Origin: Propionibacteriaceae bacterium P6A17
GTDB taxonomy: Bacteria > Actinomycetota > Actinomycetes > Propionibacteriales > Propionibacteriaceae
DNA: 64,000 nt
Direction: 5' to 3'
Assembly: GCA_000619965.1 (NCBI GenBank)
Contig: JHVD01000012.1
Coordinates: 1-64,000 of the forward strand
In this document: positions 1 to 64,000 of the stretch, piece by piece
Numbering within the stretch: the first letter of the stretch is position 1
How the letters are laid out: each line of letters begins with the position of its first letter
Made by a program: the position numbers and the translations under genes
The notes under the pieces: generated by a model
Told to the model about the DNA's origin: nothing
What the model saw: only the letters and a program-made list of their open reading frames with translations
Database searches by the model: none

Positions 1-239
1 CGACTTCGTCGGCGGCTCAACGAGCGGGGGTGGTGGTGTCGGGCGTCCGTTGTTGGTCGAGTGGGCCCGTAGGGCCTGATCGAGACCTGGTGGTGGTGTC
101 TGGCGGCGTTTCGACGCGCCGACTTCGTCGGCGGCTCAACGGTCTGGGGGGAGGCCGGAGTCGGCGGCTCAACGAGCGGGGGTGGCGGCATGGCCGGCTC
201 AACGAGCGGGGTGGCGGCATGGCCGGCTCAACGAGCGGG
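1..239. repeat. Cluster of interspersed actinobacterial intergenic repeats
   Basis: The non-coding stretch behind coaA is made of imperfect repeats. A 16-nt core, CGGCTCAACGAGCGGG, occurs at about 13-28, 165-180, 195-210 and 224-239, the last three at 30 and 29 nt spacing. A related unit at 108-140 starts GTTTCGAC, ends GCTCAAC and folds back on a CCGAC-TTC-GTCGG hairpin; the window opens inside another copy (1-21). Positions 55-87 form a second hairpin type, running from GGTCGAG to ATCGAGACC around GGGCCC/AGGGCC. From memory, GTTTCGAC...GCTCAAC and GGTCGAG...CGAGACC elements are common between genes in Actinobacteria. They resemble REP elements and could act as terminators or nuclease barriers. 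Confidence 0.7.
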
Positions 240-275
240 CAGGGCCGCGGCCCGTCCGAGCCTTGGCGGGACGCG

Positions 276-1208
276 TCACACCTTGCGGATCGAGATCTCC
301 TTGATCCGGTGGTCGCGGCCCTTGGTGAGGATCGCGGTGGCGCGGCGCTTCGTCGGCTCGATGTTCTCACGCAGGTTGGGGCCGTTGATCTCGTTCCACA
401 CGGAGTGCGCGAAGGCCACGGCCTCCTCGTCGGAAAGCCCGAGGAACTGCGTGTAGAAGTCGTCGGCCTTGCCCACTGCGCGACGCCGCAGCTCCATGAA
501 CCGCTCCGTGAACCAGTGCCGAATGTCGTCCTCGAGCGCATCGACGAAGACCGAGAAATCGAAGAAATCGCTCACCGCCAGGCCCATTCGGCTGTCGCGC
601 TCCACTCCGGCCGGCTGGAGGACGTTGAGCCCCTCGATGATGAGGATGTCGGGGGTCTCGACGACGATCCGCTCGTCGTCGACGATGTCGTACTTCGAGT
701 GCGAGTAGACCGGCGCCTCGACACGGGGGGCGCCGGACTTCACGTCCATCACGAACCGCAGCAGCGCCCGACGGTCGTACGACTGCGGAAAGCCCTTGCG
801 GTCCGCAATGCCCCTACGGGCAAGCTCTGCGTTCGGATAGAGGAACCCGTCCGTGGTGACGAGATCGACCTTCGGCGAGCCCGGCGCGCGCCTGAGCAGC
901 GCCTGGAGGAGCCGGGACACCGTCGACTTCCCGACCGCCACCGAGCCCGCGACCCCGATGACGAACGGAGTGCGCCGCTCATGCGTCTTCAGGAACGTGT
1001 TGCGCTCCTCGTTGAGCCGGCTCGCGTTCTCGATGGTCAGGTGGAGGAGCTGGGTCAGAGGCCGATACACCTCGGCGATGTCGTCCTGGTCCGTCGGATC
1101 GCCGATGCCACGCAGCTGCGCAAGGGTCTCCTCGTCGAGACGGATGGATGTCGCATCGGAGAGCGCGGCCCAGCTCTGGCGGCCCAGGGTCACGAACGGT
1201 TCGGCCAC
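276..1208 (-). CDS. coaA: Pantothenate kinase, type I
   Basis: Cytoplasmic kinase that phosphorylates pantothenate with ATP, the first and committed step of coenzyme A synthesis. The 310-residue product has the usual length of bacterial type I PanK. It carries the P-loop GVAGSVAVGKST near residue 100, the conserved TTDGFLYPN segment, and the YDIVDDERIVVETPDILIIEGLN core in the middle. The GTG at 1208 is chosen over an upstream ATG at 1367 because a strong GGAGG (complement of 1213-1217) sits just upstream and the protein then begins at the conserved region. It is transcribed divergently from glmS and followed by the repeat cluster. A TTGACA on each strand (1296-1301 and 1336-1331) forms an inverted repeat between the two genes, but I see no matching -10. 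Confidence 0.95.
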   Translation of the reverse strand: MAEPFVTLGRQSWAALSDATSIRLDEETLAQLRGIGDPTDQDDIAEVYRPLTQLLHLTIENASRLNEERNTFLKTHERRTPFVIGVAGSVAVGKSTVSRLLQALLRRAPGSPKVDLVTTDGFLYPNAELARRGIADRKGFPQSYDRRALLRFVMDVKSGAPRVEAPVYSHSKYDIVDDERIVVETPDILIIEGLNVLQPAGVERDSRMGLAVSDFFDFSVFVDALEDDIRHWFTERFMELRRRAVGKADDFYTQFLGLSDEEAVAFAHSVWNEINGPNLRENIEPTKRRATAILTKGRDHRIKEISIRKV

Positions 1209-1355
1209 AAGGCCTCCTTCTGGTGTACGGCGATTGAGCCAGCCTATCGGGGGCCACCCAGGGCGCCGCAAGATCCCCCGACGTCGCCCTCCGGCTTGAC
1301 AACACACCGGCGAGCATGTCGACGGGGCAATGTCAAGAAATGCGCAATCGTCATG

Positions 1356-1361
1356 TACATT
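1356..1361 (+). promoter_or_regulatory. Candidate -10 element of glmS
   Basis: TACATT lies 8 nt before the GTG start of glmS, which would make the mRNA leaderless. No Shine-Dalgarno sequence is visible. The -35 is unclear (TGTCAA at 1331-1336 has a 19-nt spacer). Confidence 0.4.
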
Positions 1362-1369
1362 TGCCAATT

Positions 1370-3199
1370 GTGTGTGGAATCGTTGGATATGTGGGCGCCC
1401 GGAGCGCAGGGGATGTCGTCGTCGCAGGGCTGAAGCGCCTCGAGTACCGCGGCTATGACTCGGCGGGCGTCGCCGTGCCGGTCGAGGACCGGATCGAGTG
1501 GCGCAAGAAGGCCGGCAAGATCGTCCACCTCGAGGACGAGATCGCCGTGCGCCCGCTGCCGGAGACGGGGACGGCCATCGGCCACACCCGCTGGGCCACC
1601 CACGGCGCCCCCACGGACGCCAACTCGCACCCGCACGTCGCGGGCCGGATCGCCGTCGTGCACAACGGCATCATCGAGAACTTCGCCTCGTTGCGGGCCG
1701 AGTTCGACGTCGAGTTCGCCTCCGAGACCGACTCCGAGGTGGCCGCGCATCTGCTGAACCGCGAAGTCGCGGGCGGTGCCACGCTCGTCGAGGCGATGCG
1801 TGCGGTCGCCCCGCGCCTCGAGGGTGCCTTCACGCTCGTGGCCATCGACGCGCTGGAGCCGGGCCGCATCGTCGCCGCGCGCCGCAACTCGCCGCTTGTG
1901 CTCGGCCAAGGCGAGGGGGAGTACTTCCTGGCCTCCGACGTGGCCGCGTTCATCGAGTTCACCCGGGACGCCGTCGAACTCGGGCAGGACCAGATCGTCG
2001 AGCTCACCACCGACGGCTTCACCGTCACCGACTTCGACGGCCAACCGGCCGAATACACGCAGTTCCACGTCGACTGGGACCTCTCGGCCGCGGAGAAGCA
2101 GGGCTTCGACTGGTTCATGCGCAAGGAGATCTTCGAGCAGCCGCGCGCGGTGGCCGACACCCTCCTCGGCCGCCAGAACCACCACGGCGAGCTCGTCCTC
2201 GACGAACTGCACATCCGCCCCGAGGAGCTGCGGCGCGTCAACAAGATCGTCATCATCGCCTGCGGCACCGCCTACTACGCGGGCTTCGTCGCGAAGTACG
2301 CCATCGAGCACTGGGTCCGGATCCCGTGCGAGGTGGAGCTGGCGAGCGAGTTCCGATACCGCGACCCGATCGTCGACGCGCAGACGCTCGTCGTGGCCAT
2401 CTCGCAGTCCGGAGAGACCGCCGACACGCTCATGGCCATCCGGCACGCCCGCGAGCAGGGATCGAAGGTGATCGCGATCTGCAACACCAATGGCGCGACG
2501 ATCCCCCGCGAGTCCGACGCGGTGCTCTACACCCACGCGGGGCCGGAGATCGGCGTCGCCTCCACCAAGGGCTTCACCACGCAGCTCGTCGCCTGCTACC
2601 TGCTCGGCCTGTACCTGGCGCAGGTGCGCGGCATGAAGTACGGCGACGAGATCGCCGCCATCATCGCCGAGCTCGAGGGGATGCCGTCGTTCATCCAGCG
2701 CATGCTCGACCGCGCCGAGGACGTGTACGCGCTCGCCGATGAGCTCAAGGAGCGCCCGTCGATGCTCTTCCTGGGCCGCCACGCCGGCTACCCGGCCGCG
2801 CTCGAGGGCGCGCTGAAGCTCAAGGAGCTCGCCTACATCCACGCCGAGGGATTCGCCGCCGGCGAGTTGAAGCACGGGCCCATCGCGCTCATCTCGCAGG
2901 ACCTTCCGGTCTTCGTCGTCGTGCCCCCCGCCGGGCGCGATCAGCTTCGCGACAAGGTCATCGCCAACATTGCGGAGGTCCGCGCCCGTGGCGCCCACAC
3001 CATCGTGCTCGCGGAGGAACGCGACGAGCAGGCCCGCGCCAACGCCGACACGTTCTGGCCGCTGCCGCACGTCTCGACACTGCTGCAGCCGCTCGTGGCG
3101 ATCATCCCGCTGCAGCTCTTCGCGTGCGAGATGGCCACCCGGATGGGTCACGACGTCGACCAGCCCCGCAACCTCGCGAAGTCCGTCACCGTGGAGTGA
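1370..3199 (+). CDS. glmS: Glutamine-fructose-6-phosphate aminotransferase (isomerizing)
   Basis: Makes glucosamine-6-phosphate from fructose-6-phosphate and glutamine, the entry to UDP-GlcNAc and peptidoglycan. The start is GTG at 1370, followed directly by the TGT for the N-terminal nucleophile cysteine: the protein opens V-C-G-I-V-G-Y-V-G, and this Cys must become residue 1 after methionine removal. An in-frame ATG at 1316 would bury the cysteine and is rejected. Domains in order are glutaminase type 2 (about residues 1-220, with the [15 protein letters not shown] segment) and two SIS isomerase domains (about 290-430 and 460-600, with SQSGETADT). It ends KSVTVE like other family members. 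Length is 609 aa, normal for GlmS. No glmS ribozyme or leader is possible if the mRNA is leaderless. Confidence 0.96.
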
Positions 3200-3232
3200 C
3201 CAGACCACGCCCCGGCCCGTCCGGTGCCCGCG

Positions 3233-3238
3233 TAGGGT
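3233..3238 (+). promoter_or_regulatory. -10 element of acpS (leaderless)
   Basis: TAGGGT is followed by exactly 7 nt and then the acpS ATG. No ribosome binding site lies between them. Confidence 0.55.
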
Positions 3239-3245
3239 ATTGCGC

Positions 3246-3596
3246 ATGATCGTGGGCATCGGTACGGACCTCGTCGTCGTGGAGCGGTTCGCGGCGGCGC
3301 TCGAGCGCCAGCCCGGGCTCGCGGCGCGGTTGCTCACCGACGGGGAACGTACGCGCTCCGCCGAATCCCAAGCCGGACGCTTCGCCGCCAAGGAAGCGCT
3401 CGCCAAGGCCCTCGGCTCGCCCGGTGGCCTGCGCTGGCTCGACTGCGAGGTGGTCGTCGACGAGCACGGCCGCCCCGGCTTCGAGCTGCGGGGCACCGTC
3501 GCCGCGCTGGCGGGGCGCCTCGGCGTGCGGACCACGCATCTGTCGATCTCCCACGACGGCGGCTTCGCCACGGCGACGGTGGTGTGCGAGTCATGA
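3246..3596 (+). CDS. acpS: Holo-[acyl-carrier-protein] synthase
   Basis: Transfers 4'-phosphopantetheine from CoA to the serine of acyl carrier protein. The 116-residue protein has the two signatures of the AcpS family: [12 protein letters not shown] at the N-terminus with the Mg-binding Asp, and [14 protein letters not shown] around residue 40 with the catalytic Glu/Lys. It ends in a typical [16 protein letters not shown] strand. The ATG at 3246 gives the canonical [10 protein letters not shown] start and sits 7 nt behind a TAGGGT -10. Its stop overlaps the start of the downstream nnr gene (ATGA), so the two are translationally coupled. Together with coaA nearby, this groups CoA use and metabolite repair. 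Confidence 0.95.
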
Positions 3597-4969
3597 GGCC
3601 GGTGGTGACCGCCGACGAGATGCGCGCGGCCGAGCAGCGATGGTTCGACGCCCACCCTGGCGGCAACCTGATGGCCCGCGCCGCGCGGGCCGTCGCCGAA
3701 GCCGCCGGCGAGTTCGACGGCGACGTGCTCGTCGTCGTCGGGCCGGGCAACAACGGCGGCGACGGGCTGTTCGCGGCCGCCCAGTTGTCCGCGACGAGGA
3801 CCCTGAGGCTCTGGCTGCCGCTCGGGGCGGCGCACGAGGCCGGGCTGGCGGCGGCTATCGAGGCCGGATGCCAACTCGTGGACGCCGCCGGCGCGATGCA
3901 GGCGCTGGGGATGTCGGGGCTGGTGATCGACGCGTTCGTCGGGATCGGTTCGCGCCCGGGACTGCCGCCGGAGGTGGCGGCGCTGGCCACTGCCTGCCGC
4001 TCCCACGGGGTGCCGGTGCTCGCCGTCGACCACCCGAGCGGCCTCGCCACGGACTCGTGCGTCGCGCACCCATCCTTCACCGCGACGACGACCCTCACCT
4101 TCGCCGCGGTGAAGCCCTGCCACGTGCTGCAGCCCGCCGCGTCGCGCTGCGGGGACGTGCGGGTGGTCGACATCGGCGTCGACGTCGGCGAGCCGGGCAT
4201 TCGCGTGGCGCAGCCGCGCGACCTCGCACGCTGGTATCCCTTCCCCAAACCGACGAGCCACAAGTACAGCCGCGGGGTGCTGCTGCTCGACACCGGGTCG
4301 CTACGATACCCAGGTGCCGCGCTGCTCGGCTGCGCGGGCGCATTGTACACCGGGGTGGGGATGGTGCGCTACTGCGGCGACGCGCCCGCCTCGCTCGTCC
4401 TGGGGCGCCACCCCAGCGTCGTCGTCGGGCAGGGCCGCGCGCAGGCCGCGGTGATCGGTTCGGGCTGGGGGGAAGCCGACGACGTGCGCGTCGCCGCGGT
4501 GGCGGCGCTGGGCCTGCCCGTCGTCGCGGACGCGGAGGCGCTGCACACCTTGCCGCAGCGCAGTCTCGACGGGTGGCTGCTGACACCGCACGCGGGAGAA
4601 CTCGCCAGGCTGCTCGGGGTGGAACGCTCCAGCGTCGAGGCCGATCCGCTCGGGCACGTGCGCGGTGCGGCCGCGCGCACGGGAGCGACCGTGCTGCTGA
4701 AGGGGGCGACGCAGTACGTCGCGGAACCGACGGGGCGGGTGACCATCCCCGTCGAAGGTCCGGCGTGGACGGCGCAGGCCGGATCGGGCGACGTGCTGGC
4801 GGGCATGTGCGGCGCGTTGATGGCCGGGGGGCTGCCCGCCTGGCAGGCGGCCACGCTCGCGGCGAGCCTCCAGGCGCTGGCCGCGACCACGCACCCGGGG
4901 CCCCACCCGCCCGACGAGCTGGCCCGCTGGATCCCCGAGACGCTGGTGCACCTCGACGACGTCGGCTGA
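3593..4969 (+). CDS. nnr: Bifunctional NAD(P)H-hydrate epimerase / dehydratase
   Basis: Repairs damaged NAD(P)HX: the N-terminal domain epimerises R- and S-hydrates and the C-terminal domain dehydrates the S-form using ADP or ATP. The 458-residue protein has a YjeF_N domain (about 1-200, with [13 protein letters not shown] and DHPSGL) and a ribokinase-like NnrD domain (about 220-458, with [13 protein letters not shown] and the GSGDVLAGM motif near the C-terminus). The ATG at 3593 overlaps the acpS stop by the ATGA pattern and is preferred to an in-frame GTG at 3584. The acpS-nnr pairing is common in actinobacteria. It is often followed by alr, which is not here; ridA lies beyond, on the other strand. 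Confidence 0.93.
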
Positions 4970-5020
4970 TCGTCGCCGCCCGGGCTCGGCGCGGACGGGC
5001 GGCGCGACGACGTCCGCCGC

Positions 5021-5392
5021 TCAGGCGTGGGCGATGACCTCGATCTCGACGGCGACGCCCTTCGGCAAGGCGGCGACGGCGACCGCTGAGCGGGCCGGGT
5101 AGGGCTCGCGGAAGCGTTGCCCGTACACCTCGTTGACGGCGCCGAAGTCGGCCATGTCGGTGAGGAACACGGTGGTCTTCACGACGTCGGCGAGCGTCAG
5201 CCCGGCCGCGGCGAGGACGGCCTCCACGTTGTCGAGGCACTGGGTGGCCTGCCGTGCGGCGTCGCCGCCGACGAATTCGCCGGCCGCGGTGAGCGGGATC
5301 TGCCCGGAGGCGTAGACGAAGTCGCCCACCCGCACGGCCTGCGAGTACGGGCCAATGGCGGCGGGGGCCTGATCGGTGCTGATGATGTCCAT
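5021..5392 (-). CDS. ridA: RidA family reactive intermediate/imine deaminase
   Basis: Hydrolyses reactive enamine/imine intermediates released by PLP enzymes such as threonine dehydratase, protecting other PLP enzymes. The 123-residue product is standard RidA size. It shows the family landmarks: PAAIGPYSQAV near the N-terminus, FVYASGQIPLT, and YPARSAVAVAALPKGVAVEIE near the C-terminus with the catalytic arginine. The start is ATG at 5392. A TAGTCT lies 6 nt upstream and no Shine-Dalgarno is seen, so the mRNA may be leaderless. It stands alone between the nnr gene (convergent, 51 nt away) and the Dyp peroxidase gene (same strand). Confidence 0.93.
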   Translation of the reverse strand: MDIISTDQAPAAIGPYSQAVRVGDFVYASGQIPLTAAGEFVGGDAARQATQCLDNVEAVLAAAGLTLADVVKTTVFLTDMADFGAVNEVYGQRFREPYPARSAVAVAALPKGVAVEIEVIAHA

Positions 5393-5417
5393 GGCGCAAG
5401 ACTAGGGGAGCGCCCCG

Positions 5418-6593
5418 CTACGCCAACAGCTCCTGCCCGATCCAGCCGCCCTCGACCATCCCGCGCGGGATGGCGAACACGGCCGAGCCGACGGCGGTCG
5501 TCCACTGGTTGAGCGCGTCGGCGTCGTCGAGCGCGCGCTGCACGGGGATGAACTGCTTGGCGATGTTGGCCTGGAAAGCGTTGAAGATGAGGCCCGTGCC
5601 GGTGTGGTCCGAGTAGTTGATGCCGCGACGGTGCATCCGCCGGCCGTTGTTCTCGCTGGGATGCGCGAGCCGGGCGTGGGCGTCGAGGGGGATCGCTGGC
5701 TGGCCGTCGGCGGGGTTGACCGCCATCAGGTCGAGCGGTGTGGACTCGGTGCCGCCCGACAGCGGAGCGCCCGAGTCGAGACGACGGCCCATCACCTTCT
5801 CCATCTGGTGGCGGGTGAGCTTGTCCCACTCCGGCAGGTCCATCGCGATGCGGCGCACCACGAGCTGCGTGCCGCCGGCGAGCCAGCCGTCGGTGGACCA
5901 GAGGGTGCCGTCGAAGCTCGCGCCCGTCGCGTTTGCGGTGCCGTCGATCTGTCCGAAGAGGTTGCGGCCGGTCACGGGCTGGCCCTGGGCGTCGGTGCCG
6001 CGCCAGAAGCCCTGCTGCGCCCAGCGCACGCTCGCCCAAGGGGCGACGTCGCGGGTGAGGCAACGCTTGGCGTAGGTGACGGAGGTGAAGTCGTCGGCGC
6101 TGATCCACAGCAGCAGGTCCCCGCCGGTCCACTCGGGCTGGAGCGCGTCGTGTTGCATGGGAGGGATCTCCTGCATGCCCGCCGGCAACTCGCTGCGCAG
6201 GCCGTCGACGTCGAAGAAGCCCGGGCCGAACCCGACGAGCACCGACATCGACACGTTGGGCTGCGCCATGTCGGGCAGCGTGTCGCCGGCGGCGGGTCGG
6301 CCCTGCATGAGGGCCGCGATGTCGGTGGAGCACACGCGCATCATGCGCCCGAGGGCGGCGCGGTCCACGTCGTCGTGCAGCGTGAACGCGATCAGCTCGT
6401 GCGCTGCGGCCACCGGCGTGTCGACGCCCGCCTGGTGCGCTCCGAACGGCGAGAGGGACTGGCCCGAGGACTGGGGGCGAGCAGCCTCCGACGACGTCCC
6501 TCGGCCGAGTGCGGCCATGTGTGCCGCGAGGCCGAGCCCCGCGACGGCTCCGGCACCGGCTCCCAGTACGTTCCTGCGCGACACGCTCGACAT
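5418..6593 (-). CDS. Tat-exported Dyp-type heme peroxidase (DtpA/EfeB family)
   Basis: Predicted extracytoplasmic heme b peroxidase. The N-terminus SVSRRNVLGAGAGAVAGLG is a twin-arginine signal followed by a hydrophobic stretch. The mature part carries the Dyp signature GQIDGTANATG (GxxDG with the distal Asp), the heme-pocket block LVVRRIAMDLPEWDKL, and the C-terminal RRGINYSDHTGTGLIFNAFQANIAKQF segment. The length of 391 aa fits the family. The ATG at 6593 is chosen because it lies exactly 7 nt from a TATCAT -10; the ATG at 6602 overlaps that -10. It is divergent from a copper chaperone gene, with a shared palindrome in the 35-nt gap. In Streptomyces a Dyp peroxidase (DtpA) works with a PCu(A)C-type chaperone in copper trafficking to a radical oxidase, so a copper role is inferred. 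Confidence 0.9.
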   Translation of the reverse strand: MSSVSRRNVLGAGAGAVAGLGLAAHMAALGRGTSSEAARPQSSGQSLSPFGAHQAGVDTPVAAAHELIAFTLHDDVDRAALGRMMRVCSTDIAALMQGRPAAGDTLPDMAQPNVSMSVLVGFGPGFFDVDGLRSELPAGMQEIPPMQHDALQPEWTGGDLLLWISADDFTSVTYAKRCLTRDVAPWASVRWAQQGFWRGTDAQGQPVTGRNLFGQIDGTANATGASFDGTLWSTDGWLAGGTQLVVRRIAMDLPEWDKLTRHQMEKVMGRRLDSGAPLSGGTESTPLDLMAVNPADGQPAIPLDAHARLAHPSENNGRRMHRRGINYSDHTGTGLIFNAFQANIAKQFIPVQRALDDADALNQWTTAVGSAVFAIPRGMVEGGWIGQELLA

Positions 6594-6600
6594 GACGAGC

Positions 6601-6606
6601 ATGATA
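6601..6606 (-). promoter_or_regulatory. -10 element of the Dyp peroxidase gene
   Basis: TATCAT on the minus strand ends 7 nt before the ATG at 6593. Its TAT is part of the left arm of the operator palindrome. Confidence 0.5.
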
Positions 6607-6619
6607 CCGGAGGGGTATC
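6603..6619. promoter_or_regulatory. CsoR-like copper operator overlapping two divergent -10 elements
   Basis: GATACC-GGAGG-GGTATC is a perfect 6-5-6 palindrome between the Dyp peroxidase and PCu(A)C chaperone genes. CsoR-family copper sensors bind G-tract palindromes with ATACC...GGTAT ends, and both neighbours are copper-linked. The two -10 hexamers (TATCAT on minus, TATCCT on plus) each use one arm, so a bound repressor would block both promoters. Confidence 0.6.
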
Positions 6620-6621
6620 CT
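6616..6621 (+). promoter_or_regulatory. -10 element of the copper chaperone gene
   Basis: TATCCT ends 7 nt before the ATG at 6629, predicting a leaderless mRNA. An ATGACG at 6592-6597 could be a -35 with an 18-nt spacer. Confidence 0.5.
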
Positions 6622-6628
6622 GCGTCGC

Positions 6629-7147
6629 ATGAAGGCTCTCGTACCCATCGCCGTGTTCGCCCTCGCCCTCACTGGCTGCGCCCAGGCCGAGACTCCCGGA
6701 GTGCTCGCAGGGGAGGCCTGGACTCGCACCACCACCGGCACCCAGATGCCCGAGATGACTGCCGTGTTCGTCAGCCTCTCCAACCCGAGCTCGAAGCTCA
6801 TCAACCTCGTGGAGGCCGACTGCGGCGACGTCGCCGCCAAGACCGAGCTGCACGAGATGGTGGAGAAGGACGGGCAGATGGTCATGCAACAGACCGACGC
6901 CATCCCCGTCCCGGCGGAGGGGCATCAGCACCTCGCGCCCGGCGGCCCGCACATCATGCTCATGGGGCTGACGAAGGAGCTCCCCGTCGGCGGTGAGGAG
7001 GTCAAGTGCCACCTCAAGTTCGACAACGGTCAGGAGATGGACATCACCGCTCCGATCAAGGAGTTCACCGAGGAGCAGGAGTCCTACCACACGCACGAGG
7101 AGATGGACTACGGCTCCGAGTCGCCGATGCCGAAGGACAACGGCTGA
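6629..7147 (+). CDS. PCu(A)C-type copper chaperone lipoprotein
   Basis: Extracytoplasmic copper(I) chaperone of the DUF461/PCu(A)C family, 172 aa. The signal sequence ends in a lipobox LTGC (Cys17), so the protein is membrane-anchored by lipid. The metal-binding pattern H-x10-M-x21-H-x-M is matched exactly by His75, Met86, His108 and Met110, with Met77 next to the first His. Cys65 and Cys127 could form a disulfide. The last 25 residues (with HTHEEMD and a terminal Met) are rich in His, Met and acidic residues and could bind extra copper. The gene is divergent from the Dyp peroxidase and shares its CsoR-like operator. It probably supplies copper to a cuproenzyme outside the membrane; no such enzyme is in the window. 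Confidence 0.9.
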   Translation: MKALVPIAVFALALTGCAQAETPGVLAGEAWTRTTTGTQMPEMTAVFVSLSNPSSKLINLVEADCGDVAAKTELHEMVEKDGQMVMQQTDAIPVPAEGHQHLAPGGPHIMLMGLTKELPVGGEEVKCHLKFDNGQEMDITAPIKEFTEEQESYHTHEEMDYGSESPMPKDNG

Positions 7148-7206
7148 CGTCACTGGCCGTTCACCCGGCGTTCTTCCGCCGAGGTGGGACCCGTAACCCG
7201 CGCGAG

Positions 7207-7212
7207 TAGCAT
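7207..7212 (+). promoter_or_regulatory. -10 element of the GT4 glycosyltransferase gene
   Basis: TAGCAT is followed by 7 nt (GGGGGGC) and then a GTG at 7220. This favours GTG 7220 over the ATG at 7211, which overlaps the hexamer. Confidence 0.5.
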
Positions 7213-7219
7213 GGGGGGC

Positions 7220-8359
7220 GTGAAGGTTGCCATCGTCACCGAGTCCTTCCTGCCGCAGGTCAATGGAGTCACCAATTCCGTACTGCGGATCCTCGAACAC
7301 CTTCGTGAGGAGGGGCACGAGGCATTGGTGATCGCGCCGGCCGACGGGGACCGCACCCCGAGCCGCGCCGTCGGCTACCCGGTGGAGACGGTGCCCAGCG
7401 TCGGCCTTCCGGGCTACGAGGTGGTCCGCGTGGTCACCACGACGAGCGCCCACCTGCGCAGGCTGCTCGTCGGCTTCCGGCCGGACGTGGTGCACTTGGC
7501 CGCGCCGTTCGTCGTCGGCTACAAGGCAGCCTCCGTCGCGGCAGACCTGGGCATCCCGACGGTGGGCATCTACCAGACGGAGGTGCCGAGCTACGCTGCC
7601 CGCTACGGCTTCCCGGCCTTCGAGCCGGTCCTGTGGCGGCACGTCCGGCAGACCCACACGCTCGCGACGCTCAACTTCGCCCCGTCGACGTTCGCCCGTC
7701 GCCAGCTGGAGGACCAGGGCATTCCGCGCGTGGGCGTGTGGGGCCGTGGCGTCGACTCGGTGCGCTTCGATCCGGCCAAGCGCAGTGCCCAATTGCGCGC
7801 GAAGCTCGCGCCGAACGGGGAGCGGCTGATCGGCTACATGGGCCGACTCGCCAGCGAGAAGCGGGTCGAGGACCTGGCGGCGCTGCGCGGCATCCCCGGG
7901 ACGCGGCTGGTCATCATCGGCGACGGCCCCGAGCGCCAGGCGCTCGAGCGCACGCTGCCCGATGCGGCGTTCCTCGGCCAGCTCACCGGGGACGAGCTGC
8001 CGCGCGCGATGGCGTCGCTGGACCTGTTCGTGCACACGGGCGAGCTCGAGACGTTCTGCCAGGCCATCCAGGAGGCGAAGGCGTCCGGGCTGCCGGTCAT
8101 CGCCCCACGTCGCGGGGGCCCGATCGATCTGGTGGACCAGTCGCGCACCGGCTGGCTCTACACGCCCGGTGACCTGCGCACGATGCGCAGCCGCGTCCTC
8201 GACCTGATCGGCGACGACACGAAGCGTGCGGCCTTCTCGGAGGCGGCGCGGGCCTCGACGCTCGAGCGGACGTGGCCGAAGGTGTGCGCGGAGCTCGTCG
8301 GCCACTACCGACGGGCCATCGGTATGACCGTCCGTGGCGGGCAACTCATCGCCGGCTGA
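7220..8359 (+). CDS. GT4 glycosyltransferase, MgtA-like (GDP-mannose dependent)
   Basis: Predicted cytoplasmic-face mannosyltransferase for glycolipid synthesis. The 379-residue protein begins [21 protein letters not shown] (from GTG), the typical N-terminus of the mycobacterial MgtA/PimB-type enzymes. It contains the donor-site [15 protein letters not shown] segment and an E-x7-E motif in [17 protein letters not shown], followed by [11 protein letters not shown], all diagnostic of the GT-B GT4 family. In mycobacteria MgtA mannosylates a glucuronosyl diacylglycerol. The substrate here is inferred only to be a membrane glycolipid. The start is GTG 7220, leaderless behind TAGCAT. It stands between the copper chaperone gene and a DEAD-box helicase gene, with no obvious operon partner. 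Confidence 0.85.
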
Positions 8360-8462
8360 GCGGCCGCCACGCCGACGATTGGGTGAGTGCGGGCCGAGGG
8401 CGTAAGCTGGCAAGGCTGCGCATTCGCGGCCAATCCCCCTCCACTTACGTTAGGTCGCCCCC

Positions 8463-10478
8463 ATGGCACGCGGTCCCAAGTCCCATCACGCAGACGGTTC
8501 CCCCAAGAAGCGCTGGTCCCCGGAGCAGCGCGCTGCCCGCGGTCACGCCCCGCGTCGACGCGGCGGCGCCAAGCCCGACGACGTCCCTGCGCGCAACCGT
8601 GCCGAGCGGCGCAGCGAGCAGTTCGCCGACCGCAGGGGTGACGACCGCGCCCGCGGAAGTTGGGAGCGACGGGACCAGTCCCGACGGTTCGGCGTCGTCG
8701 ACGAGCGCCGCTCGTCGCGCACCGGTGGGCAGGGGCGTGGCGGACGTGACGATGACCGTCGCGGGTCCGAGCGTCGCTTCGAGGGCCGGGGGGATCGCCG
8801 CTTCGAGGGCCGGGGGGAGCGTCGGTTCGAGGATCGGGGGGAGCGTCGGTTCGAGGATCGGGGGGAGCGTCGCTTCGAGGGCCGGGGGGATCGCCGCGAC
8901 TTCTCGCGCAACTCGCCTCGCGACTCTCGCGATGAGCGCCGTGACGACCGTCGTCCGCGCTTTGACCGTGACGACCGCCGTTCGCGCTTCGACCGCGAGG
9001 ACCGTCGTCCGCGCTTCGACCGTGACGACCGCCGCCCGCGCTTTGACCGTGACGACCGTCGTCCGCGCTTTGACCGTGACGACCGTCGCCCGCGCTTCGA
9101 GCGCGACGACCACCGGGCAGAGAGCGCCGAGCCGGATCAGATGTCCTGGGAGGCCACGACGATCGAGGGCGAGCAAGGCGTGGTGAATGGCTTCACCGAG
9201 CTCGGCGTCGCCGAGCCGATGGTGGGCGTGCTCGCCGCGCAGGGCATCACCCAGCCGTTCGCCATCCAGGAGGCGACGATCCGCGACGCGATCGCCGGCC
9301 GCGACGTTCTGGGCCGAGCCCGCACGGGCTCCGGCAAAACCCTCGCCTTCGGGCTCTCACTGCTCACGCGGCTGGCCGAGGGCTCGGGCCGCGGGCCGCG
9401 GGCGGTGATCCTCAGCCCCACGCGCGAGCTGGCGCTGCAGATCGCGGACAACCTCTCCCCGCTCGCGGCGGCGATGGGGCTGTCGATGACGCTGGTTGCC
9501 GGCGGGATGAGCTACAACCCACAGATCCGCGCCTTCGAGCGCGGCGTGGACGTCGTCGTCGCGACGCCGGGCCGGCTCGTCGATCTGATGGAGCAGGGCG
9601 CCGCCGATCTCTCCAATGTGGAGATCACCGTCCTCGACGAGGCCGACCACATGGCTGAGATGGGCTTCACCGACGAGGTGACCGCCATCCTCGACGCGAC
9701 GCCCGAGCAGGGGCAGCGCCTCCTGTTCTCCGCCACGCTCGACGAGGCCGTCGACCGCATCGTGCGCAGCTACCTCCACGACCCCGTCGTGCACGAGGTC
9801 GACTCCGATCGTGGCTCGGTCCTCACCATGACGCACCTCGCGCTCCAGACCCGTCCGCACGAGAAGGTCCTCGTCACGGCGGAGATCGCGTCGCGTGCGG
9901 GCCGAACGGTCATCTTCGCGCGCACCCAGAAGGGCTCCGACCGCATCGCCGAGCAGTTGCGTCAGGTCGGCGTCATGACCGGGGCGCTCCACGGCGGCCT
10001 CACCCAGGGGGCCCGGGCCCGCATCCTCGCGGCCTTCAAGTCCGGCGAGGTGCCGGTGCTCGTCGCCACCGACGTGGCAGCCCGCGGTATCCACGTCGAC
10101 GACGTGAGCCTCGTCCTCCAGGTGGATCCGCCGCGCGATTCCAAGGACTACCTCCACCGCGCCGGCCGTACCGCGCGCGCGGGCAGCGACGGCACGGTCG
10201 CGACGATCGTCCTTCCGCACCAGCGCAAGATGATGCGTCGCATCCTCGGCCAGGCGGGCGTCAAGGCCACCGACCTCGAGACGCGCCCAGGCGCCGACGA
10301 CCTCGCCGAGCTCACCGGGGCCCGCCCCGTCTCGGGTGAGCCCATCGCCGAGACCGACTACCTCGAGCTCATCAAGCCGAAGCCGCAGTCGCGCGGGCAG
10401 GGCGCCCGCAAGGGTGGCCGCGGCAAGGGCGGGTTCAACAGGCGACGCAATCAGGGCTGGCGTCGCCGCGAGGACTAG
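8463..10478 (+). CDS. DEAD-box RNA helicase with repetitive Arg-rich N-terminal tail
   Basis: ATP-dependent RNA helicase of the DeaD/RhlE/CsdA group, 671 aa. The core shows the Q motif (near 243-273, FTELGV...QPFAIQEATI), motif I ARTGSGKT, Ia PTRELA, II DEAD, III SAT (LFSATL) and VI HRAGRTARAG in order. The first 225 residues are disordered and highly charged. They contain five octapeptides RRFE(G/D)RG(D/E) at 104-143 and six nonapeptides (P/S)RF(D/E)R(D/E)D(R/H)R at 165-218. The C-terminal tail is RG/RK-rich with GGRGKGGFNRRRN. Such tails usually bind RNA and can drive condensate formation. Its stop codon TAG is the first half of a -10 element for the next gene. The ATG at 8463 follows a weak TTAGGT; no Shine-Dalgarno is clear. 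Confidence 0.92.
   Translation: MARGPKSHHADGSPKKRWSPEQRAARGHAPRRRGGAKPDDVPARNRAERRSEQFADRRGDDRARGSWERRDQSRRFGVVDERRSSRTGGQGRGGRDDDRRGSERRFEGRGDRRFEGRGERRFEDRGERRFEDRGERRFEGRGDRRDFSRNSPRDSRDERRDDRRPRFDRDDRRSRFDREDRRPRFDRDDRRPRFDRDDRRPRFDRDDRRPRFERDDHRAESAEPDQMSWEATTIEGEQGVVNGFTELGVAEPMVGVLAAQGITQPFAIQEATIRDAIAGRDVLGRARTGSGKTLAFGLSLLTRLAEGSGRGPRAVILSPTRELALQIADNLSPLAAAMGLSMTLVAGGMSYNPQIRAFERGVDVVVATPGRLVDLMEQGAADLSNVEITVLDEADHMAEMGFTDEVTAILDATPEQGQRLLFSATLDEAVDRIVRSYLHDPVVHEVDSDRGSVLTMTHLALQTRPHEKVLVTAEIASRAGRTVIFARTQKGSDRIAEQLRQVGVMTGALHGGLTQGARARILAAFKSGEVPVLVATDVAARGIHVDDVSLVLQVDPPRDSKDYLHRAGRTARAGSDGTVATIVLPHQRKMMRRILGQAGVKATDLETRPGADDLAELTGARPVSGEPIAETDYLELIKPKPQSRGQGARKGGRGKGGFNRRRNQGWRRRED
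8772..8891 (+). repeat. In-frame minisatellite, five 24-nt units
   Basis: Tandem repeats encode RRFE(G/D)RG(D/E) five times in the helicase N-terminal tail (residues 104-143). Units keep the reading frame, so copy-number change would alter tail length without breaking the gene. Confidence 0.85.
8955..9116 (+). repeat. In-frame minisatellite, six 27-nt units
   Basis: Tandem repeats encode PRFDRDDRR-type nonapeptides six times (residues 165-218). The unit length (27 nt) differs from the upstream array (24 nt), so the two arrays arose separately. Confidence 0.85.
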
Positions 10479-10481
10479 GAT
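10476..10481 (+). promoter_or_regulatory. Candidate -10 element embedded in a stop codon
   Basis: TAGGAT overlaps the TAG stop of the helicase gene and lies 9 nt before the ATG of the GNAT-TsaE gene. Confidence 0.35.
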
Positions 10482-10490
10482 CTGGCTCCG

Positions 10491-11408
10491 ATGAGCATCG
10501 AGATCCGTTTTGCCAAGGCGTCCGACGCGCCCGCACTCCACGACGTGATCCGGGCCGCCTTCGGGGCGCGCCCGGCGGTGGACCCGCCCGCGGATGCGCT
10601 GCAGGACACCGTCGACGACGTCCGCGCCGCCATCGAGTCGGGGGCAGGCGTGATCGTCGAGCGCGACGGCATCCCGGTCGCCGGGCTCCTCGTCGAATTC
10701 GACGGCCCCGCGGCCACCCTGCGTCGGGTCGCCGTCGTCCCCGAGGCTGCCGGCGCCGGCGTCGGCGTGCAGATGGTCGCGACCACGCTGCTCGCGCTGG
10801 CCGACATGGACCTGCGCCGCGTGGAGGTGGTGGCGCGCAGCGAGTTTCCGAAGAACATCCAATGGTGGGAGCGGGCCGGCTTCCGGCGCGCCCGCGCAGT
10901 GGCCAACGGGTGGATCCTCGAGCGCAGCCTCCCGGTGGCGGTGCGCGTCCCCGACGCGGACGCCATGCGCACGCTCGGTCGCCGGCTGGCGGGGGTATTG
11001 CGCGCCGGCGACGTGATCGTCGCGAGCGGGCCACTCGGCGCGGGCAAGACCACCCTCACCCAGGGCATCGGCGAGGGGCTCGACGTCGAGGGACCCGTGA
11101 TCTCGCCCACCTTCGTCCTGTCCCGCGTGCACCGGTCGCGCCGCGGGGGGCCGTCGCTCGTGCACGTGGACGCCTACCGCCTCGGCTCGCCCGACGAGCT
11201 GCAGGACATCGACCTGCAGGAGTCGCTGGCCGACGCGGTGACGCTCGTCGAGTGGGGCAGGGGGGTCGCCGAGTGGCTGAGCGACGAGCCCCTCGAGATC
11301 GACATCCAGCGCAGCGACGACCCCGCCGACGACGAACGCGTCGTCCACCTGTTCGGCATCGGCACCCGCTGGGACGGTGTGCTGGAGAGCTTCCGGGAGC
11401 ACGCATGA
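10491..11408 (+). CDS. tsaE: GNAT acetyltransferase fused to TsaE ATPase
   Basis: Two-domain protein of 305 aa. Residues 1-148 form a GNAT N-acetyltransferase (beta strand LRRVAVVPEAAGAGVG for acetyl-CoA, then NIQWWERAGFRRARAV). Residues 150-305 are TsaE, the ATPase of the t6A tRNA-modification complex, with a P-loop GPLGAGKTT at 180-188, ISPTF and the HVDAYRLGSPDEL motif. TsaE stand-alone proteins are about 150-170 aa, so this is a true fusion. The next genes are tsaB, rimI and tsaD, all overlapping or nearly so, forming one operon for threonylcarbamoyl-adenosine synthesis at tRNA position 37. The acetyl acceptor of the GNAT domain is unknown. tsaC/sua5 is not in the window. Confidence 0.92.
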   Translation: MSIEIRFAKASDAPALHDVIRAAFGARPAVDPPADALQDTVDDVRAAIESGAGVIVERDGIPVAGLLVEFDGPAATLRRVAVVPEAAGAGVGVQMVATTLLALADMDLRRVEVVARSEFPKNIQWWERAGFRRARAVANGWILERSLPVAVRVPDADAMRTLGRRLAGVLRAGDVIVASGPLGAGKTTLTQGIGEGLDVEGPVISPTFVLSRVHRSRRGGPSLVHVDAYRLGSPDELQDIDLQESLADAVTLVEWGRGVAEWLSDEPLEIDIQRSDDPADDERVVHLFGIGTRWDGVLESFREHA

Positions 11409-12052
11409 TCACCCTCGCCATCGATACGTCGCAGTACGTCGCCGTCGGCCTCGCCGTCGACGGTGCCCCCGGACCATCGGCAGTCGTGACCGATGCGCGG
11501 GCCCACGTCGAGCAGGTGACCCCGTGCATCGCCCGGGTCTGCGCCGACGCGGGCGTGCGTCTGGCCGACGTGGACCAGCTCGTCGTCGGCATGGGGCCCG
11601 GCCCCTACACCGGGCTGCGGGTGGGCATCGCCACCGCGCTGACCCTGGCTGCCGTGGACGACACCCCGGTCCACCGGGTGTGCTCGCTGGACGCCATCGC
11701 GCTCGGTGCCCCCGGCGAGGGCGAGCTGCTCGTCGCCTCCGACGCGCGGCGCAAGGAGCTGTTCTGGGCGCGCTACCTCGACGGCGTGCGGGTGGGCGAG
11801 CCGCAGGTCGGCGCGCCGTCCGCGCTGCCGGAGCTGCCCGTCTTCGGGACGATCCCCGCAGCGCTCAGGGAGGGCCTCCACATCGCCGACGAGATCACCT
11901 TGGCTCCGGAGCTGCTGGCGGCCCGCGGCCTGTCGCTGCCGGAGGCGGGGCCGGAGCCCTACTACCTGCGCGCCGCCGACGCCACCGTGCCCGGCGCCCC
12001 GAAGTCGGCATTGCCGCGCCTCAAGCTGCCGGCAGGTGGGCCGAGACGATGA
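11405..12052 (+). CDS. tsaB: tRNA threonylcarbamoyladenosine biosynthesis protein TsaB
   Basis: Partner of TsaD in the t6A synthase complex; an ASKHA-fold pseudo-enzyme that stabilises TsaD. The 215-residue protein starts MITLAIDTSQYVAVGL, has the family motif GMGPGPYTGLRVGIATA near residue 65, and a short C-terminal domain ending PYYLRAADAT, which resembles the conserved PxYLR end of TsaB. The ATG at 11405 overlaps the TsaE stop by ATGA, indicating translational coupling. Its own stop overlaps the rimI start in the same way. Confidence 0.93.
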   Translation: MITLAIDTSQYVAVGLAVDGAPGPSAVVTDARAHVEQVTPCIARVCADAGVRLADVDQLVVGMGPGPYTGLRVGIATALTLAAVDDTPVHRVCSLDAIALGAPGEGELLVASDARRKELFWARYLDGVRVGEPQVGAPSALPELPVFGTIPAALREGLHIADEITLAPELLAARGLSLPEAGPEPYYLRAADATVPGAPKSALPRLKLPAGGPRR

Positions 12053-12501
12053 AGCTGGCGCGGGCGCGCGTCGAGGACCTTGCAGACATCGTGCGCCTCG
12101 AGGAGGCCTTCCCGGCCCGCGAGCGGTGGAGCGAGGCGTCCTGGAGCTCCGAGCTGGAAGGCGGCGACCGCACGGTGCTCGTCGCCCGCGATGCGCAGGC
12201 GCTGCTCGGAGTCGTCGCGTTTGCGCGTGCGGGGGACGTGACGGACCTGTACCGGATCGTCGTCGCGCCGCACGCGAGGCGTCGTGGCGTGGCGGAGGCC
12301 CTCGCCCGGGCGGGGCTGGGGCAGGTCGGTGGCCGCGTGCTGCTGGAGGTCCGCGACGACAACGCCCCCGCGATCGCCTTGTACCACAAGCTCGGATTCG
12401 CGACGATCAGCACCCGTCGCGACTACTACGCAGCGGGCGTCGACGCGCTCATCATGGAACGCCCGGCCCCCACCACGCACGAGAGGAAGCACCATGCGTG
12501 A
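12049..12501 (+). CDS. rimI: Ribosomal protein S18-alanine N-acetyltransferase-like protein
   Basis: GNAT acetyltransferase of 150 aa. It shows the acetyl-CoA binding segment [20 protein letters not shown] (R/Q-x-x-G-x-A type) and the C-terminal [29 protein letters not shown] typical of RimI, which acetylates the N-terminus of ribosomal protein S18. It lies in the standard tsaB-rimI-tsaD order, with ATGA overlap upstream and an 8-nt overlap with tsaD downstream. In this genome a second GNAT domain is fused to TsaE two genes upstream, so acetylation capacity in the operon is doubled. Confidence 0.9.
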
Positions 12502-13540
12502 CCCACTGATCCTGGGGATCGAATCGTCCTGCGACGAGACCGGCGTCGCCATCGTCCGCGGCAACGAACTGCTGGCGAGCGAGGTGGCGAGCTCCGTCGA
12601 CCTCCACGTGCGCTTCGGGGGCGTCGTGCCGGAGGTGGCCAGCCGCGCCCATCTGCAGGCCATCGTGCCCGCGCTCGAGCGTGCCGTCGCCACCGCCGAC
12701 GTGCAGCTCGAGGACCTCGACGCGATCGCTGTGACGGCCGGGCCAGGCCTCATGGGGGCGCTCGTCGTCGGCGTCGCCGCCGCGAAGGCGCTGGCGCTGA
12801 GGCTCGACAAGCCCCTCTACGGGGTCAACCACCTCGTCGGGCACGTCGCGGTGGATCTGCTCGACCATGGACCCCTGCCGACGCCTGCCGTCGCGCTGCT
12901 CGTCTCCGGCGGGCACACGTCGCTGCTGCACGTGCGCGATATCGCGACGGACATCGTCGAGCTCGGCTCCACCATTGACGACGCGGCAGGGGAGGCCTAC
13001 GACAAGGTCGCGCGCCTCCTGGGCCTCAGCTACCCCGGGGGACCCGTCATCGATCGCCTGGCCGCCGACGGGGACCCGACGGCCATCCGCTTCCCACGGG
13101 GACTCACCGCACGCCACGACCTGGAATGCCACCGCTACGACTTCTCCTTCTCGGGCCTCAAGACCGCCGTCGCCCGATGGGTGGAGCAGCGTCGCCTCGA
13201 CGGGCTCGACGTGCCGGTGGCCGACGTCTGCGCGTCCTTCCAGGAGGCGGTGGCCGACGTGCTCACCGCCAAGACAATCGACGCGGCCCGCGAACTGGGC
13301 GTCGAGACGATCCTGCTGGGGGGAGGGGTGGCGGCCAACTCGCGGCTGCGCGGGCTCCTCGAGCAGCGGGCCCAGGCGGCGGGATTCGCGGTCCGTCGGC
13401 CCCGTCCGGGCCTGTGCACCGACAATGGGGCCATGATCGCCGCCGTTGGCGTGGAGGTGGTGCGCGCGGGCCTGGAGCCCAGCCCGCTCGACATCTCCGC
13501 CCAGTCCGGTCTGCCCGTCTCGACGGTCATCGTGCGCTGA
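12494..13540 (+). CDS. tsaD: tRNA N6-adenosine threonylcarbamoyltransferase
   Basis: Catalytic subunit that transfers the threonylcarbamoyl group to A37 of ANN-decoding tRNAs. The 348-residue ASKHA protein begins [20 protein letters not shown]. It has the metal-binding pair His113 and His117 in NHLVGHVA, the SGGHTSLL loop, and a C-terminal [11 protein letters not shown] and CTDNGAMIA block. The ATG at 12494 is preceded by GAGAGGAAG, a good ribosome binding site. It is the last gene of the t6A operon. A weak 6-bp stem (13577-13582 with 13592-13597) follows. In many actinobacteria groESL comes next; here about 12.7 kb of other genes intervene. Confidence 0.96.
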
Positions 13541-13744
13541 CGAAGATCACCGGCGCAGGGGCCCGGGACCATCTCGGGGCGGTCGTAGAGCCCGCCCAAA
13601 GGGGTCGAGTGTCTCAATACGGTAACAATTCCGGGCGTTTTTGAGACGGGCACTGTCGCTCAGGGCACGAATCTGGATACAGTCCCAACCAACTCGAGCC
13701 ACCAAGGGCTCGAAGTCACTCTCTTATAACATAAGGAGAACCCA
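13541..13744. promoter_or_regulatory. Leader/regulatory region of the peptide ABC operon
   Basis: This gap holds two inverted repeats. GTCTCAA (13611-13617) pairs with TTGAGAC (13641-13647) across 23 nt. TCGAGCC (13694-13700) pairs perfectly with GGCTCGA (13707-13713) across 6 nt. A TACAGT at 13678-13683 is a possible -10, which would place the second repeat just downstream of the start site as an operator or a leader hairpin. AAGGAG (13733-13738) is the ribosome binding site. Confidence 0.4.
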
Positions 13745-15595
13745 ATGAAGTTGAAGGGGACTGCCTCTCTGGCGCTCCTGCTGAGTGGCGCTCTGCTGCT
13801 CGGCGCGTGCACCTCTGATGGCGAACCTGCCAGCAGCGGCTCCGCTGGTGGGTCGACCGGCGCCTCCGCTGGCGCGTCGACCAGTGCCGAGCCCACCCAG
13901 TCCGATGATCCCTGCCTCCAGAAGCTCGGCATCGACGCTGCCAAGGATGGCGAGGTTCGCTACACCGCAGGCGAGCCCGACTGGAGCGGCTACAACTCCA
14001 TGACGTCGGACACCTACTCCACGTACAACAGCGTGATCGCCGCGATGATGGCTTCGGGCTTCACCTACTTCGGCACCGACGGCTCCCTCTGCGAGGACAA
14101 GGACTTCGGCACCGTCGAGGTGCAGAGCGAGGATCCGCTGATCGTCAAGTACACGATCTCCGACGCTGCAGTGTGGTCGGATGGGACCCCCATCACCATC
14201 AACGACTACCTGCTCGACTGGGTGGCCCAGAACCCCGAGTTCCTCGTGCCCGGCTACGCCAACGGCACGAACCAGGACGCGCAGCCGATCTTCCAGCACG
14301 TGTCCAGCTCGCTCGCCGAGAAGGTGCCGGACGGCCCGCAGGGTGAGCCCGGCTCCAAGTCCTTCACGATCGAGTACGCCAACCCCGACCCGGACTTCAT
14401 GATCAACGTGACCAGCGCCCTGCCGTCGCACGTCGTCGCCAAGAAGTCCGGCCTCGAGCCCGACGCGCTGGCCCAGGCCATCCTCGACAAGGACACCGAG
14501 ACCATCAAGAAGGCGGCCGACTTCTGGAACAAGGGTTGGATCTTCAACCCCGGTCAGCTCCCGGCGGACCTCAACGACACCCCGTCGTCGGGCCCCTACA
14601 TGCTGAAGGCTGGCGGCTGGAAGGCCGGCACCTCGCTGACCCTCACCCAGAACGACAAGTACTGGGGTGAGCCCCCGGCCACCAAGGAAATGACCTTCCG
14701 CTTCCTCGCCGACGCTGGTCAGGCCCAGGCCCTCCAGAACGGTGACGTCCAGGTCATCTCCCCCCAGGCCACCGTCGACACCGTTCCCCAGCTCCAGGGC
14801 ATGGGCGACTCCGTCAAGGTGGCGCAGTACTCCGTGCTCACCTGGGAGCACCTCGACTTCAACCACCGCGCCGGCAACGTCATGTCGGATCTGAAGGTCC
14901 GTGAGGCCTTCGCCTACTGCGTGCCGCGTCAGCAGATCGTCGATTCGCTGATCAAGCCGATCAACCCGGACACGGTCGTCATGAACGCCCGTGAGGTGTT
15001 CCCCTTCCAGACCGAGAAGTACGACGAGGTCGTCGGTGCCGCCTACGACGGCCGCTACGACCAGGTCGACCTCGAGAAGTCGAAGGCCCTCCTCGCCGAT
15101 GCCGGCGTCGCCACCCCGGTGAAGGTCCGCATCGGCTACCGCTCCGGCAACCAGCGTCGCCAGGAGACCGTCGCCCTCATCAAGGCGTCCTGCGACCAGG
15201 CGGGCTTCGACATCGTCGACGCCAACTCCAACTCCTTCTTCGAGAAGGAACTGCCCGACGGTGAGGTTGAGGTTGGTCTGTTCGCGTGGGCTGGCTCCGG
15301 CCAGGTCACCTCGGGCCAGAACATCTACGCCACCAACAAGCCGCAGAACTACGGCAAGTACACCAACGAGAAGGTTGACGCCGCGTGGAACACCCTCGTC
15401 GCCACCCTCGACGAGAACGTCCACCTGGAGCAGACCAAGGTGATCGAGAAGGAACTGTGGGACACCCTCTTCGGCCTCCCGCTGTTCGCTCACCCGGGTG
15501 TGACCGGTTACGACGCCAAGCTGCAGAACGTGCGCCCGACTGCGACCCAGTCGCAGATCTCCTGGAACGCGTTCCAGTGGGTTGCCGCCTCGTAA
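13745..15595 (+). CDS. Oligopeptide/dipeptide ABC transporter substrate-binding lipoprotein
   Basis: Solute-binding protein of the SBP_bac_5 (OppA/DppA) family, 616 aa. The signal peptide ends in lipobox LLGAC (Cys22), followed by a Ser/Gly/Ala-rich linker to about residue 50. The core contains the family segments VKYTISDAAVWSDGTPITINDYL and PSSGPYMLKAGGW, then the FNHRAGNVMSDLKVREAFAYCV region. The ATG at 13745 has a strong AAGGAG 6 nt upstream. It begins an operon with two permeases and a double ATPase. A 16-bp hairpin right after the stop probably lets this gene be expressed above the membrane genes. The ligand is not evident from sequence; peptides are the family default. Confidence 0.92.
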   Translation: MKLKGTASLALLLSGALLLGACTSDGEPASSGSAGGSTGASAGASTSAEPTQSDDPCLQKLGIDAAKDGEVRYTAGEPDWSGYNSMTSDTYSTYNSVIAAMMASGFTYFGTDGSLCEDKDFGTVEVQSEDPLIVKYTISDAAVWSDGTPITINDYLLDWVAQNPEFLVPGYANGTNQDAQPIFQHVSSSLAEKVPDGPQGEPGSKSFTIEYANPDPDFMINVTSALPSHVVAKKSGLEPDALAQAILDKDTETIKKAADFWNKGWIFNPGQLPADLNDTPSSGPYMLKAGGWKAGTSLTLTQNDKYWGEPPATKEMTFRFLADAGQAQALQNGDVQVISPQATVDTVPQLQGMGDSVKVAQYSVLTWEHLDFNHRAGNVMSDLKVREAFAYCVPRQQIVDSLIKPINPDTVVMNAREVFPFQTEKYDEVVGAAYDGRYDQVDLEKSKALLADAGVATPVKVRIGYRSGNQRRQETVALIKASCDQAGFDIVDANSNSFFEKELPDGEVEVGLFAWAGSGQVTSGQNIYATNKPQNYGKYTNEKVDAAWNTLVATLDENVHLEQTKVIEKELWDTLFGLPLFAHPGVTGYDAKLQNVRPTATQSQISWNAFQWVAAS

Positions 15596-15609
15596 TGCAC
15601 CCTTAGCAC

Positions 15610-15650
15610 AACTTGGGGCAGGCGGTTCTCTGATCCGCCTGCCCCAAGTT
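15610..15650 (+). terminator. Intra-operon 16-bp hairpin (partial terminator)
   Basis: Positions 15610-15625 and 15635-15650 are perfect inverted repeats with a 9-nt loop, followed by a T-rich TGTTCTGTTC. Lying between the binding protein and the first permease, it likely acts as an attenuator or an mRNA 3'-end stabiliser. Confidence 0.75.
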
Positions 15651-15655
15651 TGTTC

Positions 15656-15684
15656 TGTTCAATGCTTCCCCAGTCCCCTATAGT
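15656..15684 (+). promoter_or_regulatory. Possible internal promoter before the permease genes
   Basis: TATAGT (15679-15684) is a good -10. TGTTCA (15656-15661) at 17 nt spacing is a weak -35. It could restart transcription after the hairpin. Confidence 0.35.
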
Positions 15685-15741
15685 GAGCGCTTGTGCAGCC
15701 CTGCGCCAGTGCTGCTCCAGCAAGCCTGAAGGAAAAGTTCC

Positions 15742-17286
15742 GTGTTGAAATACGTAGCCAAGCGATTGGGGCAGTCAGCCCTGATCCTGCTTCTGGGCTC
15801 GGTGCTGATCTTCGTGCTGGTCATCAACTCCGGTGACCCGCTCGAGGATCTCCGCGAGTCACAGGACCCGAACCGCGAAAATCGCATCGCCCAACGCACG
15901 CTTGCCATGGGTCTCGACAAACCGTGGTTCGTCCGGTACGCCAACTGGTTCTCCGGCGTCGCGAAGTGTGTGATCGGCCAGTGTGATCTCGGGACCAACC
16001 GTGAGGGCCAGGCCGTGACGGCGCTCGTCGCCAGCGCTGCCGGTTCGACGCTGCGGCTGGTGACCCTGGCCACGCTGCTCGCGATCGTCGTCGGTGTCAC
16101 CCTCGGCATCATCACCGCGGTGCGCCAGTACTCGGGCTTCGACTACGCCATGACCTTCATGGCCTTCGTGTTCTTCTCGCTGCCCGTCTTCTGGTTTGCC
16201 GTGCTGCTCAAGCACTATGCCGCCATTCAGTTCAACGACTGGATCCCCGATGCGCACTTCAGTCCAACCACGATCATCGTGGCCGGGATCGTCGCGGCGG
16301 TCATTCTGGTCGCTGCGCTGGGCGGATCCTGGAAGCGACGCTTGATCACCTTCCTCGTCACGTTTGGCATCGTCTCCGGCGTGCTGGCCTATTTCGATGC
16401 GGTCACCTGGTTCCGTCGCCCTGCGGTGGGCCTGCCGGTCTACATCCTCGCCACCATCGGCGCGGCTGTGCTCGTGATCATACTGACCTCCGGCTTCCAG
16501 AATCCGCGTGTCCGCAATGCGGTCGGAGCGACCGCGCTCGTGTCGATCGTCGGGTTCGTCGTGATGCGTCCGATGCTGATGGCTCCGCGGGAGGACCCGG
16601 CCACGTTCTCCGGCGCCACTTGGATGTTGCTCGGCTGCTTCGCCTTCGCGATCGTCGCGGCGGTGGTCGCGGGCCAGCTCCTCGGCGGGTTCTCGCGCCG
16701 CCAGGCGACGCTGGCGTCGGTGGTGCTGGCGCTCATCTCGAGCGTCCTGGCATTCGCGGACCTCATGCTCAGCAACTGGTCCCAGTACATCGCGGTCATC
16801 TCCCGCCCGATTCCGACCATCGCAGCGGAGACCCCGAACTTCCAGTCGACGTACTGGAACCACATGATCGACACCGCCACGCACCTGATCCTTCCGACGA
16901 TGGCGCTCATGGTGATCTCGATCGCCAGCTACATCCGCTACACCCGAGCCTCGATGCTCGAGGTGCTGCGTCAGGACTACATCCGCACCGCGCGCGCCAA
17001 GGGCATCTCCGAGCGCAAGGTCATCACGCGCCACGCGCTGCGCAACGCCCTGATCCCGCTGGCCACGATCGTGGCATTCGACTTCGCAGGCCTCATCGGC
17101 GGCGCGGTCATCACCGAGCAGGTGTTCGGCTGGAAGGGCATGGGCGATCTGTTCCAGACCGGCCTGCGCGCCGTCGACCCGATCCCCGTCATGGGCTTCT
17201 TCCTCGTGGCCGGTGGTGCCGCGGTGACGATGAACCTGATCGCGGACCTGGTCTACGCGGTGCTCGACCCGCGGATCGCAGGCTGA
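15742..17286 (+). CDS. Peptide ABC transporter permease, DppB-like, with extra six-helix insertion
   Basis: Inner-membrane permease of the DppB/OppB family, 514 aa against a usual 310-340. TM1 is at about 10-29, the usual periplasmic loop follows, and TM2 and TM3 are at about 104-127 and 134-157. The canonical second half resumes near 375 with LILPTMALMVISIASYIRYTRASM, the EAA loop DYIRTARAKGISERKVITRHALRNALIP and the terminal helices. Between them, residues about 174-343 hold about six additional hydrophobic segments absent from ordinary DppB; an even number keeps topology. The start is GTG 15742 with AAGGAAAA upstream. A TTG follows directly and an internal start cannot be excluded. The insert does not resemble a domain I know. 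Confidence 0.88.
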   Translation: MLKYVAKRLGQSALILLLGSVLIFVLVINSGDPLEDLRESQDPNRENRIAQRTLAMGLDKPWFVRYANWFSGVAKCVIGQCDLGTNREGQAVTALVASAAGSTLRLVTLATLLAIVVGVTLGIITAVRQYSGFDYAMTFMAFVFFSLPVFWFAVLLKHYAAIQFNDWIPDAHFSPTTIIVAGIVAAVILVAALGGSWKRRLITFLVTFGIVSGVLAYFDAVTWFRRPAVGLPVYILATIGAAVLVIILTSGFQNPRVRNAVGATALVSIVGFVVMRPMLMAPREDPATFSGATWMLLGCFAFAIVAAVVAGQLLGGFSRRQATLASVVLALISSVLAFADLMLSNWSQYIAVISRPIPTIAAETPNFQSTYWNHMIDTATHLILPTMALMVISIASYIRYTRASMLEVLRQDYIRTARAKGISERKVITRHALRNALIPLATIVAFDFAGLIGGAVITEQVFGWKGMGDLFQTGLRAVDPIPVMGFFLVAGGAAVTMNLIADLVYAVLDPRIAG

Positions 17287-17299
17287 GGAGGCATGCATC

Positions 17300-18277
17300 A
17301 TGACTGACAACAAGACTCCTGAGACCGCGCACGGCGAGAGCTACTCCGTCGAGGACGTGCTCGATCAGACGACGGACAAGTCGTTCTCCCAAGGGCAGCT
17401 CGTGCTGCGCCGCTTCCTGCGGCACAAGGCGGCGATGACCGCGCTCGTGGTGCTGGTCCTCGTCATCCTGCTGGCATTCACGTCCATCGGCGTCGGCCCG
17501 ATCCCCGGCTGGTGGGACAAGGACTACCTGCAGTTCTACGTCGGCACGAACCCGAACCCCAACGGTGCGCCGACGCTGCAGCTCTGGCCGTTCAGCATCG
17601 GGGAACACCCGTTCGGTCAGGACACGATCGGCAAGGACTACTTCGCGCTCGTGATGCGCGGCGCGCAGGTTTCGCTGTTCATCGCGTTCACGGTGGGCAT
17701 CGTCGCGACGCTGCTGGGCACCACGATCGGATCGATCGCCGGCTACTTCCGCGGCATCACCGAGTCGCTGCTCATGCGCACCACCGACCTCTTCATCATC
17801 ATCCCGCTGCTGATCCTCGCCGCCGTGTTCGGCCGCACCTTCGGGGCCAACGTCCCGCTCATGGCGCTGATGATCGGCCTGGTGTCGTGGACTGGCCTCG
17901 CGCGACTCGTGCGCGCCGAGGTGCTGTCGCTGCGTGAGCGTGAGTTCGTCTCCGCCGCCCGAGCGATCGGCACGCCGTCGACGACGATCATCCGCCGCCA
18001 CATCCTGCCCAATGCGCTCGGCACGATCATCGTGAATGCGACGCTCGGCATCTCCGGCGCGATCCTCGTCGAGACCGCGATCTCGTTCCTGGGCTTCGGT
18101 GTGCGCGCGCCCGACACGTCGCTGGGTCTGCTGATCCAGACGTACCAGAATGCGTTGACCACCCGTCCGTGGCTGTTCTGGTGGCCGGGCATCTTCATTC
18201 TCACGATTGCGCTCTGCGTCAACTTCATCGGTGACGGCCTGCGCGACGCGTTCGACCCCCGCCAGACGGTGGAGTGA
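17300..18277 (+). CDS. Peptide ABC transporter permease, DppC-like
   Basis: Second membrane subunit of the importer, 325 aa, normal length for DppC/OppC. A cytoplasmic N-terminal tail with an OppC_N-type region (LVLRRFLRHKAAMTALVVLV) leads into TM1. A long external loop contains HPFGQDTIGKDYFALVMRGAQ, the hallmark of the family. The remaining helices follow, with the EAA loop REFVSAARAIGTPSTTIIRRHILPNALG. The ATG at 17300 lies 13 nt behind the DppB stop with GAGGAGGC upstream. It overlaps no gene and is followed 11 nt later by the ATPase gene. Confidence 0.92.
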   Translation: MTDNKTPETAHGESYSVEDVLDQTTDKSFSQGQLVLRRFLRHKAAMTALVVLVLVILLAFTSIGVGPIPGWWDKDYLQFYVGTNPNPNGAPTLQLWPFSIGEHPFGQDTIGKDYFALVMRGAQVSLFIAFTVGIVATLLGTTIGSIAGYFRGITESLLMRTTDLFIIIPLLILAAVFGRTFGANVPLMALMIGLVSWTGLARLVRAEVLSLREREFVSAARAIGTPSTTIIRRHILPNALGTIIVNATLGISGAILVETAISFLGFGVRAPDTSLGLLIQTYQNALTTRPWLFWWPGIFILTIALCVNFIGDGLRDAFDPRQTVE

Positions 18278-18288
18278 GGAGCGACACG

Positions 18289-20019
18289 ATGACAACCGAG
18301 ACGAAGGCCAACGACGCGATGTCGCAGGAAGCAGTGCTCCAGTTCAAAGACCTGGATGTGAAGTTCAAGACCGAGTTCGGTCGCGTCCACGCGGTGAAGG
18401 GACTCACGCTCGACGTGCGCCCCGGCGAGGTGGTCGCCCTCGTGGGCGAGTCCGGGTCGGGCAAGTCGGTCACCGCGACGACAGCCCTCGGCCTCCTGCC
18501 GGGCAATGCCTCGATCCTCGGCGAGACGATCGTCGCCAACCAGTCGATCGGCAAGCTGAACGGGAAGCAGATGCGCAACGTCCGTGGCAATCACGTGGCG
18601 ATGGTGTTCCAGGAGCCCATGACTGCGCTCAACCCGGTGATCCGTGTCGGCGAGCAGCTCACGGAAGCCATGGAGGTCCACGGCGTGGCCTTCGGCAAGG
18701 AGGCATGGGCGCGAGCCGTCGACCTGCTGAAGGCCGTGGGCATCCCCAATGCGGAGCGGCGCGCGAAGCAGTATCCGCACGAGCTCTCCGGCGGCATGCG
18801 GCAGCGCGTGGTCATCGCGATGGCGCTGTCGTGCGATCCCGCAGTGATCATTGCCGACGAGCCCACCACCGCCCTCGATGTGACGGTCCAGGCCGACATC
18901 CTCGACCTGCTGCGCTCGTTGAAGGACAAGCTCAACACGGGCATCCTGCTCATCACCCACAACATGGGCGTCGTCGCCGACATGGCCGACCGCGTGGCCG
19001 TCATGTTCAAGGGCGAGATCGTCGAGCAGGGCACCTCGGAGGAGGTGCTCCTGCACCCGCAGCACCCGTACACCAAGCGCCTGCTCGACGCGGTCCCGCA
19101 CCTCGGCGTGGGCCACGGGCAGTTCGGCGAGGCCGTCAATCCGGTGACGAGCACGGAGAAGGCGCTCGAGGTGGAGAACTTCGTCGTCGAGTACAAGCGC
19201 ACCGGGAAGAAGCCGTTCCGCGCCGTCGACGACGTGACCTTCGACTGCCGCCGCGGCGAGATCGTCGGGCTCGTGGGCGAGTCGGGCTCCGGCAAGTCCA
19301 CCATCGGGCGCGCGCTGCTCGGCCTCATCCCCGTGGCCTCAGGCCAGGCCAAGGTGCTGGGCAGCGACCTCACCAAGGTCAAGGGACGCGAGCTGAAGGA
19401 GCTGCGCAGCCGCATCGGCGTGATCTTCCAGGATCCGGCGGCGTCCCTCAACCCGCGCCTTCCCGTGGGAGACGTGATCGCGGAGCCGCTGGTGGTCCAC
19501 AACCGCGGCAACGCGGAGTCGCGCCGCCAGCGGGTCTACGAGCTGCTCGACGCGGTGCGCCTGCCCAGGTCGGCCTACAACCGCTACCCGCACGAGCTCT
19601 CGGGTGGTCAGCGTCAGCGCGTGTCGATCGCTCGTGCGCTGACGCTCAGCCCGGACCTGCTCGTCGCGGACGAGCCGACGTCAGCCCTCGACGTGTCGGT
19701 GCAGGCGAGCGTGCTGGAGATGTTCACGGAGCTGCAGAAGGAGTTCGGCTTCGCCTGCCTCTTCATCTCGCACGACTTGGCCGTCATCGACTCGCTGGCG
19801 CACCGGGTCGTCGTACTCCAGTACGGCAAGGTCGTGGAGAAGGGCACCCGCGAGGATGTGCTCCTGTCCGCGCAGGAGGAGTACACCCAGCGGCTGTTGG
19901 CGGCCGCTCCGGTGCCGGACCCGATCGAACAGGCGAGGCGCCGCGCAGAGCGGCACGCGCTGCTGGAGTCGCTGGGCGACCGGGTTGCGGAGATCGACAC
20001 GCGCGAGCTGGACCAGTAG
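18289..20019 (+). CDS. Dual ATPase of peptide ABC transporter (DppD-DppF fusion)
   Basis: One polypeptide of 576 aa with two complete ABC domains, combining the usual DppD and DppF. Domain 1 (about 10-280) has Walker A GESGSGKS, signature LSGGMRQRV and Walker B VIIADEPTTALD. Domain 2 (about 290-570) has GESGSGKST, LSGGQRQRV and LLVADEPTSALD. Each is followed by the oligopeptide-type C-terminal extension (HPQHPYTKRLLDAVP; QEEYTQRLLAAAP). All catalytic motifs look intact, so both sites should hydrolyse ATP. The ATG at 18289 has GAGGAG at 18276-18281. It ends the operon and is followed by a hairpin at 20041-20065. Confidence 0.94.
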   Translation: MTTETKANDAMSQEAVLQFKDLDVKFKTEFGRVHAVKGLTLDVRPGEVVALVGESGSGKSVTATTALGLLPGNASILGETIVANQSIGKLNGKQMRNVRGNHVAMVFQEPMTALNPVIRVGEQLTEAMEVHGVAFGKEAWARAVDLLKAVGIPNAERRAKQYPHELSGGMRQRVVIAMALSCDPAVIIADEPTTALDVTVQADILDLLRSLKDKLNTGILLITHNMGVVADMADRVAVMFKGEIVEQGTSEEVLLHPQHPYTKRLLDAVPHLGVGHGQFGEAVNPVTSTEKALEVENFVVEYKRTGKKPFRAVDDVTFDCRRGEIVGLVGESGSGKSTIGRALLGLIPVASGQAKVLGSDLTKVKGRELKELRSRIGVIFQDPAASLNPRLPVGDVIAEPLVVHNRGNAESRRQRVYELLDAVRLPRSAYNRYPHELSGGQRQRVSIARALTLSPDLLVADEPTSALDVSVQASVLEMFTELQKEFGFACLFISHDLAVIDSLAHRVVVLQYGKVVEKGTREDVLLSAQEEYTQRLLAAAPVPDPIEQARRRAERHALLESLGDRVAEIDTRELDQ

Positions 20020-20040
20020 CAGTCCCGGGCCTTCCGACAG

Positions 20041-20065
20041 GGGGCGTCGCCTTGTGCGGCGCCCC
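20041..20065 (+). terminator. Hairpin terminator of the peptide ABC operon
   Basis: GGGGCGTCGC (20041-20050) pairs with GCGGCGCCCC (20056-20065) with one G-T wobble and a 5-nt loop. The tail TTCGTCGT is only moderately T-rich. Confidence 0.5.
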
Positions 20066-20109
20066 TTCGTCGTGCCCCGGCTTGGCGTCGCGGGGGAGGA
20101 CACCCTAGA

Positions 20110-20141
20110 GTATCGAAAACGAGAACGCTTATCGTTAGGAT
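20110..20141 (+). promoter_or_regulatory. AT-richer promoter region before the surface-protein gene
   Basis: Two -10-like hexamers, TATCGT (20130-20135) and TAGGAT (20136-20141), precede the ATG at 20146. CGAAAA...TTATCG half-sites flank the middle and could be a metal-regulator site, but the spacing does not match the usual 7-1-7 Zur box. Confidence 0.3.
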
Positions 20142-20145
20142 TCCG

Positions 20146-21925
20146 ATGCTCACCACCTCCCGGCGCCTGTGGGCGCCACTGCTGGTGCTCGCGGTCGTCG
20201 CATCCCTCTGGGCGCCCGGGGGCGGCCGACGCGACCGCCCAGTACCAAGGGCGCGACCTGCTGTTTCGCACCCACGTCGATGCCGTCCACATCGTCTGGG
20301 CCGACGGCGGCCTCGACATCAAGGTCCGGCAGGGCGCGGACACGATCCGCAACGCCAGCGACGTGGCCGTCCGGCTTGGGCCCGACGCCGACGCCGAGGG
20401 CAACGAACTGTCCCGCTACGTCGTGCCGGAGGGTGAGGAGTACGCCTTCATGGGCGAGCCCGGGGACATCGTCTGGCGGGCGCCCCGCGAGCTGTATTGG
20501 GGCTGGCTGCCCGTCTGGGCCGGCATCGGTCACGGCGAGCTGCCCGAGGGCCTCACTGACCTGCGGTTGGAGCTCGTCGACGACGGCGGCCCCGGCAAGC
20601 TGGAGGTCTACACGTCGGCCGGCCTCGAGGGCAAGCCGCAGCGCAAGCTCTCGTCCGTCGACGAGGCCCACCGCAGCTACACGCCTGGCTCACACGGGCG
20701 CTACTCGTGGATCTTCACCGAGCCGGGGATCTACCACACGCAGTGGCGCGCGACGGCCATCGTCGACGGACGCCGCGTCGAGTCGCCCGTCGTGACGGTG
20801 CCGTGGCTCGTCGGTCCCGACGATGCCGTCGGCCTCCCGGAGGGCACCACCCCGTCCAACCCGATCACCAAGCCCGTCGACGGGGCGCCCGCGCCCAGCG
20901 AGCCGGCGCCGTCGCCCTCCGAACCCGCACCGTCGCCCTCGGAGACGTCAGGCCCCCAACATCCGTACGCGGACAACTTCACGAAGTCGATTCGCTGGTG
21001 CACCCCGATCGAGCGGGGGCACCTCGACCTCGACACCTCCCGCCGAGGCGACGCCCTGTGGCTGCGCCTGCTGCGCGAGGCCGCGCCGACGCCCACGACG
21101 GTCCCGCTCCATGCCGGCATCCTGGAGGTCTCGGACGAGGCGCGTCAGGCGATGCCGTCGGGGCGGGTCGTCGAGGAGCTGAGGGACGTCGTCGGGAATG
21201 TCTCGCACGTGTGGGAGCTGCCCGAGTCCCAGGAGGACTCGTTGCCGTGGCTGGGCTTCAACACCGAGCGACTCGACTTCTCGAACGTCGAGCGGCTCAC
21301 CTACCGCATCTCCGACGCGATCGCGCCGGAGGGCGGAGCCTGGGCCATCGGCGGCTACGACCCCATCGTCGGCAAGATCACCCTCGACGTGGACTCGCTG
21401 CGCCACGCGGAGCAGGCCCTCGATCTCAGCAGGCCCATGCACATGCACCGCAGCCTCTACTTCTCCAAGCCCGGCTTCTACCAGCTCACGTTCCGCGTCG
21501 ACGTCACCCCGAAGGACCCGTCGGCGATGGAGGAGTGGCAGCGCACGGCCAGCCTGCGGGTCAACTTCGCCGTCTCCGACGAGGCCGCCGCCTTCGCGTG
21601 CGAGCGCAACGGGGAGACCCTGCCGAAGCCCACGCCGTCGGAGTCAGCGCCCGCACCGTCGGAATCGATGCCGGAGCCGTCGGAGTCGGCACCCGAGCCG
21701 TCGGAGAGCGAGAGCGTGCCGAGCGTGAGGCCGTCGGAGTCGATGCCGGAGCCGTCGGAGTCGGCGCCTGTGCCGTCGGAGTCCATGCCCGCACCGTCGG
21801 AGTCTTCCGGTGCCGCCCCAGGCCCGACGCCGACCGCGCCCGCGCCTTGGCCGCAGCCGACACGGATGCAGCCGACGGGCGAGCCGCAGTCGCCCAGGCC
21901 GGGGCTGCCGAGCACCGGTCGCTGA
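20146..21925 (+). pseudogene. Choice-of-anchor M surface protein, frameshifted after the signal peptide
   Basis: Two frames are needed to read this gene. Frame 1 from ATG 20146 gives a signal peptide (MLTTSRRLWAPLLVLAVVA...). The mature protein is in frame 2 from about 20223 (AADATAQYQGRDLLF). Removing one G from the GGGGG run at 20218-20222 joins them with a sensible cleavage site (ADA-TAQ), giving a product of nearly 600 aa. The mature part has two copies of the actinobacterial wall-anchored repeat domain: SHGRYSWIFTEPGIYHTQW, and MHRSLYFSKPGFYQLTFRV. They are separated by a PSEPAPSPSE linker. A Pro-Ser-Glu tail follows, ending LPSTGR and then a stop. The sortase motif has no following membrane helix. 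The protein type is often linked to zinc/metal ABC transporters, none of which is nearby. Confidence 0.75.
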
Positions 21926-21946
21926 GCCCTGGGTGGCCGCGCCGGG

Positions 21947-23299
21947 TCAGAGGACCAGCGCGGCCACCCAACCGGCTGCGAGCAGCGGCAGGTTGTAGTG
22001 CAGGAACGTGGGGATGACGGAGTCGCGCATGTGGTCGTGCTGGCCGTCGGCGTTGAGGCCCGACGTCGGGCCCAGCGTCGAGTCGGAGGCGGGGGAGCCG
22101 GCGTCGCCCAAGGCCCCCGCCGTGCCGATGATGGACACGGTGGCCAGCGGCGAGAAACCCATGGCCAGGCACAGCGGCACGTAGATCGCGGTGATGATGG
22201 GCAGGGTGGAGAACGACGAACCGATCCCCATCGTCACGACGAGCCCGACGAGCAGCATGGCGAATGCGGCGGCGGGCTTCGAGCCCGCGAACAGGTCAGC
22301 GGTGGCCTCCACGAGGGGCTCCACCTGACCGGACTCGTTCATCACGGCGGCGAAGCCTTGGGCGGTGATCATGATGAAGCCGATGAGCGCCATCATGCGC
22401 ATGCCCTGCGTGAACACGTCGTCGGCGTCGCGCCAGCGCACGGCGCCCGTCGCGATGAGGATCACCAGCCCCGCCAAGGCGCCGGTGAGGAGCGAGTCCG
22501 CCTCGGAGCCGCGCGCGTTGAGCACGAGCTGGATCGCGAAGCAGGCGACGACGGCCACCAGGGCCACGGCGATGCGGTAGCGGCTGAGCTCGGGCGAGGG
22601 CTGCTTGGAGGTCGCGACGTGCAGGTCCGCGTAGTCGCGGGGGCGACGGTAGCTGACGAAGATGGCGACGAGCAGGCCCGCCACCATGCCGAGGGCGGGA
22701 ATCCACATGGCCCGCATCACCGAGAGGCCCTCGGTGTCGAGGCCGGCCTGCTCGATGTTGTGCAGCAGGATGTCGTACAGATAAATCTTCCCGAACCCCA
22801 CTGGCAGGAACATGTACGTCGTGACGAGGCCGAACGTGAGCACGGAAGCCACCATGCGGCGGTCGAGGCGCAGCCTGTTCATCACCGGCAGCAGCGGCGG
22901 GATGAGCAGTGGGATGAACGCGATGTGCACGGGGATCAGGTTCTGGCTCATGATCGCCATGGCCAGCACGCCGGCGATGATCCCGGCCTTTGACCAGACC
23001 GCGGCCCGCGCGGCCTGCTCGGGATCGTCGCGCCCGAGCCGCTTCGTGATGGAGTCGGCGAGCAGGTCGGGCAGGCCGGTGCTGGCCACGCCCATCGCGA
23101 AGGCGCCGAGCAGGGCGTAGCTGAGCGCGATCCGCGCGCCGCCGCCCAGCCCGGACTCGAACGCCACCATCGTGCCGCCCAGGCCCATGCCCGCAGCCAG
23201 CCCTCCGGCCAGCGCTCCGAGGAACAGCGCGACGACGACGTGCAGGCGCGCCAGCGCGAGGACGATCATGACGAGGACGGCGAGGAGTACGGCATTCAC
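21947..23299 (-). CDS. Na+/H+ antiporter family membrane protein (NhaC-like)
   Basis: Integral membrane transporter of 450 aa with roughly 11-12 hydrophobic segments. Features include the N-terminal LGALAGGLAAGMGLGGTM, LIPVHIAFIPLLIPPLLPVMNRL in the first half, and a second half with VTMGIGSSFSTLPIITAIYVPL and GALGDAGSPASDSTLGPTSGLNADGQHDH. This fits the Na_H_antiporter (NhaC/YuiF-like) family that exchanges Na+ or organic substrates for protons. The GTG at 23299 is chosen because a TAGTGT -10 lies exactly 7 nt upstream. The gene converges on the surface-protein gene with only 21 nt between stops. The substrate is uncertain. Confidence 0.82.
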   Translation of the reverse strand: MNAVLLAVLVMIVLALARLHVVVALFLGALAGGLAAGMGLGGTMVAFESGLGGGARIALSYALLGAFAMGVASTGLPDLLADSITKRLGRDDPEQAARAAVWSKAGIIAGVLAMAIMSQNLIPVHIAFIPLLIPPLLPVMNRLRLDRRMVASVLTFGLVTTYMFLPVGFGKIYLYDILLHNIEQAGLDTEGLSVMRAMWIPALGMVAGLLVAIFVSYRRPRDYADLHVATSKQPSPELSRYRIAVALVAVVACFAIQLVLNARGSEADSLLTGALAGLVILIATGAVRWRDADDVFTQGMRMMALIGFIMITAQGFAAVMNESGQVEPLVEATADLFAGSKPAAAFAMLLVGLVVTMGIGSSFSTLPIITAIYVPLCLAMGFSPLATVSIIGTAGALGDAGSPASDSTLGPTSGLNADGQHDHMRDSVIPTFLHYNLPLLAAGWVAALVL

Positions 23300-23306
23300 G
23301 CATCGG

Positions 23307-23312
23307 ACACTA
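23307..23312 (-). promoter_or_regulatory. -10 element of the NhaC-like gene
   Basis: TAGTGT on the minus strand, then 7 nt, then the GTG start at 23299. The mRNA is predicted to be leaderless. Confidence 0.5.
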
Positions 23313-23389
23313 GCGGGATCGCCGGAGGTGGGCGGACGCCGGGTGCGACGATGAGACCCGCGTCGCCGCCGAGCGGGTGGGCCTCGGGC

Positions 23390-23395
23390 TAGGCT
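23390..23395 (+). promoter_or_regulatory. -10 element of the Nudix gene
   Basis: TAGGCT, then 7 nt (CAAGGCC), then ATG 23403. Confidence 0.5.
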
Positions 23396-23402
23396 CAAGG
23401 CC

Positions 23403-23900
23403 ATGGCGTACTCTCCCGAGCTGACCACGTTGGCGTATGTCGTCGACCCGACGCGCACGAAGGTGCTGCTCGTGCACAGGGTGGCCCGCGAGGACGACGA
23501 GCAGCTCGGCAAGTTCAACGGGCTCGGCGGCAAGGTGGAGCGCGGGGAGGACGTCGTCGCGGGCATTCGTCGCGAGCTGCGCGAGGAGGCCGGCATCGAG
23601 GCGACGGGTCTCGAGCTCCGCGGCACCGTGAGCTGGCCCGGGTTCAACGGCCGCGACGTGCTGGGCTTCGTGTTCCTCGTCACCGCCTTCGACGGCGAGG
23701 TGCCAGAGCGCAACCAGGAGGGCACGCTCGGCTGGCACGACATCGCAACCATGATGGACCTGCCCATGTGGGACGGCGACCGCCACTTCGTGCCGCTCGT
23801 CTTCGACGCCTCCGTCGCGCAGTTCCACGGCGTCATCCCCTACGACGGCGGTCACTCCACCGACGGCTGGCAGGTCTCGCTGATCCCGGCGCGGACGTGA
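23403..23900 (+). CDS. Nudix hydrolase, MutT/MTH1-like
   Basis: A 165-residue Nudix pyrophosphatase. The Nudix box G-x5-E-x7-REUxEExGU is intact in GGKVERGEDVVAGIRRELREEAGI (residues about 39-61). The upstream FNGLGGKVERGE and downstream GRDVLGFVFLVTAFDGEV match the 8-oxo-dGTP/2-OH-dATP diphosphatase (MTH1) branch, as does W-x-DGDRHFVPLVF near the C-terminus. It probably cleans oxidised nucleotides. It is leaderless (TAGGCT-N7-ATG). Its TGA is overlapped by a GTGA that may start the next gene. Confidence 0.88.
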   Translation: MAYSPELTTLAYVVDPTRTKVLLVHRVAREDDEQLGKFNGLGGKVERGEDVVAGIRRELREEAGIEATGLELRGTVSWPGFNGRDVLGFVFLVTAFDGEVPERNQEGTLGWHDIATMMDLPMWDGDRHFVPLVFDASVAQFHGVIPYDGGHSTDGWQVSLIPART

Positions 23901-23902
23901 GC

Positions 23903-25045
23903 ATGGGGCAGACCGATCGTGGTGCCGTCGGCCAGGACAGGCTGGAGGCGCTCGAGGCCGCGATGCTGGAGCCGGACCCGGATTCGCTCGGGGCGGGCGA
24001 GCGGCTGCGCCGGGTGTTCGGGGCCGAGGAGGCGGCCTGGGCGCTCACGCAGGTGTCGCTGCGGCGACGGGCCGAGGTCAAGCTGGCCCGGGCGTCGGAG
24101 ATGCTGTTCACGCCTCAGGGTCTCGAACAGGCGACGCGCAGCACCGTGGCCGCGTGGAGGGCGCGCCGCTTCGTCGAGGCGGGGGTGCGTCGCGTGTGGG
24201 ACATCGGCTGCGGCATCGGTGCCGACGCGATGGCGTTTGCAGAGGCCGGGCTCGAGGTGGTGGCCGTGGACGCGGACGAGGCGACGGCGGCCGTCGCGAG
24301 CCACAACCTCGCGCTGGTCGGGGCCAGGCCGGCCCTCGTCGGACGCGCGGAGGACCTCGACGTGCCGCCGGGGGACGCCGTATTCCTCGACCCCGCCCGA
24401 CGCACCGCGCGTGGGCGGACGTGGCACGTCGAGGACTTCACCCCGCCGTGGGCACTGGTGCTCGACCACCTGGCCTGCGGGCGATTCGCGTGCGTCAAGC
24501 TCGGCCCCGGCGTGCCGAAGGAGATCCTCCCGGGCCACGTGGAGTGGTCGTGGGTGTCCGACCGCGGGGACGTCGTCGAGGCGAGCCTGTGGACCGGGTC
24601 GACGGGCCCGGTGGCGTGGCAGATGGGGGAGCCACCTCTGGCGCTGCGCGGGGCAGGGGCGGCCCTCGACGTGCGCCCGCTGGGGCGGTACGTCGCCGAA
24701 CCCGACGGGGCCGCCATCCGGGCGGGGCTCGTCGCCGAGGCCGCGGGCGATGCCGAGGCGTGGCTGCTCGATGGGCACGTCGCCTACCTGTCCTCGGACG
24801 CGCCCATCGGTGGAGCCTGGGTGAACGACTTCGAGGTGCTCGACGTGCTGCCCTACGACCGCAAGGCCCTCGCCCGATACGTGCGCGAGCACCGCATTGG
24901 CTCGCTGGAGATCAAGAAGCGGGCGCTCGACGTCGACCCTGCCGCCCTGCGTCGGCAGCTGAAGCCGAAGGGGCCGCACGCCGCGACGATCATCCTCGCC
25001 CGCACCGTGGACGGGGCGAAGGCGATCGTCGCGCGCAGGGTGTGA
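23903..25045 (+). CDS. Class I SAM-dependent methyltransferase with THUMP-like C-terminal domain
   Basis: A 380-residue actinobacterial methyltransferase. The Rossmann core has motif I VWDIGCGIGADAMAFAEAG (about residues 93-111), the acidic VVAVDADEATAAVA strand and a DAVFLDPARRTARGR motif IV (D-P-A-R, resembling N-methyltransferase DPPY/NPPF motifs). The C-terminal 100 residues contain WVNDFEVLDVLPYDRKALARYVRE and LEIKKRALDVDPAALRRQLK, matching what I recall of THUMP-like domains, so an RNA substrate is likely. ATG 23903 is used; GTG 23897, overlapping the Nudix stop as GTGA, is an alternative. It is convergent with bioB, with one base between the stops. The exact target is unknown. Confidence 0.85.
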   Translation: MGQTDRGAVGQDRLEALEAAMLEPDPDSLGAGERLRRVFGAEEAAWALTQVSLRRRAEVKLARASEMLFTPQGLEQATRSTVAAWRARRFVEAGVRRVWDIGCGIGADAMAFAEAGLEVVAVDADEATAAVASHNLALVGARPALVGRAEDLDVPPGDAVFLDPARRTARGRTWHVEDFTPPWALVLDHLACGRFACVKLGPGVPKEILPGHVEWSWVSDRGDVVEASLWTGSTGPVAWQMGEPPLALRGAGAALDVRPLGRYVAEPDGAAIRAGLVAEAAGDAEAWLLDGHVAYLSSDAPIGGAWVNDFEVLDVLPYDRKALARYVREHRIGSLEIKKRALDVDPAALRRQLKPKGPHAATIILARTVDGAKAIVARRV

Positions 25046-25046
25046 C

Positions 25047-26099
25047 TCACGCGTTGGCGGGGGCCGGCGTGCCCGCGCCGCGGCGACGTGCGATGACCTG
25101 CGGGAGCTCGTGGGGCGGGACATCCTCGGCGCCGCGGACGACGTAGCCGCCGTCGGCGAGCATCCGCAGGTCCTGCTCGCCCGCCTGACCCTCGGCGGTG
25201 AGGTAGTCGCCGAGGAAGAGCGAGTTGCAGATCTCGAGGGACAGGGGCTGGAGCGAGCGCAAGTGCTGCTCGCGCCCGGCCGAGACGCGCACGTCGGCTG
25301 GCCCGTGGACGAAGCGGATCATCGCGAGGATCCGAAGGCACTGCTGCGGGGTGAGCTCGGCGTGTCCGGCGAGCGGGGTGCCGTCGAAGGGGAGGAGGAA
25401 GTTGACCGGCACCGAGTCGGCGCCGAGGTCGCGGAGCTGGAAGGCCACCTCGACGAGCTGTTCGTCCGTCTCGCCCATGCCTGCGATCAGCCCCGAGCAG
25501 GCCGAGAGGCCGTGCTCGCGCGCGTGCTGGACCGTCTCGCGCCGGTCCGCGTAGTCGTGGGTGGTGCAGATCTCGTCGTAGTGGGATTCGGCGGTGTTGA
25601 GGTTGTGGTTGTAGGCGTCCGCGCCGCAGCCGGCCAGCCGCTCGGCCTGACCCTCCTTGAGGATGCCCAGGCAGGCGCACACCTCGACGTCGGGATGCTC
25701 CCGCTTGAGGTCCCTGATGATCTCGCCGACTCGGTCGACGTCGCGGTTGCTGGGGCCCCGGCCGGAGGCGACGAGGCAGACGCGCCCGGCCCCGGCGGCG
25801 ATGCCTGCGTTGGCGGCCGCGAGGGCGTCGTCGTGGCTGAGCCACGTGTACTTCAGCACGTCGGCCTCGGAGCCGAGGCGCTGCGAACAGTAGAAGCAGT
25901 CCTCGGGGCACTTGCCCGACTTGAGGCTGACGAGGTAGTTCACCTTCATCGTGTTGCCGTGGAAGTGGCGACGGACGCGTCCGGCGGCTGCGACGAGCGA
26001 ATACGTGGCCTCGTCGGGCAGGCGCAGGACCGCGAGGGCTTCGTCGGGGGTGATGGTGCCGCCGGCGATGACGCGGTCGGCGAGTGCATTGGGATCCAC
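25047..26099 (-). CDS. bioB: Biotin synthase
   Basis: Radical SAM enzyme that inserts sulfur into dethiobiotin, the last step of biotin synthesis. The 350-residue protein has the radical SAM cluster C-x3-C-x2-C at Cys64, Cys68 and Cys71 (KCPEDCFYC). It also has [12 protein letters not shown] and the second-cluster region with [12 protein letters not shown], and ends in a short Ala/Pro-rich tail. GTG 26099 is supported by GAGGAGGTAGC just upstream. No other bio gene is adjacent, so biotin may be made from a precursor or the pathway may be split. A perfect TTGAAC-N3-GTTCAA palindrome sits upstream and is predicted to bind the BioQ repressor. Confidence 0.96.
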
Positions 26100-26116
26100 G
26101 GGTGCTACCTCCTCGA

Positions 26117-26131
26117 TTGAACACCGTTCAA
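26117..26131. promoter_or_regulatory. BioQ-type biotin operator
   Basis: TTGAACACCGTTCAA is a perfect 6-3-6 palindrome. It contains TGAAC-N3-GTTCA, close to the TGAAC-N3-GTTAC box reported for corynebacterial BioQ. It lies between a TAGACT -10 and the bioB ribosome binding site, about at the transcription start. Confidence 0.7.
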
Positions 26132-26136
26132 ACGCG

Positions 26137-26142
26137 AGTCTA
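26137..26142 (-). promoter_or_regulatory. -10 element of bioB
   Basis: TAGACT on the minus strand places the predicted start site around 26130, inside the BioQ-type operator. Confidence 0.45.
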
Positions 26143-26232
26143 GCGGGTACGTCGGCGCTGCGGGGAGGGGGTCGACGACGGCCCGGCGGGCTCGGCCTCG
26201 ATGTCGAATCCTGCGTGCGAGGGGAAGATGAT

Positions 26233-26259
26233 CTGGCACTCGGTTGAATTGAGTGCTAA
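26233..26259. promoter_or_regulatory. CIRCE element 1 (HrcA operator) of groESL
   Basis: CTGGCACTC-N9-GAGTGCTAA matches the CIRCE consensus TTAGCACTC-N9-GAGTGCTAA apart from two bases in the left arm. It covers the presumed -35 region. Confidence 0.88.
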
Positions 26260-26271
26260 CTCGGGTATAGC
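26244..26271 (+). promoter_or_regulatory. groESL promoter
   Basis: TTGAAT (26244-26249) and TATAGC (26266-26271) form a -35/-10 pair with a 16-nt spacer. TAGCGT at 26268 is an alternative -10 with an 18-nt spacer. Confidence 0.5.
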
Positions 26272-26278
26272 GTAGACG

Positions 26279-26305
26279 TTGGCACTCGACCACTGCGGGT
26301 GCTAA
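26279..26305. promoter_or_regulatory. CIRCE element 2 (HrcA operator) of groESL
   Basis: TTGGCACTC-N9-GGGTGCTAA is a second CIRCE copy, with one mismatch in each arm, lying at or just after the predicted start site. Two copies flanking one promoter suggest tight heat-shock repression by HrcA. Confidence 0.82.
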
Positions 26306-26391
26306 CGCCGTGCGGCACCGCGACGACGCTCGGCAACCCAGTTGGACATTGCGCCCGGCCAAGCCGGGACACAAACAGGAAGGTGTTTGAC

Positions 26392-28295
<1,904 letters not shown>

Positions 28296-28324
28296 TCCTC
28301 TGAGCCGAGCCGCTCACGCGGTGG

Positions 28325-28355
28325 CAGCCCCGGGTGCCGTCAGGCCCCGGGGCTG
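28325..28355. terminator. Hairpin between groEL and the convergent membrane-protein gene
   Basis: CAGCCCCGG (28325-28333) pairs with CCGGGGCTG (28347-28355) over a 13-nt loop. It overlaps the 3' end of the convergent gene and probably terminates groESL transcription. Confidence 0.5.
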
Positions 28356-28861
28356 TGCCGTGTCACGGGCCGGCGCCGACGAGGGCCGCCACGCTTGCCG
28401 AACAGCTTCGCGCGCAGCCACAGGGCACCGACCACGAGGAACAGGAGCACAGGGGGGCCGGCGTAGCCGACCACCGTCCAGGCGGTGCTGCCGACGGGGT
28501 GGTCCAGCGTCAGCGTCCTGAGATCTGCGGGCCGAGTCCCGGGCGAACGCGATCCCTTCAACTCGTAGGACGAGACCTGCTGGACCTCCACCGCCTTGCC
28601 GGAGACGTCGCCGGGTGAGTAGATGTCGCCTGCGGTGGCGGAGCCGTCCGACCACTGCACCGTCCCGGAACACCGGAACCGCAGCCCCAGCGCGAGCACG
28701 TCCGGGGCGCACTCGGCGACGACGGCCCGGCCCGACACGTCGGGCACGAGCTCATACGTGCCGCCCTGACTGCGGGCGACGCCGGTGAGGACGAGCGCCG
28801 CGAGGAAGATGCTCCCGACGAAGGCGACGACGATCCCGATGGCCTTCCACGGCGTTCCCAT
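28340..28861 (-). CDS. Membrane protein of unknown function, two transmembrane helices
   Basis: Unrecognised 173-residue protein. TM1 lies near residues 8-28 (AIGIVVAFVGSIFLAALVLTG) and TM2 near 130-150 (VVGYAGPPVLLFLVVGALWL). Between them is an extracytoplasmic domain of about 100 residues with two cysteines (in VAECAPDV and RFRCSGTV) that may form a disulfide, and a VQWSDGSA strand. The cytoplasmic tail is basic (KRGGPRRRRPVTR). It follows the ESX-like cassette on the same strand after a 42-nt gap, so it may belong to that transcription unit. It somewhat resembles DUF6346-type proteins, but I am not sure of this. Confidence 0.6.
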   Translation of the reverse strand: MGTPWKAIGIVVAFVGSIFLAALVLTGVARSQGGTYELVPDVSGRAVVAECAPDVLALGLRFRCSGTVQWSDGSATAGDIYSPGDVSGKAVEVQQVSSYELKGSRSPGTRPADLRTLTLDHPVGSTAWTVVGYAGPPVLLFLVVGALWLRAKLFGKRGGPRRRRPVTRHSPGA

Positions 28862-28903
28862 GGCGCTCCAATCAGTCCGGAGGATGTTTCGACGCGCCCA
28901 AGG

Positions 28904-30049
28904 TTACGGCGCGATCGTGCCGATGTCGTCGGCGGGATTGGGGAGGTCGTCGCGCCGATCGGGGCTCTCGCCGGGGCGCCGTTGGGCGTCCCCGTAGCCC
29001 GTGTTGGCCCCCTTGGCGGCTTCCGTGGCCTTGTTGCCCGGCGCCTGATCGCCCGCCTCGGTGATCATCTCCACGTTGCGCTGCTGGATCCTCTCCCATG
29101 CGGCTTCCCCGTCCTCGGCGAAGCGGTCCGCCTTGCGCTGCGCCCGCTCGGCGCCGGGAAGGTTGCCTGCCTCGGCACGTTCGGCGGCCTTCTGGCGCCA
29201 CTTCGCCTCGCCCTGCTCTGCTCGTGGGACGTTGTTCTGGATGTCCGCGGTGTTGCTGGCCCGCAACCCGTCGAGTTCCTGCGCGATGTCGTCGTACTTC
29301 GTCGACAGGCGCGTGAGGCGCGAGGCGATGGAGGCGAAGAACTGCCCGATCTTCGACGTCTCGCCGGCGAGCTTCGACAGCTTGCCGGCGGCGCGAGCGA
29401 ACAGCTTCGAGATCTTGCCGGCGACCAGCGCATACTTCGCTGCCGCCCAAGTCATGTACGCCGCGATGGCGGACCCCAGCGACGGGATCGCGGCTGCGGC
29501 GGCGAGTAGCCCCTTCGTGATCAGATCGGTGACGAGCATCTTGATGAGGGAGACGACGATCTCCTTCAACGCCGAGACGACCGACGCCACCGTGTAGTAA
29601 ATGCTGGCGAACCTGTGCAGCTTGTCGGCCATGTCCCGCTGCATCTCGACGGCCGCAACCATCGCGGTGCGGAAGGCATCGCGGGCCTGCCCCTCCCATT
29701 CGGCGAGGATCGCATTGACGTGTTCGATGAGCTCATTGGCCGAATCGGCCGTCCGCTGCGCCGCGTCCTGCAGCGCCGCGGCCGCAGACTCGACCTTCTC
29801 CGGGCTGCCCGTGATCCACTCGATCGCTGCCTTGAGGGGCTGCAGGTTTTCGAAGATCCAGTTGTAGATCGGCTCCAGCAGGCCACCGACGAGCCAGTTG
29901 ACCGGGTCGATGAACGCGCCCAACGCCTCGAGCCCCGCGAAGGCGGGCGAAGCGATGTCGTCGATCCCGAAGGCGCCGTCGCACCAGGCATCCTTGGTGG
30001 TCATGATCGAGCCGCCGAGCGCGGCACCCGCTTCCTGCACGTAGGCCAT
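28904..30049 (-). CDS. WXG100-like / ESX (type VII) secretion-associated protein
   Basis: A 381-residue protein with an alpha-helical N-terminal half. A WEG motif in ILAEWEGQARDAF (about residues 113-125) sits between two helices, as in WXG100/EspA-like type VII substrates. A hydrophobic, helical region follows at about 150-215 (SLIKMLVTDLITKGLLAAAAAIPSLGSAIAAYMTWAAAK). Then comes a long charged segment (about 245-381) rich in Ala, Glu, Arg and Gln with a disordered Pro/Asp end. It shares this layout with the protein at 41778-42851. The start is 2 nt after the stop of the EspC-like gene, so translation is coupled. No ESX secretion machinery (EccC, EccD, MycP) is in the window, so the exporter must be elsewhere. 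Confidence 0.65.
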   Translation of the reverse strand: MAYVQEAGAALGGSIMTTKDAWCDGAFGIDDIASPAFAGLEALGAFIDPVNWLVGGLLEPIYNWIFENLQPLKAAIEWITGSPEKVESAAAALQDAAQRTADSANELIEHVNAILAEWEGQARDAFRTAMVAAVEMQRDMADKLHRFASIYYTVASVVSALKEIVVSLIKMLVTDLITKGLLAAAAAIPSLGSAIAAYMTWAAAKYALVAGKISKLFARAAGKLSKLAGETSKIGQFFASIASRLTRLSTKYDDIAQELDGLRASNTADIQNNVPRAEQGEAKWRQKAAERAEAGNLPGAERAQRKADRFAEDGEAAWERIQQRNVEMITEAGDQAPGNKATEAAKGANTGYGDAQRRPGESPDRRDDLPNPADDIGTIAP

Positions 30050-30051
30050 GA

Positions 30052-30357
30052 CTACGCCTCACACACCCTTCTGGCCTCAGCTTCGGCGAAGTCTTCCGCC
30101 TGTCGATAGTTGGTCGCCGTCGCACGCACGCTCTCGGCGATGACGCGGTTCTCGTGGGCGACGCCCTCCAACAGGCGGACGACGTGCTGGTGTGCCGCAA
30201 CGACGAGGGTTGCCACGAACGGCGCTCCGAAGATGCCTGCCATCATCGGGTCGGGCGGCTGGAGACCGGAGGCGGTCGAACGACAGCCCTTCGCCACCGA
30301 GTCGATCCGCTCCGCCGCCGCGTCGAGGGTGTCCGGGCTCACACGGAAGTCGCTCAT
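30052..30357 (-). CDS. EspC-like type VII secretion-associated small protein
   Basis: A 101-residue, mostly helical protein starting MSDFRVSPDTLDAAAERIDSVAKG, resembling the EspC (ESX-1 secretion-associated) family of short helical-hairpin proteins. It has a mid-protein Pro/Gly turn (QPPDPMMAGIFGAP) and a C-terminal second helix ending AEARRVCEA. ATG 30357 has AGGAGGA upstream (complement of about 30361-30367). It overlaps the stop of the preceding 73-aa gene as ATGA. In mycobacteria EspC partners EspA for co-secretion; here it directly precedes the EspA/WXG-like gene, giving the same pair arrangement. Confidence 0.65.
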   Translation of the reverse strand: MSDFRVSPDTLDAAAERIDSVAKGCRSTASGLQPPDPMMAGIFGAPFVATLVVAAHQHVVRLLEGVAHENRVIAESVRATATNYRQAEDFAEAEARRVCEA

Positions 30358-30575
30358 CTGTCCTCCTTGACGCCCAAGCGGGCGATCGTCGGGTCGGTCT
30401 CGTCGTGGAGCCCCTGCTCGGTCAGCAGGCGGCGCAGCGTCGCGGCGGCCTCGTCCACCGCTTCGCGATAGGCCGCCAGCAGCTTCTCGGTGAGCCGCTC
30501 CGCCTCGTCGCCGAGCCCCGCCGGGCGGAACTCCATCCGCTCGATCTGCCCCCATGGGCCCGCGGTGACGGACAC
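30354..30575 (-). CDS. Small helical protein of the ESX-like cassette
   Basis: An unrecognised 73-residue protein from a GTG start, mostly one charged helix (GDEAERLTEKLLAAYREAVDEAAATLRRLLTEQG). It lies between the YbaB-like and EspC-like genes, 3 nt after the former and overlapping the latter by ATGA, so it is very likely expressed. ATG 30536 is an alternative start. Small helical proteins in this position often form heterodimers with the neighbouring ESX-like proteins; that is inference. Confidence 0.5.
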   Translation of the reverse strand: MSVTAGPWGQIERMEFRPAGLGDEAERLTEKLLAAYREAVDEAAATLRRLLTEQGLHDETDPTIARLGVKEDR

Positions 30576-30578
30576 CGC

Positions 30579-31223
30579 CTAGTTGCAGACCTCGGCGGTG
30601 ACCCGACGCAGGGCCGGGCCGAGCTCGTCGATCCTCGAGGCGACGTCCGCCAGCTCCTGACGGATCTCGGCGTCGATCTCGTGCGCCGGGCGCGAGAGAT
30701 CCACCATGTCGAACTCCCCTTCGTCGGAGAGGGCGATGAGCGAGGCGAGTGGATCGTCACTGTCGAGGACGGCGAAGAGGGGTTCCAAGCTGGGGTCGGG
30801 CGGCAGGTCGTCGGGGGAGTACAGCGTGTCGTCGGATGTGGTCGTGCGCGGCTCCGCGCCCACGGGCGGCTCCTCGCGGCGTTCCAGCACCTCCGCGGGC
30901 GCCGACGCGAGCACCGCTTCCCGCAGAGCGGGGCTGGGGAGCGTCCCCGCTGCGCTGCGGTTGGCGGCCTCGCAGGCCGCGTGGTAGGCATCCATGAAGA
31001 CCCTGGTCCAGGTGACCGCGGAGCATTCTTCCACGTCCTTGGTGAGGGAGAAGTCCAATAGCTCGCCCGATGCCCCGACCCGCAGTTTCACCCCCTGGTG
31101 CTCGACCTCGGCGCCAGCCGCCGCGAGCGCGGCCCGCTGGGCGGTGGCCGCCTGCCCGGCGCGGACGGCGCTGGTGGCGAGTTGGGAGCACAAGGCCTGG
31201 ATCTCGGGAGGGATGGTCATCAC
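30579..31223 (-). CDS. YbaB/EbfC-like protein, first gene of the ESX-like cassette
   Basis: A 214-residue protein. Residues about 1-95 resemble YbaB/EbfC nucleoid-associated proteins: a first helix with QLATSAVRAGQAATAQRAALA, a beta meander VEHQGVKLRVGASGELLDFSLTKDV and a final helix AYHAACEAANRSAAG. The second half is acidic and low complexity (residues 110-170), followed by a helix with DAEIRQELADVASRIDELG. YbaB-like proteins commonly head ESX substrate cassettes in actinobacteria. GTG 31223 lies 6 nt from a TAGAGT -10, suggesting a leaderless start; ATG 31220 is the alternative. Confidence 0.6.
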   Translation of the reverse strand: MMTIPPEIQALCSQLATSAVRAGQAATAQRAALAAAGAEVEHQGVKLRVGASGELLDFSLTKDVEECSAVTWTRVFMDAYHAACEAANRSAAGTLPSPALREAVLASAPAEVLERREEPPVGAEPRTTTSDDTLYSPDDLPPDPSLEPLFAVLDSDDPLASLIALSDEGEFDMVDLSRPAHEIDAEIRQELADVASRIDELGPALRRVTAEVCN

Positions 31224-31229
31224 GGGCCA

Positions 31230-31235
31230 ACTCTA
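31230..31235 (-). promoter_or_regulatory. -10 element of the ESX-like cassette
   Basis: TAGAGT on the minus strand, 6 nt before GTG 31223. Confidence 0.4.
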
Positions 31236-31284
31236 CGAACGCATCCGGCCGACGGAGGCGCCGAGCCGTGAGTGTCCGGACTCA

Positions 31285-31318
31285 ATGGGCACCCGCAGCG
31301 GTGCTCGGCTGTGCCCAT
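31285..31318. repeat. 8-bp inverted repeat upstream of the ESX-like cassette
   Basis: ATGGGCAC (31285-31292) pairs with GTGCCCAT (31311-31318) around an 18-nt interval. It lies 50-80 nt upstream of the cassette promoter and could be a regulator site or a hairpin. Confidence 0.35.
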
Positions 31319-31374
31319 CACGCACGCAACGGCACCTCGCCCGTCCGATCGGGCGCCGAACCGTTCCCACGCAG

Positions 31375-31408
31375 CGGAGCCCCGGGTGCGTCAGGGCCCG
31401 GGGCTCCG
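31375..31408. terminator. 12-bp hairpin after the PTS operon
   Basis: CGGAGCCCCGGG (31375-31386) pairs perfectly with CCCGGGGCTCCG (31397-31408) over a 10-nt loop, 15 nt past the EIIBC stop. Confidence 0.65.
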
Positions 31409-31422
31409 TCGTCGGGGAGGGG

Positions 31423-33219
31423 TCACACGCTCGTGCTCGCCAGCCTGCGCTGCACCGCCTCCCCGTAGTGGGAGGCCTCGAGACCCGCGACGAGGTGCCA
31501 CACGCCCGGCGCCACCTCGAGGGCCGCAGGCAGGCCGGCCCGCTGCAGCGCTGCGACGTCGACCTTCGACGAATCCTGCACCTCGACGCGCAGGCGCGTC
31601 TCGGCGAGGGTTTCGACCGCCGCGATGTTGTCGTCGCCGCCGAGCGCCTCGACCCACTGCTTGGCCTGGTTGGTCTCGGTGTCGGTCACGACGATGACCC
31701 GCGGCTCGTCGTCGCCCGCCTCGACGGGCTTGGCATCGCGCGCCGCCCTCATCGCGGCACGGTCCTCCTTGGTGCGGAAGTCGGAGATGATGACCAGCAC
31801 CATCGACGTCGCAAACGCCGCAGCGATGGCGATGACGTAGACCCACATCGGGTCGAACACGGGGATCGTCAGCAGCGAGGTGAACACGAAGGCGGACGTC
31901 AGCACCCCGCCCGAGCCGCTGCCCAAGATGCCGATCAGGACGCCACCGATGAGACAGCCGACGAGCATCCGCGGGTAGATGCGCTTGTGACGCAAGTGGA
32001 TGCCGTACAGGGACGGTTCGGAGATGCCGCCCAGCAGGCCCGCGGCGAGGGCGCCCGTCGCGGTCTGCCGCATCTCGGATTCCCGCTCGCGCAGCGAGAT
32101 CACGAGCACGCCCGCGGTGGCGCCGAAGCAGGCGAAGTTCCAGGCACCCATCGGGCCCTGGATGAAGTCGTAGCCGAGCGTGTTGATGTTGACGAGCATC
32201 AGCGCGTTCAACGGCCAGTGCAGCCCCAGCGGGACGAGGAACGGGTAGACCAGCGGGATCACGATGGCGAACACGACGGGGGCATTCCCGTTCAGCCATG
32301 CCAGGCCGCTACCGATGCCGGAGCCCATCCAGATCCCGAGCGGGCCGATGAGGAACGCGGTGATGGGGAACATCACGAGCATCGACAGGAACGGCACGAA
32401 CACCATGTGCACGTTCTCCGGGATGACCCGCTTCCAGAATTTGAACACGGGGGCCAGCACCGCCACCATGATCAGCGGCACGAAGACCTGTCCGCCGTAG
32501 TCGTTGAGCTGGAGGGGGAGGCCGAAGATGTTCGCCACGCAACTCGTGGTGTTCAGCGCTGCATCCGTCGTGCAGATCGTGTCGAGGAAGCGGTTCGTGT
32601 CGTCCAGCGAGAGGAACTGAGGAGTCAGGAACGCGGCCATGATGGCAGATCCCAGCCAAGGGTCCACGTCGAGCTTCTTCGACGCGTTGTAGGCCACCAT
32701 GATCGGCAGGAAATAGAACACCGAGTTCCACATGGCGTCGATGAGCACCCAGCCGGCAGACTTGTCGTCGGCGCGGAAGTCGACGACGCCCGTCGCGTCC
32801 AGCACTGCCGCGATGGCGATGATGAGGGAAGCGCCGAGCAGCACGCCCAGCAGCGGCCGGAACGAGTCGGACAGGTATTCGAAGAAGTTGTCCACCCAGG
32901 CCGCCTTGCCACGGATGCCGCCTTCGCGCGCGGCTGCCTTGAGCTCGGCATCGGTGAGTTCCCGCGGCTTGACGTCCTGCATCTCCGGCAGGCTGTTGAT
33001 GTCGTTGAAGACGCTCTGGACGCCGCCGCCGATGATGACCTGGTAGCGATCACCGGACTGTGGCACGGCCCCCATGACGCCCTTGATCGATTCGACGGTG
33101 GGTGCGTCCACGCCGCTCGCGTCGACGAGCTCGAAACGCAGTCTCGTCGCGCAGTGGGTGAGGCTCTTGATGTTGCCGGGGCCGCCCAGGGCGGCGACGA
33201 TCTCGGATGCGGTGGACAT
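31423..33219 (-). CDS. PTS transporter subunit EIIBC with extra degenerate EIIB domain
   Basis: Sugar-specific membrane permease of the glucose/beta-glucoside PTS superfamily, 598 aa. Domain 1 is EIIB (about 1-85) with the phosphocysteine Cys23 in SLTHCATRLRF. Domain 2 is EIIC (about 105-480), with about ten helices and the signature GISEPSLYGIHLRHKRIYPRMLVGC. Domain 3 (about 510-598) repeats the EIIB fold (WVEALGGDDNIAAVETLAETRLRV), but Ala replaces the active cysteine. The domain order suggests the Bgl/Tre/Scr group; the sugar is not decided by sequence. It lies 3 nt after the EIIA-HPr-EI gene, so the two genes make a self-contained PTS. Confidence 0.88.
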   Translation of the reverse strand: MSTASEIVAALGGPGNIKSLTHCATRLRFELVDASGVDAPTVESIKGVMGAVPQSGDRYQVIIGGGVQSVFNDINSLPEMQDVKPRELTDAELKAAAREGGIRGKAAWVDNFFEYLSDSFRPLLGVLLGASLIIAIAAVLDATGVVDFRADDKSAGWVLIDAMWNSVFYFLPIMVAYNASKKLDVDPWLGSAIMAAFLTPQFLSLDDTNRFLDTICTTDAALNTTSCVANIFGLPLQLNDYGGQVFVPLIMVAVLAPVFKFWKRVIPENVHMVFVPFLSMLVMFPITAFLIGPLGIWMGSGIGSGLAWLNGNAPVVFAIVIPLVYPFLVPLGLHWPLNALMLVNINTLGYDFIQGPMGAWNFACFGATAGVLVISLRERESEMRQTATGALAAGLLGGISEPSLYGIHLRHKRIYPRMLVGCLIGGVLIGILGSGSGGVLTSAFVFTSLLTIPVFDPMWVYVIAIAAAFATSMVLVIISDFRTKEDRAAMRAARDAKPVEAGDDEPRVIVVTDTETNQAKQWVEALGGDDNIAAVETLAETRLRVEVQDSSKVDVAALQRAGLPAALEVAPGVWHLVAGLEASHYGEAVQRRLASTSV

Positions 33220-33222
33220 TGG

Positions 33223-35778
33223 TCACTCCTCCTCGAGCGGGACGAGGTCGCGGACCTCGGCGGATGTGGTCTTGCGCAGCGCGCCTTGGGCGAGATCGCG
33301 GCAGTGGTCCAGCGACTGCTCACGGACCTGCGCCTTGACCGTCGCGATGGACGGGATCGAGCAGCTCAACTCATCCACTCCGAGCCCCAGCAGGATCGGG
33401 ACGGCCTGGGGATCGGAGGCGACGCCGCCACAGACGCCGATCCAGCGGTCGTAGCGGTGTGCGGCCTCCGCCGCCCGCCCGATCAGGCTCAGCACCGCCG
33501 GGTTCACGGCGTCGACTTGTGGCGCCAGCATCGGGTGTCCGCGGTCCATCGCGAGCGTGTACTGCGTCATGTCGTTGGTGCCGACGCTGAAGAAGTCGGC
33601 CTCGCGGGCGAACTGGTCGGCCATCACGGCCACGCTCGGCACCTCCACCATGACCCCGAGCGGCACCTGCGGCACCCCGAGCTTCGCACGCTCACCCTCG
33701 AAGATCTCCTTGGCCTGGCGGAAGTCGGGCAGCGTCGCGATCATCGGGAACATCACGTGGATCTGGGCGCCCGCCTTCACCGCGTGCAGGATGGCGCGGC
33801 TCTGCGTCCGCAGGATTTCGGGCCGGTCGAGACCGACGCGCACCCCCCGCAGGCCGAGGAACGGGTTGTCCTCCGGCGCGATCGGCAGGTACGGCAGCGG
33901 TTTGTCGCCGCCGACGTCGAGGGTGCGGATCACCAGCGGCTTGCCGGGGAGCGTCTCCGCGATGCCGTGGTAGATCTCCGCCTGCTCCTCCTCGGTCGGG
34001 GCCTGCTGGCGTCCGAGGAACAAGAACTCCGAGCGCAGCAGCCCGACCCCCTCGGCGCCGGCCGCGACGGCCTTGCGTGCGTCGTCGAGGCCGCCGATGT
34101 TGGCGACGACCAGCACCTTGTGACCGTCGACGGTCACCGCCGGCTCGTGCGCGTGGGCCTGTTCGTTGGCGCGACGTTCGGCGATGCGCGCCTGACGTGC
34201 GCGGATGGCCTCCACCTCGGCCTCGCTGACCCCGATGCGCAGGGTGCCGCGGGTGCCGTCGAGGAAGACGCGCTCCCCGTCGGGGAGGTCGAGGGCGCGC
34301 GGCTCGATACCTGCGATGGCGGGAATGTCGAGCGAACGGGCGAGGATCGCGACGTGGCTCGAAGCGCCGCCGCCCACCGTCGCGAAGCCCGCCACCTTGG
34401 TGCGATCCATCGTCGCGGTGTCGGACGGGGCGAGATCCTCGGCGATGAGAATGGTGCCCTCCTCGAGCTCATCCTCCTCGCGACGCTCGCCCGTCAGCTC
34501 CTCGAGGACGCGCATGCCGACGTCGCGCACGTCGGTGGCCCGGCCAGCCAACACCTCGTTCGAGAGCCCGGCGAGCTGATCGGCGAACGTGCGGTAGGCG
34601 TTGCGCCACGCGAACTCGGCCGTCTTGCCCTTCTCGATGCCCGACGAGGCCAGGTCCAGGAGGTCGGGGTCGGCGAGCAGTTCCCGGTGGGCGGAGAAGA
34701 TCGCCGCCTTCGAACGGTCCTCGATGCCGGACTCGAGCGCCTGCAACTCCACCAGCGCGTGGTCGATGGCGGCGTTGAGCCGCCGCCGCTCGAGATGCTT
34801 GTCGCTGGCGTGTTCCTGCACCTCGATCTCCTTGCGGCGCAACTGCCGCACACGCCCCACGCCCAGCCCGGGGGAGGCCGAGACGCCGATCAGCAGCGAG
34901 GGATCGTCGGATTTCGGCTTCGGCCGCTCCACGGGGGCGACTGGCTGCGCCGCGGCCTCGACGGGGACCGTCTCCTCGCCGAGCCCGTCGCGGATCGCCT
35001 CCGACAGCGCTCGGACCGCCTCCTCGGCGTCCGCGCCCACCGCGACGACGCGCACGGCGTCGCCGTGCAGCACCTGCATGCCCATGACGCCGACGACCGA
35101 CTTCGCGTTGGCCGAGTCCTCGCCGCGGTGCAGGCGGATCTGCGAGTCGTACTGCTTCGCCAGACCGACGAGAGTCGCCGTCGGGCGCGCGTGGAGGCCG
35201 GTCGGGTTGCCGATGATGATCGCATCCGACGAGCTGCGTTGGCCGGACGAGGCGCCTGCGTCGTCACCGCCCGACTCGGCGAGGTGCATCGTCGCGAGCG
35301 GGTCCCCCTTTGCGAGCAGCCCGCCGCCGACGGGGGCGAAATCGGCGAGGACGTCGGAGTTCGCGACCACGATCTGCGTGAGCAGGCTTTTGGCCTTCCG
35401 TGCGATGAAGTCCATGTCGAACTCGATCAGCGGGTCGCCTGCCCGCACCTGCTGCCCGGTGTGCGCCAGGGCCGTGAACCCCTCACCGCCGAGCGCGACG
35501 GTGTCCAGGCCGATGTGCATCAGCACCTCCACCCCCGACGGCTCCCGCACCGTGACCGCGTGGCCGCTGTCATGCATGAGCGCGACCTCGCCGTCGCAGG
35601 GCGCACACAGGGTGCTCTCGAGCGGGTCGATGGACACCCCTTCGCCCACCATCTTGCGCGCGAACACCGGGTCTGGGACGGCTTCGATGGGCACCACCAC
35701 CCCGGACAGCGGGGCCTTCAGGCGCACGCGATTGCTGGGTCCGGCCTGCGCGGCGGGGACGTCGGACAGATGCTCCAT
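33223..35778 (-). CDS. PTS EIIA-HPr-Enzyme I triple fusion
   Basis: An 851-residue phosphotransfer protein carrying the whole soluble PTS relay. EIIA(Glc-type) spans about 20-170, with phospho-His88 in VLMHIGLDTV. HPr spans about 184-270, with His196 in NPTGLHARPT and the regulatory-type serine Ser227 in AKSVVGVMGM. Enzyme I spans about 294-851, with phospho-His475 in GGGASSHVAIL, and the PEP-binding TIM barrel follows with GVGLLRSEFLFLGR, GTNDMTQYTLAMDR and GVCGGVASDP. All active residues are present, so PEP phosphate could pass within one chain to the EIIBC next door. The ATG at 35778 is preceded by AAGGAGG. The operon is divergent from the LprG-like gene. Confidence 0.94.
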   Translation of the reverse strand: MEHLSDVPAAQAGPSNRVRLKAPLSGVVVPIEAVPDPVFARKMVGEGVSIDPLESTLCAPCDGEVALMHDSGHAVTVREPSGVEVLMHIGLDTVALGGEGFTALAHTGQQVRAGDPLIEFDMDFIARKAKSLLTQIVVANSDVLADFAPVGGGLLAKGDPLATMHLAESGGDDAGASSGQRSSSDAIIIGNPTGLHARPTATLVGLAKQYDSQIRLHRGEDSANAKSVVGVMGMQVLHGDAVRVVAVGADAEEAVRALSEAIRDGLGEETVPVEAAAQPVAPVERPKPKSDDPSLLIGVSASPGLGVGRVRQLRRKEIEVQEHASDKHLERRRLNAAIDHALVELQALESGIEDRSKAAIFSAHRELLADPDLLDLASSGIEKGKTAEFAWRNAYRTFADQLAGLSNEVLAGRATDVRDVGMRVLEELTGERREEDELEEGTILIAEDLAPSDTATMDRTKVAGFATVGGGASSHVAILARSLDIPAIAGIEPRALDLPDGERVFLDGTRGTLRIGVSEAEVEAIRARQARIAERRANEQAHAHEPAVTVDGHKVLVVANIGGLDDARKAVAAGAEGVGLLRSEFLFLGRQQAPTEEEQAEIYHGIAETLPGKPLVIRTLDVGGDKPLPYLPIAPEDNPFLGLRGVRVGLDRPEILRTQSRAILHAVKAGAQIHVMFPMIATLPDFRQAKEIFEGERAKLGVPQVPLGVMVEVPSVAVMADQFAREADFFSVGTNDMTQYTLAMDRGHPMLAPQVDAVNPAVLSLIGRAAEAAHRYDRWIGVCGGVASDPQAVPILLGLGVDELSCSIPSIATVKAQVREQSLDHCRDLAQGALRKTTSAEVRDLVPLEEE

Positions 35779-35867
35779 GGTGGCCTCCTTTGGCCTTGTG
35801 GATCACTTCGCGTATCGGCCAGCGTACCGGCCCGCCCGTCCGCGAGGGACGTGTACTCCGATTGTCG

Positions 35868-35873
35868 TAGAGT
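35868..35873 (+). promoter_or_regulatory. -10 element of the LprG-like operon
   Basis: TAGAGT, then 7 nt (GGCGGCG), then ATG 35881. Confidence 0.5.
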
Positions 35874-35880
35874 GGCGGCG

Positions 35881-36585
35881 ATGAGTGGACGAGGCGTGCG
35901 CCGCAGGTCGGCAGGGTTCTTCGCGGTCGTGTCGGCGATCGCGCTCGTGGCCTGCGGCCACGGCGACGAGGGCGGGCCGACGGCGGCCCAGCGGCTCCAG
36001 GAGGCGGGTGAGGCCCTTGTCGCAGCGGGTTCCGTGCATCTGACGATGACCGGCACCGACCTGCCGGAGCAGGAGCAGAGCTACGTGATCGGCGCGGACG
36101 GCGTCGGCACCTTCGATCCGCCGGCGTTCGAGGGGACGTTCACCGCGCGATTCAGGGGCGTGCAGGCCGAGATGTCCACCGTCGCCGTCGACGGGAGCCT
36201 CTTCGTGAAGCTGCCGTTCGCCCCGACCCACGTCGAGCTCGACCCGGCCACCTTCAACGTCCCTGACCCGGCCACCCTCCTCGACGCGGAGACCGGGCTC
36301 GTGTCGCTGCTGGCGGACACCCAGGACGCGCGCACCGGCGAACGCGTGCGGATCGAGAAGGAGATCGCGACGGAGATCACCGGGACGCTGCCCGCGGCGT
36401 CCGTGCGGCGTGTCCTCTCGATCGGACACACCGACACCCCCTTCGACGTGACGGTCCAGCTCGTCGAACCCACCGGGGAGGTGCGCTCGGTCGGCATCCG
36501 CGGACAGTTCTACCCGCCGACGGTCTCCACCTACCTGCTGACCCTCGACGAGTACGGCGCACCCGTCACCGTCGAGCGGCCATGA
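35881..36585 (+). CDS. LprG/LppX-like lipid-binding lipoprotein
   Basis: Predicted lipid-carrier lipoprotein of 234 aa, LppX_LprAFG family. A signal with an N-terminal RRR and the lipobox ALVAC places lipidated Cys25 at the mature end. The mature part begins with an amphipathic helix (TAAQRLQEAGEALVAAGSVHLTM). Beta strands follow with FEGTFTARFRGVQAEMSTVAVDGSLFVKLPF and a PATLLDAETGLVSLLADTQDA segment, ordered as in mycobacterial LprG. It is leaderless (TAGAGT-N7-ATG). Its TGA overlaps the start of an MFS exporter gene (ATGA), the same pair as lprG-P55 (Rv1411c-Rv1410c), which moves triacylglycerides and lipoglycans to the cell surface. The function is inferred from that pairing. Confidence 0.82.
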   Translation: MSGRGVRRRSAGFFAVVSAIALVACGHGDEGGPTAAQRLQEAGEALVAAGSVHLTMTGTDLPEQEQSYVIGADGVGTFDPPAFEGTFTARFRGVQAEMSTVAVDGSLFVKLPFAPTHVELDPATFNVPDPATLLDAETGLVSLLADTQDARTGERVRIEKEIATEITGTLPAASVRRVLSIGHTDTPFDVTVQLVEPTGEVRSVGIRGQFYPPTVSTYLLTLDEYGAPVTVERP

Positions 36586-38264
36586 GCGAATCGGCGCGTA
36601 CCAAGACGGCGACGGCGCTGCTCGCCGTCGCCTCGTTCGCGGTGGCGCTGGCGGCATCCGACACGTACGTGGTGGTGCTCGCGCTCACCGACATGATGGG
36701 CGGCGTCGGCGTCGGCATCGAGTCCCTGCAGCGCGGAACGCCGATCATTTCCGGATTCCTGCTCGGCTACGTGGCGGTCCTGCCCCTGATCGGCAGGATC
36801 TCCGACCTGGTCGAGCGGCGCCGCATCCTCCTGTGGTGCCTCGGGGTGTTCGTCGTCGGATCGCTCGTGACCGCCGTCGCGGTCGAGCTCAATGTCATCG
36901 TGGCCGGCCGCTTCCTGCAGGGCCTGGGCGGCGGCGGGCTGGTCCCGGCGACGTTCGCGCTGGTTGCAGACCTGTGGCCGGTGGGGCGGCGCGGGCTGCC
37001 GCTCGGGGTGGTCGGTGCTGTGCAAGAGCTGGGGGCGCTCGTCGGGCCGCTGCTCGGTGCGCTCGTGTTGGCGGTGGCCTCATGGCGGGAGATCTTCTGG
37101 CTGAATGCGCTCGTCGGCGCCGCCGCCTGGGTGGCGGTGTGGCGGCTGCGCCCCGACGGGCTGCCCGCGGCCTCATCGGGCGCGCGGCGGACGCGCGGGT
37201 GGACGGTGATCGCTGCGGGAGCGGCCGCATTGGCGTGGGCGCTTGCGCTGACCGCCCCGCCGGCGTTGACCCGGTCCGTGGCGTTGGGGGCACCCTTCGT
37301 GCCCTTCGACGCAGATGGGTCGCGCGTGGCCACTCCGATCGGTGTGCTCGCCGCGGTGCTCACGCTCGTGGTGGTGGCCGCCACGGCATCCCGCTGGCTG
37401 CCGCTCCTGCTGCGCGCCGACCTCCTCGGAGCTTCGCTGCTGGCCGTCGCCCTGGCCGCGCTGGTCCTGACGTTCGCCACCGCCAATCCGGAGGAGGAGG
37501 TCGTCGGCGAGTGGGGGATCTGGCTGCTGCCGCTCGGCGCGGCGGCCCTCGTCGGGTTCCTCGTGCGCCAGTCGACGGCCGACGACCCGTTGATCCGACG
37601 CGGCGTGGTGCGCGGGAGGGTCTGGCCGGCACTCGGGGTGAGCCTCCTCGTCGGTACGGCGCTGATCGCCGTCGTGGTGGATGTGCCGCTGCTGTCCAGG
37701 CTGACGCAGGGCGCCGACGCGACGGAGGGGGCGCTCGTGCTGGTGCGCTTCCTCGTCGCCGTACCTGCGGGGGCCCTGGTCGGAGGCTGGTTGCTGCGCC
37801 TGGCCGGCCCCGCGCTGGTGGCCGTGCCCGGGCTGGCGCTGGCCGCGCTCGCGGTGTGGGAGATGGCCGGCTGGGGCCGAGGCTCCCTCGACGACCCCGT
37901 CGTCTCGACGTTGGCCCTCGTGGGCGCCGGGTTCGGCCTCGGCTTGGCGATCGCGCCGATCAATGACGCGGCGCTGGCGGACGCTCGCGAGGAGGGGCAC
38001 GGCGCGGTCTCGGCGCTGATCGTCGTGGCGCGAATGGTGGGGATGATCGTCGGGGTGGCGCTGCTCACGGCCATCGGGTTGCACCGCTTCCACCTCGCGG
38101 TGGCCGCGCTGCCCGACCCCACCGATGGCGACGCGATGCTCGACGCGGCCGTGGTGCAGGTGCAGACGGTGCTCGCCGGGGCGGCGTTCGCCTTGGTGGC
38201 GGCCGCCGCCGGCGCGCTGCTGCTCGGGTTCCGCCGCATCCTCACCTCGGGAGGGGACGCCTAG
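36582..38264 (+). CDS. MFS transporter, P55-like (14 TM)
   Basis: A 560-residue major facilitator with about 14 hydrophobic segments, matching the DHA2/P55 class. The N-terminal half has SDTYVVVLAL in TM1, the loop 2-3 motif GRISDLVERRRILLW, and GRFLQGLGGGGLVPATFALVADLW. The C-terminal half includes PINDAALADAREEGHGAVSALIVVARMVGMIVGVALLTAIG. It overlaps the LprG-like gene by ATGA and so is translationally coupled to it. In mycobacteria P55 works with LprG to export lipids and affects drug tolerance. This host probably has no mycolic acids, so the cargo may be a lipoglycan or a triacylglyceride. Confidence 0.85.
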   Translation: MSESARTKTATALLAVASFAVALAASDTYVVVLALTDMMGGVGVGIESLQRGTPIISGFLLGYVAVLPLIGRISDLVERRRILLWCLGVFVVGSLVTAVAVELNVIVAGRFLQGLGGGGLVPATFALVADLWPVGRRGLPLGVVGAVQELGALVGPLLGALVLAVASWREIFWLNALVGAAAWVAVWRLRPDGLPAASSGARRTRGWTVIAAGAAALAWALALTAPPALTRSVALGAPFVPFDADGSRVATPIGVLAAVLTLVVVAATASRWLPLLLRADLLGASLLAVALAALVLTFATANPEEEVVGEWGIWLLPLGAAALVGFLVRQSTADDPLIRRGVVRGRVWPALGVSLLVGTALIAVVVDVPLLSRLTQGADATEGALVLVRFLVAVPAGALVGGWLLRLAGPALVAVPGLALAALAVWEMAGWGRGSLDDPVVSTLALVGAGFGLGLAIAPINDAALADAREEGHGAVSALIVVARMVGMIVGVALLTAIGLHRFHLAVAALPDPTDGDAMLDAAVVQVQTVLAGAAFALVAAAAGALLLGFRRILTSGGDA

Positions 38265-38273
38265 TCGGGCTCG

Positions 38274-39983
<1,710 letters not shown>

Positions 39984-40001
39984 CCCCAGAAGAAGGCAGA
40001 C

Positions 40002-41108
40002 ATGTACGAACTCTCTCGCAGCAACCGCGCCACCGTGGCCTACAGCTTCGACGACGTGGCCATCGCCCCGCAGCGTCGCACCCGCAGCGACTCCGAGGTG
40101 GACCTGTCGTGGCGCATCGACGCCGTCACCTTCGACCTGCCGATCGTGGCGGCGCCGATGGACTCGGTGATGTCGCCCGAGACGGCCATCGAGATGAGTC
40201 GGCTGGGTGGCCTCGGGGTGCTCAACCTGGAGGGGCTGTGGACCCGCTACGAGGATCCGACTGAGCAGTACGCGCAGCTCACCGAGGACGTCGACCAGGT
40301 GACGATCACCCGTCGCATGCAGCAGATCTACGCGGAGCCGGTGAAGGAGGAGCTGATGGTGGCGCGCCTGCAGCAGCTCCGCGCCGCAGGGGTGCCGGTG
40401 GCCGCGTCGCTGTCGCCTGCGCGCACGCAGGAGTACGCGCACGTCATCGAGAAGGCCGGTTTGGACTTCTTCGTGATTCGTGGCACGACGGTCTCGGCCG
40501 AGCACGTCGGGGGCGGCGACGACGTCCTCAACCTCAAGGACTTCATCTACCGCTTCGACACCCCGGTGCTGGTGGGTGGCGTCGCGACGTACCGCGCGGC
40601 CCTGCACCTGATGCGTGCGGGCGCGGCGGGCGTGCTCGTCGGCTTCGGGGGCGGCGCGACGCACACCACCGCCTCCGTGCTCGGCATCGAGGTGCCGATG
40701 GCGTCGGCGGTCTCCGACGTGGCCGAGGCCCGTCGCGACTACCTCGAGGAATCGGGTGGCCGCTACGTCCACATCATCGCCGACGGTGCCGTCGGCCGCT
40801 CCGGCGACATCGCCAAGGCCATCGCCTGTGGCGCGGACGCCGTCATGGTCGGCTCGCCGCTCGCGCGTGCCGCAGAGGCGCCCGGCAAGGGCTGGCACTG
40901 GGGGTCGGAGGCTTGGCACTCGTCGCTGCCGCGCGGCGAGCGCACGTACTTCGAGCAGGTCGGCACGTTCGAGGAGGTCGTCGTCGGCCCGTCCCGTGTG
41001 CCCGACGGAACGATGAACCTCGCCGGCGGCTTGCGCAAGTCGATGGCGATGACCGGCTACACCGACATCAAGAGCTTCCAGCGCATCGAGCTCATCCTGC
41101 ACCGATGA
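40002..41108 (+). CDS. guaB3: GuaB3-family IMP dehydrogenase-like protein lacking the catalytic Cys
   Basis: A 368-residue TIM-barrel paralog of IMP dehydrogenase without CBS domains, as usual for GuaB3. It has the Y-SFDDVAIAPQRRTRS start, DLPIVAAPMDSVMSPETAIEMSRLGGLGVLN, and HIIADGAVGRSGDIAKAIACGADAVMVGSPLA. When it is aligned with the GuaB of this window, the loop GSICTTR becomes GATHTTA: His stands where the catalytic Cys should be, and Ala replaces the Arg. Canonical IMP oxidation is therefore doubtful. guaB-guaB3 tandem order is conserved in actinobacteria. GAAGAAGG-type bases precede ATG 40002, and the stop overlaps the next gene (ATGA). Confidence 0.9.
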   Translation: MYELSRSNRATVAYSFDDVAIAPQRRTRSDSEVDLSWRIDAVTFDLPIVAAPMDSVMSPETAIEMSRLGGLGVLNLEGLWTRYEDPTEQYAQLTEDVDQVTITRRMQQIYAEPVKEELMVARLQQLRAAGVPVAASLSPARTQEYAHVIEKAGLDFFVIRGTTVSAEHVGGGDDVLNLKDFIYRFDTPVLVGGVATYRAALHLMRAGAAGVLVGFGGGATHTTASVLGIEVPMASAVSDVAEARRDYLEESGGRYVHIIADGAVGRSGDIAKAIACGADAVMVGSPLARAAEAPGKGWHWGSEAWHSSLPRGERTYFEQVGTFEEVVVGPSRVPDGTMNLAGGLRKSMAMTGYTDIKSFQRIELILHR

Positions 41109-41404
41109 CGAACGACGAGGCCCGCGAGGAACTGCTCCGGCTGCGCGCCAGCATCGACAACATGGACTCGATGCTGGTGCATCTGCTGGCGGAGCGGTTC
41201 AAGATCACGCAGCGGGTGGGCTGGCTGAAGGCGGCGCACGACATGCCTCCCGCAGACCCGACGCGTGAGGCCGAGCAGATCGCGCGGCTGCGCGCGCTCG
41301 CGGAGGAGGCGCAGCTCGACCCGGAGTTCGCGGAGAAGTTCCTCCAGTTCATCGTGCGCGAGGTCGTCCGGCATCACGAGCAGATCCGCGATGGGCAGGG
41401 CTGA
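41105..41404 (+). CDS. Chorismate mutase, AroQ class
   Basis: An all-helical 99-residue protein that converts chorismate to prephenate for Phe/Tyr synthesis. Motifs follow the AroQ pattern: LRLRASIDNMDSMLVHLLAERFKITQRVGWLKA (helix 1, with the active-site Arg in LRAS and the Arg/Lys in RFKI and WLKA), then a loop DMPPADPTREAEQIARL, and the last helix FAEKFLQFIVREVVRHHEQI. The ATG overlaps the guaB3 stop as ATGA, so it is co-translated with purine genes. In Mycobacterium tuberculosis a chorismate mutase gene also lies by uvrD1 and sucC, so this is probably inherited order rather than functional linkage. Confidence 0.88.
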   Translation: MTNDEAREELLRLRASIDNMDSMLVHLLAERFKITQRVGWLKAAHDMPPADPTREAEQIARLRALAEEAQLDPEFAEKFLQFIVREVVRHHEQIRDGQG

Positions 41405-41750
41405 GCGCCCCACTCGGCCCGATGTGCCGGGCCTGCTGCGCATGGCCAGCTCATTCGCTGTGCTGCTCGTCGCTGTGGGTGCGCTGTCCACGGGTGCCGC
41501 GTCGACGTCCACGGTGCACTACGCGATGCTCACCCTCCTCGGCTTCGGGGCTGTCTTCTTCGGCCTGGTCCAGTGGACAGGGACCGTGGCACAGCGCCTG
41601 GCCGGCGCAGTAGGTGCGCTGATGGGGCTGTGGCCGGTGATCGCGGCGTTCGGGTCGTGGCCACGTCTCGGACTCCTCATGGCACTCGGGGCAGGACTGG
41701 CTGGCATCGCTTGCGCAGCCTTGGAGTGTCTTCAGTGCGCGAGGCGGTGA
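41391..41750 (+). CDS. Small integral membrane protein, unknown function
   Basis: A 119-residue unrecognised protein with four hydrophobic segments (near 20-38, 45-62, 68-88 and 92-112) and a short Arg/Pro-rich N-terminus. It resembles generic four-helix membrane proteins. ATG 41391 overlaps the 3' end of the chorismate mutase gene by 14 nt. It probably ends the guaB operon. It ends CAALECLQCARR with two cysteines near the membrane. Confidence 0.55.
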   Translation: MGRAERPTRPDVPGLLRMASSFAVLLVAVGALSTGAASTSTVHYAMLTLLGFGAVFFGLVQWTGTVAQRLAGAVGALMGLWPVIAAFGSWPRLGLLMALGAGLAGIACAALECLQCARR

Positions 41751-41763
41751 ATCCTTGAGCTGC

Positions 41764-41769
41764 TAGCAT
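41764..41769 (+). promoter_or_regulatory. -10 element of the second ESX-like module
   Basis: TAGCAT, then 8 nt, then ATG 41778. No Shine-Dalgarno is seen. Confidence 0.4.
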
Positions 41770-41777
41770 GCGCTGGC

Positions 41778-42851
41778 ATGTACTACGACCGGCGAATTGT
41801 CTCGGATGGCGCTGCGGGGTTGGAGGGCCTCAAAGGAGATGTCACCTTCGGGCAGGCCAAGTCCGAGCCAAGTCTTCGAGTCGTGCAGAACGGTGATGGT
41901 GGCAAGCTCTACGGCAACATCATCGGCAACCATGAGGAGTTCAGCGGCAAGCTCGCTGACCTGCTCATTGCCACCGAGAGACTTCTCGGCAACGCGGAAG
42001 CCAACGTGCGGAGCACCATTCGGCTGTACGACGACAACGAGCAGTCGAATCTTGACGAACTCCGCGAGTTGTGGGGAGCGCTCGAGATGGAGCAGGGGAT
42101 GCAGCCAATCGGTCCCGCCCCCGCGGGTACCGTCACCGCGAACGAGGACTGGTGGCGGCGATCATTGTGGGAGCTCTATCCCGGGAGCCGTTTCGACCAC
42201 CGGATCTTCGACGTCCTCAACTGGCCGGACTACCTGTCCATTTCTTGGTGGGCCCGCCAACTGATCAGTCTCATTGCCAAGCCTTTGCTGGGTGGCCAAG
42301 ACCCTTGGACCTTCATCTGGGACTGGATCGGTGGCGACTGGGAAGCCGTTGAGGAAGCGGCGTTCCACTGGGGTCAGATGGGCAGCTACTACGCCGACAT
42401 GTCCGAAGAACTTGAGCTGCGCATGCAGCACATGTTCTCGGGTTGGTATGACTCTGAGGCTGCCACGGCGTCCGGTGAGTACTTTCGCGTCGTGGCCGAG
42501 GCACTCGCTTCCGTGCAAGAGCCCATGGCCGATCTGGACGCGAAGTACCTAGCGGTTGCCGTGTCTTCCTACGGCTTCTGTCAAGCGCTCTGGAGTCTTG
42601 TCGACGCCTTGGTGGATGCCGCCATTGCTGCCAAGCTGCTCGGGATCACGTTCGTGGAGGCGCTGGCCGCGCCGTTCACGGGTGGAGCCACGGCAGCCAC
42701 TGGCATGGTCACGCTCATCATGGGCATCATTGAAACGGTCTCGGCAGCTTGGGGCGCGATGATGGTGGTCGTGAATGGCTTCTTGGGTATCGGTGGATTG
42801 CTGGGGGCCAATCTCCGGCAGATCGAATGGGTGACGCTTCCGGAAGGGTGA
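41778..42851 (+). CDS. WXG-like / type VII secretion-associated protein
   Basis: A 357-residue unrecognised protein. An N-terminal region (about 1-115) contains helices with FSGKLADLLIATERLLGNAEANVRSTIRLYDDNEQ. A Trp-rich middle follows (EDWWRRSLWELYPGSRF; WPDYLSISWWARQL; WTFIWDWIGGDWEAVE). Then comes a helical hairpin with FSGWYDSEAATASGEYFRVVAEAL, reminiscent of the WXG100 turn. The C-terminal third is hydrophobic (about 270-345, with Gly/Ala-rich helices). The layout parallels the ESX-like protein at 28904-30049, although sequence similarity is weak by eye. Base composition is visibly less GC-rich and codon third positions less biased than neighbours, which suggests recent acquisition. It is followed 6 nt later by a likely partner gene. 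Confidence 0.6.
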   Translation: MYYDRRIVSDGAAGLEGLKGDVTFGQAKSEPSLRVVQNGDGGKLYGNIIGNHEEFSGKLADLLIATERLLGNAEANVRSTIRLYDDNEQSNLDELRELWGALEMEQGMQPIGPAPAGTVTANEDWWRRSLWELYPGSRFDHRIFDVLNWPDYLSISWWARQLISLIAKPLLGGQDPWTFIWDWIGGDWEAVEEAAFHWGQMGSYYADMSEELELRMQHMFSGWYDSEAATASGEYFRVVAEALASVQEPMADLDAKYLAVAVSSYGFCQALWSLVDALVDAAIAAKLLGITFVEALAAPFTGGATAATGMVTLIMGIIETVSAAWGAMMVVVNGFLGIGGLLGANLRQIEWVTLPEG

Positions 42852-42857
42852 TGAGCG

Positions 42858-43319
42858 ATGTCAGGTCCTGCGATGAACCCCATGGCAGCGAAGTTCATGG
42901 GTGGTGCGAAGTTCCGTGAGCAGCTGCGTGATGCCCTGCTCGACAAAGCAGCGAAGACCGACGATCCTGCGTATGCTGCCCGTCTGAGGGAGGTGGCCGA
43001 CGGACGTCGTCCCCTGCGTACCTTGATGCACGATCCCGCATTCGCAGCCGAGATGCAGCCGGAGCCTGTCGATCAGGCAGCGGATCATCCATTGGCCGAC
43101 CTGCTCGGCGACGCGAAGGAAGTCGCGGCGCAGGTGAATGATCGGCTGCGCGCGCAGGGAGTGACTCCGCCTTCTGCGGAGGAAGCGAAGGCGATGTGGG
43201 GAGAGGCACAGGCGCTGCGCGAACAGAGCGAAGCGGTCGTGCGCGAGGAGAACCTCACTGGCTGGGGAGGGAGCGTGGAGCGCCTCGAGTGGGCGGCAAA
43301 GCCCCAACGAGACCGCTGA
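42858..43319 (+). CDS. Unknown partner protein of the ESX-like module
   Basis: A 153-residue protein that I do not recognise, predicted to be mostly helical and hydrophilic, with no signal peptide or membrane helix. It begins MSGPAMNPMAAKFMGGAKFREQLRDALLDKAAK. It contains charged helices (DAKEVAAQVNDRLRAQG; AKAMWGEAQALREQSEAVV) and a short GWGGSVERLEW near the end. ATG 42858 lies 6 nt after the previous stop, so the two form an operon. Composition is less GC-rich than flanking genes, like its partner. A role as chaperone or antitoxin-like partner is possible but unproven. Confidence 0.5.
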   Translation: MSGPAMNPMAAKFMGGAKFREQLRDALLDKAAKTDDPAYAARLREVADGRRPLRTLMHDPAFAAEMQPEPVDQAADHPLADLLGDAKEVAAQVNDRLRAQGVTPPSAEEAKAMWGEAQALREQSEAVVREENLTGWGGSVERLEWAAKPQRDR

Positions 43320-43355
43320 CCCCCCGCGGCTCAGGTCACGCTCGAGGGGCAGGAG

Positions 43356-43895
43356 TCAGCGACCGGTCGGGCGTCCCCTCTGGGCGTCGAGGATGCGCTG
43401 GTGCACCTCCTCCAACGGTTCGGCGACCATGTGGGCCAAGAGCTGACGGGGTTGGTGGCCGTTGCTCGTGAACCTCAGCGAGGGCATCCGTCCCAGACGG
43501 AGTTCGGTGCGAGTCGAGATCAGCGGCCAGGACTCCGCCGGACGCCTGCCGGGTGCTGCGGGGAACTCGAGTGTGCTCTCCGTGATGGTGAGCGCGACCG
43601 TGGATTCCAAGAGCTGGCGGTGATCGGACCCGGCTCGGGACTGCCGGACGAGCCACCAAGCGAGCACTGCGATGAGCCCGAAGAATGCGGTCGCCATCAC
43701 GCCGGCGAGCACGTCGTCGCGTGTGCGCTCCGTCGAAGGTTGGAGGAGCAGTGCGATCAGAGAGAAGAGGCTCAAGGCGGTGAAGGTCACGACACCCGCC
43801 CAGCCCAGCATCCGGGAAAGCTTGAGCGAGGCGGCGGCGGACTTTGTCACGGAATCGCGAAGTCGCACATCGTGGGGCAATCCGTCAGCCTGCAT
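43356..43895 (-). CDS. Two-helix membrane protein, paralog A (flanking glbO)
   Basis: A 179-residue unrecognised protein. Two transmembrane helices (about 29-52 and 60-86) are followed by a soluble domain with LTITESTLEFPAAPGRR and PAESWPLISTRTELRLGRMPSLRFTS. The same soluble domain (LTLTGATLEFPELPG...AESWPL) occurs in the 192-residue protein at 44291-44869, so the two are paralogs. The domain order suggests a PH-like or bPH-type membrane-associated fold, but I cannot confirm it. Its ATG overlaps the 3' end of glbO by 11 nt, so it is co-transcribed with the truncated haemoglobin. Confidence 0.6.
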   Translation of the reverse strand: MQADGLPHDVRLRDSVTKSAAASLKLSRMLGWAGVVTFTALSLFSLIALLLQPSTERTRDDVLAGVMATAFFGLIAVLAWWLVRQSRAGSDHRQLLESTVALTITESTLEFPAAPGRRPAESWPLISTRTELRLGRMPSLRFTSNGHQPRQLLAHMVAEPLEEVHQRILDAQRGRPTGR

Positions 43896-44280
43896 CGGCG
43901 TCCTCGGGGGCGTTGATCATGAACTGCGCCGCGCGCACCAAGTACTCGCGGAGCTGGTGGTCGTCGTCGGGGGAGAGCCCGAGGGTGTCGCAGGCGTTGG
44001 ACATGTGTCTCACCCAGCGCTCGGCCTGCGTCGGCGTCACTCGAAACGGCGCGTGACGCATCCTGAGTCGGGGGTGTCCCCGGGTCTCGCCGTACGTCTT
44101 CGGGCCGCCCCAGTACTGCTCGAGGAAGAGCCTCAGGCGCTCCTCGGCAGGCCCGAGGTCCTCCTCCGGGTACATGGCGCGCAGCGGCGGATCGCCGGCG
44201 ACGCCCCGGTAGAACTCGCGTACCAGCTTCTCGAAGGTGGGGCGGCCGCCGACACGGTCGTAGAAGGTCTCCTCGGACAT
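43885..44280 (-). CDS. glbO: Group II truncated haemoglobin
   Basis: A 131-residue 2/2 globin of the trHbO type, binding heme and interacting with O2, NO or peroxide. It shows the TrHb2 sequence YWGGPKTYGETRGHPRLRMRHAPFRVT, with proximal His76 in RHAPF, Tyr24 in the B helix (FYRG) and Trp89 of the G helix (ERWVRHM). ATG 44280 is 7 nt from a TAGTCT -10 formed in part by the stop codon of the upstream gene. It is flanked by two paralogous membrane proteins, with which it seems to form a unit. In mycobacteria GlbO associates with membranes, so a membrane partner would make sense. Confidence 0.93.
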   Translation of the reverse strand: MSEETFYDRVGGRPTFEKLVREFYRGVAGDPPLRAMYPEEDLGPAEERLRLFLEQYWGGPKTYGETRGHPRLRMRHAPFRVTPTQAERWVRHMSNACDTLGLSPDDDHQLREYLVRAAQFMINAPEDADAG

Positions 44281-44287
44281 GGCGCCC

Positions 44288-44293
44288 AGACTA
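44288..44293 (-). promoter_or_regulatory. -10 element of glbO, overlapping the upstream stop codon
   Basis: TAGTCT on the minus strand: TAG is the stop of the paralog B gene. Exactly 7 nt follow before the glbO ATG. Confidence 0.5.
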
Positions 44294-44869
44294 TCCGACG
44301 TCGTCCCGCGGCCCGTGCTTCGCAGCGGCAGCCTGCGCCTCCATCTGCCGTCTCCGTGCCTGCGTGATCCGCTGCTCGATCTCCGCGAGGTGCACGTCGA
44401 CGGCGGACTGCGGGATGGGGCGTGACCGGCGTCCGGGGCTGGTGAACACCATGGCTCGCAAGCGCCCGAGCGAGCTGTGCATGCGCACCTCGCTGAGCGG
44501 CCACGATTCGGCGCCGACGATGCCCGGCAGCTCGGGAAACTCGAGCGTGGCGCCGGTCAGGGTGAGGACCGTGTCCGCCTCCACCGCCTTGCGCATGCGC
44601 GATCCGTTGCCCGTGGCGCGGGCAATGCCGTAGCCGACGAAGCTCATGAAGGCGATGAAGGCGGTGGCAGCGGCGAAGCTCCCCCACTCGGACAGTGGCA
44701 GCTGCCAGACCCGCATGCGGATGAGCGACACGATGCCCATGGCCACCATCAAGCCCAGGGCGACGCAGCTCACCCAGCCCACCAAGTGGTAGACGAAGAG
44801 GCGCAGCAGCAGCCGTTCGCGGAGCCGAGGCTCCAGGCGGACTATGTAGGGGGTGTCGTCGGCGGTCAT
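44291..44869 (-). CDS. Two-helix membrane protein, paralog B (flanking glbO)
   Basis: A 192-residue protein with two hydrophobic segments (about 22-48 and 62-85) and a C-terminal soluble domain (LTLTGATLEFPELPGIVGAESWPLSEVRMHSSLGRLRAMVFTSPGRRSRPIP). That domain matches paralog A. The tail is an Arg/Gln/Ala-rich helix (EIEQRITQARRRQMEAQAAAAKHG). ATG 44869 is exactly 7 nt from a TATCCT -10. It is divergent from the TetR gene, with 78 nt between. The function is unknown. Confidence 0.6.
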   Translation of the reverse strand: MTADDTPYIVRLEPRLRERLLLRLFVYHLVGWVSCVALGLMVAMGIVSLIRMRVWQLPLSEWGSFAAATAFIAFMSFVGYGIARATGNGSRMRKAVEADTVLTLTGATLEFPELPGIVGAESWPLSEVRMHSSLGRLRAMVFTSPGRRSRPIPQSAVDVHLAEIEQRITQARRRQMEAQAAAAKHGPRDDVG

Positions 44870-44876
44870 GGCGCAC

Positions 44877-44882
44877 AGGATA
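44877..44882 (-). promoter_or_regulatory. -10 element of the paralog B gene
   Basis: TATCCT on the minus strand, 7 nt before ATG 44869. Confidence 0.5.
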
Positions 44883-44912
44883 GCCCTGCGCGGATGCATG
44901 TCACCGCGCATG

Positions 44913-44945
44913 CTGCACACTCGTGCAGTTGGCTGTACGATCGTA
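44913..44945. promoter_or_regulatory. Candidate TetR operators
   Basis: Two palindromes lie just before the TetR gene: CTGCAC-ACTC-GTGCAG (44913-44928) and TACGATCGTA (44936-44945), the latter overlapping the probable -10 TACGAT. They suit autoregulation and could also affect the divergent gene. Confidence 0.5.
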
Positions 44946-44947
44946 TC

Positions 44948-45571
44948 GTGTCTGATGACGACCGCACTTCGAAGGCCAGGCTCCGCGACGCAGCACTCGC
45001 GCTCGTCGCCGAGGGCGGCACGCTCAGCGCGCGGACCGTGGCCGAGCGCGCCGGGGTCACCCCGGGGTTGATCCGTCACCACTTCGGCTCGATGGCCGGA
45101 CTCCAGCGGGCGTGCGACGAGCACGTCGCGCGGGTCGTCGTCGAGGCCAAGGGGGAGGCCATCGCCGCCGGGGGAGGCGTGGATGTGATGGCCGCGCTGC
45201 GCGAGACGGGGCAGCAGCGGTTGATGGGATATCTCGCACGACGGCTGGGCTCCGGCAGCCCGGAGATCGACGAGCTGGTGGACACGCTCGCCGAGGACGC
45301 AGTCGGCTACCTCCGACAATCCATCGACGCAGGGCTCCTGCGGCCCGTCGACGACGTGGTGACGCTCGCACGCATGCTCACGCTCTACTCGCTGGGATCG
45401 CTCGTCCTGCACGACCACCTCGAGCGGCTCCTCGACGTCGACGTGACCAGTCCCGATCTCGCCACCCAGCCCGGGGTGGCGCGCTACGTCGCCGTCCAGT
45501 TCGAGGTCTTCCGCGGACTGTTCACCGACGAGTTCCTCTCCACCATCGGTCCCCAACTCGGGAAGGAATGA
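44948..45571 (+). CDS. TetR family transcriptional regulator
   Basis: A 207-residue repressor. The N-terminal HTH is ARLRDAALALVAEGGTLSARTVAERAGVTPGLIRHHFGSMAGL (about residues 9-51). The C-terminal ligand domain is all-helical with no recognised ligand signature. GTG 44948 is the first start after the palindromes and lies about 6 nt from TACGAT. Its TGA is followed at once by the start of an ABC exporter operon (ATGACCATG), so it most likely controls that exporter, as in many drug- or lipid-export systems. Confidence 0.88.
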   Translation: MSDDDRTSKARLRDAALALVAEGGTLSARTVAERAGVTPGLIRHHFGSMAGLQRACDEHVARVVVEAKGEAIAAGGGVDVMAALRETGQQRLMGYLARRLGSGSPEIDELVDTLAEDAVGYLRQSIDAGLLRPVDDVVTLARMLTLYSLGSLVLHDHLERLLDVDVTSPDLATQPGVARYVAVQFEVFRGLFTDEFLSTIGPQLGKE

Positions 45572-45573
45572 CC

Positions 45574-46458
45574 ATGACCGCCATCCAGCTCACGTCGCTG
45601 GTGAAGCACTACGGCAAGTTCGAGGCGCTCAAGGGCATCGATCTCGAGGTCCGCACGGGGGAGGTGTTCGGCTTCCTCGGCCCCAACGGGGCGGGCAAGT
45701 CCACCACCATCCGCGTGCTCCTCGACGAAATCCGCGCCACCTCGGGCACCGCGACGATCCTCGGCCTCGACTCGCGCCGGGACAGCGTGGAGGTGCACCG
45801 ACGCATCGGCTACCTGCCGAGCGACCTCGCGTTGCATCCGAAGATGACTGGCCGCCAGATCCTGCGCTTTCTCGGCAAGCTGCGCGGGGGCGTGAGCGAG
45901 CGGCGCATCCAGCAGCTCGCGCAGCGGTTCGACGCCGACCTCACCAAACGCACCGGCGCACTCTCGAGCGGCAACAGGCAGAAGGTGGGGCTCATCGCGG
46001 CGTTCATGCACGACCCAGAGTTGCTCATCATGGACGAGCCGAACGCCGGTCTCGACCCGCTCGTGCAGCACGAGTTCCATCAGCTCGTGCGCGAAACGGT
46101 CGAGGAGGGGCGTACCGTCTTCCTGTCGAGCCACACGCTCTCGGAGGTGCAGCGCGTCGCCGACCGCGTCGGGATCATCCGTCACGGCGAGATGGTGGCG
46201 GTCCAGGACATTGCGGACATCCGCTCGGTGCGCAAGGTGTCGCTCCTGCTCGACCGCCCCGCAAACCATGCCGACTTCGCAGGCATTCCGGGGGCGCGGG
46301 ACGTCGTCGCCGCTGGCGCGCGGGTGGATCTCAGCTTCGACGGCGCCCTCGGCTCGTTGCTGGAGCAGGTGGGGCGCGAATATCGCGTCGTCGACGTGTC
46401 CGCCGCGGACGCGGATCTCGAGGAGGTCTTCCTCGCCTACTACCAGGACGCGCGATGA
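45574..46458 (+). CDS. ABC transporter ATP-binding protein (exporter type)
   Basis: A 294-residue ATPase of the CcmA/DrrA group. It has Walker A GPNGAGKSTT, the Q-loop region RRIGYLPSDLALHPKMTG, signature LSSGNRQKV (a deviation from LSGGQ), Walker B LLIMDEPNAGLD and the switch His in SSHTLSEV. A C-terminal domain of about 75 residues follows. ATG 45574 has GGAAGGA 7 nt upstream and is preferred to ATG 45568, which overlaps the TetR stop but sits too close to the ribosome binding site. It pairs with the permease that overlaps its stop. Confidence 0.92.
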   Translation: MTAIQLTSLVKHYGKFEALKGIDLEVRTGEVFGFLGPNGAGKSTTIRVLLDEIRATSGTATILGLDSRRDSVEVHRRIGYLPSDLALHPKMTGRQILRFLGKLRGGVSERRIQQLAQRFDADLTKRTGALSSGNRQKVGLIAAFMHDPELLIMDEPNAGLDPLVQHEFHQLVRETVEEGRTVFLSSHTLSEVQRVADRVGIIRHGEMVAVQDIADIRSVRKVSLLLDRPANHADFAGIPGARDVVAAGARVDLSFDGALGSLLEQVGREYRVVDVSAADADLEEVFLAYYQDAR

Positions 46459-48089
46459 GGCTCGCTGCGGTGCTCGTACGGGACCTCGCCGGGCGTTGGA
46501 AGGGCGCGACGGTCATCGTCGTCACGATCTTCGCCATGATGCTGCTCGGGCTCGGCGTCTACGACTCGATGGACCTCAGCATCTACGACACGCTCCCCGA
46601 AGCGCTGCGGCGCATCATGGGCATCCCCCTGGGCGCCTCTGCGGAGGTGCTGGCGTACAACGAGATGCTCAACGCGATGGGCGCGCTCGCTGCCGCGGGC
46701 CTGGGCATCGCCGTCGGCGCCGATGTCGTCGCGGGAGAGGAACGACGGCGTACCCTCGGTCTGCTGCTGGCCCAGCCCGTCTCCCGGCTGGCTGCGGTGT
46801 GCTGCAAGGCACTGGTGGTGGTGCTGGTCGTCGGGGCGACGACCTTGGGTCTGTGGGGTGGGGCGCTGCTGTCGGCGGCCGTCATGGGCGCGGAGACGGG
46901 GGATGCCCACCTTGGAGCGTTGTGCGTGAGCCTCGGCGCGAACGCGCTGCTGCACGGAGCGCTCGCGTTCTGCGTGGCGACGATGACCGGCAACAAGTCG
47001 CTCGGCGCCGGGGTGGCCAGCGGGGTGCTGTTGGCGGGCTGGATCCTCGCGGGCCTCCTTCCGATGTGGCCTGACTATGCCGATTGGGCGCGTTTCGTGC
47101 CGTACCGCTGGTTCAGCGTCCAGGAGGCGCTCGTCGACGGCCTCGACGCCGGCTGGCTTGTACTGCAGGTCGCCGTCGCCGTCGCCCTGCTGGTGGTGGG
47201 GATCGTCGTCTTCCCCGTCCGCGACCTGCGCACTGCTCCTTCCGCGACGTTGGCCGGGCGGCTGAGGGGCTTGCCGTGGCCGAGTCTCGGGCGGGGCCCG
47301 CGTGGCGCGTCGCTGTCGGCGCTCGCGTTTGCGCGCAGTGCGCCGCTCGTGTGGATCCTGGCCGCGACGTTGGGCCTCGGCATGGGCGTGGGCCTTGGGC
47401 CGGTCTACAGAACGATGGAGCCCGACTTGGCGCGCGTCACCGCGTCGGTGCCGGCCGAGTTCATGCAGCTCTTCGGAGCCGGCGACATGAGCACCCCGGA
47501 GGGGTTCTTCTGGGGCGAGACCATGGGGCTCGTCGCGCCGGCGTGCGTGCTCGCCGTGGCCGTAGCGGTGGCGGCCGGGCTGTTCGCGGAGGAGCGCGAC
47601 GGCCGCCTCGGGCTGGTCCTGTCCACGCCGGTCGGGCGAGCGCGGGTCCTGGCAGCCACCGCCCGAGCCATGGTGCGGGCGACGACACTCGTCGCGGTGG
47701 CGACGGGGCTCGGGATGTGGGGTGCGTCGGTGCTGTTCGCGATCGACCTCGACCCGCTCCACATCGCCGGCGCGACGCTGCACCTGTTGGCCCTGGGCCT
47801 CGCGATCGGGGCGGCGGGCCTGCTCGTCGGTGCCGCGACGGGGGCGTCGCAGGTGGCGATGTGGACGGTCGTCGGCATCGGTCTGGCCGGACACTTCGGT
47901 GCCGCGATGCTCAGGCTGAGCCCGGACACCGCGTGGTGGTCGCACCTGTCGCCGTTCCACTACTACTCGAGCCTCGAGCCGCTGAAATACGGCGTCGACT
48001 GGGGGCACGTCGGGATCCTGCTGGCGGCCGCTGCGGTGGCGATCGCGGGTGCGTTCCCGCTGTACGCCAGGCGCGATCTCAGGGCCTGA
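46455..48089 (+). CDS. ABC-2 type permease, internally duplicated
   Basis: A 544-residue exporter permease with about 12 hydrophobic segments. The two halves look alike: each begins with one helix, has an amphipathic stretch with IPLGASAEVLAYNEM or VPAEFMQLFGAGDM, then a LLAQPVSR/VLSTPVGRARVL signature after a cytoplasmic GEERRRTLG or EERDGRLG. This tandem architecture is the ABC-2 double-length type (like EccsB/TipC-type exporters) and allows one polypeptide to act with the ATPase dimer. ATG overlaps the ATPase stop (ATGA). The substrate is unknown. It is convergent with the NhaD-like gene, with 2 nt between stops. Confidence 0.85.
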   Translation: MRLAAVLVRDLAGRWKGATVIVVTIFAMMLLGLGVYDSMDLSIYDTLPEALRRIMGIPLGASAEVLAYNEMLNAMGALAAAGLGIAVGADVVAGEERRRTLGLLLAQPVSRLAAVCCKALVVVLVVGATTLGLWGGALLSAAVMGAETGDAHLGALCVSLGANALLHGALAFCVATMTGNKSLGAGVASGVLLAGWILAGLLPMWPDYADWARFVPYRWFSVQEALVDGLDAGWLVLQVAVAVALLVVGIVVFPVRDLRTAPSATLAGRLRGLPWPSLGRGPRGASLSALAFARSAPLVWILAATLGLGMGVGLGPVYRTMEPDLARVTASVPAEFMQLFGAGDMSTPEGFFWGETMGLVAPACVLAVAVAVAAGLFAEERDGRLGLVLSTPVGRARVLAATARAMVRATTLVAVATGLGMWGASVLFAIDLDPLHIAGATLHLLALGLAIGAAGLLVGAATGASQVAMWTVVGIGLAGHFGAAMLRLSPDTAWWSHLSPFHYYSSLEPLKYGVDWGHVGILLAAAAVAIAGAFPLYARRDLRA

Positions 48090-48091
48090 CC

Positions 48092-49510
48092 CTAGGGGGA
48101 GCCCGCAGGCTTCTCGACGAACGCCCGCCTCGCTTGTCGGCCGACGATGATGGCACGCCCGACGAGCGCCACGACGACCGCCCAGCCCAGGACGTGCCAC
48201 GCCAGCGACTGCGCGACGAAGATCGCGGAGACGGCGAACAGAATCGGCAGCAGGTACACGCAGGACCACTTGATGTAGCCACCGAAGCTCGGCATTTCGA
48301 CGCCCGAGGATTCGGCGACGGACTTGACCATGAAGTTGGGGCCGTTGCCGATGTAGGTCATCGCTCCGAAGAACACGGCGCCGAGCGAGATCGCTGTCAG
48401 GTACAGCTCGGGCACACCGGGGTCGAACCCGATGCGGGGCTCGCCCGGCAACTGCGCGGCGATCGAGTAGAACGTCGCGTAGGTGGGGGCGTTGTCGAGG
48501 AAGCTCGAGAGGCCACCAGTGATCCAGTAGAACGTCAGCTCGTTGAGCGGCAGCTTCGGCGCGATCTCCTCGAGATACTTCAGCGCGGGGATCATGGTGA
48601 GGAAGATGCCGATGAACAGCGCCGCCACCTCGAGGATCGGCGCCCACACGAACTTGTTGAGCTCGTAGCGCACCTGGCGTGGGCCGAGCCACAGCGACGC
48701 CGCGGCAGCCGACAGCATGAGGATCTCGCGCAGGGGGACCCAGTCGAGCGGCGTGGCGTGTCCGGCCTCGATGGCATGCAAGTCGATCGACGGCGCGATG
48801 GCCACGGCCACGATGATGACGGCGAAGAACGCGAAGTTGATGCCCCCGTCGAGCCGCAGAGGCTCCTGGTGGGACTTGTCGAAGCGCACCGCACTCGGGT
48901 TTTCGAGTCGGCGCATCTTGTGGTCGAGCGCGTTGTAGGTGAGCAGCAGCAGTGCCAGCACGACGAACCACTCGACGAACAGCCCGAAGGTCCACGTGAA
49001 CGGCACGCCGCGCAGCATGCCGAGGAACAGGGGCGGGTCACCGAGTGGGGTGAGGAGTCCGCCGCAGTTGGCGACGATGAAGATCGCGAAGATGATGGTG
49101 TGCGCCACCCGGCGGCGCTCCGAGTTGGTCTTCAACAGCGGCCGAATCAGCAGCATCGCTGCGCCCGTCGTGCCGATGAAGGAGGCGATCACGCCACCGA
49201 TGGCGAGGAAGATCGTGTTGTTGCGGGGGCTCGCCTCGATGTCGCCGGCCAAGTGGATGCCGCCGGAGACGATGAACAGCGACAGCAGCAGCGAGATGAA
49301 CTGGAAGTACTCGAAGCCGGCGTGGACGACCGACGCGGGCTCACCTCCGACGATCATCCACGCCGCGACGGGCAGCCCCAGCGCGAGCGCCACGACGAGC
49401 TGATTGCGCGGCTTCTCCCAGTGGTGCGCCAGCGCGGGCACCAGCGGCAGGACCGCGATGCACAGGAGCATCAGCACGAAGGGAATCAGGCCCCAGGCCG
49501 GGATGATCAT
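48092..49510 (-). CDS. NhaD-type sodium:proton antiporter
   Basis: A 472-residue ion transporter superfamily member with about 12-13 hydrophobic segments. Characteristic stretches are GGVIASFIGTTGAAMLLIRPLL, IFIVANCGGLLTPLGDPPLFLGMLRGVPF and WITGGLSSFLDNAPTYATFYS, all typical of NhaD/CitMHS_2-like proteins. ATG 49510 has AGGAGG upstream (complement of 49515-49520). It is a second antiporter in this window, besides the NhaC-like gene, suggesting active Na+/pH homeostasis. It stands alone next to cysE. Confidence 0.86.
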   Translation of the reverse strand: MIIPAWGLIPFVLMLLCIAVLPLVPALAHHWEKPRNQLVVALALGLPVAAWMIVGGEPASVVHAGFEYFQFISLLLSLFIVSGGIHLAGDIEASPRNNTIFLAIGGVIASFIGTTGAAMLLIRPLLKTNSERRRVAHTIIFAIFIVANCGGLLTPLGDPPLFLGMLRGVPFTWTFGLFVEWFVVLALLLLTYNALDHKMRRLENPSAVRFDKSHQEPLRLDGGINFAFFAVIIVAVAIAPSIDLHAIEAGHATPLDWVPLREILMLSAAAASLWLGPRQVRYELNKFVWAPILEVAALFIGIFLTMIPALKYLEEIAPKLPLNELTFYWITGGLSSFLDNAPTYATFYSIAAQLPGEPRIGFDPGVPELYLTAISLGAVFFGAMTYIGNGPNFMVKSVAESSGVEMPSFGGYIKWSCVYLLPILFAVSAIFVAQSLAWHVLGWAVVVALVGRAIIVGRQARRAFVEKPAGSP

Positions 49511-49598
49511 TGCGCCTCCTGGACGGGAGTGCCGACGCCGTGTCGCGTCGACACTCCCAGCAGGCTACTCCTGATGCGCCCGCATCAGGACGCGAGGC

Positions 49599-50159
49599 TC
49601 ACGCGATGACATCCCCTTCGTGCACCTTGCTCGGATGGCCGACGACGACGGCCCCCGCGGCGACGTCCTTCACGACCAGAGCATTCGCGCCGATCTTGGC
49701 GTCGTCCCCGACGGTGATCGCGCCGATCACCTTGGCGCCCGCGCCGATCAGCACCCGGTTGCCGACGGTGGGGTGGCGCTTGAACCGCCCCCGCGCCCGG
49801 CCGCCGAGCGTGACCTGGTGGTACATGAGCACGTCGTCGCCGACCTCGGCGGTCTCGCCGATGACGACGCCCATGCCGTGGTCGATGAAGAAGCGACGGC
49901 CGATCGTCGCGCCCGGATGGATTTCGATGCCGGTGAGGAATCGAGCAGCCTGGGAGATCGCACGGGCCAGCGGCTGCAGCGCCGGGGACTTGTACCAGAG
50001 CTTGTTGGCCACCCGGTAGGCCCACACGGCGTGCACGCCGGAGTAGAGGAGTGCAACTTCGAGCTTGCTGCGCGCGGCGGGGTCGTCGCGCATGGCGGCG
50101 TCGAGGTCCTCCTGGATGCGCTCCCACACCGAGCGCAGCAATCCCTTGTTGCTCGTCAT
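49599..50159 (-). CDS. cysE: Serine O-acetyltransferase
   Basis: Makes O-acetylserine from serine and acetyl-CoA for cysteine synthesis. The 186-residue protein is the shorter actinobacterial form, with a helical N-terminus and a left-handed beta-helix of hexapeptide repeats ([44 protein letters not shown]). The catalytic His is in IDHGMG. ATG 50159 lies 7 nt from a TAGGGT -10 that begins with the TAG stop codon of cysK. The two genes are thus close but may be transcribed both together and separately. Confidence 0.95.
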
Positions 50160-50166
50160 GGGTGCA

Positions 50167-50172
50167 ACCCTA
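50167..50172 (-). promoter_or_regulatory. -10 element of cysE, overlapping the cysK stop
   Basis: TAGGGT on the minus strand: TAG is the cysK stop codon. A 7-nt spacer leads to the cysE ATG. Confidence 0.5.
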
Positions 50173-51096
50173 GTCGACGAGACCCTCGAACAGGGCGGTG
50201 CTCAGGTAGCGCTCGCCGAAGTCGGGGAAGATCACGACGATCGTCTTGCCGGCGTTCTCGGGGCGGTTGGCCACCTCGATCGCGGCGGACAGCGCGGCCC
50301 CTCCGGAGATGCCGATGAGGATGCCCTCCTCGCGGGCGGCGCGGTGTGCGGCGTCGAGGGCTTGGTCGAGGGTGCGGCCGATGACCTCGTCGTAGACGGA
50401 CTGGTCGAGGATCTCGGGCACGAAGTTGGTGCCGAGCCCCTGCAGCTTGTGCGGGCCGGGCTTGCCCTCGCGCAGCAGCGGCGACTCCTCGGGCTCGACG
50501 GCGATCACCTGCACCTCGGGCTTGCGCTCCTTGAGCACCTGGCCGACGCCGGAGATGGTGCCGCCGGTGCCGACGCCGGCGATGAAGATGTCGACGGTGC
50601 CGTCGGTGTCGTTCCAGATCTCCTCGGCGGTGGTGGTGCGGTGGATCTGGAGGTTGGCCTGGTTGGCGAACTGGCGAGCGAGGATGCCGCCGCGCTCCTC
50701 GACGAGCTGGTTGGCGCGCTCGACGGCGCCCCGCATGCCCTCCGAGCCGGGGGTGAGCACGAGCTCGGCCCCGTAGGCGCGCAGGAGCGCACGACGCTCC
50801 TTGCTCATGGTCTCGGGCATGGCGAGGACCACCTTGTAGCCGCGGGCGGCGCCGGCGAAGGCCAGGGCGATGCCCGTGTTGCCGGAGGTGGCCTCGACGA
50901 TGGTGCCGCCGGGCTGCAGCTCGCCGGAGGCCTCGGCGGCGTCGATGATGGCGACGCCGATGCGGTCCTTGACGGAGTTGGCCGGGTTGTAGAACTCGAG
51001 CTTGGCGGCGACGGTGGCGTTGGCACCGGCGACGCGGTTGAGCTTGACGAGCGGGGTACGACCGACGAGGGCGGTCACGTCTGCATGAATGTTCAT
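50170..51096 (-). CDS. cysK: Cysteine synthase A (O-acetylserine sulfhydrylase)
   Basis: A PLP enzyme that forms cysteine from O-acetylserine and sulfide. The 308-residue protein has the PLP-lysine in [11 protein letters not shown], the [20 protein letters not shown] loop, the phosphate-binding [12 protein letters not shown] and the EPEESPLL region. ATG 51096 gives the family-typical [20 protein letters not shown] start; the longer in-frame ORF to 51225 has an atypical Arg-rich N-terminus and is rejected. It is upstream of cysE on the same strand and divergent from guaA. Confidence 0.95.
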
Positions 51097-51201
51097 GTCC
51101 GTGGCAACTCGGCGTGGCTGCCGGATATTCCCGATGGGCCGAAATGCGCCGGAGCTTTTTCCTCCGCGCCGCCCGAGGCGGCGAAACGGGGGCCGGAGCA
51201 C

Positions 51202-51207
51202 TAGACT
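51202..51207 (+). promoter_or_regulatory. -10 element of guaA
   Basis: TAGACT, then 7 nt (CTCGCGC), then ATG 51215. Confidence 0.5.
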
Positions 51208-51214
51208 CTCGCGC

Positions 51215-52768
51215 ATGATCGTCAACCACGAACGGGTTCTGGTGGTCGACTACGGCGCCCAGTACGCCCAGTTGATCGCGCGACGTGTGCGAGAGGCCCA
51301 GATCTACTCGGAGATCGTGAGCTCCCGCCTCAGCGCGGAGGAACTCATCGCGAAGAAGCCCGCAGCCATCATCCTCTCCGGCGGTCCGTCGTCGGTCTAC
51401 GAGGAGGGGGCGCCGACGGTGGACCCCGCGCTGTTCGACGCGGGCATCCCGGTGCTGGGCATCTGTTATGGGTTCCAAGCGATGGCGCAGGCGCTCGGCG
51501 GGACCGTCGCGAAGACGGGCCTGCGTGAGTACGGGCGTTCGGCGCTCGCGATCCAGAACAACGGCTGCCTGCTCGACTCGATCCCGAACACGATCAACGT
51601 GTGGATGAGCCACGGTGACGCGGTCGCGAAGGCGCCGAAGGGCTTCGCGGTCCTGGCGCGCACGGCGGGGGCGCCCGTCGCCGCCTTCGAGCATGTGCAG
51701 CGGCGTCTGGCAGGCGTCCAGTGGCACCCCGAGGTCCTGCATTCCCAGTGGGGGCAGCAGGTCATCGAGCACTTCCTCTACGACATCGCGGGGCTGCAGC
51801 CGACGTGGACGGCCGACACGATGGTCTCCGACGCCATCGCCGCCATCCAGGAGCAGGTGGGGGACCGGCGCGTCCTGTGTGCGCTCTCGGGTGGCGTGGA
51901 CTCCGCGGTCGCGGCCGCGCTCGTGCAGCGTGCGATCGGGTCGCAGTTGACCTGCGTCTTCGTCGACCACGGTCTGCTGCGCGCAGGTGAGGCCGAGCAG
52001 GTCAAGGAGGACTTCGTCCGGGTCACGGGCGTGGATCTCATCGTCGCCGACGAGCGGCAGCGCTTCCTCGATGCCCTGGCCGGCGTGACCGACCCGGAGC
52101 TCAAGCGCAAGATCATCGGCCGCGAGTTCATCCGTACCTTCGAGGCGATCGCGTCGCAGCTCGCCGGCGAACGCGGCATCGAGTTCCTCGTCCAGGGCAC
52201 CCTCTACCCCGACGTGGTCGAGTCCGGCGGCGGCGAGGGCGCCGCCAACATCAAGAGCCACCACAACGTGGGCGGTCTGCCGGAGGATCTGCAGTTCACC
52301 CTCATCGAGCCGCTGCGCATGATGTTCAAGGACGAGGTGCGCGCCGTCGGGTCCCAGCTCGGGCTGCCCGACGAGATGGTCTGGCGTCACCCGTTCCCCG
52401 GCCCGGGGCTCGGCATCCGCATCATCGGCGAGGTCACCTGGGAGCGGCTGGAGATCCTGCGTCAAGCGGACAAGATCGCCCGCGAGGAGCTCGCCGCCTC
52501 CAATCTCGAGCGCGACATCTGGCAGTTCCCGGTCGTGCTGTTGGCCGACGTGCGCTCCGTGGGCGTCCAGGGCGACGGCCGCACCTACGGGCACCCCGTC
52601 GTGCTCAGGCCTGTGACCAGCGAGGACGCGATGACTGCCGACTGGGCGCGCATGCCCTACGAGGTGCTCGAGCGCATCTCAACGCGCATCACCAACGAGT
52701 GCGAGCACATCAATCGCGTCGTGCTCGACGTGACCAGCAAGCCGCCGGGCACGATCGAGTGGGAGTGA
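51215..52768 (+). CDS. guaA: GMP synthase (glutamine-hydrolysing)
   Basis: Converts XMP to GMP with ATP and glutamine. The 517-residue protein has a class I glutaminase domain (about 1-195: nucleophile Cys in [11 protein letters not shown], His/Glu in GVQWHPEV), then the ATP pyrophosphatase domain with the P-loop [13 protein letters not shown], and the C-terminal dimerisation domain (KPPGTIEWE end). ATG 51215 is exactly 7 nt from TAGACT, predicting a leaderless mRNA. It completes the GMP pathway with guaB at 38469. It is divergent from cysK. Confidence 0.97.
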
Positions 52769-52829
52769 CGCCTGGGGCGCCGCAGGCACGTTGGCCGCGG
52801 CGCCCCACCGTCTTTGGTGCTCGCGCGAG

Positions 52830-53084
52830 TCAGCGGTGCTCGTCCGGGCGGTGCTCGTCGGCCCACCGCTTGGCGTTGCGCACCGCATCCTCCGCGACGG
52901 TGCCCCCGCCTGCTCGTGGAATGACAGCCCACAGGATGCCGTAGAGCAGCAGGCCGCTGCCGCCGAACACCGTGAACAACACCAGCCCGACGCGTACCCA
53001 TGTGACGTCGATGCCGGATGCCTGCGCGAGGCCGGTGGCCACGCCGGCGATGATCTTGCCCTCGTCGACTCTCTGCAACTGCAT
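52830..53084 (-). CDS. PspC domain protein
   Basis: An 84-residue membrane protein of the phage-shock-protein C domain family. The PspC motif MQLQRVDEGKIIAGVATGLAQASGIDVTWVRVGLVLFTVFGGSGLLLYGILWAVIPR covers most of it, with one or two hydrophobic helices. It ends in a charged tail. ATG 53084 has GGGAG upstream, and a TACCCT at 53117-53122 on the minus strand is a possible -10 with a short leader. PspC proteins respond to membrane stress. No pspA is near. Confidence 0.85.
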   Translation of the reverse strand: MQLQRVDEGKIIAGVATGLAQASGIDVTWVRVGLVLFTVFGGSGLLLYGILWAVIPRAGGGTVAEDAVRNAKRWADEHRPDEHR

Positions 53085-53116
53085 GTGGAGGCTCCCTTCG
53101 TGAGTACTCCCCACCA

Positions 53117-53122
53117 AGGGTA
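53117..53122 (-). promoter_or_regulatory. Candidate -10 element of the PspC gene
   Basis: TACCCT on the minus strand, giving a leader of about 25 nt that includes GGGAG. Confidence 0.35.
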
Positions 53123-53196
53123 GCCGTGGGTGAAGTGCAGGGCCCGGGAACGCTGCGGACCCAGCGCGGGCGTTCGGCGGCGTCGAGGAACGAAGG

Positions 53197-53233
53197 CAGC
53201 GGGGCCCGCGACGGTGAGTCGCGGGCCCCGCTG
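53197..53233. terminator. 16-bp hairpin terminator between GlsB-like and PspC genes
   Basis: Positions 53197-53212 and 53218-53233 are perfect inverted repeats with loop GGTGA. It lies 19 nt past the stop of the GlsB-like gene. Confidence 0.75.
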
Positions 53234-53251
53234 GGGTGGGTTTGAGGTGTG

Positions 53252-53518
53252 TCAGGCCTGCTTCTTGGAGACCCAGCCGTAGATGGCGAGCACGATGAGC
53301 GCGCCGATGATCGAGGTGATCAGGCCGGAGATCGAGAAGATGTTGGCGTAGTTCTTGTCCAGCAGGAGCCCGCCGAGGAAGCCACCGACGAACGCGCCGA
53401 TGATGCCGAGCAGAGCGGTCATCCAGAAACCGCCTCCCTGCTTGCCGGGCATGATGGCCTTCGCGATGGCGCCTCCGAGGAAGCCGATGATGATGTACGC
53501 AATGATGCTCCAAATCAT
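53252..53518 (-). CDS. GlsB/YeaQ/YmgE family stress membrane protein
   Basis: An 88-residue protein of the transglycosylase-associated protein family. Three hydrophobic helices hold Gly-rich motifs: IIAYIIIGFLGGAIAKAIMPGKQGGG, LLGIIGAFVGGFLGGLLL and SISGLITSIIGALIVLAIYGWV. The MPGKQGGG loop after the first helix is the family signature. ATG 53518 gives the standard MIWSIIAYI start. The role in stress is inferred from the family. It is followed by a strong hairpin. Confidence 0.88.
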   Translation of the reverse strand: MIWSIIAYIIIGFLGGAIAKAIMPGKQGGGFWMTALLGIIGAFVGGFLGGLLLDKNYANIFSISGLITSIIGALIVLAIYGWVSKKQA

Positions 53519-53601
53519 GCATACAGTCTTGCATGGGAGCGGGATCAGCGCCAGACGAAAGCTCCCCAAACTGCCAAATTACGCCCCTGGCGGACAACCT
53601 G

Positions 53602-53607
53602 TACAGT
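53602..53607 (+). promoter_or_regulatory. -10 element of the 113-aa membrane protein gene
   Basis: TACAGT, then 7 nt (GCACCCC), then ATG 53615. Confidence 0.5.
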
Positions 53608-53614
53608 GCACCCC

Positions 53615-53956
53615 ATGGAAATCCTGCGCCTCATCCTGCTGTTCGTGCACCTCATCGGCTTCGCCGCGCTCTTCGGTGGGGCGTTCACCCAGATCAAGGG
53701 CCCGCGACGCGTCGTCAACCCGGCCATGTGGCACGGCGCGCTGACCATGCTGGCCACCGGCCTGCTCCTCGTCGCCGTGCGCGAGATGGGCGACATGGGC
53801 GTCAACCACATCAAGATCGGCATCAAGCTCGTCGTGATGATCGCGGTGTTCTGCCTCGTGCTCTTCAGCCGCAAGAAGTCCGAGCTCCCCGCAGGACTCT
53901 TCTTCGGCATCCTGGGGCTGACTGCCGTCAACGCCGCGATTGCGGTGTTCGTCTGA
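53615..53956 (+). CDS. Small conserved membrane protein, unknown function
   Basis: A 113-residue protein with four hydrophobic segments (about 3-22, 38-57, 66-85 and 92-112). Features are FVHLIGFAALFGGAFTQIKGPRRVV in the first helix-loop and NHIKIGIKLVVMIAVFCLVLFSRKK in the third. It resembles actinobacterial DUF2269-like/integral membrane proteins, but I cannot assign a role. It is leaderless (TACAGT-N7-ATG). It is monocistronic between the GlsB-like gene (divergent) and cardiolipin synthase (convergent). Confidence 0.7.
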   Translation: MEILRLILLFVHLIGFAALFGGAFTQIKGPRRVVNPAMWHGALTMLATGLLLVAVREMGDMGVNHIKIGIKLVVMIAVFCLVLFSRKKSELPAGLFFGILGLTAVNAAIAVFV

Positions 53957-54026
53957 TCCCTGACGGACGTGTCGTCCGGCCCGCCTCACGCGTCGGACGC
54001 ACGCCGCCTCGGGGCGCCGCTGGGCG

Positions 54027-55253
54027 TCAGAAGATCGGCGCCCAAGGGCTCAGGAACGTCTCAGTGGCCTTGGCCAACAGCCCCCTGGCCTGCCACTTCT
54101 CCAGCGTCAGCTCGTAGCAGTTGGTGAGGTCCATCTCGAAGATGTCCTCCATGTGCTTGGCCACCTCGGTGTCCGTCAGCTCGAGGTTGATCTCGTAGTT
54201 GCCGAGCAGGCTCAGCCGGTCGAGGTTGGCGGTGCCGATCGTGACCCAGGCGTGGTCGATCGTCGCCGTCTTCGAATGCACCATCGCGTCCTGGTACAGG
54301 TACAGCTTGATGCCGGCGTGCAGCAGCCGGGAGTAGTGGCCGCGGGAGAGCCAGTCCGCGACGACGTGGTTCGAGCGCTCCGGGACGATGATCCGCACGT
54401 CGACTCCTCTGCGGGCCGCCTGCCTGAGCGCGGAGACGAGGTCGTCGTCGGGGATGAAGTAGGCGTGCGTGAGCCAGATGTGGCTGGTGGCGCGGTCGAT
54501 GGCCTCCAGATACATGTTGCGGATCGGGTAGACGGAGATCTGCGGCGTGTTGCGGTGGATCCGCGCCGACGCGAACCAACTCCGCTCCCCATGCTCCTCG
54601 AGGTGCGGGGCCTTGCGTCGTCGATGCGCGTTCCAGAAGTCCACGAACGCGTTGTCGAGCTCCGCCGCCGCGGGGCCGACGACGCGCGCGTGGGTGTCGC
54701 GCCACCCCGTGGCGTACAGGGAGCCGATGTTGTAGCCGCCGATGAAGCCCACCTGGCCGTCGACGACGGCGATCTTGCGGTGGTCGCGCCCCCACTTCCG
54801 GGGCCCACCGATGCCGCGCAGGAGCGGGAAGCGCAGTGTGTGGATGTGCTCGGGGAAGCGGTAGAAACGTGGGTCGACGACGAGGTTGCCGAACGCATCC
54901 CAGATGACGTACACCTCGACCCCGCGGTTGGAGGCTGCGATCAGCGCGTCCTTCAGGCGCTGGCCCCACTCGTCGGCCTTCCAGATGTAGGTCTCGAAGT
55001 AGATCCGCTCCTGGGCCGCGTCGATGGCGTCGAGGAGGTCCCGGTAGAGGTCCTCGCCGAAGGTGTAGACCTGCAGCTCGCTGTCGTCGATGTGCAGGGG
55101 TGTGGGCGTCGATCGCGGGAAGCCCTTCAGCTTGCGGCGCTTCTTGCGCAACGACTCGAACAGGGTCATGCCGAGCATCGCGAGGATCTGCGCGATCAGA
55201 ATGCCGAGTGCGGTGCGGTAGACGTGACCACGGATGCGTTCGAGGCGGGTCAT
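54027..55253 (-). CDS. Cardiolipin synthase / phospholipase D family protein
   Basis: A 408-residue membrane-associated enzyme that joins phosphatidyl groups to make cardiolipin. One N-terminal helix (about 10-32) precedes two PLD domains with complete HKD motifs: HRKIAVVDGQVGFIGGYN and HSKTATIDHAWVTIGTANLD. Cls A/B types have this layout. ATG 55253 is 6 nt from a TAGGCT hexamer with no ribosome binding site, suggesting a leaderless start. It is convergent with the 113-aa membrane protein gene and divergent from pcrA. Confidence 0.88.
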   Translation of the reverse strand: MTRLERIRGHVYRTALGILIAQILAMLGMTLFESLRKKRRKLKGFPRSTPTPLHIDDSELQVYTFGEDLYRDLLDAIDAAQERIYFETYIWKADEWGQRLKDALIAASNRGVEVYVIWDAFGNLVVDPRFYRFPEHIHTLRFPLLRGIGGPRKWGRDHRKIAVVDGQVGFIGGYNIGSLYATGWRDTHARVVGPAAAELDNAFVDFWNAHRRRKAPHLEEHGERSWFASARIHRNTPQISVYPIRNMYLEAIDRATSHIWLTHAYFIPDDDLVSALRQAARRGVDVRIIVPERSNHVVADWLSRGHYSRLLHAGIKLYLYQDAMVHSKTATIDHAWVTIGTANLDRLSLLGNYEINLELTDTEVAKHMEDIFEMDLTNCYELTLEKWQARGLLAKATETFLSPWAPIF

Positions 55254-55319
55254 GGCGAAAGCCTAGCGGGTGCGCCGCCCGGGGCGAGACGAGCGTCGGG
55301 GCAGTAGGCTGGGCAGGCC

Positions 55320-57734
55320 ATGAGTGATGCCCTGATTCCCGATTTCGCCGCCGCATTCACGCCGCAGCCCGAGCCGGATGCCGGTCCTGCACGGGGGGCC
55401 CGTCGCGTCGATGAGGCCGAGCTGCTCGACGGCCTCAACGAGCCGCAGCGTCGCGCCGTGGTGCACGCGGGCGGGCCGGTGCTCGTCGTCGCTGGCGCGG
55501 GCTCGGGCAAGACGCGCGTGCTCACCCGCCGCATCGCACACCTGGTGAGTCAGCGCGACGTCCACCCGGGCTCGATCCTGGCCATCACGTTCACGAACAA
55601 GGCGGCCGCGGAGATGCGTGAGCGCGTGATCGACCTCGTCGGCAACCGTGCCAAGCCAATGTGGGTGTCGACGTTCCACTCGGCCTGCGTGCGCATGCTG
55701 CGCGCCGACGTGGACCGCTTCGGCTTCACGAAGTCGTTTTCCATCTACGACGACGCGGACGCGAAACGTCTCATGTCGCTCGTCCTGCGCGACCTCGACG
55801 CGGACCCGAAGCGCTTCCCGGTCCGGTCGGTGATGAACGCCGTCAGCAACTGCAAGAACGAGCTGATCGACCATGAGACGGCCCTCGCTCGGGCCGTCAC
55901 CCCGCAGCAGAAGGTCCACGCGGAGGCCTACGCGGACTACCAGCAGCGCCTGCAGGCCGCCAACGCCCTGGACTTCGACGACCTCATCATGACCACGGTC
56001 CTGCTCCTGCGCGCCTTCCCGGACGTCCGCGAGCACTACCGCCGTCGATTCAGGCACGTGCTCGTCGACGAGTACCAGGACACCAACCACGCCCAGTACG
56101 CGCTGGTCCGCGAGCTCTGCGGTGACGTCACCGGCGGGCTGCCGGCCGGCACGCCGCTCGCGGAGCCCGCCGAGCTGATGGTCGTCGGCGACTCGGACCA
56201 GTCCATCTACGCCTTCCGTGGCGCCACGATCCGCAACATCATGGACTTCGAGGCGGACTTCCCCGGCGCGGAGACGATCGTCCTCGACCAGAACTACCGC
56301 TCGACGGGCAACGTGCTGCAGGCCGCCAACTCGGTGATCTCCCGCAACCCCGGCCGTCGCGACAAGCGCCTGTGGTCGGACCTCGGCGAGGGGGAGCTCA
56401 TCACCGGCTGGGTGGCCGACAGCGAGCACGACGAGGCCCAGTTCATCGCCACCGAGATCGACCGGCTGCGCGACGAGGGGCTCGCCGACTACTCGGACAC
56501 GGCGGTGTTCTACCGCACCAACGCCCAGTCGCGAGCGCTCGAGGAGGTGTTCATCCGCGTCGGCCTTCCCTACAAGGTGGTCGGCGGCGTACGCTTCTAC
56601 GAGCGCAAGGAGGTCAAGGACGCCATCGCGTACCTGCGCGCCATCGTCAACCCGGACGACGACGTGTCCGTCCGTCGCATCCTCAACGTCCCCAAACGCG
56701 GGATCGGCGATCGGGCCGAGGCCGCCGTCGCGAATCTGGCGGCGCGGGAGCGCGTCTCGTTCTTCGAGGCGCTGCGTCGCGCCGACGAGGCGCAGCTCGC
56801 GACGCGCAGCCTCAACCAGATCGCGGCGTTCGTGCAGCTCATCGACAGCTGGCGTGCCAAGGTGGACGACGGTGCCCCGGCCGACGAGGTGCTGCTCGGC
56901 GTGCTGCAGGACTCCGGCTACGTGCCCGGCCTGCAGGCGTCCACCGACCCTCAGGACGAGACGCGGCTGGAGAACCTGGAGGAGCTCATCAGCGTCGCCG
57001 CCGAGTTCGTCGCGGCCGCCAACACGCAGGACCTCGACACCGACGATGACTCCGCGGCCGTGTCCGGGCTCGCCTCCGGGATGCCGGAGCCCGACGACTC
57101 GCTCGCGGCCTTCCTGGAGCGGGTGGCGCTCGTCGCGGACTCCGATCAGGTGCCCGAGCACGACAGGGGCGTCGTCACGCTGATGACCCTGCACACCGCG
57201 AAGGGCCTGGAATTCGACACCGTCTTCCTGACCGGCCTCGAGGAGGGCATCTTCCCGCACCAGCGGGCCATGACGTCGTCGCAGGAGCTGGAGGAGGAGC
57301 GCAGGCTCGCCTACGTCGGCATCACGCGGGCCCGCCGCCGGCTCTACCTGACGAGGGCGACGGTCCGCGTCGTCTTCGGGCAGCCGATGTACAACCCGCC
57401 GTCGCGGTTCCTCGACGAGATCCCCCCGCACGTCCTGGACTGGCGACGCACGGGCGCCGGGACGAGCGCGACGACATGGGCGGCCTCGGCGGCGACGAGA
57501 AACCGCCAGTCGCGTGCGAGGCTCGCCGACCAGACGCCGGCGTTGCGCAGCTCGGCCGGTGCGAAGCCGGTGCTCGAGGTGCGCTCGGGCGACCGCGTGG
57601 TGCACGCGAAGTTCGGGCTCGGGACCGTGCTCGCGGTCTTGGGGCGCGGCGTGGATGCGAAGGCGGACATCGACTTCGGCTCCGCGGGTCTGAAGCGCAT
57701 GAGTCTCAGGCATGCGCCGATGGAGAAGCTCTGA
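55320..57734 (+). CDS. pcrA: ATP-dependent DNA helicase PcrA/UvrD
   Basis: An 804-residue SF1A helicase for repair and replication restart. All motifs appear in order: Q motif LNEPQRRAV, I AGAGSGKTRVL, Ia ITFTNKAAAEM, II VLVDEYQDTN, III GDSDQSIYAFRGA, IV LDQNYRST, V VTLMTLHTAKGLEFDTVFLTG and VI YVGITRARRRLYL. The C-terminal tail has the GDRVVHAKFGLGTVL segment, the Tudor-like domain that contacts RNA polymerase in PcrA/UvrD. ATG 55320 is 9 nt after TAGGCT. In M. tuberculosis uvrD1 is likewise close to the M23, sucC and sucD genes. Confidence 0.96.
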   Translation: MSDALIPDFAAAFTPQPEPDAGPARGARRVDEAELLDGLNEPQRRAVVHAGGPVLVVAGAGSGKTRVLTRRIAHLVSQRDVHPGSILAITFTNKAAAEMRERVIDLVGNRAKPMWVSTFHSACVRMLRADVDRFGFTKSFSIYDDADAKRLMSLVLRDLDADPKRFPVRSVMNAVSNCKNELIDHETALARAVTPQQKVHAEAYADYQQRLQAANALDFDDLIMTTVLLLRAFPDVREHYRRRFRHVLVDEYQDTNHAQYALVRELCGDVTGGLPAGTPLAEPAELMVVGDSDQSIYAFRGATIRNIMDFEADFPGAETIVLDQNYRSTGNVLQAANSVISRNPGRRDKRLWSDLGEGELITGWVADSEHDEAQFIATEIDRLRDEGLADYSDTAVFYRTNAQSRALEEVFIRVGLPYKVVGGVRFYERKEVKDAIAYLRAIVNPDDDVSVRRILNVPKRGIGDRAEAAVANLAARERVSFFEALRRADEAQLATRSLNQIAAFVQLIDSWRAKVDDGAPADEVLLGVLQDSGYVPGLQASTDPQDETRLENLEELISVAAEFVAAANTQDLDTDDDSAAVSGLASGMPEPDDSLAAFLERVALVADSDQVPEHDRGVVTLMTLHTAKGLEFDTVFLTGLEEGIFPHQRAMTSSQELEEERRLAYVGITRARRRLYLTRATVRVVFGQPMYNPPSRFLDEIPPHVLDWRRTGAGTSATTWAASAATRNRQSRARLADQTPALRSSAGAKPVLEVRSGDRVVHAKFGLGTVLAVLGRGVDAKADIDFGSAGLKRMSLRHAPMEKL

Positions 57735-57809
57735 GGCGAGGCGCCCGACCAGGGGAGGGTCGATGTCGGGGCGGCTGGTCGCCAGCCTTGGCGGGGGAGC
57801 GTCAGCGGC

Positions 57810-58820
57810 TCACCTGACCCCGAGGCTGCGCAGGAAGGTCATCGGATTGGATGCCTCGTAGACGCTGCCCGGGGTGGTGCCGTTCTTGTAGTACTCGAAG
57901 TGCAGGTGCGGGCCGAAGGAGCGGCCCGTATCGCCCACGTAGCCGATGAGCTGCCCGGGCTTGACCGTCTCGCCGGGGGAGACGACGCGTCGGGAGAGGT
58001 GCGCGTAGAGCGTGGAGCCGGGGCCGTGCTGGATCACGACGTTGGTGCCGGCCCACGTCGCGTTGGTGGGGCTGAGCACCACGCCCGCAGCGACGGCGTA
58101 CACGGGTGTCCCGATCGGTGCGGGGAAGTCCTGGCCGGTGTGGTACCGGGCCCAGATTCCCCGCTGGCCGAAGTGGGCGCCCACGCGGTAGTTGCTCTTG
58201 AGCGGCAGCGATCCGCCCTTGGACGAGAGGTTTGCGAGGTCCTCTGCATCCATGCCCGCTGCGGCGAATCCGGAGGACGATGCCAGTTTCTTGGCCTCCT
58301 CGAGGCGCCGGGCGGCCTCGTCGGCCTCCTTCTTGAGCTGCGCGGCCTGCTGTTCGACGAGCTTCAGGTCCGACGCCATGAGGCGCTCGCGCTCCTCGGC
58401 TGTCAGCTCCGTCTCGCTCTGCCGGGCGTCGGAGGCGGCCGCGCCGAGGGCTTGGCTGCGCGCCTCGGCCTTGCCAGCGACGCTGGCGTCGGCGATGCCC
58501 TCGCGGAGGGCGTTGCGGGACACGTCGGCGCTGCGGTCGGCGAAGCCGAGCTTCGCGGCCTCCTGCGCGGCCATCGGCACCGCAGCCTCGGCGTTGTACG
58601 CCTCCGAGCTCGGATCGAGGGAACTGCGGGCGGTGAACGAGTAGGCGAACAGTCCGGCGGCGGCGAGCACTCCGGCCAGCACTCCGGCGACGGCACCCTT
58701 GCCGGCCTTGCGGGCGCGCCGTCCGCGCGTGGGGGTGGAGGAGATGTCCTCGATCTCGGCGTTGGCGAGATCGACGTTCGCGATGCCGCGACGGGGTACG
58801 TCGGCGTGTTCTGCGCTCAC
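57810..58820 (-). CDS. M23 family metallopeptidase with coiled coil
   Basis: Membrane-anchored putative peptidoglycan endopeptidase or amidase regulator, 336 aa. A cytoplasmic, basic N-terminus is followed by one helix (about 40-62) and a coiled-coil region (about 130-190, ERERLMASDLKLVEQQAAQLKKEADEAARRLEEAKKL). The LytM/M23 domain has HxxxD in YHTGQDF and HxH in GPHLHFEYYKNG, so the Zn site looks complete. GTG 58820 is chosen because AGGAG ends 5 nt upstream; ATG 58832 lies within that ribosome binding site. TTGAGA-N16-TAAGGT (58893 to 58866 on the minus strand) is the likely promoter. It is divergent from sucC. Confidence 0.9.
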   Translation of the reverse strand: MSAEHADVPRRGIANVDLANAEIEDISSTPTRGRRARKAGKGAVAGVLAGVLAAAGLFAYSFTARSSLDPSSEAYNAEAAVPMAAQEAAKLGFADRSADVSRNALREGIADASVAGKAEARSQALGAAASDARQSETELTAEERERLMASDLKLVEQQAAQLKKEADEAARRLEEAKKLASSSGFAAAGMDAEDLANLSSKGGSLPLKSNYRVGAHFGQRGIWARYHTGQDFPAPIGTPVYAVAAGVVLSPTNATWAGTNVVIQHGPGSTLYAHLSRRVVSPGETVKPGQLIGYVGDTGRSFGPHLHFEYYKNGTTPGSVYEASNPMTFLRSLGVR

Positions 58821-58865
58821 GGTTCTCCTCATGAAAAGTGCTGTTGGTGCCCGGCACCGAGTGGA

Positions 58866-58893
58866 ACCTTAGCATTTCTCAGAATGTTCTCAA
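58866..58893 (-). promoter_or_regulatory. Promoter of the M23 peptidase gene
   Basis: On the minus strand TTGAGA (58893-58888) and TAAGGT (58871-58866) are separated by 16 nt. Confidence 0.5.
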
Positions 58894-58987
58894 ACTGGTG
58901 GTGGAAATGAGTGCGAGACCTACTGAAAGTATCTAGTACTCTGGGCCCCGCAAGACACACACACATTCCCTCTGACAAGGAGTCAAA

Positions 58988-60163
58988 GTGGACCTCCTGG
59001 AATACCAGGCGCGTGACCTCTTCGAGCGGTTCGGGGTTCCCGTGCTGCCGGGGCGCACGGCCACCTCGGTGCAGGAAGCGAAGGAAGCCTACGAGATGCT
59101 CGGCGCCTCGACGGTGGTCGTCAAGGCCCAGGTCCGCACCGGCGGCCGCGGCAAGGCCGGCGGCGTCAAGCTGGCGCGCAGCGAAGAGGAGGTGGCCCAA
59201 GCGGCCGAGCAGATCCTCGGGCTCGACATCAAGGGTCACGTCGTCGAGACCGTGATGATCAGCCCCGGCGCGCGCATCGCCGAGGAGTACTACTTCTCCA
59301 TCCTGCTGGACCGCGCGGTCGGCGGCTTCATCGCCATGTGCAGCCGTGAGGGCGGTATGGAGATCGAGCAGCTCGCCGAGGAGCGCCCCGAGGCGTTGGT
59401 CCGCGTCGGGATCGACGCGGTCACGGGCATCGACGAGGCGAAGGCGAGGGAGATCGTCGAGGCCGCGGGCTTCCCGGAGCGTGCCGCGGACCGGCTCGTC
59501 GTCGTGTTCCAGCGCCTCTGGCAGGCGTTCAAGGCCTCCGACGCGACGCTCGTCGAGGTCAACCCGCTCGTGGCGACGGAGTCCGGCCTGGTGCTCGCGC
59601 TCGACGGCAAGGTCACGCTCGACGACAACGCCGGTATCCGCCATCCCGAGTGGGCCGGCTACCAGGCCACCTCCGGCGCGGTCGACCTCGAGCGGCAGGC
59701 CCGCGAGGTGGGCCTCCAATACGTCAAGCTCGACGGCAACGTCGGCGTCATCGGCAACGGCGCGGGCCTCGTGATGAGCACCCTCGACGTCGTCGCCGGC
59801 GCCGGCCTCGACCTGCCCGGCCAGCCCAGGCCCGCGAACTTCCTCGACATCGGCGGCGGCGCCTCCGCCCAGGTGATGGCCAACGGCCTGCGCATCATCA
59901 TGTCCGACCCGCAGGTGAAGTCGGTGTTCGTCAACGTCTTCGGCGGCATCACCGCCTGCAACGACGTCGCCCTCGGCATCGTGAGCGCCCTCGACATGCT
60001 GGGCGACGAGGCCAAGCTCCCGATCGTCGTGCGCCTCGACGGCAACTCCGTCGAGATCGGCAAGGCCATCCTCGCCGAGCGCAACCACCCGATGATCACC
60101 GTCAAGTCCACCATGGACGAGGCCGCCCGCGCCGCGGCCAAGCTCGCGAGCGAAGGGAACTGA
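58988..60163 (+). CDS. sucC: Succinyl-CoA ligase (ADP-forming) subunit beta
   Basis: ATP-grasp subunit of the TCA cycle enzyme that makes ATP from succinyl-CoA. The 391-residue protein starts [22 protein letters not shown] (from GTG 58988, preceded by AAGGAG). It contains [18 protein letters not shown], the Mg/ATP site EVNPLV and the phosphate-binding [13 protein letters not shown]. Six nucleotides separate its stop from sucD. A TATCTAGTACT stretch near 58930-58940 could contain the -10. Confidence 0.97.
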
Positions 60164-60168
60164 GCGCC

Positions 60169-61065
60169 ATGTCCATCTTCATCGATGCCTCCAGCCGCGT
60201 CATCGTCCAGGGCATGACGGGCAAGGAAGGGCGCAAGCACACGCAGCGCATGATCATGTCCGGCACGCGCATCGTCGGCGGCGTCACGCCCGGCAAGGGC
60301 GGCGGCTCGGTCCTGTTCGAGGAGGATCCGGTGCCGGTGTTCGACTCGGTCGCCGAGGCCCGCGAGGCCACCGGCGCGAACGTGTCCGTGGTGTTCGTGC
60401 CGCCCAAGTTCGCCAAGGCAGCGGTCATGGACGCCATCGACGCCGGCATGGAGCTCGTCGTCGTCATCACCGAGGGCATCCCGGTGCACGACTCGGTCGA
60501 GTTCGTCGCCGCCGCGAAGGCCTCGGGCCGCACCCGCATCATCGGCCCCAACTGCCCGGGCCTCATCTCCCCGGGGCTGTCGAACGTCGGCATCATCCCC
60601 GCCACCATCACCGGACACGGCCGCATCGGGCTGGTCTCCAAGTCGGGCACGCTGACGTACCAGATGATGTACGAGCTGCGCGACCACGGCTTCTCGACGG
60701 CCGTCGGCATCGGCGGCGACCCGGTCGTCGGCACCATGCACATCGACGTCCTCCAAGCGTTCGAGGACGACCCGGACACGGACGTGATCGTCATGATCGG
60801 CGAGATCGGTGGCGACGCGGAGGAGCGGGCTGCGGCCTACATCCGCGAGCACATCACCAAGCCGGTGGTCGGGTACGTGGCGGGGTTCACCGCGCCGCCC
60901 GGCAAGACGATGGGCCACGCCGGCGCCATCATCACCGGATCCGCCGGCACCGCGCAGGCGAAGAAGGAGGCGCTGGAGGCCGCGGGGGTGCGCGTGGGCG
61001 AGACCCCGTCGCAGACCGCTGCGCTGGTGCGCGACGTCATCGCGGGGCTCCGCGCGAAGGCCTGA
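60169..61065 (+). CDS. sucD: Succinyl-CoA ligase subunit alpha
   Basis: CoA-binding and phospho-His subunit, 298 aa. It has the Rossmann CoA site [16 protein letters not shown]...GGVTPGKGG, the conserved [10 protein letters not shown], the [14 protein letters not shown] loop and the phospho-His in [15 protein letters not shown] 60169 lies 5 nt after the sucC stop. A strong 17-bp hairpin follows the stop. The sucCD pair is complete and intact. Confidence 0.97.
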
Positions 61066-61074
61066 GCCAGCCAC

Positions 61075-61115
61075 CGACGAGGGGCCGACGCCACCGCAGC
61101 GTCGGCCCCTCGTCG
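61075..61115. terminator. 17-bp hairpin terminator between sucD and the convergent gene
   Basis: Positions 61075-61091 and 61099-61115 form a perfect inverted repeat with a 7-nt loop. It can terminate both sucCD and the convergent gene whose stop is at 61121. Confidence 0.85.
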
Positions 61116-61120
61116 TCTGG

Positions 61121-62812
61121 TCAGTCCTGGCCCAGCCGCAGCGACGCGCGCTGCGTGAGCCAGCGCAGGTGCTCGTCGGTGAACTTGTACGACTTCGTGA
61201 CCGTGGCGAGCAGGTAGGCGACGTCGGTACCGTTGCGCACCACCGACACCTGGAAGACCACCTCGCCCTGATCGGTCTTGCGCAGGATCTCGAATGCCTT
61301 CGGCCCTTCCCCGACGTTGATCTCGCGCGCCTCAGTGCCCAGCACGCGGTCCTTGCAGCCGGCGAGCCCCTGCTGCAGCTTCGTCGCGAAGTTGGCCGCA
61401 TTGTTCTCGTCGGCGAAGCGGAAGACCATCTCATCGAGCCCGAACTGGGTGGGGGCCTGGTCGTCCTGCGTGACCAGGTAGGTCGCCTGCTGGCGCTCGG
61501 TGGGGCCGCTCTCGGAGGCGAGCGTCAGGTTCTCGCAGCCGGTCCCCGGGCTCACGAGCGCGGCGGGGGACTTCGACGTCCACAGGCCCGCGCCCGCCCT
61601 GACCCGCGGCAGGTCGGAGGGGATCAGCCAGCCCTTCGGCTCGGCGGCGGGGACCTGCCCGGCCTCCACCTTGGCCGATTGGGGGGCGCAGTCGCCGGCC
61701 GACTCGCAGATCGTCGTCGCCGAACGCGTCACCGCCTTCACCGCGGCGAGCGGCTCGACGGCCGCGTCGTCCTGCGCGACGTCGACGAGGCTCAGGATGT
61801 TGCCCGTGCGGGTGAGCAGCAGCGTGTGGTGCTTGCGGCGCTCTCCCTCCTCCACGACGGTGATCTGCATGGACTCGTCGCCCAGCCCGGACACCGTCGC
61901 GGAGCTCAGCACGAGCGTCTGGATCTCGGCGCAGGTGGCCAGCGCCTGTGCGCGCTCCTTGAACGTCGCCTCGGCGAGGGCCTGCGTCGGGTAGGAGTCG
62001 AGCTGGTGCAGCACGGCCAACTGGTTGTCGTTCGTGGTGCCGAACAGGCGCTGGAGCGAATCCAGCCGGTCCGCCCCGCCGCCCTCTGTACTCAGGCAGG
62101 CCGCCCGCGCCGTGTGCTCGTCGGGGGTGGTCGTCGTGCCGGTGATGGCCCACGTCGCGTCCGCGGAGATCGCCTTCACATCCGACTGGTCCAGCAGGTC
62201 GGTCTGCGAGACGCGGGGGATGGCGACCGAGGCGCTCGACGACGGTGACGGGCTGGGCGAGGCCGTCGCGCCGCCCACCGAACGGCCCTGCGTGTAGCCG
62301 AGCACGCCTGCGCCGACGGCGAGCACCGCGACGACCGCACCCGCGGCGAGGATCTTCGGCCGGTGCGCTTCGAACCAGCCGGTGCCGGCCTGGGGCGTCG
62401 GCGCCACGGCGGTCGCCTCCTGCGGCTGGTCGGGCAGGGGTGCGGAGGGATCGGCCCCGACGGCGTCCTCCGCGCCCGGCGCGGGGGCAGGAGTGCTCGA
62501 GCTCAAGGCCGAGCGCCGCGGCTTGGGCGAGGCATCGTCCGGGAAGGCGTTCTCGCGCTCGGGCAGCACCGGCGCTGGGATCATCGGCTCCGCGTCCACG
62601 CGAGGGACGATGATCGTCTCGTCGTCCGAGCCCTGGAAGGCCGCGAGATCCTCGGCAGTGGCGCCCCGACGGGCCGTGGGCGGCGGCTGCTGGCTGGCCT
62701 CGCTGCCCGGGCGGGCGAAGGGATTCTCGACGTGTGCCTCGGCAGGTTCGGTCCCGGGCGCGCTATCGTCGGGGGCGAGCGCCCGTCGCGGACGCACGGC
62801 GTCATCGGACAT
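61121..62812 (-). CDS. Single-pass membrane protein with PknH-sensor-like exterior
   Basis: A 563-residue protein of unknown function. Residues 1-150 are disordered and Pro/Ala/Glu-rich; one helix lies at 153-173 (ILAAGAVVAVLAVGAGVLGYT). A PSPSPSSSAS linker leads to a large exterior with two similar halves. Each has a stretch of the type TYPTQALAEATFKERAQALATC or ENNAANFATKLQQGLAGC, which recalls the PknH sensor fold. Six cysteines are present. There is no kinase domain, so it would be a stand-alone sensor or binding protein. GGAAGG precedes ATG 62812. The similarity to PknH_C is my impression and needs a profile search. Confidence 0.6.
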   Translation of the reverse strand: MSDDAVRPRRALAPDDSAPGTEPAEAHVENPFARPGSEASQQPPPTARRGATAEDLAAFQGSDDETIIVPRVDAEPMIPAPVLPERENAFPDDASPKPRRSALSSSTPAPAPGAEDAVGADPSAPLPDQPQEATAVAPTPQAGTGWFEAHRPKILAAGAVVAVLAVGAGVLGYTQGRSVGGATASPSPSPSSSASVAIPRVSQTDLLDQSDVKAISADATWAITGTTTTPDEHTARAACLSTEGGGADRLDSLQRLFGTTNDNQLAVLHQLDSYPTQALAEATFKERAQALATCAEIQTLVLSSATVSGLGDESMQITVVEEGERRKHHTLLLTRTGNILSLVDVAQDDAAVEPLAAVKAVTRSATTICESAGDCAPQSAKVEAGQVPAAEPKGWLIPSDLPRVRAGAGLWTSKSPAALVSPGTGCENLTLASESGPTERQQATYLVTQDDQAPTQFGLDEMVFRFADENNAANFATKLQQGLAGCKDRVLGTEAREINVGEGPKAFEILRKTDQGEVVFQVSVVRNGTDVAYLLATVTKSYKFTDEHLRWLTQRASLRLGQD

Positions 62813-62897
62813 CGGCTTCGCCTTCCTTCGGGACCACTGGTGCCTGCAAGACTACCGGGCTCGGCGCGGGGGACGTGGAACTGCAGGAGGAGAGAGC

Positions 62898-64000
62898 GTG
62901 GCGGACCTGACACGGACGGTCGCCGTCGACGTGGACGAGGCGACGCCGACGGAGACCCCCGGCTTTCGTTGGCCTTGGTACCTGCGCGTCGTGCTCGGCG
63001 CAGTGGCCGTCGCGCTCGCCGGGTGGGTGGTGCTCGCCGGCGTCAGCGCGCTGGCCTGGCTCGGCCAGTCGAATGCGTCCTTCCCCGACGCGCTCGCACT
63101 GTCCACCCGCGGCTTCGCGCTCGCCCACGGGGCGCCCGTCGAGATCGCGGGGCAGCCCGTCGGAATCGTGCCTCTGGGGCTCACCGCGCTGCAGCTCTTC
63201 CTCGCGCTGCCCGTCGTGGGCGCTGGCGCCCGGCAGGCCGCAGACCCCTCCGGCGGACGCTTCCACTCGGTCGCCCTCGGCGTCGACCTGCGGCGGCTGG
63301 TGCTCACCGTCGGAGGCCTCCACGCGGCCGTGTACGCGCTGACCGCAACCGTCCTCGTCGGGGCGGTGCTCGGCACCCCCCACACCGGCCACACGCTGCT
63401 CGGAGCGCTGCTCGTCGGGCTCGTCGCCGGCTGCTGGGGGGCGGCACGGGCCGTCGGCCTCGACGCGACGGCCACCTGGCCCCGATGGCTGCGGGCGGTC
63501 CCGCGGGCGATGGGCGTCGCGTTGCTGCTGGTGGGAGCCGCAGGATCCGTCGTCGTGGCACTCGCCGCCTGGCAAGGGCGTGCGCGCATCGCCGGCATCA
63601 CGGCCGCGCTGGAACCGGACTGGTCCGGCGGCATCGCGCTCATCGTGCTGCACCTCATCTATCTGCCGAACTTCATCCTGTGGGCCTGCTCCTGGCTGCT
63701 CGGCGCCGGCATCTCGCTCGGCGACGGGTCGCTCGTGTCGCTGGTCATCACCGACGTCGGGCTGCTGCCCGCCATCCCCGCGTTCGGCATGGTGCCCGAG
63801 CCGGGCACGGCGCCGACGGCGATGCTGTGGTGGCTCCTGCCCGGCGTCGTGGCGGGCCTCGTCGCCGGTGCGGCGGTCGCGTGGGCGCGGCCCCGGGCGC
63901 GCTTTGACGAGACGGCCCTCGTCGGGGGCCTGTCCGGCGTCGCCGCGGGAGGCCTGCTGGCCGGACTGTGCGCGCTGTCCTCGGGCGCGCTCGGCGACGA
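62898..64000 (+). CDS. DUF6350/PerM-like membrane protein (3' end beyond window)
   Basis: An open frame from GTG 62898 runs to the end of the window with no stop, at least 367 residues. At least nine hydrophobic segments are visible, for example VVLGAVAVALAGWVVLAGVSALAWL, VPLGLTALQLFLALPVVGAGAR and LIVLHLIYLPNFILWACSWLLGAGISLGDGS. The last of these is typical of the DUF6350/PerM family, known for a role in cell division and persistence in mycobacteria. AGGAGGAG at 62885-62892 is a strong ribosome binding site. In mycobacteria perM lies downstream of sucCD and before purN-purH, so the next genes outside the window are probably purNH. Confidence 0.82.
   Translation, partial: MADLTRTVAVDVDEATPTETPGFRWPWYLRVVLGAVAVALAGWVVLAGVSALAWLGQSNASFPDALALSTRGFALAHGAPVEIAGQPVGIVPLGLTALQLFLALPVVGAGARQAADPSGGRFHSVALGVDLRRLVLTVGGLHAAVYALTATVLVGAVLGTPHTGHTLLGALLVGLVAGCWGAARAVGLDATATWPRWLRAVPRAMGVALLLVGAAGSVVVALAAWQGRARIAGITAALEPDWSGGIALIVLHLIYLPNFILWACSWLLGAGISLGDGSLVSLVITDVGLLPAIPAFGMVPEPGTAPTAMLWWLLPGVVAGLVAGAAVAWARPRARFDETALVGGLSGVAAGGLLAGLCALSSGALGD

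Follow-up and report, generated by a model that had tools for sequence, protein, structure and literature searches.

A divergent DyP peroxidase–PCu(A)C chaperone gene pair with overlapping, predicted leaderless promoters and a palindrome that is probably not a CsoR operator

A DyP peroxidase gene and a PCu(A)C-type copper chaperone (PCuAC) gene stand back to back in the window, the whole 64,000-nucleotide stretch of DNA analysed here, with only 35 nt (6594-6628) between them. Within this gap lies a perfect palindrome, and the locus raises the question of whether the palindrome is an operator common to both genes or a consequence of how two promoters are packed together. The first-pass annotation had read it as a CsoR operator that could switch off both genes, had proposed a leaderless promoter on either side, and had suggested a minimal copper-delivery module akin to that of Streptomyces. 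Its promoters, its copper motif and its tie to Streptomyces stood up, and a CsoR is indeed encoded in the genome, but the shared CsoR operator and the minimal module did not. The genome groups with Tessaracoccus/Arachnia (Propionibacteriaceae). Among 19 named loci of the chaperone family, 18 belong to Tessaracoccus, uncultured Arachnia or MAGs labelled Propionibacteriaceae, Propionibacterium or Actinomycetes, and one to an alphaproteobacterium.

The minus-strand gene (5418..6593) carries the N- and C-terminal Dyp_perox domains (Pfam PF04261/PF20628), and its start is placed as in the orthologues of genomes G001 and G009. The product begins with a twin-arginine-like MSSVSRRNVLG (by eye), scores above the cut-off of the superfamily profile TIGR01413, and is probably an A-type DyP peroxidase. 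Identity with the EfeB deferrochelatase/peroxidase was considered and rejected, the equivalog profile TIGR01412 giving 291.9 bits against a cut-off of 428. The plus-strand gene (6629..7147) encodes a PCuAC domain (PF04314, E 5.8e-28) behind an N-terminus that resembles that of a lipoprotein (by eye). As previously annotated, its H75-x10-M86-x21-H108-x-M110 fits the H-x10-M-x21-H-x-M copper motif exactly, and an alignment of the window protein with 13 congeners finds all four ligands invariant (14/14 sequences). Domain match and ligand motif both identify the product as a PCu(A)C copper chaperone. Further along the window, 8463-10478 encodes a helicase of the DEAD-box type (by eye), whose N-terminal part is a long run of nearly identical RRPRFDRDD repeats. 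The frame after it, at 10491-11408, resembles an acetyltransferase joined to a TsaE-like domain (by eye), and TsaB-, RimI- and TsaD-like frames come next.

The distribution of the two genes was compared across 39 related genomes of the genus, with counts uncorrected for shared ancestry. PCuAC is present in 22 of them, the window's included, and a Sco match at E<1e-20 occurs in exactly the same 22. At E 0.001 Sco is matched in 27 of the 39 genomes, and in 24 above the Pfam cut-off; the five additional matches are weak (E 5.7e-5 or worse, with G006 and G062 above the Pfam cut-off) and are probably thioredoxin-like relatives. A DyP orthologue of at least 55% identity accompanies PCuAC in 21 of the 22 genomes, the exception being G015, which has no match and whose PCuAC contig ends inside the gene. 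None of the 17 genomes without PCuAC has such an orthologue, any DyP match there being at most 40% identical. Sco, PCuAC and DyP thus occur together, which supports the proposed tie to the ECuC/DtpA system of Streptomyces, and the copper link of the pair holds. The pair is not a minimal copper module, because Sco goes with it across the genus although it is encoded elsewhere, unlinked and on a different contig. By eye, Sco here stands behind trpA; in L137 (around 3950-4663) it comes straight after frames resembling trpC, trpB and trpA, which gives it the look of a trp operon member. The two genes are divergent in 21/21 loci within the genus. Outside it they share one strand, with the chaperone leading, in 21/21 loci with both genes (11 from the order, 10 from other genera of the family); two further family loci, L122 and L124, have no DyP match within the locus and were left out of this count. 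The window genome encodes a CuA-type COX2 with CxxxCxxxHxxM, and a search for PF07250 and PF09118, domains of the GlxA radical oxidase type, gave no match, as was also the case in the control genomes. Among the papers listed by our literature search (12 of 13 found), none mentions Tessaracoccus together with the copper terms, a result confined to that search.

Both genes have a putative vegetative -10 hexamer directly upstream. On the minus strand, TATCAT (6606-6601) is followed by the 7 nt GCTCGTC and then by the DyP ATG at 6593. On the plus strand, TATCCT (6616-6621) is followed by the 7 nt GCGTCGC and then by the PCuAC ATG at 6629. The 7-nt distance is exact in both directions, as the earlier reading had it. 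We compared these promoters in the 21 genomes of the genus, the window's included, that have the pair in the fetched loci. G015 was excluded since its PCuAC contig stops within the gene; locus L114 (uncultured Arachnia, divergent, no box by eye) lies outside the 21-genome counts, and L113 is apparently the same locus as L132 (G061). TANNNT stands 6-8 nt ahead of PCuAC in 21/21 genomes with hand-read starts that were picked with the -10 in view, and 6-8 nt ahead of DyP in 21/21 by eye, where the choice of start likewise used the -10. With blind starts, chosen by a script from the protein alignment alone, the hexamer falls at 6-8 nt in 15/21 genomes for PCuAC and in 14/20 for DyP (G001 has no blind start), and at most 3 genomes share any one offset between 0 and 44 outside 6-8 nt. 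The blind choice took other start codons in several genomes, including ATG 6602 for the DyP gene of the window. Recurring as they do throughout the genus, both -10 positions are more than chance. DyP translation probably begins at ATG 6593 rather than at the longer ATG 6602, because a -10 recurs at 6-8 nt, because TAnnnT has been mapped as the -10 box of Propionibacterium acnes, a species in which leaderless mRNAs are common (PMC3848588), and because ATG 6602 overlaps the -10. Judged from sequence comparison, the view that both genes are read from leaderless promoters, divergent and overlapping, is well supported.

The promoters lie close together in this lineage. The gap measures 35 nt in the window and 36 and 38 nt in G001 and G009, the two nearest relatives, compared with 45 to 126 nt (blind estimates) in the other 18 genomes. 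The predicted transcript starts are 36 bp apart and the -10 boxes 9 nt apart; therefore, given the size of RNA polymerase, two polymerases would be unable to bind the locus together. The shared -10 class of bidirectional promoters was considered and set aside: starts in that class are about 10, 18 or 23 bp apart, against 36 bp here if both mRNAs are leaderless.

The palindrome GATACCGGAGGGGTATC spans 6603-6619 between the two promoters, favours neither strand and reads GATACC-GGAGG-GGTATC, just as first described. It contains a TAC/GTA inverted repeat, TACCGGAGGGGTA, at 6605-6617 (TAC-X7-GTA). We assessed it from its sequence, from pattern counts, by simulation and by comparison with congeners. 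Four of the six base pairs of each arm (6603-6606 and 6616-6619) fall inside the -10 hexamers, which mirror each other because two -10 boxes face each other; only CC/GG is extra. The exact pattern RATACCN5GGTATY occurs at one place in the 2.73-Mb genome and, with at most one mismatch, at four places in all, compared with none for the reversed control. Allowing up to three mismatches, the 17-mer matches the window once, against an expectation of 0.06. The looser RTACCN4-8GGTAY is not enriched, with 13 places genome-wide and 14 in the control. We then simulated random 35-nt stretches at a G+C of 0.68, scoring perfect inverted repeats with arms of at least 6 and a loop of at most 9. Such a repeat arises in 7.3% of the stretches, in 5.9% with two -10 hexamers from congeners set at the window's positions, in 3.2% if it must also be centred between these placed hexamers, and in 8.4% with the two actual window hexamers fixed. 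No TAC-Xn-GTA box is found in G001, G009, G027 or G035, the four genomes that make up the rest of the window's clade, and G001 and G009 keep compact promoters without the palindrome. The evidence that the palindrome goes beyond chance is mixed. Between its start codons the nearest relative, G001 (L036), has a different perfect inverted repeat, GGCGGGT-N6-ACCCGCC, with arms of 7 around the PCuAC -10, which is unrelated to the window palindrome.

What a CsoR-family site looks like can be read from the regulators' own loci. The window genome encodes a true CsoR with C/H/C ligands (G000:C3:148662-148910), which has its own operator and a copZ-like frame downstream (by eye), and a CstR-like protein beside thioredoxin, which has an X8 box. 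Across the genus we typed 51 CsoR-family loci by best match (tblastn). The 37 CsoR-type loci comprise 29 with an X9 box, one with X8 and seven with none, five of these seven being of a third subtype; X9 thus accounts for 29 of the 30 csoR loci having a box. The 14 CstR-type loci divide into nine with an X8 box and five with none. A looser rule gave 39 loci, of which six CsoR-like ones were left out of the CstR count; the remaining 33 CstR-type loci yield X8 in 21, a weak X7 in one (G016), X9 in none and nothing in 11. Among these X8 matches, that of G061 probably falls inside a coding region, and four are found 190-257 nt upstream. The third subtype, NC(I/L/T)EILT..SAV...NHLxHC, is seen in L083, L085, L086, L088, L089 and L158, with no TAC-Xn-GTA box nearby. 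Spacing, X9 versus X8, distinguishes the boxes of CsoR from those of CstR inside a single genus, making the regulator assignable by sequence.

The window genome has 13 loose-pattern places. Two-tract X9 boxes are found at csoR and also upstream of a P-type ATPase whose N-terminus is a cupredoxin domain (L080, about 1501-1517; G000:C24:3133), which is a probable second CsoR target. Two-tract X8 boxes are found at cstR/thioredoxin and upstream of a short open frame that starts MCARVTC, where the box is perfect (ATACCCCCGGGGGTAT; L068 1501-1516, G000:C1:184416); this frame is possibly a CstR target. The remaining places have one good tract at most. Additional copies of the palindrome, to which the first-pass annotation had looked for support, did not materialise: the exact pattern is single, and the csoR and cupredoxin-ATPase boxes are X9 instead. 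The box in the window, with X7 spacing and one tract (GGAGGGG on one side and only CC on the other), has neither the 9-bp spacing nor the two tracts of a type 2 CsoR site.

Boxes of the X8 kind do occur before PCuAC in another clade. They are found in 8/21 promoters (G003, G018, G021, G022, G029, G030, G031 and G061; loci L025, L017, L018, L019, L021, L024, L029 and L132), beginning 38 nt before the PCuAC start in six genomes and 36 and 34 nt in two, with the sequence TACCCC-NN-GGGGTA or a close variant (the left arm is TGCC in G022). All eight genomes belong to one clade of ten that is not the window's (FastTree support 0.92); G011 and G016 of this clade are without the box. More G/C tracts lie directly upstream of the X8 box in L018, L019, L025 and L029, which suggests a tandem site. 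One CstR-like subtype is present in 8/8 X8 genomes against 2/13 others (Fisher p 2e-4, or 7e-4 leaving out two genomes without a CstR-type match), a comparison uncorrected for ancestry in which one clade explains much. A cautious reading of these sequences is that PCuAC in the ten-genome Tessaracoccus/Arachnia clade may be under a CsoR-family repressor. That this repressor is a CstR-type persulfide sensor rather than CsoR is a tentative proposal, to which we give somewhat less than even chances; if true, the sensing of reactive sulfur would be tied to the delivery of copper.

Could the window palindrome nevertheless be an operator? As a compact CsoR operator, at which one bound CsoR would silence both genes until copper rises, it would suit a genome that encodes a true C/H/C CsoR, and its TAC/GTA dyad, unique there as an exact palindrome, is centred between the promoters. 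The CsoR/RcnR family also includes type 1 single-tract sites with 6-9 bp between AT-rich repeats (PMC3902906), and GGAGGGG resembles such a tract. Against this, the spacing is X7 where both csoR and the cupredoxin-ATPase of the same genome have X9, the CsoR sites of S. lividans are type 2, TAC-X9-GTA, in the account of PMC3902906, and in another family member one nucleotide more or less between the repeats made binding about 10-15 fold weaker (PMC10318464). Together with the single tract, the absence of the box from the rest of the clade and a simulated chance frequency of 3-8%, these points make a CsoR operator common to both genes unlikely. The opposite reading, a by-product of the -10 boxes and nothing more, has to accommodate an exact pattern that is unique in the genome and the 3.2% of the most specific simulation, and these leave room for a lineage-specific operator. 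Binding by the CstR-like persulfide sensor, or by some other unrelated species-specific regulator, is a reading for which the thioredoxin-linked protein with its X8 box, the X8 boxes on the PCuAC promoter of eight congeners, X8 sites with the window's TACCGG left arm adjoining CstR-type genes in G018 and G021, and the weak X7 match beside a CstR-type gene in G016 (relaxed rule) all speak; yet the window spacing was matched by only one CstR-type locus of the 33, with X8 in 21, the window box sits on the -10 instead of at -38, and relatives in the same clade are without a box. We regard this reading as quite improbable. Overall the palindrome is probably not an operator, as far as its sequence allows a judgement.

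A further candidate gives the palindrome a role in translation. The plus-strand GGAGG (6609-6613) matches the anti-Shine-Dalgarno sequence, and it could serve PCuAC if the transcript started further upstream. Its distance of 15 nt from ATG 6629 is too great, however, and GGAGG is absent upstream in G001 and G009, whereas the -10 at 6-8 nt recurs across the genus; this candidate was rejected as very remote.

The interpretation we favour, and consider likely as a whole, is that of leaderless overlapping promoters serving a copper pair, with the palindrome mostly a by-product of the -10 boxes and not a CsoR operator. At this locus two genes for handling copper outside the cytoplasm would start back to back, one for a DyP exported by the Tat route and one for a PCu(A)C chaperone. 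Either start codon would have a vegetative -10 box 7 nt ahead of it, and both mRNAs are probably leaderless. In this species, as in G001 and G009, the gap has shrunk to 35-38 nt, which would leave the two polymerase sites overlapping almost completely, with one polymerase bound at a time. Two G-C pairs apart, the palindrome would chiefly be the two -10 boxes mirroring each other. DyP and PCuAC, with the unlinked Sco, probably load copper into an external cuproenzyme; the likeliest client may be the CuA site of this genome's own cytochrome oxidase, and data from S. lividans question whether PCuAC-like proteins serve CuA (PMC3603459). The robust, testable feature of the locus is the overlap of predicted leaderless promoters feeding a copper-delivery pair. 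The palindrome appears to be a tempting artefact of the kind that two facing -10 boxes tend to create, and the joint occurrence of Sco, PCuAC and DyP speaks for a copper route of three proteins outside Streptomyces.

The locus shares features with four known systems and departs from each. The type 2 CsoR operator of S. lividans (PMC3902906) has a similar TAC...GTA dyad around a G-rich centre; the window dyad has X7 and not X9, one G tract and not two, and is embedded in two -10 boxes. Bacterial bidirectional promoters, whose starts are most commonly 18 bp and also commonly 10 or 23 bp apart in the description of PMC12825309, likewise place two divergent starts on one short pseudo-symmetric stretch, with a polymerase facing one way excluding the other, whereas here the -10 boxes are separate and the predicted starts are 36 bp apart. 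In the leaderless genes of Propionibacterium acnes the start codon, ATG or GTG, is the transcript start (PMC3848588). TAnnnT lies just upstream of the start codon in both cases, and the present locus differs in having two such genes back to back within 35 nt, with starts that are predicted. The Streptomyces sco operon has the order sco-ecuC-SLI_4212-dtpA (PMC4736821, PMC3603459). It resembles the present system in bringing together a PCuAC-type chaperone, a Tat-type DyP and Sco, but here DyP and PCuAC are divergent and Sco lies elsewhere, so that the three do not form one operon.
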